The notes beneath the pieces are model-generated. The model did not search any database, was not told where the DNA came from, and saw nothing but the letters and a program-made list of their open reading frames with translations. From a virus: DNA of 28,265 nucleotides. Both the position numbers and the translations under genes were made by a program. The DNA is taken from positions 1-28,265 of the IMG/VR virus record IMGVR_UViG_3300037427_003863. One strand, 5' to 3'. Of this stretch, positions 1 through 28,265 are shown in pieces (positions within the stretch are counted from its first letter, which is position 1; the number at the start of each line of letters is the position of its first letter).

Positions 1-82
1 TCATGCCCATCATATAGTGAGCGTGAACTGTTCCCCCGTAAGCTATTATAGGGGTCATTACTTTTAGGCCTTTGTAGTTCAT
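1..82 (-). CDS. Partial gene, possible GT-A type glycosyltransferase (N-terminus only)
   Basis: Only the first 27 codons are in the window; the frame is open from an ATG at 82-80 to the edge. The start directly abuts the TAA of the ribonucleotide reductase gene, as expected for the next gene in the operon. The visible peptide contains VMTPIIAYGGTVHAHYMMGM. A short strand ending in P-x-x-x-Y-G-G followed by an amphipathic helix resembles the nucleotide-sugar-binding start of phage GT-A glycosyltransferases. This is an inference from a very short stretch; the rest of the gene is needed to confirm it. Confidence 0.4.
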   Translation of the reverse strand, partial: MNYKGLKVMTPIIAYGGTVHAHYMMGM

Positions 83-2023
83 TTATCTTATAGGGCAAGC
101 TCCACCTTCACACTCTAGGCCATCTAAAACATGACCATTCCCTATTTTTGTTGGAGTGACTTTTTTAACGGCCAGCGAAAGTTTCCTATAGGTGTCTGTG
201 TCGATTTCTTCGTAAGGGGCCTGCTCGAATCCGTGATCTTGATGAAGAAGGAACGAGACGCTTTTTATGTTGTTTTTGTAATTATTTCTGAGCCATTCTT
301 TTATTTCTGGAAGCTCTTCTTTTTTGTAATAAACAGTACAAGAGACAGCGTTGTCAGACCACTCTTTTTGAATCCTTTTGACTAAGTCTAATTGATCAAC
401 GGCCTTCATGTCTTTCGCGAGTTTAGCGTCCTGTCCGGACTCGCAAGGAAACTCAACTATTACAGTGTCTCGATTAAGGGAGCCGTCGAAATTTTTAACA
501 AATTCCACATGGTAACCCATTTCTCTACAAGTTTCAACTAAGGCATCTTGGCTGGACATCCTAACGCGACGGATATAATACTGGGAATAAGCTGGATGTA
601 CCCCCGGCGTTGCTCCAGCAAGAAGGCTTAATGTACCGCTTGGCTTGACGGTCGTAAGCTTTATGCTCTCAGGCCAACCTTGTTTTTTACTCCACTCCTT
701 GTCGAAAGCTTTCAAGGCTTTGTAGCAATCACTCAACCAGTCTAGCTTTTTATTGTGGAGACTTTGGCAGATACCAGTGACGCCCTGCCCTATTCTAAAG
801 TTTTTGTGAACTATCTTATTTGTGTCGTCATGGATAAAAGGTAAAGCACATATAGCTTTCTGGGTTTTATATAAAAGTTTAGAACATTCTATAAGTTCCT
901 GTTTAGACTCTATGTTGTTTAGATATAGCTCCGCAAGGTTGCAGCATTCCTTATCTGCTAGAGAAATTTCTCCGCAAGGATTTGTGCCTTCGCAGTTCTC
1001 TTTACTCTTTTCGCCCGTTCTGCCAAATTTAGAGCTTAAGTTAAGATTGAAAAACCCGTAAGGTTCTCCATTCCCGCCGTACCCGTCCCAAATGCCCTCC
1101 GCAATATGATCGTAGCTGTCACAATAAATGGTATTGTTGCTCATAGCTCTCCAGTTGGGGATATTACCCAAATCCCATCTTTTAGCTTTTATGTATAAGT
1201 AGTCATCTGGATCGCCCAAGGCGATTTCAGCAGAGCGTCTAACATTTCCAGCAACAACAACAGAACCAATGATATTAGCGATATCTAAGACATCGATACT
1301 CCTAAGTTTTTTTCCTTCTCGATCTTTAATAACCCCTACAATCTTCTCTATCCCGTCTACTAAAATTTCTGGGCCACTTGCTGTTCCTCCAAAACCGCCA
1401 ATAGGCTTACCAGCACTTCTGACAAGAACCGTTGAATAGTTGAAAGATTTTCCGGTTACGAAAAGGGCATCTAACACCTTGCTTAGTAGCCTGACCCATC
1501 CTTCCCTGCTATCCGAAACTATAAAATCGGCATCGTTTGTATTTTGGACAGAAACTTCAACGTTCCTTTTTACTCTAGGGAGCTCATGGATATCTTCTCG
1601 TCTTATGGAGTATCCTACTCCGCCGCCAAGCATTAAATTTTCGAAAATAAAACAGAAGTCCTCTGGCTTTTTAATAGCCGTGAACCAGCAGTTAAGGAGA
1701 CTATTGCCGCCAAATCTATCGACGGTAGAAGTCCCTAACTGCCAGAGTCCACGCCCAGCAAAGTTACATTTAAGATTGAAAACTAAATCAAAAAGTTTTT
1801 CAGCCTCTCTCTTTGTGTATCCAGCTCCTATTTTCTGAGCACCGTTAATACATCTAGCTATCGTTTCTGGCCAATCTTCAAGACTTCCGTCTTCTTTTGG
1901 CCTAGAATATGTTCTCTTATAAACAATGAAACCCAAGCCGTTAAAGCCCCATTTCGGTTGTTTATTTTTGTATTTCGATAAAAAATCGCTAGTTAGTATA
2001 ATGTCGGTGTTTTTTCTTTTCAT
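83..2023 (-). CDS. nrdJ: Adenosylcobalamin-dependent (class II) ribonucleoside-triphosphate reductase
   Basis: Reduces ribonucleotides to deoxyribonucleotides for phage DNA synthesis, using a thiyl radical generated with coenzyme B12. The 646 residues carry the hallmarks of the monomeric Lactobacillus leichmannii-type enzyme. The NPCGE motif holds the thiyl cysteine C350, with N348 and E352. The dithiol pair that reduces substrate is C112 (in NCWF) and C361. The C-terminal shuttle pair is C638 and C643 in CEGGACPIR. The family enzyme is about 740 residues, so this is a compact version. No NrdB-like radical subunit or activase gene is seen here, as expected for class II. It lies 10 nt downstream of Hsp20, has no Shine-Dalgarno, and follows an AT-rich GATTTAAATAA leader. 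The gap is too short for a cobalamin riboswitch. Function is confident. Confidence 0.95.
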   Translation of the reverse strand: MKRKNTDIILTSDFLSKYKNKQPKWGFNGLGFIVYKRTYSRPKEDGSLEDWPETIARCINGAQKIGAGYTKREAEKLFDLVFNLKCNFAGRGLWQLGTSTVDRFGGNSLLNCWFTAIKKPEDFCFIFENLMLGGGVGYSIRREDIHELPRVKRNVEVSVQNTNDADFIVSDSREGWVRLLSKVLDALFVTGKSFNYSTVLVRSAGKPIGGFGGTASGPEILVDGIEKIVGVIKDREGKKLRSIDVLDIANIIGSVVVAGNVRRSAEIALGDPDDYLYIKAKRWDLGNIPNWRAMSNNTIYCDSYDHIAEGIWDGYGGNGEPYGFFNLNLSSKFGRTGEKSKENCEGTNPCGEISLADKECCNLAELYLNNIESKQELIECSKLLYKTQKAICALPFIHDDTNKIVHKNFRIGQGVTGICQSLHNKKLDWLSDCYKALKAFDKEWSKKQGWPESIKLTTVKPSGTLSLLAGATPGVHPAYSQYYIRRVRMSSQDALVETCREMGYHVEFVKNFDGSLNRDTVIVEFPCESGQDAKLAKDMKAVDQLDLVKRIQKEWSDNAVSCTVYYKKEELPEIKEWLRNNYKNNIKSVSFLLHQDHGFEQAPYEEIDTDTYRKLSLAVKKVTPTKIGNGHVLDGLECEGGACPIR

Positions 2024-2033
2024 TTATTTAAAT

Positions 2034-2426
2034 CTAAGTCTTAATTTCGACTTCGACAGCTTTGGCTTTCTTCGATCTAGGTATGGAAATTTTTAGAACC
2101 CCATACTGAAGCATTGCTGTTAGTCCTTTATTGGATGCGTCCCTAGGTACTTTGAATGACTTGTTAACGGATGACCTGTGTCTGGTTGGATCGTTAGCTT
2201 TTCCTAGCGAGCCGGTAACGGTAACAACACCGTCTAAGTGTTTAATCGTCAAATCCTTCGGTTTGAATCTAGGCACCTCTAGCTCCACAAAGTAAGAGTC
2301 ATCTTCTTCGGAGAACTGATGAGGGTAATCTGCTCTGATATCGTTGATAATAGGAGTCAGCACGGAGTTGAAGAATGGGTTAACCAATTCGTTTAAGTCT
2401 AATTCGTTTTTATTAAAACATTTCAT
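2034..2426 (-). CDS. Hsp20 / alpha-crystallin small heat-shock protein
   Basis: Predicted ATP-independent holdase chaperone of 130 residues. After an N-terminal arm of about 35 residues, the alpha-crystallin domain runs from about residue 38 to 122, with the typical YFVELEVPRFKPKDLTIK strand pattern and the G-V-L motif (YGVLKISIP) near the end. A short tail with an I/V-x-V-x-I pattern (VEVEI) follows, resembling the oligomerisation motif. Small Hsp20 genes are known in T4-like cyanophages and related marine phages, where they are thought to help virion or host protein folding. The gene follows the largest non-coding gap in the window and has its own promoter-like sequence. It ends in TAG, 10 nt before nrdJ. 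Confidence 0.93.
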   Translation of the reverse strand: MKCFNKNELDLNELVNPFFNSVLTPIINDIRADYPHQFSEEDDSYFVELEVPRFKPKDLTIKHLDGVVTVTGSLGKANDPTRHRSSVNKSFKVPRDASNKGLTAMLQYGVLKISIPRSKKAKAVEVEIKT

Positions 2427-2460
2427 GCTTATATAATAGCAAATACCGTGCCAAGCTCAA
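2427..2460 (-). promoter_or_regulatory. Promoter upstream of Hsp20: sigma-70-like, overlapping an exact sigma-54-type motif
   Basis: Read on the minus strand, TTGAGC (2460-2455) is followed by a 16-nt spacer and TATTAT (2438-2433). Six nucleotides (ATAAGC) then precede the ATG at 2426, so the +1 would fall on the start codon. The spacer holds TTGGCACGGTATTTGCT (2454-2438), which contains the sigma-54 consensus TGGCACG-N4-TTGCT without mismatch; its predicted start also falls at about 2427. No Shine-Dalgarno is present. Which form is used cannot be decided from sequence. Confidence 0.5.
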
Positions 2461-2467
2461 AAATTAC

Positions 2468-2493
2468 AAAAACCTTAATGTTTGGGGGTTTTT
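2468..2493 (-). terminator. Weak terminator-like hairpin before the Hsp20 promoter
   Basis: On the minus strand AAAAACC (2493-2487) can pair with GGTTTTT (2474-2468) across a 12-nt loop, followed by GTAATTTTT. The 7-bp stem has only two G-C pairs, so it would be weak. Its place between the 247-residue gene and the Hsp20 promoter fits a transcript end. Confidence 0.3.
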
Positions 2494-2502
2494 CAGCGAA
2501 GG

Positions 2503-2565
2503 TGAGACAATGAGTGTGCCAGCAGGGGCTCACTACTAAGACACAAAAAGGGTTATTTTGTCTCA
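2503..2565. repeat. 8-bp inverted repeat TGAGACAA / TTGTCTCA with inner pairing
   Basis: TGAGACAA at 2503-2510 and its perfect complement TTGTCTCA at 2558-2565 are 47 nt apart. Inside, GTGAG (2502-2506) can alternatively pair with CTCAC (2529-2533), so two mutually exclusive foldings are possible. The distal arm overlaps the last codons of the upstream gene. It may be a 3'-end RNA structure or a protein-binding site. There is no U-tract right after it. Confidence 0.4.
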
Positions 2566-3296
2566 GTTTTTCTTTTAAGCCGTCCCACCAATTCAAAAAC
2601 CTTATCTCTGCTTATATCCTTTACACTACTATAATCTTCTGCCTCCAATAAACCTTCTCTTTTCAGCTTAGTCTTTATCGAGCTAAAAGAAACGTTCTTG
2701 GATCTCATTAAAGAAGAAAGTATAGAATAAGGATCGGTGGCGTTAGTTGGGGAAGTGCTGGTCTTACCAGAGCCATCAGGGATAGCAGAATTTATTTTGG
2801 GAGCGATCTCATCGTTTGAGACAATATTTATCCTCAAGAAATTTCGGACAGCCCTACAAAAAGATCTGTTTTCCGCGATCTCCACCAAATACTTTTGCCC
2901 GAAATCGCTAGTATTATTAAAACCCGCATTTGCCGTAGATTCAAATACAACTGGCAAGTCTTGAGTCTCAAAATTTGGCAACCATTCTATACGACAAGAA
3001 ACACAAGCGTACTCTGGGGCGGCTTGGTGGACTCTGTATTCGACCTTGGAGAATCCCCTTATTTGCGCTAAATCTTTTATTCCGCCGAGAAGAATAATTA
3101 ACTGACTGTCTTGAAGTTCTGATATATCCGTCTTACTTGTCTTTTGGCGGTTAGAGACTAGGAAATTAGGCTTAATCATTTTTCTCCAATCAATAGTTCC
3201 GTCTTCGGAGAAGACATAATCTGTACCCGGAAGCAAGCCGTCTTCATCTCTATAAAGCGAGACCCTCTTTGTTCTTTTTGCTTTTGCAGCCGTCAT
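2553..3296 (-). CDS. Possible Rad52-like single-strand annealing / recombination protein
   Basis: 247 residues. The N-terminal half begins with a basic segment, followed by a W-R-K-M core and a beta-rich region. Around residues 140-160 there is an IAENRSFCRAVRNFLRINIV segment. This helix resembles the AETRA-x-x-RALR helix followed by an (S)-x-E-E-L turn that recurs in phage Rad52-type annealing proteins; here the turn reads SNDEI. A Ser/Thr/Pro/Gly linker (about residues 168-188) leads to a C-terminal helical domain of about 55 residues ending in Lys/Arg. It does not resemble RecT, Erf or Redβ clearly. It lies in the replication operon and starts from its own leaderless-type promoter. The annealing function is an inference from one motif and context; hypothetical protein is the safe call. 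Confidence 0.45.
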   Translation of the reverse strand: MTAAKAKRTKRVSLYRDEDGLLPGTDYVFSEDGTIDWRKMIKPNFLVSNRQKTSKTDISELQDSQLIILLGGIKDLAQIRGFSKVEYRVHQAAPEYACVSCRIEWLPNFETQDLPVVFESTANAGFNNTSDFGQKYLVEIAENRSFCRAVRNFLRINIVSNDEIAPKINSAIPDGSGKTSTSPTNATDPYSILSSLMRSKNVSFSSIKTKLKREGLLEAEDYSSVKDISRDKVFELVGRLKRKTETK

Positions 3297-3331
3297 TTAA
3301 ATATGTTAAATCAAGGTTGGTGAAAAGTCAA
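3297..3331 (-). promoter_or_regulatory. Sigma-70-like promoter placing +1 on the ATG at 3296
   Basis: Minus strand: TTGACT (3331-3326), 17-nt spacer, TAACAT (3308-3303), then ATTTAA and ATG. The -35 box matches 5 of 6 and the -10 box 4 of 6, including the important A at -11 and T at -7. The -10 ends 6 nt before the start codon, as at the Hsp20 and PHP-domain genes. No Shine-Dalgarno is present. The -35 overlaps the last codons of the upstream gene. Confidence 0.4.
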
Positions 3332-4482
3332 GCATTTTTTAATATCCTCACGTGATCTGTATCCCACCAGAAATCGTCTTCATTAGGAAGCTTAAAGACC
3401 GAAGAAGTATCAATCTTTGGGGTATCTTTACCTTGTTTCCAAAAAGAAGTATTAGGGTAAAACTTTTGGTTAGAAATGATAAACTTATTGCTACTAAAAT
3501 ATAAATCGTCTAAGTTTTCGTTCTTAAGTTTATCTTGTTTTAGAGGGTCTAGTGTTTTATCTAAATGTATCAAGCCGTAATCTAAATAGTCTATCTTAAT
3601 GTTTTGAACAAAATCTTTTTGTTCTCTGGTGCATAAAACATAATTGACTCCGGTTTTTAAGAGCTTGGAGACGAACGAAGGCGAATGACCCTTGTCCATT
3701 CTGTAAAAAATTACTTTTATTCTTTTTTTATGTTTTTTGATTATGGAAGCATTAATGGGTTTACTTGTGATAATCGCGTATTCACAACCACAGTCAACTC
3801 CAAGCTGCTTGTCTAAGCATTCTTCGTTGTGATCCAAGTCCATCCTTAAATATAACGTCTGACCAGAAAAACCGTCTATATTGACAGTGCTGTCTAGTAC
3901 TTGCTCTATGATAGCTTTATCGTAAGCCGACCCGCAGAAAAGAGTCTTGTATTTGTAACCTAAATCTATACCAAGCATATCACAAACAGCTTGGGCTATG
4001 CTTTCTGGGCTAACGCTGTTTATGTGAGAAGACTCTGGGTCTATGTTTATAAAACTTTTATCCTCTGACCAATAAGGTCCGAAAGAGCAAGACTTTTTGT
4101 CTGGAGAGAATACTGTAACTATTTTCTTTCCAAGGCTGGAGGCTATTTGAGTTAAGCCGCTTTCTACTCCGAAGTGAAGCAAAGAGTGGCTAATGATAAA
4201 AGAAGTTTGATTGATATTCGACCTGCCACGAAGATCCACGCATCCCTTGATAAGCGAATCTTCTTTTTCTCCTATTTGAACAATTGAAATACCTCGTTCT
4301 TTGAGAACCGGCGACAAGATACTCGTAACGGTACTCCAATAGCCATAGTTCCTTCCAGACAGGGATTTAGAGCAGTGTAGGGTGACGTAATCTCCAAAAG
4401 TCAATGGAAAATACTTTTGATAAACGAAAGGTTTATCTATTTTGAGTCTGCTGTCAGCAGAATATGACTCTATAACATGCAT
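3328..4482 (-). CDS. GT9-like (heptosyltransferase-type) C-terminal half plus an unknown domain
   Basis: 384 residues. Residues about 30-175 look like the second Rossmann half of a GT9 ADP-heptose:LPS heptosyltransferase: a strand (YVTLHCSKS), ISIVQIGEKED, CVDLRGRSNI (family pattern DLRGxTSL), and HFGVESGLTQIASSLGKK (family GVDSGLxHLAxALGxP) with VTVFSP after it. The matching N-terminal half sits at the end of the upstream protein. The remaining ~200 residues form an unrecognised alpha/beta region with Cys-rich and Lys-rich patches. The ATG directly follows the upstream TAG in the same frame. I infer that both chains act together in sugar transfer; the donor and acceptor are unknown. Confidence 0.65.
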   Translation of the reverse strand: MHVIESYSADSRLKIDKPFVYQKYFPLTFGDYVTLHCSKSLSGRNYGYWSTVTSILSPVLKERGISIVQIGEKEDSLIKGCVDLRGRSNINQTSFIISHSLLHFGVESGLTQIASSLGKKIVTVFSPDKKSCSFGPYWSEDKSFINIDPESSHINSVSPESIAQAVCDMLGIDLGYKYKTLFCGSAYDKAIIEQVLDSTVNIDGFSGQTLYLRMDLDHNEECLDKQLGVDCGCEYAIITSKPINASIIKKHKKRIKVIFYRMDKGHSPSFVSKLLKTGVNYVLCTREQKDFVQNIKIDYLDYGLIHLDKTLDPLKQDKLKNENLDDLYFSSNKFIISNQKFYPNTSFWKQGKDTPKIDTSSVFKLPNEDDFWWDTDHVRILKNA

Positions 4483-6420
4483 CTAATAATGGTAGATTAA
4501 ATCCGTCAAATCATTGCAATTATGCTCGTAGTTTCCGAGCGTCATTCTTTGATGAAACGGAGTGTAAACTACTTTGAATAGTTTGTCTTCTTCTAAAAAG
4601 CTAGACCTGTCTAGGCTTCTTGTGCTGTAGGGTAAAATTTTATAAATATAAGGGTTGCCAGAAATCAAATCCTTATATTTATCTAAGGTAAAAACGTATA
4701 AATTGTGATCAGGGTAAAGCTCTTTTATATTTTTGAACAGGGAAGTGGACATGTGTATATCTCCGATGCCTTGGGGAGCAACAAACCCTATTCTTCTTCC
4801 TTCGTCGTCTTCACCTAGTTCTCCTTTGATTAAATCAACTTCCTTGGTGTTTTTTCCCAATAGTTGGCTTTTGTGGTCTTTGTTTGTTTTGGCTACGCGC
4901 CTAAAAAAGTTCTCTACATCCGACCTAGGTTTTCCAGAGGTGATTTCCTTCATCCAGTATTTGTGCCCATCGTCTTGCTCTGAAACGTTATTTCTTTTTA
5001 GGATTTTCTCGTAAAGTTCGATTAACCACTCTGAGTTGTCCGTAATAGAATCGTCGACTTTTGCTTTATCATCTTCTATTGAAGAACCATCTAGGGAGAA
5101 ATCATAATCGACGTCAGCACAATTTTCTATGAACTCATCAACCTTTTTGCCGATTACGCAGGCGTCAAAGTTCAACAAGACCCACTTTCTAGCATCCTTG
5201 CCCATTCGGGATAAAAGCTCACCGTCCATATCATAAACCAAAGAAAGTTTATTACATATATCGTCTGGATCTGTGGATGCTTTCTTAAATTCTGTTTGGT
5301 GCTCTCTGTATTCAAACCATTTCAAAGGAATAGATCCGGCATCGTCAGCACAAGAGTCTTCGCCGCAGCTATAATTAGTTACGAGAGTCACTAGCTCCGT
5401 GAGTTTAGCTTCTTGTATGGGTATCTCTTGTCCTCCACTTGTAAAAGGGTGACAATAGACGTCCATTAAGTTGTATATTTCGTTAAGTTTCGTCTCGCTT
5501 ACTCCGACTGCAACGTTTGTGGTGTTTTGGGTTTTTTCCGATCCGCATGAAGGGCAGTCTAAATCTTGTTTGGTAAAGGGCTTTACTTCATACTCTCCAC
5601 AATCTTTACAAATATAGGTAGTTAAAATATCTTTAGGGTCTATTTTGTACTCTTCTGCTAAGGACATTATCTTCCACCCCTCTGAAAAATTAGTGTGCAA
5701 TAAAAGTTTAGCTTTTGAGTTTGGCATTCCGTTTTTAAACTTCTTAAAACCTTCCAATAAGTTAGGAACGGATTTTCTCAATTGATTCCGAAACACAAAT
5801 CCCACAACAAATTCATCGCTTAGGTTAGCTCTTGACCTAAGCTTTTTTCTCTCGTGATCTTTAAGTCTGCGAAAATATTTAGAAGGAACTATTCCCCTCA
5901 TAGTAATAGGGTGCTTGTGGCCTAAATGGTGAAGCTCTTTTGTTGCGAAATTGCTCCATATCCAGTAATTTTTTATTTTAGGGGCCGCATTAATTGCGGA
6001 AGGCAAGATAGGTAAAGAGTCCAAAGTGGTCCAGATGACGGAATTGATGTTATCAAACCAAGGCTTTTCTATTGCGAAATCCACTCCCCATATATCTTGG
6101 CAACCGATATAGACATCGGGCTTTTCGTCATACACAACCTTGTCGATGTAATATGAACCGTAGTTAGCGGCCCTTGCCATAGATGGGTCTCGCTGAATTT
6201 TGTTTCTTTCTAGGTCTGTCATGGGTAACGCACCCACGCTTTTCCAAGGAGTTTTTTCAAAATCTGGATTCGAATATGGAAGACCGCAGCAAAAATGAAC
6301 AATATCGTACTTGTCCAGATTATACAAATAAGTCAGCAACTCTCTGGCGTGTCTACCGAAGCCGGTCTTGACTAAAGAAAAGTCGCTATGGAACAATATT
6401 TTTTTTCTACCATTCTTCAT
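4483..6420 (-). CDS. Multidomain glycosyltransferase: GT4 with zinc ribbon, DUF4214, and GT9 N-terminal half
   Basis: 645 residues. Residues 1-430 are a GT4 (GT-B fold) glycosyltransferase: FHSDFSLVKTGFGRHARELL at the start, and HPFTSGGQEIPIQEAKL (about 324-340) with the E-x7-E-type donor-binding helix. A zinc ribbon is inserted at C271, C274, C289 and C292. Residues about 463-512 (WLIELYEKILKR...YWMKEITSGKPRSDV) match the DUF4214 pattern, a small helical domain often attached to glycan enzymes. Residues 542-645 begin RIGFVAPQGIGDIHMSTSLF, the first Rossmann half of a GT9 heptosyltransferase. The stop is TAG, immediately followed by ATG of the next gene in frame. The start overlaps the preceding gene by 14 nt. 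It probably builds or modifies a surface glycan. Confidence 0.8.
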   Translation of the reverse strand: MKNGRKKILFHSDFSLVKTGFGRHARELLTYLYNLDKYDIVHFCCGLPYSNPDFEKTPWKSVGALPMTDLERNKIQRDPSMARAANYGSYYIDKVVYDEKPDVYIGCQDIWGVDFAIEKPWFDNINSVIWTTLDSLPILPSAINAAPKIKNYWIWSNFATKELHHLGHKHPITMRGIVPSKYFRRLKDHERKKLRSRANLSDEFVVGFVFRNQLRKSVPNLLEGFKKFKNGMPNSKAKLLLHTNFSEGWKIMSLAEEYKIDPKDILTTYICKDCGEYEVKPFTKQDLDCPSCGSEKTQNTTNVAVGVSETKLNEIYNLMDVYCHPFTSGGQEIPIQEAKLTELVTLVTNYSCGEDSCADDAGSIPLKWFEYREHQTEFKKASTDPDDICNKLSLVYDMDGELLSRMGKDARKWVLLNFDACVIGKKVDEFIENCADVDYDFSLDGSSIEDDKAKVDDSITDNSEWLIELYEKILKRNNVSEQDDGHKYWMKEITSGKPRSDVENFFRRVAKTNKDHKSQLLGKNTKEVDLIKGELGEDDEGRRIGFVAPQGIGDIHMSTSLFKNIKELYPDHNLYVFTLDKYKDLISGNPYIYKILPYSTRSLDRSSFLEEDKLFKVVYTPFHQRMTLGNYEHNCNDLTDLIYHY

Positions 6421-6961
6421 CTAAAATGTCAGCATTTTTGCTGGGAGCTTCTTCTTCGGTTGGCTTCTTTTTTGCGGGAGGGTGAGATCCATCTGTGTGA
6501 GGAATATCCATTACATCGAAGATCCTACCCAAGTTCCTCTCCAAATAAAGGCGCAGGGCTGTAGCTTCACCAAAGTTTAAACCAATAATAAAGGAACATT
6601 TGTTTGTTGTGTCCTCTTTGCTATCCTTATTAACCCCGTAACTAAAACCCGCTTGCTTGCCCTCTTTCATGTAGGGCTTAAAATTGATCTTCGTTATTTG
6701 GTTCTTGCTATCGTGGTAAGCGGAGAACGATCCATTGCGAGATATGGCGTCCACCAAAGCCGCCGCTTCGCTAACGCTGAATTTGACTATAGCTTTAGCT
6801 TTTGGGTTGTCTTTGCTTTTGCTGAAAGACCCCGTTCTGCTTTTTGTGTTCCAGCCGTCTTGTTTTATAAAAGAACTGAAAACTGCCTTCTCTGTTGTGC
6901 TCGCCCAAAATGAGCAAGCGCTTCCGGTAACTTTAGGGTTGGGTTTATAGAACTGTAGCAT
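6407..6961 (-). CDS. Candidate single-stranded DNA-binding protein (acidic-tip family)
   Basis: 184 residues. The body (about 1-150) is predicted beta-rich with a short helix; it starts MLQFYKPNPKVTGSACSFWA and carries FSVSEAAALVDAI and IIGLNFGEATALRLYLE helices. The tail is a disordered Pro/Lys/Glu segment ending ADILDEEW. An acidic tip with a terminal aromatic residue resembles the SSB C-terminal peptide that docks replication proteins. It lies immediately downstream of the polymerase, which fits such a role. It does not show a clear OB-fold SSB signature, so it could be a different ssDNA-binding fold or an unrelated phage protein. It overlaps the small 56-residue gene upstream and the glycosyltransferase gene downstream. 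Confidence 0.5.
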   Translation of the reverse strand: MLQFYKPNPKVTGSACSFWASTTEKAVFSSFIKQDGWNTKSRTGSFSKSKDNPKAKAIVKFSVSEAAALVDAISRNGSFSAYHDSKNQITKINFKPYMKEGKQAGFSYGVNKDSKEDTTNKCSFIIGLNFGEATALRLYLERNLGRIFDVMDIPHTDGSHPPAKKKPTEEEAPSKNADILDEEW

Positions 6962-7115
6962 TTTTGTTTATCCAATCTTGTTTTTCTTTGTATTCCATTT
7001 CATTTAAGAATTTTTTTACTATCTCTTTTGTTTTGGAGGGGGACAGGACTAGATCAACGTAGACAGGTTTTTGCCTTCGTACATCGTAGTCTATTTCTAA
7101 GCCTTTAATCTTCAT
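6945..7115 (-). CDS. Small hypothetical protein (56 residues)
   Basis: Fills the 163-nt gap between the polymerase and the SSB-like gene and overlaps the latter by 17 nt. It begins MKIKGLEIDYDVRRQKPVYV; the second half is a charged helix (TKEIVKKFLNEMEYKEKQDW). The ATG lies 9 nt after the polymerase TAG and in the same frame. There is no Shine-Dalgarno. I do not recognise the family. The snug fit between two genes and the protein-like composition argue that it is real. Confidence 0.55.
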   Translation of the reverse strand: MKIKGLEIDYDVRRQKPVYVDLVLSPSKTKEIVKKFLNEMEYKEKQDWINKNATVL

Positions 7116-7124
7116 GTAATATGA

Positions 7125-9713
7125 CTAATTTTCTAGGTTTTTAATTTCCGAAAGTTTCGTGAAAACTTTGTTATCTTGGCACGCTATCATATCAGCAAAA
7201 ACCGCCTCGTCTTTCTTTACTCCTTTGATAATAACAATGCTTTTCTCTTTTGGAAGTTTGTCGTCATTATCTCTTCTGCATATATCCAATTTGTCGTTAA
7301 ATATCAGAACCTTGATGGTGGCGGTTTCGTCGGTTATTTCAAACCTGCAATATCTGCTACCTCTCTTTGAGGTGGATGAATACGGCTTATCGTTTATGCG
7401 ACCAACAAAAATGCATTTTTCGTTCATTGGAAAGTTCTCCACTTCTCTGATCGAGAACAACCTAGGCATTCCTTGTCTTTTGGAGGAGAAGATATCGCGC
7501 AGAGATACTCCATGCGTATACCCTAGCAAATGATTCTCGTAATACCAATTAGCAAAACTCTCTGATTTTTTGTTTTGATTGTATATTTTAGCATAAGGAG
7601 ATGCTTTTCTTTTGATAGTCTCCAGTCTGCTATCTTTTATTATCTGCCTACCTTTGTCGTCTTTCGCTTTAACATTCAGATCTTTAATTACTTCGACTAG
7701 ATCGTAGTTGTATTTTTCACCCATAGGCAATGCTTTCATTTTTTCCCTGTCGGTGAGTAGGTTCCATATTTGAGCCTCGTAGACAACTTTGGTTCTTGTC
7801 TGTTTGAACCCCTCTAGAGACCCAGCCTGTATCAAAGGGCACAAAATGCTTAAAGATATACCAGCTTCTTTAGCTGCTTGAAATATCTCAAATTTAGTGG
7901 AGAACTCTTTTCTAAAGTCCATTAATTTGTCAATCGACTTATCGGATATACCTTTGATCGAAAGCAATCCGAAGCGAATATCGTCTCCTTCGATCTTAAA
8001 ATCCAAATCAGATTTAATTATGTGAGGGGGAAGCAGTTTAATGCCAAAAAGGTCAAATTCTTGTTCTATTTTAGATATCTCTTTAATTGGATCTGGCTCG
8101 TGCCGAGTCATTTTTAATAAAGCCAAAAAGAATTCTTTTGGATGCTTAAATTTGAGATATATAGTGGCCGCTGAAAGGGAAGCGTAAGCTATTGAATGGG
8201 ACTTATTGAAAGAATAGTTTGCGGAATCCTCTAGGACGCTCCATAGTACATCTCCAACGTCGACTTGACCTTTAGTGCCTGTCCATTCAGAGCTTAGCCT
8301 GTTTTCTTCTACCTTCTTTCTAATTTTCTTTTTCCACTCTCTAACTTCTTTAATTTTCTTCTTTCCGACTATCCTTCTTAAAGTTTCAGCTTCGTCAAGG
8401 GTAAAGCCTACTTTGTGGGCCATCTGCATCATCTGCTCTTGATACAAACAGACTCCGCCTGTGTTCTTTAGGATATCGTCGAAAAAAGGATGTATAGCTT
8501 CGTAAACATTGTTGTTGCTAAAGTCTGAATATTGATCCACAAAAGATAAAGCCCCGGGTCTACCTAAAGCAAGCACGGCACTCAACTCCTCTAGGTTTTT
8601 AGGCTTAACTTTCTGACAAACTCTAAAGTTAGCGTCAGCTTCTATTTGGAAAATTCCATGAGGGGACTTTAGGTCGTACGTTTGTTGGTATATGAATTCA
8701 TCGTTAAGATTTATATCAGTAACTTTTATCCCTATCTCCTTGCAGGCCTGATCAACAACAGAGACGCTTCTCAGGCCCAATATATCAAGTTTAACATTAG
8801 ATAAGGAAACCCAATTCATGTCAAACCCAGAAACGGGATCTTTATCAGAAGAAAGCTCGGTTGGACAAGATTTGTTAAGGTCATCGTAAGACAACAAAAT
8901 CCCAGAAGGATGAACTCCTTTATTCTTTATTAGCCCCGCTATCTTTCTGGCGACAGTGTAGACTTTTTCGTTATTGCTGCACCAATCTTCGAACTCGGCT
9001 ACCTCTTTTCTGGCGGTTTGGATATCTTGAACTTTTCCAAAAACTTTCGGTATTAAATTGGAAACTGAGTTCATTTCGGTTTCCGTTTTTTCCCCGACAA
9101 CCTTTCCGCACTCTTTTATCAAAAGCTTACCGCTTAATGTGTTGAGGGTGAGGATTTTTGCGGTTTTCCCTTTGAATTTATCCTCTAAGTATCTCAAAAC
9201 TTTTGAGCGACTGTAATAGCAAATATCCAAATCAACATCGCACATTAAGTTCCCATCTAAATATGTTACCCCATCTATGACTTGTTTTTTTGCCCTAGCT
9301 TTGGATATAAATCTCTCAAAGTATAGTCCATATTTTATTGGGTCTATTTGAGTGACCCCTATGAGGTATAAAACGAGACTGCCAGCAGCGGAACCTCTTC
9401 CCAAACCAGTTGGGATACCTTCCTCTTCGCAGAAATTGATCACATCGTATACGAGTAATATGTAATCAACAAATCCTAATTCTTTTATTATGCCCAGCTC
9501 TCTTTTTGTTCTGTTCACATAGTCTTGCCTGTTCCCAGATATTTCTATAGTCTTTAAACCTTCGCTGCATAAAGCCTTTAAAAAAGAAAAGTTATCGTCT
9601 TTGGCTAAGTCTATCCCTTGTTTCTTTTTTGGTTTAAAAGATGGCAGTCTGACTCCATGTATGTCAAGAGAAACGCCTTTTAATTCGGAGGTGAACTTAT
9701 TCATTATCGTCAT
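7125..9713 (-). CDS. dnaE: C-family DNA polymerase III alpha subunit, polymerase core without PHP domain
   Basis: 862 residues; replicative DNA polymerase. It opens in the palm region that follows the PHP domain in normal DnaE: GFVDYILLVYDVI, then GLGRGSAAGSLVLYLIGVTQ. Catalytic aspartates are D161 and D163 (in CDVDLDI) and D310 (VKLDILGLRS), equivalent to E. coli D401, D403 and D555. Later motifs GIFQIEA, YQEQMMQMAHKVGFTL, and FNKSHSIAYASLSAATIYLK are intact. A C-terminal OB-like region (about 755-830, CIFVGRINDKPY...RFEITDETATIKVLIF) follows tandem HhH-like sequence. E. coli DnaE is 1160 residues; the missing ~270 are the separate gene at 11149-11925. The start may be M1 or M4 (9704); it overlaps the upstream gene by 17 nt. 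Confidence 0.95.
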   Translation of the reverse strand: MTIMNKFTSELKGVSLDIHGVRLPSFKPKKKQGIDLAKDDNFSFLKALCSEGLKTIEISGNRQDYVNRTKRELGIIKELGFVDYILLVYDVINFCEEEGIPTGLGRGSAAGSLVLYLIGVTQIDPIKYGLYFERFISKARAKKQVIDGVTYLDGNLMCDVDLDICYYSRSKVLRYLEDKFKGKTAKILTLNTLSGKLLIKECGKVVGEKTETEMNSVSNLIPKVFGKVQDIQTARKEVAEFEDWCSNNEKVYTVARKIAGLIKNKGVHPSGILLSYDDLNKSCPTELSSDKDPVSGFDMNWVSLSNVKLDILGLRSVSVVDQACKEIGIKVTDINLNDEFIYQQTYDLKSPHGIFQIEADANFRVCQKVKPKNLEELSAVLALGRPGALSFVDQYSDFSNNNVYEAIHPFFDDILKNTGGVCLYQEQMMQMAHKVGFTLDEAETLRRIVGKKKIKEVREWKKKIRKKVEENRLSSEWTGTKGQVDVGDVLWSVLEDSANYSFNKSHSIAYASLSAATIYLKFKHPKEFFLALLKMTRHEPDPIKEISKIEQEFDLFGIKLLPPHIIKSDLDFKIEGDDIRFGLLSIKGISDKSIDKLMDFRKEFSTKFEIFQAAKEAGISLSILCPLIQAGSLEGFKQTRTKVVYEAQIWNLLTDREKMKALPMGEKYNYDLVEVIKDLNVKAKDDKGRQIIKDSRLETIKRKASPYAKIYNQNKKSESFANWYYENHLLGYTHGVSLRDIFSSKRQGMPRLFSIREVENFPMNEKCIFVGRINDKPYSSTSKRGSRYCRFEITDETATIKVLIFNDKLDICRRDNDDKLPKEKSIVIIKGVKKDEAVFADMIACQDNKVFTKLSEIKNLEN

Positions 9714-9915
9714 TTTTGGAAGGTCTTACGGCTCCTTCAATATCTAGTCTATGTAAAATTGTTTTTAGCGCATTCATACTGTCTTTGTCCGTTAGTCTAA
9801 ACAAGACTTCTGCAGCTTCTTCTTTTTTGTTCTTTTGAATAGCTATTAAAAGATAATCTATGTTATCTTCTTTTAACTTGTCAGAAAGATCGTAGAAGTA
9901 ATCTAAGGAAGGCAT
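9697..9915 (-). CDS. Small hypothetical protein in the split polymerase cluster
   Basis: 72 residues, predicted mostly helical (KLKEDNIDYLLIAIQKNKKE, MNALKTILHRLDIEG), with a polar, acidic C-terminus (PSKNDDNE). It is encoded between the DnaQ-like exonuclease and the polymerase core, 1 nt after the exonuclease stop codon, and overlaps the polymerase start by 17 nt. Its size and position recall the small theta-type accessory subunits of polymerase III cores, but I see no sequence similarity to theta (HolE). Function unknown. Confidence 0.6.
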   Translation of the reverse strand: MPSLDYFYDLSDKLKEDNIDYLLIAIQKNKKEEAAEVLFRLTDKDSMNALKTILHRLDIEGAVRPSKNDDNE

Positions 9916-9916
9916 T

Positions 9917-10573
9917 TTATATATCTACCATGTACTTTAACTTATCCCAAACCTTTATGTTCAGCTCTAAGTCAACCACTGCGTCATGAAGGTTATCGTA
10001 ATCGTGGTCAATGTCAAACTCTTTACCTAACGCTGTCAAATTGGTTCTTACCCCTCTTTTCCTTTTGTGAACCATCTTATACTGATGAAGGGTTAAGCCG
10101 TCTGGGTTGCCATTGGAGCGAAAAGGAACGTCCATTTTTACGCCTTTTGCCAAACAGTTAGTGTCTATAACTTTAGAAACTAGATGCCTGTAGTCTTTAC
10201 CCATGTAATTGTAGTAGTCTTTTATGAGGTAAATATCAAACCCTAAGATATTGTGGCCGACAATGTAATCGCAGGAGTCAAGTTCCCTTTCTATATCTTC
10301 AAAAGCTTTCTCTGGGGAAATAGCTAAAGACTCAAATTTTGAAGGGTTAAATTTTGTAATCCTTGCTGCCTCTTCGCCTATCTCCAAATCTGTGTCCCAT
10401 TTTATGTGAAGGTCCCACTTCTTGACGGGTTGAGTGTTGAACCCGCTCTTGGTTTTTATCATGCCAACCTGCCAAGGAAGGTTTTCAGCACTGTTTAGGC
10501 ATAGGTTAAACGTCTCGCAATCAATAAAAAGCAAGGTCTTGTCTTTGTTGAATCTTAGTAAATGTTCGTCCAT
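9917..10573 (-). CDS. DnaQ-like DEDDh 3'-5' exonuclease (proofreading candidate)
   Basis: 218 residues. All three exonuclease motifs are present: Exo I FIDCETF (D18, E20), Exo II HNILGFD (D113), and Exo III HDAVVD (H196, D201), which makes it DEDDh type. The fold is like the epsilon subunit of polymerase III and RNase T. It is encoded between the two halves of DnaE, so proofreading for this polymerase is the natural inference. It lacks an obvious clamp-binding QLxLF motif; the C-terminus is VWDKLKYMVDI. The start ATG lies 3 nt after the upstream stop (TAA ATA ATG). Confidence 0.9.
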   Translation of the reverse strand: MDEHLLRFNKDKTLLFIDCETFNLCLNSAENLPWQVGMIKTKSGFNTQPVKKWDLHIKWDTDLEIGEEAARITKFNPSKFESLAISPEKAFEDIERELDSCDYIVGHNILGFDIYLIKDYYNYMGKDYRHLVSKVIDTNCLAKGVKMDVPFRSNGNPDGLTLHQYKMVHKRKRGVRTNLTALGKEFDIDHDYDNLHDAVVDLELNIKVWDKLKYMVDI

Positions 10574-10576
10574 TAT

Positions 10577-11152
10577 TTAAAAATCAAAGGGGTCTTCATG
10601 GGCTTCGGGTATTAATGTTTTATGTAAGCCGGATATAGGTAAATTATACATATCCACTAAAGTAGTAAAGCCATTTGAGTTGTCTTTGCGGCCTTTTTTC
10701 CAAAGCTCAGATGCTTTCCAAAATTCTTCGTATGACATATCGCCGCAGTACCATACATTTATTAGTCCATAATATTGCTTCCCGCCTTTTCTTTGCAGGC
10801 CTTCTGCTGCTTCTCCATAATAGTCACTTTTTTTAAATTGCAAACTTATAAAAGCGTATCTGTCGGGCTTTTGGTGATTGCTCGTTTTTGCTACGGATAC
10901 ATCATAATGACTTTTTGGTTTTACTATCCTCCTTTTTGTTTTAACTTCGATAGTTTCACCATTTCGATTAATATCGTGGTTATATTTATCGCTTGGAGTT
11001 TTGACGCTCAAGTAAGTGCTTAACGCTAGTTCCCCAACTCTTCCAGCAGCATTTCCTCGACCACTCGTTATAGAATTATTTAAAGCGCCAAGTTCTGTAG
11101 CCCACCTCTTCGCTTCCTTTATCATTTCTTGCGTATGTGGTAATTTAATCAT
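10577..11152 (-). CDS. PD-(D/E)XK-type nuclease
   Basis: 191 residues. The catalytic pattern is E41 (in AGRVGELALSTYL), D60 (NHDINRNG), and E69-V-K71 (TIEVKTKRR), the classic PD-(D/E)XK layout. A later region (QYYGLINVWYCGDMSYEEFW) may complete the fold. Substrate specificity cannot be read from sequence; restriction-type, structure-specific or repair roles are possible. The end, AHEDPFDF, is similar to the end of the RecB-like nuclease two genes upstream. It overlaps the PHP gene by 4 nt (ATGA) and precedes the exonuclease. Confidence 0.7.
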   Translation of the reverse strand: MIKLPHTQEMIKEAKRWATELGALNNSITSGRGNAAGRVGELALSTYLSVKTPSDKYNHDINRNGETIEVKTKRRIVKPKSHYDVSVAKTSNHQKPDRYAFISLQFKKSDYYGEAAEGLQRKGGKQYYGLINVWYCGDMSYEEFWKASELWKKGRKDNSNGFTTLVDMYNLPISGLHKTLIPEAHEDPFDF

Positions 11153-11925
11153 TTTTTTTCATTCCAGCTTTCAAGGCAGAACTCATCGGAGCACATATGT
11201 TCAATGTTGGGTTTGCTCAGTATTGTTCTTTTGTTTATACATTTAAATGTAAGGTAAGCTTTAAAGTCTTTTTTATCTTTATAGTAAATTGATTTTGTTT
11301 TTATTAACGAATCACTGGACAAATTAAGCTCTTTTGAAGCGTAATTTTCAACAAGCTTAGTTAGAAGGCTGTCGAACGGAAGGTTATTATCCTCAATAAA
11401 GAAAACAGGGTCAAGAAAGGAGAAGTCGGGTATGCATGTTTTGCTATGTAAATTATTGTAAAAAACAAAAGAATCGTAAAAAGGCACCGCCAAAGACAGG
11501 TCTTCGTTAGACCAATGCTTTTTTAAGTTTTTGAAATCTGTTCGAGGCTCATAGTAAAAACCATCTTTAGCCGCTTCGCTGTATATCTTTATTAACCTTT
11601 CGTAACCGGCATTGTTCTTGCAAAATATAATATATTTACAGGAAGTGTTGAGGGAGCCTTCGTTTTTTACGGATAAGTCCTCACAAAAAGTAAGCCTAAG
11701 ACCGAAGTTGAACTTTAGGCCAGATGATTTAGCGTTAGTGCAGGCTTCCAAAAAGCCCGTCATGCTATCTTCAACCAAAAATAAATCATCTATGCCGTTT
11801 TCGGTGCATAGCTGAATCACTGAATCCGGATCAAGGGGGTCTTTATCTTTGATAGGTTCGCCAAGCGTAAGTATTGACCTACCAACACTATAATGAGATT
11901 TCCACAATGGAATAATGCTTCCCAT
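11149..11925 (-). CDS. dnaE: Stand-alone PHP domain of DnaE, active site degenerate
   Basis: 258 residues, matching the N-terminal PHP domain of C-family polymerases in length and pattern. It has KSHYSVGRSIL at the start, DDLFLVEDSMTGFLEACTNA then a GLKFNFGLRL strand, and IIFCKNNAGYERLIKIYSEA (family: LxKNxxGYxNLxxLxSxA). The C-terminal section AYLTFKCINKRT...CSDEFCLESWNEKK matches the end of the domain. Metal-ligand positions look lost: HxH is KSH, the LTDH motif is LVEDS, and the usual Glu of GxE is Arg. So it is probably structural, perhaps holding the exonuclease, as PHP does in E. coli. It has its own consensus promoter and ends ATGA into the nuclease gene. Confidence 0.85.
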   Translation of the reverse strand: MGSIIPLWKSHYSVGRSILTLGEPIKDKDPLDPDSVIQLCTENGIDDLFLVEDSMTGFLEACTNAKSSGLKFNFGLRLTFCEDLSVKNEGSLNTSCKYIIFCKNNAGYERLIKIYSEAAKDGFYYEPRTDFKNLKKHWSNEDLSLAVPFYDSFVFYNNLHSKTCIPDFSFLDPVFFIEDNNLPFDSLLTKLVENYASKELNLSSDSLIKTKSIYYKDKKDFKAYLTFKCINKRTILSKPNIEHMCSDEFCLESWNEKK

Positions 11926-11960
11926 GCCCGAATTATAGGATAGTGTTGGGGTGAGGTCAA
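11926..11960 (-). promoter_or_regulatory. Near-consensus sigma-70 promoter, leaderless geometry, for the split dnaE cluster
   Basis: Minus strand: TTGACC (11960-11955), exactly 17 nt, TATAAT (11937-11932), then TCGGGC and the ATG at 11925. The -35 box matches 5 of 6 and the -10 box 6 of 6. With the usual 6-nt gap after the -10, transcription would start on the A of the start codon. The -35 overlaps the stop codon of the upstream nuclease gene. Confidence 0.75.
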
Positions 11961-12925
11961 GCTAAAAAATCAAACAAATCTTCTTTTTCTTGATTTTTGT
12001 GAGCTGGGCAACCGTCGTAGGTCTTTTTGACTATTTTTTGACCCTTCTTTGCTACTAAATCGTCTTTGAGCGACCTACCGAGTACTTTGTTATCTTTGTC
12101 TACTAACTGCCAATAGTCGTAACTGTTTAAATACGGACATCTCCAAGAACCTATTTTGCAAAGCCAAGCGTTTTTCTTACTGTTTTTCGCGTAGTTAGAT
12201 TTTGCGTCCTTTTCTGTATAACTATTTATCTTTTGATATACTTCTGCCAAAAAGTATTCAAGACCTAACAGTTGGTCATCGTTAAACTCTAGGACTTGAG
12301 AGGGTTTCCTTGGGTGCCTTAAAAAAAGAAACTCAACTAAAGCTTTTTTATCTGGCCATATTTTTCTCGCAGCAAGGGAGTAGGCCATTGCTTGAATGTT
12401 GGATGTTAGCTCTTCTCCTCGAAATTTGTATTTGCTGCTTTTGTAATCTACAATCTTAAGCTCGTCTTCATAGTGAATTGGCTTATCCATAAATCCCCTT
12501 ATTTTGTACTCGGGGTCTTTATTGTCTATTAAGAACTCGTACTCGGGGTCTCTTATTTCGCCCCCTTCGCCAAGAAAGTCATTCTTTAAGCCGACCAGAA
12601 TCATGTTGTCCATTAATTCAAACGTATCATCAGAGGACATTTCAGGAAGGCTCCACTTCTCAGCATCTCGGTTCATGTGTTTTAAGACCAGTCTCGAAAT
12701 CGCCCTGCAAGGTCTAATAGATCCGCTATCTATGATTAATTTGATATACTTTTTGTGGCGAGGTTTAAGCAGAAGCTCGAAAACTAAATGAGCTATTGTT
12801 CCCCTGAGAGCCCCTTCGTTTTGTTGTTGGGGTACTTTCTCGTGGTAGTTCATCCAGTAAGACCAAGAGCAGGTCTCGAGCGTCTTTATTCTGGAAGCTG
12901 ATAGTATTTTTTCTTCTTTAGCCAT
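11957..12925 (-). CDS. RecB/Cas4-like PD-(D/E)XK exonuclease, probably with an Fe-S cluster
   Basis: 322 residues. Starts with the family opening LSASRIKTLETCSWSYWMNY, then H46 (RGTIAH), D147 (RGFMDKP), D160 and K162 (KIVDYKSSK) and Q178/Y182 (IQAMAYSL), which together form the RecB-family nuclease site. Cysteines C19, C256, C263 and C306 are spaced as in AddB/Cas4/Dna2 proteins that hold a 4Fe-4S cluster. It is probably a 5'-3' or end-processing exonuclease in phage recombination. There are no CRISPR repeats or cas1/cas2 nearby, so it is not an adaptation gene here. Its start overlaps the primase stop by 8 nt. It ends in EKEDLFDFLA, a possible docking tail. Confidence 0.85.
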   Translation of the reverse strand: MAKEEKILSASRIKTLETCSWSYWMNYHEKVPQQQNEGALRGTIAHLVFELLLKPRHKKYIKLIIDSGSIRPCRAISRLVLKHMNRDAEKWSLPEMSSDDTFELMDNMILVGLKNDFLGEGGEIRDPEYEFLIDNKDPEYKIRGFMDKPIHYEDELKIVDYKSSKYKFRGEELTSNIQAMAYSLAARKIWPDKKALVEFLFLRHPRKPSQVLEFNDDQLLGLEYFLAEVYQKINSYTEKDAKSNYAKNSKKNAWLCKIGSWRCPYLNSYDYWQLVDKDNKVLGRSLKDDLVAKKGQKIVKKTYDGCPAHKNQEKEDLFDFLA

Positions 12926-13817
12926 GAGCCCAATTGTTTATTTCGTCCTTATTCATAACCCCGAAATCGTTCTTAGTGGGTAGTTTAATTTTGATTTGGT
13001 GGGGGTCGAAGTACCTCTTGAGTTTTGTGGATATTTTTTCGGAAGCTACGTTACCCGCTTGAGAGCTTTTGATATCATTGTTGAGGCAGATAAATATCTT
13101 ATCCGGATCAATTTTGAGTAAAACATTTATCAGATCCACACTCACGTCTACACCGAAGGTGATCAAGCTATGTTTGTATCCAGCATTCCAAAGGGATAGC
13201 ATGTCTCCTATGCTCTCAACGAGGATAACTTTTTTTCTTTGTTTAATCTCTTTGAAGTTTAGGTGCAGGGGGTATTTCCATTTTGACTTTTCTCCAAAAT
13301 GTTTCCATTTTGGCCTAGTCTTGGAAGGCTGCAAGTCTCTGCCAGAAAAGCCAACTATAGACTTAGAAGAATTAAAAATAGGAAAAACGTATCTACCTAT
13401 CATCCTGCCAGTTCCAGCAATACCGCCTCTAAATAACTTAATTGTGTCGAGTGGAACACCTCTCTTCAACCAATAACTATGATCTGGAATGAGCTTATCG
13501 AGATACTCTGGGGAGTAAATTTTGGGGTGTTTGATTTCAGGTCTTTGGTTGGACTGTGTTTGAGTTGATATACCTTTTTTGGAAACCCACTTTGCAGCTT
13601 CTTGAGATGTTTTTAGATTAAGCGTTAGCTTAACTAAATCACTAAGAGAGCCTTTGATATTTGCGCTAAAGTCTATAAATCGACCAGACTTTTTGTCTAC
13701 TTTTAGCGAGGAGTTGTTGCCAGAGTCTCTGTAGATAGGTCTCATTCGATATTCTTTTCCGTTATCCACGATATTGGAATAGCCTATCTCGTCTAGTATA
13801 TCTTTTATTTCGCTCAC
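12918..13817 (-). CDS. DnaG-type primase with TOPRIM domain, zinc site lost
   Basis: 299 residues, about half the length of E. coli DnaG. The N-terminal region keeps the shape of the CHC2 zinc domain (YRMRPIYRDSGNN...SGRFIDFSANIKGSLSDLV), but every zinc cysteine/histidine is replaced; the protein has one cysteine in total. The TOPRIM domain is at about 195-270: ILVESIGDMLSLWNAG with E201 and FICLNNDIKSSQAGN with N246/D248 in place of DxD. The LNND variant occurs in other phage primase-like proteins. There is no helicase-binding C-terminal domain. It starts at GTG, overlapping the upstream TGA (GTGA). It likely makes primers for the DnaB-like helicase encoded at 21.7 kb. Confidence 0.8.
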   Translation of the reverse strand: MSEIKDILDEIGYSNIVDNGKEYRMRPIYRDSGNNSSLKVDKKSGRFIDFSANIKGSLSDLVKLTLNLKTSQEAAKWVSKKGISTQTQSNQRPEIKHPKIYSPEYLDKLIPDHSYWLKRGVPLDTIKLFRGGIAGTGRMIGRYVFPIFNSSKSIVGFSGRDLQPSKTRPKWKHFGEKSKWKYPLHLNFKEIKQRKKVILVESIGDMLSLWNAGYKHSLITFGVDVSVDLINVLLKIDPDKIFICLNNDIKSSQAGNVASEKISTKLKRYFDPHQIKIKLPTKNDFGVMNKDEINNWAHG

Positions 13818-14239
13818 GTCACCAATGATATTTGAGGCTTAATGGGGCAACCAGCAGACATCTCTATACCCTTGTCTCTTTTGACGTTTATAGAGTAAGC
13901 TGTTAAGTTGTCTTTGTAAATATCATTAATTAAATATCGAGGCCCGGGATTTAAATCAAAAATGATTTTATCGTATCTAACTTTAAACCTTTTTAACATT
14001 TTTAATGTATGCTGTTCTACTTTGGGGTTTCTTGCTGTTGTAAGCACAACGATGTCATCTTTTGGGAGGCTATTGATAAATTTTACACTCTTAGGTATGA
14101 CTTTTTCATAAAGATGGCTTCTTCCTTTTTTATCGCTTATGAGATCTTCTATATCGTCATCGCCCATATGTTTAACGATAGTGCCGTCTATGTCAATAAA
14201 CCAAGTTTTGTGTCTGAATAATTTGTCTTTTTGTTTCAT
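13814..14239 (-). CDS. HAD-family phosphatase
   Basis: 141 residues. Motif I is TWFIDIDGTIV (nucleophile D16, acid/base D18), motif II is VVLTTARN, and a C-terminal RYLINDIYKD holds the acidic motif. The lack of a cap domain suggests a large or polymeric phosphorylated substrate. Phosphosugars such as heptose or mannose derivatives are plausible, given the sugar kinase and nucleotidyltransferase in the same window; DNA or RNA 3'-ends are another option. The ATG lies 7 nt downstream of the mature end of tRNA-Leu, so processing would leave an almost leaderless mRNA. It ends in a GTGA overlap with the primase gene. Confidence 0.75.
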   Translation of the reverse strand: MKQKDKLFRHKTWFIDIDGTIVKHMGDDDIEDLISDKKGRSHLYEKVIPKSVKFINSLPKDDIVVLTTARNPKVEQHTLKMLKRFKVRYDKIIFDLNPGPRYLINDIYKDNLTAYSINVKRDKGIEMSAGCPIKPQISLVT

Positions 14240-14246
14240 ATAAATC

Positions 14247-14333
14247 TGGTACCGGTGACTGGACTCGAACCAGTACTCCCTAACGGGAAAGAGATTTTAA
14301 GTCTCTCGTGTCTACCAATTCCACCACACCGGC
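14247..14333 (-). tRNA. tRNA-Leu (anticodon UAA)
   Basis: 87 nt including an encoded CCA. The acceptor stem pairs GCCGGTG with CACCGGT (G1-U72, then six pairs). The anticodon stem AGAGA/TCTCT encloses the loop CTTAAAA, giving anticodon UAA. A long class II variable arm (CCC-GTTA-GGG) and T-arm ACTGG-TTCGAGT-CCAGT are present. It decodes UUA/UUG, which are frequent in this AT-rich genome. The upstream mini-gene reads into its 5' half. Confidence 0.97.
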
Positions 14334-14429
14334 GTTTTTTGTGTGTCGAGGCGAGTAGGGGCAGTTTTTGCATCCTGTTCCACAACACTTTCTTTGCTTA
14401 ATTAAAAATTCTCTTGATAAGGGTTCCAT
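14280..14429 (-). CDS. DUF5522-like cysteine mini-protein, probably the 3' part of a broken or recoded gene
   Basis: 49 codons from ATG 14429. The core KCCGTGCKNCPY matches the C-C-G-x-G-C-x-x-C-P-Y signature of the small DUF5522 family, probably a metal site. After about residue 32 the frame enters the 5' half of tRNA-Leu and reads AGVVELVDTRDLKSL, the usual spurious peptide made when tRNA-Leu is translated, so the natural protein likely ends near the tRNA. Upstream, the same frame continues across a TAG into the 22-codon ORF, while the +1 frame reads WFGSGRWNPYQENF. This suggests frame changes inside one gene. Function unknown. Confidence 0.45.
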   Translation of the reverse strand: MEPLSREFLIKQRKCCGTGCKNCPYSPRHTKNAGVVELVDTRDLKSLSR

Positions 14430-14498
14430 CTACCAGAACCAAACCATGTAGTCGTCTTCAAAGTCCTCTGGTAAAATGTCATAACTTTTTCTTTTCAT
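14430..14498 (-). CDS. 22-codon ORF, likely the 5' part of the DUF5522-like gene
   Basis: Reads MKRKSYDILPEDFEDDYMVW then FW and TAG. The start is supported by a good Shine-Dalgarno (GGAGG, 9 nt before the ATG) and by an ATGA overlap with the thermonuclease stop. The TAG is directly followed in frame by the ATG of the DUF5522-like ORF. A 22-residue protein is unlikely by itself; it is better seen as the beginning of a ~57-residue protein interrupted by frame changes or an amber codon. Confidence 0.35.
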   Translation of the reverse strand: MKRKSYDILPEDFEDDYMVWFW

Positions 14499-14866
14499 TT
14501 TTTCTTTCCTCCAAAGTATTCTACTGCATGACCCTCTTCGAGAAGCATGCGGTTGTAGCAGGTAGCAAGTTTTCCGAAATCATTGTCACGGTACAACGTG
14601 CCGAGAAGTCTACCGTACTTACCTTTTTTGTCAATAGAAGTTTCGACGATAAATTCATTTTTACCTTCTTTTATCATTTCTTTCAATCGAGCTTTGGCGG
14701 CGAGACCTCTTTTTTTCTCTGCCTTATCTCTGGTTCTGCTCTCGGGAGTGTTGATGCCGTAGAGTCGAATGCGCTCCTTCTTGAAGGTGCTAAATCCGCA
14801 GTCAATCATTGCGTCAACAGTATCTCCGTCTACTACTCTTATTAATTTTGCTCTGTACTGGTACAT
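14495..14866 (-). CDS. Thermonuclease (staphylococcal nuclease-like)
   Basis: 123 residues forming an SNase OB-fold domain: VVDGDTVDAMID (D13, D15), RIRLYGINTPE (R34, E42) and GKYGRLLG (R86) are the calcium and catalytic positions. The second calcium Asp (D40 in S. aureus) is Asn39, as in many homologues. No signal peptide or lipobox is seen, so it probably acts inside the cell, for example in host nucleic-acid breakdown that recycles nucleotides. The start is 51 nt before the end of the preceding small ORF. The stop overlaps the next ATG (ATGA). Confidence 0.9.
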   Translation of the reverse strand: MYQYRAKLIRVVDGDTVDAMIDCGFSTFKKERIRLYGINTPESRTRDKAEKKRGLAAKARLKEMIKEGKNEFIVETSIDKKGKYGRLLGTLYRDNDFGKLATCYNRMLLEEGHAVEYFGGKKK

Positions 14867-14969
14867 TTTTATTCCATTTTATGTCGTCGTAATTGTCTCT
14901 ATAAGTTGAAGAATGGCAGTTTCTTGGGGCGTCACCTTTTCCAGATTGTGATTCTTTTTTTTTACCCAT
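14814..14969 (-). CDS. Small hypothetical protein of a phage-like family
   Basis: 51 codons filling the gap upstream of the thermonuclease and overlapping its 5' end by 53 nt. The conserved-looking part is GKGDAPRNCHSSTYRDNYDD followed by IKW; similar G-D-x-P-R-x-C/F-S...DNYDxIxW peptides occur as tiny phage ORFs, by my recollection. The C-terminal 15 residues (basic, read within the thermonuclease frame) are less likely to be under selection. A GGAGG Shine-Dalgarno lies 10 nt before the ATG. The upstream TAG is one codon away and in frame. Function unknown. Confidence 0.55.
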   Translation of the reverse strand: MGKKKESQSGKGDAPRNCHSSTYRDNYDDIKWNKNVPVQSKINKSSRRRYC

Positions 14970-14972
14970 AAT

Positions 14973-15233
14973 CTAAAGTCCTCCATAACTTAACCACAAA
15001 ATAGCCATAATAACCTGCCCTATCGTCCAAGCAGTCATAGTAGGTCGGAGTTCATGCTGACACCAGCCCCAAATAAATAACGCAAGACCGCCGAGTCCCG
15101 TACAAAAGGTTCCGACTAAGCAACAAATGCCTAATGTCATGTTTTCAGTCCACATTTGGACCAGTACACTAACATAACATATTAAGTTGAGGATGCCTGT
15201 TATTACCATTAGTGTTATTAATAATGTTTCCAT
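14973..15233 (-). CDS. Small membrane protein with about three transmembrane segments
   Basis: 86 residues, strongly hydrophobic. Likely membrane spans are residues 3-26, 31-56 (rich in Gly and Cys: ICCLVGTFCTGLGGLALFIW) and 68-84. The loop between the last two holds QHELRP. No signal peptidase site. It sits between PurS and the small phage-family ORF, in a run of small genes. It might be a holin-like or envelope-modifying protein, but nothing in the sequence proves that. Ends in TAG. Confidence 0.6.
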   Translation of the reverse strand: METLLITLMVITGILNLICYVSVLVQMWTENMTLGICCLVGTFCTGLGGLALFIWGWCQHELRPTMTAWTIGQVIMAILWLSYGGL

Positions 15234-15238
15234 AAATT

Positions 15239-15478
15239 TTATTCGTAAATTACTTCGTAGTCTTCGATAATAGAATTGTATAAGAGTTTATCTATCGCTT
15301 CTTGAACATTTTCTTTCAGTTCTTCTTCTGGCGCATCTTCTAATTGAACTTCTATGTACCTACCTATACTAACTTTCTTTAAGTGTTTTATTCCTATCTT
15401 CTCAAGGTTCTTTTTAACTACGACTCCTTGAGGGTCTAGCGTATTCGATTTGGGGCGGGTCATTACTCTAGCTTTCAT
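15239..15478 (-). CDS. purS: PurS, small subunit of phosphoribosylformylglycinamidine synthase
   Basis: 79 residues, the usual PurS length. Pattern: KARVMTRPKSNTLDPQGVVV at the start (family V-x-L-K-x-x-x-L-D-P-Q-G), GRYIEVQLED in the middle and NSIIEDYEVIYE at the end (family N-P-V-I-E-D-Y). PurS works with PurL and PurQ to convert FGAR to FGAM in purine synthesis; neither partner is in this window, so it would need host or other phage partners. It overlaps PurM by 1 nt (TAATG), so the two steps before AIR are encoded together. Confidence 0.85.
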   Translation of the reverse strand: MKARVMTRPKSNTLDPQGVVVKKNLEKIGIKHLKKVSIGRYIEVQLEDAPEEELKENVQEAIDKLLYNSIIEDYEVIYE

Positions 15479-16431
15479 TATTCTATAATCCCCGCTTCAA
15501 TTGTTATGTGTTTAAATAAGGTATAAGTTAGATCAGTGCCCTTTCCATGTTTATAACCTACCGAATCCAACTTTTTCTTCTCTTCCCTGCTTAAGACAAG
15601 ACACATACCTATACCATTGTTAAAAACAGAACTCATTTCTTCTTCTGTTATTTTGCCCGTTTCTTGGACGAGGTCCATTATGGGGGGGCGAGGAATATCG
15701 TCTTTCCATTTTACATTTAATCCTTTGGGGAGGATTCTGTTGAGGTTTTGGAAGCCTCCTCCCGTTATGTGCGCTATCCCTTTTATTTTGATGCCTTTTT
15801 TTAACAGGCTCAACACCTTGCTCACGTAAATTTCTGTAGGTTTTAATAGTGTATCTATGTATGGCTCAAAGGTTTGCTTGTCGAAGATTTTCCTTATTAA
15901 AGAATACCCGTTGCTGTGAAAGCCATTGCTAGGTAGCCCCAAAACCACATCGCCTTTTTCGATATCGCTTCCGTCGATAAGCTCTTCTTTTTTTACTATA
16001 CCAACGCAAAAACCAGCTACATCAAAATGTTTATCCGGCAGTAATGTCGGAAGCTCCGCCGTTTCTCCTCCTATCAGGGGTATATTTGCAGTTTCACACC
16101 CTTTTTTTATCGAGTTGAGAACAGTGAGGTATTGCTTTTCTTCTATGTTTGCAGAGGCGAAATAATCCAAAAAGAACAAAGGCCTAGCGCCGGAACAGAT
16201 AATGTCATTTACGCACATAGCAACGCAGTCAATTCCAATTCCTTCTAGCTTATTGTATTCTTGGGCCAGAAGAATTTTCGTGCCTACCCCGTCTGTAGAG
16301 GAAACTAAATAATTTTCACCTAAGTCATATAAGCCGCCAAAGCCGCCTATGTTCTCCACTATTCCAGAAATCTTTTCAGCTAGCCTGTCTGTTTTGGCCA
16401 CATCTACCCCTGCCTGTTTGTAGATTTCCAT
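15478..16431 (-). CDS. purM: PurM, phosphoribosylformylglycinamidine cyclo-ligase (AIR synthase)
   Basis: Converts FGAM and ATP to AIR, the step after PurL/S/Q. Motifs: YKQAGVDVAKTDRLAEKI at the N-terminus, STDGVGTK (nucleotide binding), GIDCVAMCVNDI, PLFFLDYFA and IPLIGGETAE, all typical of PurM. The C-terminal half carries SNGFHSNGYSLIRK and HITGGGFQNLNRILP. I use ATG 16431 (317 residues) because homologues begin just before YKxAGVD; a GTG at 16443 would add four residues and overlap the upstream small gene. Cyanophages are known to carry purM, thought to increase nucleotide supply. Confidence 0.93.
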   Translation of the reverse strand: MEIYKQAGVDVAKTDRLAEKISGIVENIGGFGGLYDLGENYLVSSTDGVGTKILLAQEYNKLEGIGIDCVAMCVNDIICSGARPLFFLDYFASANIEEKQYLTVLNSIKKGCETANIPLIGGETAELPTLLPDKHFDVAGFCVGIVKKEELIDGSDIEKGDVVLGLPSNGFHSNGYSLIRKIFDKQTFEPYIDTLLKPTEIYVSKVLSLLKKGIKIKGIAHITGGGFQNLNRILPKGLNVKWKDDIPRPPIMDLVQETGKITEEEMSSVFNNGIGMCLVLSREEKKKLDSVGYKHGKGTDLTYTLFKHITIEAGIIE

Positions 16432-16436
16432 TTTTT

Positions 16437-16631
16437 TTACCACTTATGAATTATATTAGCCACAATAAAAAAACAAGTAATTACGTTTACCAACAAGATG
16501 AAGCTACGCAGAAAAAGACTGACCTGAGCTTGCCCCAAGGAAAGTATAGGGATATCGGGTTCGTCATCGTCGGTTTTTCCTATTCTGTGGTCTACTGTTC
16601 TAGCCCAAATTAGCCAAAGTTTTTTTATCAC
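16437..16631 (-). CDS. Small protein with one C-terminal transmembrane segment
   Basis: 64 residues from a GTG start at 16631 (no ATG available). The N-terminal 30 residues are polar, with the acidic patch TDDDEPDIP. Residues about 38-60 (FLRSFILLVNVITCFFIVAN) form a single membrane helix with a C-terminal HKW tail. It starts 1 nt after the TAA of the 30-residue ORF upstream and ends 5 nt before the PurM ATG. Function unknown. Confidence 0.5.
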   Translation of the reverse strand: MIKKLWLIWARTVDHRIGKTDDDEPDIPILSLGQAQVSLFLRSFILLVNVITCFFIVANIIHKW

Positions 16632-16632
16632 C

Positions 16633-16725
16633 TTAGCCCGTTAAGTAAGTTCCAGTGAATACGCCCACAGCTATAGATGTAATTGAAATAATTACCCACC
16701 AAATAATCTTTTGTTTTTTAGTCAT
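16633..16725 (-). CDS. Tiny membrane peptide (30 residues)
   Basis: Starts MTKKQKIIWWVIISITSIAV: a basic N-terminus followed by one hydrophobic helix ending GVFTGTYLTG. It is joined to its neighbours the way real genes are here: its ATG overlaps the upstream TGA (ATGA), and its TAA lies 1 nt before the next GTG. Possible small membrane effector; no family recognised. Confidence 0.45.
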   Translation of the reverse strand: MTKKQKIIWWVIISITSIAVGVFTGTYLTG

Positions 16726-16907
16726 TCTTGGCTATAGGCCTTGTCGATAGCAGATTTGAAGGTATCTAGTTTCTCTTGATAGTGTTTTCGAGTCCAGCCA
16801 TCGTTGTAATTACTACTCGCCTCTATCTTCCATTTGGTTATTTGGGAAACAAGATTTTCCGTCATTTCGTTTCCGTCTTCATTTAATACGCTCATTATGT
16901 TTTTCAT
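16722..16907 (-). CDS. Small hypothetical helical protein
   Basis: 61 residues from ATG 16907, which overlaps the dUTPase TGA (ATGA). A longer open frame up to 16988 exists, but it lies inside the dUTPase and its extra residues are Arg-rich shadow sequence. Another ATG, at 16895, has a GGAG about 13 nt upstream. The protein is polar and mostly helical (TENLVSQITKWKIEASSNY, HYQEKLDTFKSAIDKAYSQE). No recognised motif. Confidence 0.5.
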   Translation of the reverse strand: MKNIMSVLNEDGNEMTENLVSQITKWKIEASSNYNDGWTRKHYQEKLDTFKSAIDKAYSQE

Positions 16908-17332
16908 TCTCCAGTACTTCCGAACCCTCCAGTTCCACGGTTTGAATCGTTTAGATCTTCGCATTGCTCCCATTCTACGCTGTGACATTTTTCAATAATT
17001 AATTGAGCTACTCTGCTGTTTTCTTCAAACAGGTGAGGTGTACTTCCTAAATTAATAATAACAACTCCCACCTCTCCTCGGTAACCAGAATCTATTACAC
17101 CGGCCAAAACATCTATTCCGTGTTTGTAGGCTAATCCGGAACGAGGGGCAATTCTACCGTAGTACCCTTCGGGAATAGCAACGCTAATTCCGGTTTTGAT
17201 TAAGAGGCGTTGACCCGGTTCGACTCTTTGGGTCGAGTCTAATAGATTGTATAAATCATAACCGGCATCAGATTCGCTAGCTCTAGATGGAAGGGTTGCC
17301 TTGTCGTTGAGTTTCTTAATTTTTATTTTCAT
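16904..17332 (-). CDS. dut: dUTPase (dUTP diphosphatase)
   Basis: Hydrolyses dUTP to dUMP, which keeps uracil out of DNA and feeds dTMP synthesis. From ATG 17332 it is 142 residues, a normal trimeric dUTPase length. All five motifs are visible: SDAGYDLY, PRSGLA, GVIDSGYRGEVGV, the R-V-A-Q-L-I segment, and the C-terminal P-loop-like RGTGGFGSTG. An ATG at 17362 would add ten residues inside the upstream kinase gene; the internal ATG, 5 nt after that stop, is the better start. It ends ATGA into the next gene. Works with the dCMP deaminase at 19.8 kb. Confidence 0.95.
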   Translation of the reverse strand: MKIKIKKLNDKATLPSRASESDAGYDLYNLLDSTQRVEPGQRLLIKTGISVAIPEGYYGRIAPRSGLAYKHGIDVLAGVIDSGYRGEVGVVIINLGSTPHLFEENSRVAQLIIEKCHSVEWEQCEDLNDSNRGTGGFGSTGE

Positions 17333-17337
17333 GTTTT

Positions 17338-18132
17338 TTACAAAAGTTGTGATTTGACCCATTTAGAGAAATCAAAGGAGACGCCTCTTTCCTGCACTGC
17401 TTGAGTCGCCAAGGAGTTAGCGAATTTTATAGAACGCTTTATATCTTTGCTCTTTACGAAGGAGTAGACAAGGCCAGCATGAAAAGAATCTCCGGCCCCG
17501 GACAAATCAGAAATATCAACCATTTTAACAGGGAAATACTCGAAGCCGTTTTCAGTGTTAAACATGCAGCCGCGGCTGCCGAGCGTAACCAAGAGTTTGT
17601 TTTTCCATCCGTCTAAATCTATACTATTCTTAATTGACTCAAATTCGGGGCTATTGATTTTGATAATGAATGCGTTCTCGCACCAAGTGCCTATTAGTTT
17701 TTTCGTGTCTATGAAAACGGAATCGTGATTGTCACAAAAGTACTTTATGTCGTCCTCGTGCAAAAACCCTTTGCCGTAATCAGCTATAACTATAGCCTTG
17801 TATTTATCTAAATCGTAATTATTTCTCCAGTCTTCTGGTACCCTAGGAGTCTTGTCTCCGGAGTCAACCCTAAGAAAAGTATGGTTTGATTTAAGGTCAA
17901 TGTATCTATGCTTAATACATTTGCTTCTATTGGTTAAGAGATCACACTCAAGGCCCAATGACTGAAGGTTGTTAAAAACATTACCGGCCATGCCCATGTT
18001 GTGCACAGACCTGATAGGTTTGAAAACAGGCGCAGGGACATCTGGGCACTGCCTATCTGAATGGCCGTAAGTAAATTTGTCTTGGCAGCTATCGCCTACA
18101 ACTAGTATTTCCGAGTTTTCTGAATTATTCAT
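17338..18132 (-). CDS. PfkB/ribokinase-family sugar kinase, HldE kinase-domain-like
   Basis: 264 residues. The opening ILVVGDSCQDKFTYG, followed by CPDVPAPVFKP and NMGMAGNVFNNLQSLG, resembles the kinase half of HldE (RfaE), which phosphorylates D-glycero-D-manno-heptose 7-phosphate. The catalytic PfkB signature SDLSGAGDSFHAGLVY holds D215 and the anion hole. The usual GGAANVA motif is altered to GMAGNVF. HldE is normally fused to a nucleotidyltransferase; here that activity is a separate gene at 18746-19219. The ATG is 5 nt after the end of tRNA-Arg, with no Shine-Dalgarno. Other PfkB sugar substrates remain possible. Confidence 0.75.
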   Translation of the reverse strand: MNNSENSEILVVGDSCQDKFTYGHSDRQCPDVPAPVFKPIRSVHNMGMAGNVFNNLQSLGLECDLLTNRSKCIKHRYIDLKSNHTFLRVDSGDKTPRVPEDWRNNYDLDKYKAIVIADYGKGFLHEDDIKYFCDNHDSVFIDTKKLIGTWCENAFIIKINSPEFESIKNSIDLDGWKNKLLVTLGSRGCMFNTENGFEYFPVKMVDISDLSGAGDSFHAGLVYSFVKSKDIKRSIKFANSLATQAVQERGVSFDFSKWVKSQLL

Positions 18133-18137
18133 ACGAA

Positions 18138-18213
18138 TGGTACCCCGAGAAGGATTCGAACCTTCAATCTACAACTTAGAAGGTTGTTGCCTTATCCATT
18201 CGGCCATCGGGGC
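18138..18213 (-). tRNA. tRNA-Arg (anticodon UCU)
   Basis: 76 nt with encoded CCA. The acceptor stem pairs GCCCCGA with TCGGGGT (G1-U72 plus six pairs). The anticodon stem ACAAC/GTTGT encloses the loop CTTCTAA, giving UCU, which reads AGA/AGG. T-arm AAGGTTCGAATCCTT. AGA is common in the genes here and often rare in hosts, a usual reason for a phage to carry this tRNA. Confidence 0.97.
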
Positions 18214-18231
18214 AGGGGACTTTCAATGCGT

Positions 18232-18462
18232 TTAAAATGGAGGCTTGTTGGAGTTTCCGAAGTTCCTCTTTAGGGATTCCATTTTATCTTCCGCTTGAGC
18301 TAGCTTGTCGCAGTATTTATTAATCTCTGTTAATAGATCTGGATGTTCACCGATTCCTACCGGTGAATTAAAATAAACCTTAAGGATAGCTCTGGCTTCA
18401 ACTGCCTCGGCCTCCATCTTGGCTATTTGCGCTTGGTATAAACCTTCTCCTAATTCGTTCAT
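18232..18462 (-). CDS. Small hypothetical helical protein
   Basis: 76 residues, likely two helices with coiled-coil character (QAQIAKMEAEAVEARAILKV and EINKYCDKLAQAEDKMESLK) separated by a Gly/Pro turn. It ends in a polar NKPPF tail. It lies between tRNA-Arg and the DUF4282-like membrane protein, 1 nt after the latter's stop. No recognised family. Confidence 0.55.
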   Translation of the reverse strand: MNELGEGLYQAQIAKMEAEAVEARAILKVYFNSPVGIGEHPDLLTEINKYCDKLAQAEDKMESLKRNFGNSNKPPF

Positions 18463-18463
18463 T

Positions 18464-18694
18464 TTACTTACCGTTCAGGTTTTTTAACTCGCTGTGTATC
18501 TCAAAGATAACCAGCATCAACTCGGTATACATACGCGTCACTATTGGCCCAAGGACAATCATACCGATACCGCTAACTGGCTCGACGAATGCCGTAAATA
18601 TGCCAGCAATAACGCAGCCGACCATAGCGATATAACTCAGAATCTTTAAGACTCCCGGAGTTATCATGTGCTTATAATTTAAGAACTCTTTCAT
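18464..18694 (-). CDS. DUF4282-like small membrane protein
   Basis: 76 residues. Pattern: NYKHMITPGVLKILSYIAMV, a first membrane helix (ILSYIAMVGCVIAGIFTAF), a Gly-rich turn, then a second helix through GMIVLGPIVTRMYTELMLVI and a polar IHSELKNLN end. F/Y-x-x-M-I-T-P-x-(V/L)-(I/L)-K-I-L and the GP-(I/L)-V-x-R-x-Y-x-E-L segment match the DUF4282 family, widespread in bacteria and of unknown function. In a phage it could be an acquired membrane-modifying protein. A TATAAT box lies 21 nt upstream of the ATG. Confidence 0.65.
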   Translation of the reverse strand: MKEFLNYKHMITPGVLKILSYIAMVGCVIAGIFTAFVEPVSGIGMIVLGPIVTRMYTELMLVIFEIHSELKNLNGK

Positions 18695-18721
18695 AATGTT
18701 TATTTTGTTTTGTTGATTATA
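18695..18721 (-). promoter_or_regulatory. Possible promoter: TATAAT upstream of the DUF4282-like gene
   Basis: In the 51-nt gap after the nucleotidyltransferase gene, the minus strand has a perfect TATAAT (18721-18716), 21 nt before the ATG at 18694. No good -35 box lies 16-18 nt upstream, so it would need an activator or be weak. The AT-rich leader (AACAAAACAAAATAAAC) has no Shine-Dalgarno. Confidence 0.3.
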
Positions 18722-18745
18722 GAATACGATCCTATAAAATTTATT

Positions 18746-19219
18746 TTAAAAGAACAGGCTCCCTGCGTCAGACTGACATGCTTTACCTATCGATGTATGA
18801 CCGGAGATGAGCCATCTACTGCTTTGTATTTTCTCTCCTAGGCCGTAAACGGGATCAATCCCGAGGTCTAAGCATAATTTATGCTCTGGTTTGTCCCCGT
18901 CTTCTGTTCTGTCTCCTCCGTTGCAGAACATCATCTTGCTGTATCTGTTTTTGAAGACTTGGTGAATCCATTCTAAGGTTTTGCAAACGCTATCGTCCTC
19001 GTCGGTACACGCAATAGACATGGTAACAGGCTTGAGAGCTTGTATCATTATCATCCTCTCTCTAAAAGGCATAAAGGGCTTAGATTTTTTCCGTTTGAGG
19101 AAGTCGTCGTTATTAACAATAACAAACAAATGGTCCGCCAAGAGCTTAGCTTTTTCAAAGCATTCTAAATGCCCAACGTGAACAGGGTCGAAGCCGCCGC
19201 TAACTATAGATAATTTCAT
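18746..19219 (-). CDS. Nucleotidyltransferase (HldE C-domain / cytidylyltransferase type)
   Basis: 157 residues. SGGFDPVHVGHLECFEKAK holds the (T/S)GxFDxxHxGH nucleotide-binding motif (H14, H17); VNNDDFLKRKK and MPFRERMIMIQAL follow as in HldE, and a SSRWLISG segment near the C-terminus stands where the ISS-T/S-x-x-R motif is. The family transfers a nucleotide to sugar 1-phosphates (ADP-heptose), glycerol or ethanolamine phosphate. Paired with the PfkB kinase, phosphatase and GT9-like genes, ADP-heptose synthesis is the most coherent guess; CDP-glycerol-type activity is an alternative. It overlaps the preceding stop (ATGA). Confidence 0.8.
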   Translation of the reverse strand: MKLSIVSGGFDPVHVGHLECFEKAKLLADHLFVIVNNDDFLKRKKSKPFMPFRERMIMIQALKPVTMSIACTDEDDSVCKTLEWIHQVFKNRYSKMMFCNGGDRTEDGDKPEHKLCLDLGIDPVYGLGEKIQSSRWLISGHTSIGKACQSDAGSLFF

Positions 19220-19464
19220 TTGTCTAAATGTATTTTGTAGTCTTTTTTTGACTTCTTCTGGAATAGTAAACTGCTTAGCTCTATGGCTCTAGGGTGTCCT
19301 TCTTTTAATGCTGTCGCAATTCCTATCTCGGCACATTTTATTTCAGAGAGCCAAGGTTGGTTGATATTGGTTCTATTAATAATATCTTCAGCGTAAGAAA
19401 TCCAATACTCTGTCGAGCCGTGGTTAACTTCAGCGCGAGATTCTGTAACTGTCAGCGTCTTCAT
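19216..19464 (-). CDS. Small hypothetical protein
   Basis: 82 residues, overlapping the cupin gene by 35 nt at its start and the nucleotidyltransferase by 4 nt at its end. It contains NHGSTEYWISYAEDIINRTN then helices with IKCAEIGIATALKEGHPRAI and a basic tail. I do not recognise it; the composition and the ATGA link to the next gene support coding. The first ten residues lie inside the cupin frame, so the real start is uncertain, although no other early ATG is available. Confidence 0.5.
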   Translation of the reverse strand: MKTLTVTESRAEVNHGSTEYWISYAEDIINRTNINQPWLSEIKCAEIGIATALKEGHPRAIELSSLLFQKKSKKDYKIHLDK

Positions 19465-19780
19465 GGAATGTGCTTATTTCGATAAATTTAACAGGGCCTT
19501 TATGCGCGATCAGCTTGTGTGGTTCATTTCTCTCTATTTCGAAAGTTTCGCCTTCTTTTAATAAATATTCGACCTTTTCTCCGATTAAAGTATTCACCAT
19601 CTCAACTTTAAGTTGGCCTTCTAGGATGTAAAACGTCTCATGCTTTTTAGAGTGAAAATGTAACGACGAAGAACAGTCCTCGTTAATATAAAGAATTTTA
19701 CCGCAGTAATCTTCTTTTTCGTTGTTAGCGAGCCACAATTCGTAGCCCCAATCTTTTTTAACTTGATCTGGTTTGCTCAT
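19430..19780 (-). CDS. Cupin, mannose-6-phosphate isomerase (type II)-like
   Basis: 116 residues, a single small-barrel cupin. VKKDWGYELWLANN resembles the KPWGYE-W opening of type II phosphomannose isomerase/ GDP-mannose pyrophosphorylase cupins. The metal-binding set is H41 and H43 (LHFHSKKHETF), E48 and H88 (NEPHKL). It could interconvert mannose and fructose 6-phosphates to feed GDP-mannose for the GMD at 25.3 kb, or bind another nucleotide sugar. The function is inferred from fold and context. No Shine-Dalgarno; the leader is CAGATTTAA. Confidence 0.7.
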   Translation of the reverse strand: MSKPDQVKKDWGYELWLANNEKEDYCGKILYINEDCSSSLHFHSKKHETFYILEGQLKVEMVNTLIGEKVEYLLKEGETFEIERNEPHKLIAHKGPVKFIEISTFHEDADSYRISR

Positions 19781-19810
19781 TTAAATCTGAAGCTTATTTA
19801 ATTGTCATAA

Positions 19811-20398
19811 TTAAAGAGACCCTTCTTTTTCGCATAAGTCTCTTTTTTTCTGTTTTTGCGATGGGTGTTCTTCAGTGAAAATTTTACAGTATTCTTGAGC
19901 CGCTATGGTGGCTTCGGTAAATCCAGATACAAGATCCTCGTTAGAAATAGTGTCAGGAGGGTAGTGGCAAATTTCTATTCCGTTTTCCTTTAGGAACTCT
20001 ATGCCGTCAGAATTTCTGTATGCTTCACTGTAAACTAGCCTTTTGACACCGGCCTGTATCATTAGTTTGCTGCATTCGAAGCAGGGGCTCATGGTTAGGT
20101 AGACCGTGGAGTCGGCGCTGCTATTTGTACTTTTAGCCAGCTTCATTAAGGCGTTCGATTCAGCATGAAGAACTTCTGGTCTAGTTTCTAGTTTGTTTTT
20201 GGCTAGTGGGTGAAAGTTTTCGTTAACTGTTTCGCAGTTGTTGTCGTAGCCCGCTGGAGTGCCGTTGTATCCGTCGGAAATAATTTGACCGTCTTTTACA
20301 ATAAGGCAACCTACTTTTTTTCTCTCTGCTTTGGAGAGTCTCCCCCAAGTCTTTGACATTTGGAGATATGTTTTGTCTAGTTCTTTTTGGTTTGGCAT
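19811..20398 (-). CDS. dCMP deaminase
   Basis: Zinc-dependent deaminase (dCMP to dUMP) of 195 residues. The zinc site is H78-A-E80 (VLHAESNAL) and PCFEC (C106, C109). The N-terminal KKVGCLIVKDGQIISDGYNG and GTPAGYDNN stretches are typical of ComEB/Dcd-type enzymes. The C-terminal 30 residues are an extra charged tail. Its dUMP product joins the dUTPase route to dTMP. No thymidylate synthase is in this window. It lies 4 nt after the MbcA-like gene. Confidence 0.92.
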   Translation of the reverse strand: MPNQKELDKTYLQMSKTWGRLSKAERKKVGCLIVKDGQIISDGYNGTPAGYDNNCETVNENFHPLAKNKLETRPEVLHAESNALMKLAKSTNSSADSTVYLTMSPCFECSKLMIQAGVKRLVYSEAYRNSDGIEFLKENGIEICHYPPDTISNEDLVSGFTEATIAAQEYCKIFTEEHPSQKQKKRDLCEKEGSL

Positions 20399-20402
20399 TG
20401 TC

Positions 20403-20639
20403 TTATACTAAATCTGCTTCTCCAATTTCTATAAAATAAAGAAGACGAAGAATTTTATCCATTCCTCCGTTATGCAGCTCTGACATGGGCGTTTCCATGT
20501 TAAAAAAGGAATTTGGCGTAGTGAGCCATTCAGCTATATAGTCATCGTCCATTAATGAACAGCATTCGTTCACGATGTTGACTAACTCTATTAGGAGATC
20601 CTTTTTAATCTTTATCTCTTGTGTCTTCTTTTTTTCCAT
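20403..20639 (-). CDS. Small protein with an MbcA/ParS/Xre-type toxin-binding domain
   Basis: 78 residues. After a basic N-terminal helix, residues about 33-76 read AEWLTTPNSFFNMETPMSEL then GGMDKILRLLYFIEIGEAD. This matches the W-L-x-x-P-N-x-x-F/L-x-x-x-T-P-x-x-L...I-x-x-x-L-x-x-I-E-x-G pattern of the antitoxin C-terminal domain (formerly DUF2384). There is no helix-turn-helix and no adjacent RES-type toxin. A solitary copy may neutralise a host RES toxin, but this is inference. It overlaps the upstream gene by 35 nt. Confidence 0.6.
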   Translation of the reverse strand: MEKKKTQEIKIKKDLLIELVNIVNECCSLMDDDYIAEWLTTPNSFFNMETPMSELHNGGMDKILRLLYFIEIGEADLV

Positions 20640-20883
20640 ATATATCTAATATAGAGTTTGCTAAATCCAACGCTTGATCCTTGTCTATAATGACGTCCCA
20701 GCACAAAGTTTTTTCGCTTACGTTCTCAGGTAGCCCGCAAGAGTAATGCATAAGGCTCAAGGATTCTTCGTCGCTATACTTTAAGACTCTTAATATGTGA
20801 GAGTGGCATTCGCAGTCAACTATAATATCACAGCAATCATACCCTTCGTCGATAACTTTTCTTTTATAAAGAAACTTTTTCAT
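20605..20883 (-). CDS. Hypothetical cysteine-containing protein
   Basis: 92 residues, predicted mixed alpha/beta. Five cysteines, including DCCDIIVDCECHSHILRVLK, might bind metal. The SLSLMHYSCGLPENVSEKTL segment precedes a C-terminal helix and a charged tail. Its first ATG overlaps the preceding stop (ATGA). Position beside the MbcA-like gene could suggest a partner, but it does not look like a RES-domain toxin. Function unknown. Confidence 0.6.
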   Translation of the reverse strand: MKKFLYKRKVIDEGYDCCDIIVDCECHSHILRVLKYSDEESLSLMHYSCGLPENVSEKTLCWDVIIDKDQALDLANSILDIYGKKEDTRDKD

Positions 20884-21464
20884 ACGTCTTTGTAAACATT
20901 TAAACAGTCGGGGTCTTTTTTAAGTCTGCCGGATTTTTCGTAAGCTTCTCTTCGAATAGGTAAAGGTATACTGTGTTTTTTTCTAGCCCAGTTAGTTGCT
21001 TTTTGAAAACACTTCTCTAAGAAGGAAAACAGTTTGTATTTGGCTGAACTGTTTCTATACGTATCGAGTATTTCTTGTTCGGTGTCCCACATTCTATCTA
21101 TTTCGGATCTATCTTTCTTGGTTTCCGTGATGTTGAGACGAATTTTGCTTTTGGTGTCTATTCTTCCTTTTTTAAAAGTAAACTCAAATTCAGACCACCA
21201 TACGTCTCCTTTGTCGTCTTTTATGGAGTCGCAAAAGCTAATATCTACGTTATCGTTAACGCTGGTCCAGTCTTCCTTTTTTCCGCTAAAACTGTTTTTT
21301 TCAAGTTTATAAAGCCTCTGCCTGTAAACTTTATAAACGTCCATAGCGCAACACATATCTTTGGTTTGAAAAGTATGATTTGTGTTAAAAAGATGCTCGT
21401 CTTTTTTGTCTAACAAGCTCTTGAGGTAGGACTTTGGAACTATTATTTCGTCAAACATTCCCAT
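20880..21464 (-). CDS. Hypothetical phage protein of the MGMFDxI family
   Basis: 194 residues. It opens MGMFDEIIVPKSYLKSLL and includes NHTFQTKDMCCAMDVYKV. The combination of an MGMFD start with a later F-Q-T-K-D/S-x-(D)-C-x-L/M-D-x-Y motif is, from memory, shared by a common phage protein family without known function. The rest is charged, with a long C-terminal helical part (about 130-180). It overlaps the upstream gene by 22 nt and the downstream gene by 4 nt. Confidence 0.65.
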   Translation of the reverse strand: MGMFDEIIVPKSYLKSLLDKKDEHLFNTNHTFQTKDMCCAMDVYKVYRQRLYKLEKNSFSGKKEDWTSVNDNVDISFCDSIKDDKGDVWWSEFEFTFKKGRIDTKSKIRLNITETKKDRSEIDRMWDTEQEILDTYRNSSAKYKLFSFLEKCFQKATNWARKKHSIPLPIRREAYEKSGRLKKDPDCLNVYKDV

Positions 21465-21676
21465 TTTTGTTTATTATATATTATACCACATTTTTCTGTA
21501 CCGGTGGTCATGGTTTCATTTACAATTAAGGTTATTTTCTCTAAAAGTAGACCTGTGTCAGCGTCAACTACTGCGTGCTTCTTTTCTAGCATCTTGTCGA
21601 CTACGGTAAGGGCCTCGTACTCGCTAGCCTCCACTTCGATGAAGCAGAGACATGTGATTGTGGTTTTTTCACTCAT
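21443..21676 (-). CDS. Small hypothetical alpha/beta protein
   Basis: 77 residues. The pattern TTITCLCFIEVEASEYEALT then helix and strands looks like a small ferredoxin-like fold; nothing diagnostic is visible. It starts 1 nt after the helicase stop and overlaps the next gene by 22 nt. No recognised family. Confidence 0.55.
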   Translation of the reverse strand: MSEKTTITCLCFIEVEASEYEALTVVDKMLEKKHAVVDADTGLLLEKITLIVNETMTTGTEKCGIIYNKQKWECLTK

Positions 21677-21677
21677 T

Positions 21678-23159
21678 TTATAGTATGTCTCCGTTTTCGT
21701 TATTGTCGTCTAAGTCGTGTCTCTCTTGAGCAGCGTCAACCACATGCCTCAAGCTCCCTTTTTCAGTAACATCAAAGTTATCTACTTCAAAGTTCACATA
21801 ATTATTTACATACCTCTCTGATCCGTCAGCCGTAACCCTTTTAATTAAATCATGGTGACCGGCGGCATGTTGGCCTTGGAATCTAGACTTAAGGGTTATC
21901 AACTTGTGGGTTCCAAAATTCTCTCCGTCTAAGGCTAGTTCGTCTTCTGACTTTCTTCTGAAGATACCTACATAACTAGCGAACCATTGGAGCCTATCAG
22001 AAAGGGATATAACAGAGCTGTCATCGACAATGTTTGAACTGTTCCTTCCGTGACTCTCACCTGTTCTGTTTAATTGCATAGCTGTTATGATTGGGCAATT
22101 AAGTTCTTCGGAAAGTTTTTTAAGTTTATCTATTTTTTCACCAATGGCTTGATGCTCTGCCCAATTACGGTCAACTTTTTCCCCAGTTAATTTGACGTAA
22201 TCATAAGCTATTAGACAGTCGTTGCCCCTGCCTACTTCAGAATAGTACCACCTCCTGACAAGAGAGCAGACTTGGTCAATGTCTTTGTTGCCTATGTGGT
22301 GATGATGGTATTCGTAGGTAGCTAGCTTCGCTTTAGCTTCCTTGAATTTCTCACACATCTCCTTATTTCTTCTCCAGTTACCAGTTTCTAAATGCCAAAC
22401 GGGAATACCGCTAATCGCAGCAGCGAGCCTAAACTGCATTTCTTCTTTGCTCATCTCGGTGTCCAAGACAAGAGTTTTGACTTTATTATTTACAGCCGCC
22501 TTAAAGCACAGGTCGTTTATCCACGTTGTCTTACCTTGTCCCGGTCTGGCCGCTACAGCGTACAAGTTACCTCTCCTAAGCCCCCCGAAAAGTCGATTGA
22601 ATTCTTTATAGGGAGTGAGTAGCCCTGTGTCCGTATTGGGATTTAGGGAGCGGTCTTCTATTAGGTCGACTATTCCGTCGAATATGTTGGCAGGGTTAGA
22701 TTCAGTGGTGTAAGTGGAGACGTTCTCGTTGTATATACTGTCGGCCCCAGAGACGAATTCATTTATGCTTTTTTCGCCACTAGACTTTGCGAACTCCATC
22801 AACTTCCTACCGGAGTCGTAGGTTCCTCTTCTTATGGTTATTTTGGCGAGCTCTTTAGCAGTATTGATCGTTGCTCTTAATGTTATCTGAGTAAAAGATA
22901 TAGAAGCCAAGTAATCAAAAATATTAATATCATCCTTGAACGATATTCCTAGGTTTTTGATTTTCTGCGAAACTATAACCTTATCTATCTCTTCTCCTTT
23001 CGATAAGGTACTCTTAATTACATTGTATATTGTGGAGTGACTTTCACTGCAGAAGTCTTTACTACTAATAAAGCCATCTATCTCGGCAAACGCAGAGGGG
23101 TTGTTTATTAAGCCCCCTAGAACTTGCTTTTCTATCTGGATCGAATAAATTGCTACCAT
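21678..23159 (-). CDS. dnaB: Replicative DNA helicase, DnaB type
   Basis: 493 residues. The N-terminal domain (about 1-110) begins YSIQIEKQVLGGLINNP, typical of DnaB. The RecA-like motor has Walker A ARPGQGKTTW (about 204-213), VLDTEMSKEEMQFRL (H1a), Walker B CLIAYDYVKL (about 315-324) and motif H3 PIITAMQLNR. The C-terminal ~50 residues are acidic and probably flexible. It unwinds DNA 5'-3' ahead of the split DnaE polymerase and would work with the primase at 12.9 kb. No separate loader is recognised nearby. TAG-TAA stops of the upstream gene lie just before its ATG. Confidence 0.93.
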   Translation of the reverse strand: MVAIYSIQIEKQVLGGLINNPSAFAEIDGFISSKDFCSESHSTIYNVIKSTLSKGEEIDKVIVSQKIKNLGISFKDDINIFDYLASISFTQITLRATINTAKELAKITIRRGTYDSGRKLMEFAKSSGEKSINEFVSGADSIYNENVSTYTTESNPANIFDGIVDLIEDRSLNPNTDTGLLTPYKEFNRLFGGLRRGNLYAVAARPGQGKTTWINDLCFKAAVNNKVKTLVLDTEMSKEEMQFRLAAAISGIPVWHLETGNWRRNKEMCEKFKEAKAKLATYEYHHHHIGNKDIDQVCSLVRRWYYSEVGRGNDCLIAYDYVKLTGEKVDRNWAEHQAIGEKIDKLKKLSEELNCPIITAMQLNRTGESHGRNSSNIVDDSSVISLSDRLQWFASYVGIFRRKSEDELALDGENFGTHKLITLKSRFQGQHAAGHHDLIKRVTADGSERYVNNYVNFEVDNFDVTEKGSLRHVVDAAQERHDLDDNNENGDIL

Positions 23160-23162
23160 TTA

Positions 23163-23471
23163 CTAAAACTCTTCTTCGTCGTCGTCCAAAAAGGATTCAT
23201 CCCACTGGGAGTCCTCTTCTGCGATGTCTTCGTCGTCGTTGATTTCATTTTTAAGTATTTCAGTTGTATTGTCAACGCTAATCCTGTTCATAGCCTTGCT
23301 CCAGTCAGAGATAAAGCCTTGTACGGCCATTGCGTTTAAGCTGTTGTCAGACTTGCTGTGTACCTGCGGATTGCCTTTACTGTCGAATGAAAAAAGAACG
23401 AAGCCACCAAACGAACATTCGTCGAGTTGCTTAAGTAAACTAGATGGTATCTTAAATCCATCTTTTTCCAT
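23163..23471 (-). CDS. Small acidic-tailed protein next to the helicase
   Basis: 102 residues. A globular N-terminal part (about 1-65) has SFGGFVLFSFDSKGNPQVHS and MAVQGFISDWSKAM. The last 30 residues are strongly acidic, ending in FLDDDEEEF. The acidic tip with a terminal Phe looks like an SSB-type docking peptide or a DNA mimic. Position between a nuclease and DnaB suggests a replication role, such as a helicase-loading or SSB-linked factor, but that is inference. Ends in tandem stops TAG TAA. No strong promoter seen, although TATAAT lies directly before its ATG. Confidence 0.55.
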   Translation of the reverse strand: MEKDGFKIPSSLLKQLDECSFGGFVLFSFDSKGNPQVHSKSDNSLNAMAVQGFISDWSKAMNRISVDNTTEILKNEINDDEDIAEEDSQWDESFLDDDEEEF

Positions 23472-23489
23472 ACATTATAATACACAACT

Positions 23490-23903
23490 TTAGAGGGTAA
23501 CATTAAACTGCTTTTTAAAAAAAGACTTAGAAAGCTTGTCGACTTCATCATAATTAATCTCTATATACTCGAAATTGTTATATTTTAACCAATTTTCTTT
23601 CTGTACGTCTCTTTTTATTGACTTCCAATAACCGGTTCTGGAACCATGAAAAAATTTATTATATGAGGTGTGTTGTTGTCCTTGTACTTCTATTGCTATA
23701 TACTTAGTGACATTTACAAAGTCTACTTTTAGCCTTGAGCCAAACACTGGGAACTCTTCGTAAACAACATGACTGCTCCAGAATTTTTTTAGGAAACTTT
23801 TTACTTTGAACTGTATTTTTGACTTGCATTCTCCGTCCCAATCAATTAAGTACTTTGATACATTCTTGTTTTGTAGCCTGCCGTTTACAGTGAACAGCTT
23901 CAT
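23490..23903 (-). CDS. PD-(D/E)XK endonuclease-like protein
   Basis: 137 residues. VVYEEFPVFGSRLKVDFVNV supplies a catalytic Glu/Asp pair (E50, D61), and KYIAIEVQGQQHTSYNKFFH gives the E-V-Q-G variant (E72, Q74) seen in Vsr/DUF559-like phage endonucleases, followed by IKRDVQKENWLKYNNFEYIE with conserved basic residues. Such proteins cut DNA in repair, recombination or as free-standing homing-type nucleases. It is joined to RecA by an ATGA overlap, which favours a recombination role. Confidence 0.7.
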   Translation of the reverse strand: MKLFTVNGRLQNKNVSKYLIDWDGECKSKIQFKVKSFLKKFWSSHVVYEEFPVFGSRLKVDFVNVTKYIAIEVQGQQHTSYNKFFHGSRTGYWKSIKRDVQKENWLKYNNFEYIEINYDEVDKLSKSFFKKQFNVTL

Positions 23904-24967
23904 CCTATTAGCTGTTTAAATCTGTCTTCTAAGAAGTTGACAATCTTAGGGTTGTCTTCAAGGTATGCCCAAACTTTTCTCTCACCTTGATGCTTTTGTT
24001 GTATTTCTATTTTTTTCTTTTCTGCGTCATCTATTAGGGAGTCAGCAAAAGCAAACCAAGCTCCACTCTTTTTTATTAAACCCCATTGTAGGCAAAGCAT
24101 ATACATCTCCACTTCCTTCCAGATAGCTCCCCCTTTCTGGGAATACTTGACGGGTATTGCCACTTCCTGACCTGTTTTTTCGTTTCTGGTTTTTGTAAAC
24201 TTCATTACGCAATAGTGTCCCAACCTCTTTCCTTTGTCTTTTATTGCGGCAGCAGAGGGGTTCTCCCAAATGTAAAGGTTAGTCCACAGGGCTTGGATTT
24301 CACACATCGTGGAGCTATAAAATCCTAGTGCCTTGCCTCCAGAAACAGTAGTTCCGCCGGTTGCTCCGTATCCAGATGTATTCATTTTGGTTCTGGTTTG
24401 AGAGAGAACAATCATTGCGTGTCCATACCTTGTTATGGGTAGGCTTAAGGACTTGCCCGCAAAGGAAAACGTAACGGCAGAACCAGCTACCTTTTGTCCG
24501 TCTTTGAAGTCTTTGCCTAAGTCGTCAACCCTGCAAAGCGCATCGGTAGAATCAAGAATGAAAAGGTATTTTTTCTTTTCTGGGTTGTCAATTATTAACT
24601 CTTTAATCATTCCTAGACTGGGTTCAAGCATGTTGCTGTCTAGGCAGAACCACTTATTCGCGTCTGTAGATATTTCGCTTCTCTCCAGTAAGATTCTGTT
24701 AAGCCTGCCTTCTGCGTTTACATAAAAAACAAAAGAATCTTTAATGCTCTCCTGAAATATTTTAGCAACATTTAACGCGAAACTGGTTTTTCCGCTTTCT
24801 GGTTCTCCGGACACTCTGAAGATTCCCGGAGATAATCCTCCGTCAAGAAACATATCTAAAGATAGGCTGCCAGAACTAGAGCACCAGTCTACGGCTTCTC
24901 CGGTGTTGTAATGATGCGGTTTGTATCTCTTGTCCTCTAGTAATGATTTAATCTTCGTCTGGCTCAT
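23900..24967 (-). CDS. RecA/UvsX-like recombinase
   Basis: 355 residues; DNA strand-exchange ATPase. Walker A is GEPESGKTS (54-62), Walker B YLFILDS (134-140), and the SQTRTK stretch followed by TGGTTVSGGKALGFYSS matches the RecA L2/DNA-binding region. The N-terminus is short, with no large RecA-type helix. The C-terminal ~80 residues are not RecA-like by eye. It overlaps the upstream gene by 20 nt and the downstream nuclease gene by 4 nt. It could serve phage recombination-dependent replication with the Rad52-like candidate. Confidence 0.9.
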   Translation of the reverse strand: MSQTKIKSLLEDKRYKPHHYNTGEAVDWCSSSGSLSLDMFLDGGLSPGIFRVSGEPESGKTSFALNVAKIFQESIKDSFVFYVNAEGRLNRILLERSEISTDANKWFCLDSNMLEPSLGMIKELIIDNPEKKKYLFILDSTDALCRVDDLGKDFKDGQKVAGSAVTFSFAGKSLSLPITRYGHAMIVLSQTRTKMNTSGYGATGGTTVSGGKALGFYSSTMCEIQALWTNLYIWENPSAAAIKDKGKRLGHYCVMKFTKTRNEKTGQEVAIPVKYSQKGGAIWKEVEMYMLCLQWGLIKKSGAWFAFADSLIDDAEKKKIEIQQKHQGERKVWAYLEDNPKIVNFLEDRFKQLIG

Positions 24968-25349
24968 AGTTTAAAAAGTCTAATTTAGTTTTGGGCTTTT
25001 TCTTAGAAGGCTTTACTTCATAAAAATAATCGCTGGACATAAGGTAATCCTTAGTTGGTTTCATGTCAAGTTTTCTTTTTTTGTTTTTTATCCGGAGCCA
25101 TCTAACCTTGTCTGGGTGAAGGAAGTCTTTAAGAGTATAGACTTTTTCTACTTCGTGGGAGGCCCATTTCCAAAAACCAAAATCAGGTATGATAGCGAAA
25201 AGCTTTTTTGCTATCTTAAGTTGATAAATGTAAGAATTCTTCCTGTAGTCGACGAGAAAGTTATCTACAATAAACCTATGACAGGTAGATTCTTTTACCT
25301 TTTCGACCGGCTTATCGTCAGACAGGTTTAAATTAATTTCGAGCTGCAT
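24948..25349 (-). CDS. Hypothetical protein upstream of recA
   Basis: 133 residues from ATG 25349; an upstream ATG at 25376 would extend nine residues further into the GMD gene, so the internal start is favoured. Basic overall, with CHRFIVDNFLVDYRKNSYIY, IIPDFGFWKWASHEVEKVYT and a very Lys-rich C-terminal part (about 85-130) that could bind nucleic acid, then an acidic tip EPDED. No motif recognised. The 20-nt overlap with recA suggests a shared operon role. Confidence 0.6.
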   Translation of the reverse strand: MQLEINLNLSDDKPVEKVKESTCHRFIVDNFLVDYRKNSYIYQLKIAKKLFAIIPDFGFWKWASHEVEKVYTLKDFLHPDKVRWLRIKNKKRKLDMKPTKDYLMSSDYFYEVKPSKKKPKTKLDFLNYEPDED

Positions 25350-26388
25350 TGGTAGACTTGGATCCTTCCAAATCATTTTTTACCATACGCTCTACCAGAT
25401 TGTCAAACGAAATCTCCGGAGACCATCCAAGGTCTTTTCTAATTGGAGTTGAATCTCCGCAAAGGAGTTGCACTTCGGCTGGTCTGTAAAACTCTTCATT
25501 AATCTCTGCCAGAATAGTGTTCTCTTGGAAAAGCCTAAATTTTTCGTCAAGACCATCACCGCTCCAAAGACCGGGGATACCCGCAACAGCGAAAGATTTA
25601 CTGACAAACTCCTTTACGGTATGGGTTTCGTCGCTCGACAAAACGTATTCCTTTGGCTTTTTTTGGTTAAGCATTAGCCACACCGCTTTAACGAAATCTT
25701 CTGAATCGGACCAGTCTCTTTTTGCTTCAATATTTCCTAGCTCTAAGGGAATAACCTCTTCACCGTTGTCGATCTGGCGCTTTATTTCAGCAACAGCTTT
25801 GGTTATCTTTCGGGTTACGAATTCTTCTCCCCTTCGGACCCCTTCATGGTTAAATAAAATACTGTGGATAGCAAACATGTTGTAGGACTCTCTGTAGACC
25901 TTAACTATGTGGCGAGCAGCCGCCTTGGAGGCTCCGTAGGGGCTTCTAGCCTTGATAGGGTGCTTTATGTCTTGAGGGCTGTAATCGATGTCCCCGAATT
26001 CTTCGGAGCTACCGGCACTGTAGAATCTGCAATCAGGTTTAAACTTTCTAAGGGACTCTAGGCACCTTATGACTCCCAAGGTGTTAACATCGAAAACTTG
26101 TAGGGGCATATCCCAGCTACAGCCGACAAAAGAGTTGGCTCCGAAATTAATAAAATAATCCGGACCGATTTCTTTTACCAAGTTGCCTATTGAAACCTCG
26201 TCGGTAAGGTCGCCTAGGACCAAATTAAACCTTGGGTGCTTCCTGAAGGACTCAATGTTAGAAAAGTTAGCGTTAGATGTCCTTCTCATCATTCCGTAAA
26301 CTTCTAAATTCTCATGGATGCTAAGCAGGTAGTCGCACATGTTTGCGCCATCTTGCCCTAAAACTCCAGTTACTATTGCTTTTTTCAT
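25333..26388 (-). CDS. gmd: GDP-mannose 4,6-dehydratase
   Basis: 351 residues from ATG 26388, 2 nt after the upstream stop; a frame start at 26415 would overlap the methyltransferase gene. Extended SDR fold: NADP-binding TGVLGQDG near the N-terminus, MRRTSNANF (family RRSSxFN), SSEEFG and the catalytic SPYGASK (Y151, K155). It makes GDP-4-dehydro-6-deoxy-D-mannose, the precursor of GDP-fucose, rhamnose or perosamine. No reductase or aminotransferase follows in this window, so the final sugar is unknown. Related NAD-dependent epimerase/dehydratases are the main alternative. Confidence 0.85.
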   Translation of the reverse strand: MKKAIVTGVLGQDGANMCDYLLSIHENLEVYGMMRRTSNANFSNIESFRKHPRFNLVLGDLTDEVSIGNLVKEIGPDYFINFGANSFVGCSWDMPLQVFDVNTLGVIRCLESLRKFKPDCRFYSAGSSEEFGDIDYSPQDIKHPIKARSPYGASKAAARHIVKVYRESYNMFAIHSILFNHEGVRRGEEFVTRKITKAVAEIKRQIDNGEEVIPLELGNIEAKRDWSDSEDFVKAVWLMLNQKKPKEYVLSSDETHTVKEFVSKSFAVAGIPGLWSGDGLDEKFRLFQENTILAEINEEFYRPAEVQLLCGDSTPIRKDLGWSPEISFDNLVERMVKNDLEGSKSTNAARN

Positions 26389-26390
26389 TA

Positions 26391-27065
26391 TTAATTTTTC
26401 TGATTCCAGATCCATCCCATTTGATACATGTCGAACAAAGGCTTTACCCCTATGTCGTTCATATAATCTAAGACTACTTGCCCCTTGCCTCTCCGTTCTA
26501 TGTCGCCGTTATCCAATCCCTGAAGCAGTCCCTCTACTCCTTCTATTTTATATTGTTTCATTTTATTTTTAGGGCTGACCAATATATTGTCGTCGACAAC
26601 TATCAACGTCCCTTCCTTCAAAAGGTTTCTAGCTGAGAACAACTCTTTTAAGTGATGAGTAGCTGCTGGTAAAGGGTTGTTCCAGTCTACGTCAAACGAA
26701 TCAAGGTAAAGTAAGTCCGCCTTCGTCTCGAGCCTGCTTAATGCTGTTAGTGAATTTTCATTAATTATTTGAAAGTTTTTTGTCGATTCATCTGAGAGTT
26801 TGCAAGCATCTTTGTCTATGTCGATAGATACGCCCTTTCCTCCATAAAACTCTATGAAAGTGTCAAATAAAACGGTAGACATGCCGTCTCCGGTTATATT
26901 GTTCTCTTCTCTGTAAGTTCCTGTTTCGACAATGGAGGGTTTGTCCACTTCGCTCAAATAGTCAAAAATTATCTGAAACGAATCGATGCGATTACCAAGC
27001 ATTGGCTTAGTTTTTTTCCAAAAAGATTCCCAAGAATCAAATTTGATTTTTTTATTTTCTGTCAT
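26391..27065 (-). CDS. SAM-dependent methyltransferase-like protein
   Basis: 224 residues with a class I Rossmann pattern: KPSIVETGTYREEN (motif I region), a strand/acidic loop GKGVSIDIDKDACKLS, IINENSLTAL, and ADLLYLDSFDVDW (motif IV region). The C-terminal part, EGTLIVVDDNILVSPKNKM, matches the family end. Similar phage proteins are often TylF/sugar O-methyltransferase-like. Located directly before gmd, it may methylate a sugar, but lack of a clear GxGxG and weak features leave the substrate open. Confidence 0.65.
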   Translation of the reverse strand: MTENKKIKFDSWESFWKKTKPMLGNRIDSFQIIFDYLSEVDKPSIVETGTYREENNITGDGMSTVLFDTFIEFYGGKGVSIDIDKDACKLSDESTKNFQIINENSLTALSRLETKADLLYLDSFDVDWNNPLPAATHHLKELFSARNLLKEGTLIVVDDNILVSPKNKMKQYKIEGVEGLLQGLDNGDIERRGKGQVVLDYMNDIGVKPLFDMYQMGWIWNQKN

Positions 27066-27066
27066 A

Positions 27067-27576
27067 TTAGGTAGGAAGTAGTTTTATTAGTTGGTCGTTT
27101 ATTGTGGCGATACCTTCGGGAGTATCTTTGCTTTTCATCTTGATGTTGATTTCTGTTAAGTTTTCTTTGCCTCTTGCTCCGCTCATCTTTGCGACCAGCT
27201 TATTGTTTTCGTTATTAATCTCATCCTCGAAATGGCTAAGGTTAACCGCAAGTTTCATTTCTATTTCGTCTATTGCGAGATGGGAGTTATTGGTTAATGT
27301 TATTTGAGGTATATCTACGGTTGTAATTTCTCCGCCGTTTCCCGGTAATTGAACCTTAAAGGTTTTGGCGTTTCCATCGTCGTCAAAATAAGTCGACATA
27401 ACTCTGTTCAAATGCTCGGTCTCGACTTTTCGCTGAGCATAAGTAACAGAATTGTAGATTGCTTGAACTAGTTTATCTAAGGAATTTAATCCCCCACCGT
27501 TACCCCCTGTTGGAGGGGGGTCTGCCAGCGGATCAGGCGCGTTTGGGTTCTTTAAGTGAGAGTTGGATAATCCCAT
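27067..27576 (-). CDS. Second DUF2589-like protein of a tandem pair
   Basis: 169 residues. A Pro/Gly-rich disordered N-terminus (residues 8-31) precedes a DUF2589-like core: DIPQITLTNNSHLAIDEIEM aligns with the PLLGIVNTPNLSVKDVTIDF strand pair of the neighbouring gene, and KDTPEGIATINDQLIKLL aligns with its C-terminal DDGPPEGLMKVLDIL motif. The pair is therefore probably paralogous. Structure unknown; possible secreted, adhesive or particle-related role is only speculation. The gene starts one codon after the upstream TAA and in frame with it. Confidence 0.65.
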   Translation of the reverse strand: MGLSNSHLKNPNAPDPLADPPPTGGNGGGLNSLDKLVQAIYNSVTYAQRKVETEHLNRVMSTYFDDDGNAKTFKVQLPGNGGEITTVDIPQITLTNNSHLAIDEIEMKLAVNLSHFEDEINNENNKLVAKMSGARGKENLTEINIKMKSKDTPEGIATINDQLIKLLPT

Positions 27577-27579
27577 TAT

Positions 27580-28209
27580 TTATGGAGAAGGGGTTACCGG
27601 AGGTGTTACCGAAGGCGTCGTGGCTGACGGTGTCGGCTTAATGGCGTCTCCTAGGATGTCTAGCACTTTCATTAATCCTTCTGGGGGTCCGTCATCTCTT
27701 GCTGCACAATGAACAGTGTACCTAGCTGAATTATCAGTCTTCCTAGTATTGCTGCTCTTGCTTCCGACCGACGCAGTCATCGAGGCACTTACAGGAGACC
27801 ACCAAGATTTGTATTTTACGCTAGTGTCAACTTGAACGGATGTTGAATCGTTATGCTCTGTTGAAGACGAAACTTTCATGTCAAAGTCGATGGTCACGTC
27901 TTTGACTGAAAGGTTGGGGGTGTTAACGATTCCCAGTAAAGGGACTTTCATGTGCCTAGGCTCTACCTTAGTTGTCGTTTCGCCGGTAGAAGCGTCCTTC
28001 TCTTCTACAATAGCGTCATAAGCAAAATCGACAGTTCTTGCTTTTAAAACAGGAGCAGCCGTAGTCCCGGTATTCTGGAGACCCACTTCTTTGATGAAGT
28101 CTTCCGTTATGCCCGCTAATTTACCTTGGGCTTGAGCCGCTGCGAGTAGGGGTTGTGAAATTAATTCTCCGATTGGGAGGCCTTTAAATTGATCTGCTAT
28201 TTTTGCCAT
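27580..28209 (-). CDS. DUF2589-domain protein
   Basis: 209 residues. ELISQPLLAAAQAQGKLAGI near the start, TVDFAYDA, and PLLGIVNTPNLSVKDVTIDF match the DUF2589 domain. The middle is Ser/Thr-rich (SVGSKSSNTRKTDNSARY) and the end is a low-complexity Pro/Thr/Ser tail. No signal peptide. DUF2589 proteins are usually found in tandem pairs in bacteria, by my recollection; the function is unknown. It is the first gene after a promoter-like sequence, so it may open this transcription unit. Confidence 0.8.
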   Translation of the reverse strand: MAKIADQFKGLPIGELISQPLLAAAQAQGKLAGITEDFIKEVGLQNTGTTAAPVLKARTVDFAYDAIVEEKDASTGETTTKVEPRHMKVPLLGIVNTPNLSVKDVTIDFDMKVSSSTEHNDSTSVQVDTSVKYKSWWSPVSASMTASVGSKSSNTRKTDNSARYTVHCAARDDGPPEGLMKVLDILGDAIKPTPSATTPSVTPPVTPSP

Positions 28210-28233
28210 AATATTTTAAATTTTTCTACGCTT

Positions 28234-28263
28234 ATAATACCTTGCTGGTGCTATTTTAGTTAA
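28234..28263 (-). promoter_or_regulatory. Promoter-like element upstream of the DUF2589 pair
   Basis: Minus strand: TTAACT (28263-28258), 18-nt spacer, TATTAT (28239-28234), matching the -35 box at 4 of 6 and the -10 box at 5 of 6. The remaining 24 nt to the ATG at 28209 are A/T-rich with no Shine-Dalgarno. Here the -10 box is farther from the ATG, so a short leader would exist. Confidence 0.4.
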
Positions 28264-28265
28264 CA

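Follow-up and report, generated by a model that had tools for sequence, protein, structure and literature searches.

In a lineage of uncultured, mostly aquatic phages, the alpha subunit of DNA polymerase III is cut at the junction of PHP and palm, and the PHP domain is kept in trans as a chain of its own. This form of the split is real and widespread; the splitting of Pol III alpha as such is already known. The union of PHP, palm, thumb and fingers within one protein has been described as universal in C-family polymerases (PMC3666897), whereas here the PHP and polymerase parts were encoded by separate ORFs in every one of 265 distinct sequence pairs. We think it likely that the PHP chain and the polymerase core, together with a DEDDh exonuclease, form one three-chain replicase, in which alpha is divided at the PHP-palm linker and PHP has a structural role. 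The assembly, the role of PHP and the docking of the exonuclease are what we infer by analogy.

The window analyzed is the whole of IMG/VR record IMGVR_UViG_3300037427_003863 (28,265 bases), probably a fragment of a larger genome. In the order of transcription on the minus strand, it encodes a DnaG-type primase with a Toprim domain (12918..13817), a RecB/Cas4-like PD-(D/E)XK exonuclease (11957..12925), the PHP chain (258 aa, 11149..11925), a 191-aa protein (10577..11152), the DEDDh exonuclease (218 aa, 9917..10573), a 72-aa protein (9697..9915), the polymerase core (862 aa, 7125..9713), a 56-aa ORF and a 184-aa protein with an acidic C-terminus (6407..6961). The first two genes are conserved upstream neighbors, while the last is a conserved downstream neighbor with no family match, possibly a ssDNA-binding protein. 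The ORF coordinates that an earlier sequence-only reading had given for the 7125-11925 region were confirmed, all on the minus strand. Of the run of five genes described there, PHP, exonuclease and core do lie in one operon, but the run also takes in the upstream primase and RecB/Cas4-like nuclease genes.

The stand-alone PHP chain is a single uninterrupted domain (Pfam PHP, 6.2e-10) that covers positions 40-245 of the TIGR00594 model and matches 3e0d in hmmsearch (1.7e-9). Its structure model (pLDDT 91.8) aligns over the full length with residues 3-247 of E. coli DnaE and 5-258 of Taq DnaE, which bears out the earlier claim that the chain ends about where the DnaE PHP domain ends. Comparison with DnaE PHP domains gave VIA Z values of 22.5-22.8, at an rmsd of 2.8-3.1 over 232-235 aligned residues; the value of 22.8 to Taq and Mtb DnaE, for residues 1/2-258 of the model, identifies the fold as that of a polymerase-type PHP domain. 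In some relatives, PHP is fused with a nuclease-like domain (L144/L269/L271) or with the family of the 191-aa protein (L149).

Catalytic PHP exonucleases have nine metal ligands (PMC3919608). By sequence alignment, all nine positions of that set are changed in the phage chain, the correspondence of the Cys being approximate: HxH has become L-x-K, the Asp of LDG is R/K, the His of TDH is S/N, the Glu of GxE is R, the His of HLxxLA is K, DxH has become S/T-x-Y/F/L, and the Cys of SGC is lost. The sequence-only reading had suspected this loss of ligands, and it holds across 216 PHP sequences, where K9 (99.5%), R/K16 (98.6%), R/K77 (98%) and K97 (100%) occupy former metal positions. Since these residues are 98-100% conserved, the metal site does not seem to be drifting; it looks repurposed or charge-balanced instead. 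The invariant residues of PHP are maintained across sequences as low as ~33% identity, so the chain is under selection.

The core is of the DnaE type, with matches to PF07733 (DNA_pol3_alpha, 2.6e-58) and to the finger domain PF17657 (2.9e-32), followed by HHH_6 at residues 557-642 and an OB domain at 770-832 whose match (1.7e-4) is below Pfam's cut-off. The sequence of palm/fingers, HhH and then C-terminal OB is the DnaE order, not the PolC order. The catalytic residues D161, D163 and D310 were invariant in 36 sequences; no tau-binding C-terminal domain was seen in the core. The core covers TIGR00594 positions 276-1022, and ~30 profile positions, which make up the PHP-palm linker, are absent from both chains. 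In the alignment, the cut corresponds roughly to the linker, rich in helices, that joins PHP to the LPxF strand preceding the palm. The core had been said to start just before the palm motifs; the cut is indeed at the PHP-palm linker, but the start should be placed ~20 residues ahead of the conserved LPxF strand.

One conceivable origin of the two chains is that a mobile element fractured the gene, in the manner of split-intein "fractured genes", such that the product is trans-spliced or the split is a recent lesion. Split-intein-like halves are present elsewhere in the core of L016, L017, L224, L243 and L314, and other genes, nuclease-like ones included, are often inserted at the junction between the PHP and exonuclease genes. 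However, a Pfam search of the PHP chain and the core in the window detected no intein domain, and there are no extra residues at the cut, although the same library detects Intein_splicing in L224, L017 and L314 (below Pfam's own cut-off). The split is moreover fixed clade-wide, and we regard such a fracture as very improbable; a mobile element may nevertheless have caused the original split. Cyanobacterial DnaE is also encoded by two genes, but there the cut lies in the polymerase and the parts are rejoined by trans-splicing through a split intein (PMC3919608), while no intein was seen at the cut in the window.

After exclusions, 510 loci remained from eight scans of IMG/VR, and 465 of them contain both halves. 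Several loci came from the same contig, so counts are given as distinct sequence pairs (n = 265). Without exception, in 465 of 465 loci and 265 of 265 distinct pairs, PHP came first, the exonuclease between and the core last, on one strand and never fused; the same profiles did detect the fusion in the single-chain cultured phages L328 and L329. PHP was found in 427 of the 428 loci with enough upstream sequence; at L128, PHP and exonuclease were both absent from the 4 kb upstream. The PHP gene overlaps the exonuclease gene in 160 of the 265 distinct loci, exonuclease and core are adjacent in 135, and all three genes are contiguous in 106. The distance from PHP to exonuclease or from exonuclease to core reaches 2-8 kb in a few loci, and tight operon coupling is therefore not essential. 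We also considered whether a normal single-chain DnaE might have been broken up artefactually, by misassembly or a frameshift, as one relative (L145/L444) looks frameshifted inside the core. This explanation is refuted by the 265 distinct pairs, drawn from many metagenomes, by the exonuclease gene that always lies between the halves and by a conserved PHP promoter, and we assign it practically no probability.

In a FastTree phylogeny of 36 cores and 7 single-chain polymerases, the split cores formed one clade (support 0.964), for which a single split event would be the simplest reading. No cultured member of the split clade was found above ~34% identity, and there was no close cultured relative for the polymerase, helicase, RecA, terminase or exonuclease. 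The PHP-exonuclease-core order also appears in GTDB, on seven MAG contigs; these are likely binned phage contigs, and thus no host is claimed. The nearest gut-phage records with both parts have PHP and core matches ~90-210 bases apart, a gap too small for an exonuclease gene, so that their polymerases look single-chain.

A near-consensus promoter, noticed in the sequence-only reading, does precede the PHP gene: a sigma70-like TTGACC-17-TATAAT (11932..11960, minus strand, 11/12), with the predicted -10 box ending 6 nt ahead of the PHP ATG. At this spacing, the predicted mRNA would be leaderless and begin at the ATG itself. Of 204 distinct regions upstream of PHP, 45% contain a site that scores 10/12 or better and ends 4-8 nt before the start, versus 0.15% in shuffles and 0-1.4% before the exonuclease, core, PRI and PDD genes. 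Such sites also precede the 184-aa downstream family (43%) and, less so, the 72-aa family (15%). The recurrence of this promoter supports PHP as a real independent start.

The 218-aa protein (Pfam RNase_T, 1.9e-10; phrog_192) is a DEDDh exonuclease of the DnaQ/PolC type and the likely proofreader. The D-x-E, D and H-x4-D motifs are all present, with D18, E20, D113, H196 and D201 invariant in 48 sequences. Its closest solved structure is the PolC exonuclease 2p1j (1.3e-9), and PolC shares with the window an exonuclease placed genetically between PHP and polymerase. This could suggest that the locus is a dismantled PolC whose PHP, Exo and Pol domains are now separate genes. PolC, however, is one chain in which the PHP domain is interrupted by the exonuclease and the OB domain is N-terminal, whereas in the window PHP is uninterrupted and OB comes after the polymerase, at the C-terminal side, like that of DnaE. 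The best models for the core were likewise DnaE, with no Gram-positive PolC-type model reported for it, and descent from PolC appears highly unlikely.

The tail of E. coli epsilon wraps the PHP domain, and the clamp is bound via a motif just past the catalytic domain (PMC3642679). The phage exonuclease does not have such a PHP-binding tail with a clamp motif: its C-terminus is reached 17-21 residues past motif III in 297 of 297 cases, versus 76 residues in E. coli epsilon. This leaves no room for either the tail or the clamp motif, so any docking on PHP would differ from that in E. coli. The binding of PHP to DnaQ in E. coli, which the earlier reading had taken as its precedent, does exist (PMC3642679), but with the epsilon tail consistently absent it is not transferable as stated.

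In the three-chain replicase that we favor, the PHP chain, core and DEDDh exonuclease would be co-expressed from the promoter abutting the PHP start codon and would assemble non-covalently. The core would polymerize and the exonuclease would proofread, while the catalytically dead PHP would pack beside the thumb, stabilize the core and probably position the exonuclease. The PHP domain of E. coli, when isolated (1-270), stays in solution and can bind the exonuclease (PMC3642679). Pol III of E. coli is stabilized by a PHP that has no metal, and ligand loss accompanies a separate exonuclease (PMC3666897). By analogy with these precedents, the phage PHP would be a structural subunit that holds the core and probably the exonuclease. 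An earlier suggestion had made PHP a separate chain within a polymerase complex of five gene products; the separation of PHP and core, with the exonuclease gene between, was found clade-wide, but the membership of all five was not.

Alternatively, PHP may no longer join the polymerase at all, serving as a separate dead-enzyme regulator or a partner of the exonuclease, with a core that works without it. The linker is missing, PHP has a promoter of its own, overlap of PHP with the exonuclease gene (160/265) is commoner than adjacency of exonuclease and core (135/265), and the relatives named above carry PHP fused with a nuclease-like domain. In a regularised covariance analysis with APC, run on 129 non-redundant sequences (effective number 67) and later on 175 (effective number 80), neither PHP-core nor exonuclease-core coupling was above that of the PRI-core and PDD-core control pairs; the second round also used within-clade permutation. 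Nevertheless, the whole DnaE PHP fold is retained, and PHP is present in 427/428 loci, which argues against a core that has dispensed with it; we consider this alternative distinctly unlikely. A more speculative idea, to which we give a low probability, is that the free PHP chain could be a regulatory hub and not just a brace, in which the former metal site would be a conserved Lys/Arg pocket gripping an acidic partner or a nucleotide, such that the exonuclease (and, in some relatives, a fused nuclease domain) could be loaded, swapped or released independently of the core.

The C-family polymerase was the sole DNA polymerase recognised in the contigs of ten large relatives (109-172 kb, not certified complete). 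Each had one PF07733 match, nine of the ten had one PF02811 match, located beside the core, and none matched PolA (PF00476) or PolB (PF00136). A second intact DnaE, which the sequence-only reading had named as evidence against its polymerase complex, was not found in any of these contigs. The clamp families PF02767 and PF02916 were also without a match in them, and the phages would therefore use the host clamp or an unrecognised one.

Among known systems, bacterial DnaE1 (Pol III alpha) with a separate epsilon, as in E. coli, resembles the phage enzyme in its DnaE domains up to OB, its dead PHP metal site and its separate DEDDh exonuclease. E. coli alpha is one chain, however, while the phage has PHP as a separate chain and no linker, its core shows no C-terminal tau-binding domain, and its exonuclease is without the epsilon tail. 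Single-chain phage DnaE (phrog_405; for example, in Moorella MTATph1, Bacillus Andromeda and Streptomyces Daubenski) has a homologous polymerase and PHP, with 24-33% identity to the core for those tested, but it is a single ORF of 1014-1094 aa with PHP fused and no exonuclease gene between. In group 2.2 jumbo phages, too, a minimal Pol III alpha is split (Iyer et al. 2021, PMC7824862), which gives them, like the window, a C-family polymerase in separate genes. Theirs is cut inside the catalytic core, is without other Pol III domains including PHP, and is encoded by genes far apart and beside a B-family polymerase (PMC7824862). In the window's lineage, by contrast, the cut is between PHP and palm, the genes are together, and the polymerase is the sole one found, PF00136 being unmatched in the ten large relatives. 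This is a second, different mode of Pol III alpha splitting in phages. In the open-access literature that was searched, we found no earlier account of a DnaE core whose PHP domain is a separate, stand-alone chain. What inactive PHP domains do has long been unclear (PMC3666897). In this lineage, the cut falls at the PHP-palm joint and both parts have been retained throughout a large clade, which provides a clean natural test of PHP function. Adding or omitting the PHP chain could reveal its contribution to stability, to speed and to the docking of the exonuclease, a comparison that is difficult to make cleanly with fused enzymes.

The other genes between the halves are variable. The exact five-gene order occurs in just 19 of the 265 distinct loci, and with such variable accessory genes we reject a five-gene complex as a general unit. 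The 191-aa protein is PD-(D/E)XK-like by motif reading, and neither it nor the 72-aa protein belongs to a Pfam, NCBIfam or PHROG family. No PDB entry matched the model of the 72-aa protein with E below 0.5; the model (pLDDT 77.5, pTM 0.54) has a predicted helix-strand-strand-helix fold. The 191-aa family lies between PHP and exonuclease in 32 of the 265 distinct loci (12%) and elsewhere in some, and we regard its gene as a passenger or accessory. Unrelated genes (cupin-like, glycosyltransferase-like and IMP-dehydrogenase-like, judged by eye) are also found at these junctions. The 72-aa family precedes the core in 108 of the 265 distinct loci (41%), its gene falls within -150 to +20 nt of the core gene in 97.6% of cases, and it adjoins the core even where the exonuclease gene is kilobases off (L012, L100, L144). 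Because it stays with the core, the 72-aa protein is a better candidate than the nuclease for an optional core-linked factor, a role that it may fill.

Among the polymerase loci compared with the window, the DnaE-type core itself carries an additional split-intein-like cut in L224 (11630-14632), L243 (3726-6701), L016 (11294-14175) and L017 (8098-11909). The cut falls between SANYSFNK and SHS in all four, where the IntN half is CLSEDT-like and the IntC half ends in VTSN, followed by S. The two core halves of L016 and L017 are separated by ~850 bp, a gap resembling that of fractured genes. The core of L314 (7995-11042) has a second split-intein-like insertion, distinct from this one, at GAGRG within the conserved GRGSAAGS motif.

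In some relatives the PHP chain bears a fused domain at its C-terminus, PD-(D/E)XK-like as judged by eye (L144, 1751-3070; L271, 9992-11311), and in L149 (3-866) it is fused to the NUC family. A promoter conserved between the window (11932-11960) and relatives places the predicted transcription start on the PHP ATG, so that a leaderless mRNA is predicted; many relatives also have comparable sites ahead of the 184-aa gene family located downstream.

The cultured Alicyclobacillus phage KKP_3916 (L328) has its DnaE in several ORFs, each annotated as a hypothetical protein; the deposited annotation misses the polymerase. The breakup was perhaps caused by introns or inteins.

Elsewhere in the window, genes for a pfkB kinase (17338-18132) and a cytidylyltransferase (18746-19219), each resembling one half of HldE, lie near a candidate heptosyltransferase-like protein (3328-4482), possibly constituting a phage ADP-heptose pathway. 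The phage also carries a purine-synthesis gene, encoding a PurM-like AIR synthase (15478-16443), an adenosylcobalamin-dependent ribonucleoside-triphosphate reductase (83-2023; TIGR02505 match above cut-off), and genes for tRNA-Leu (TAA; 14247-14333) and tRNA-Arg (TCT; 18138-18213).
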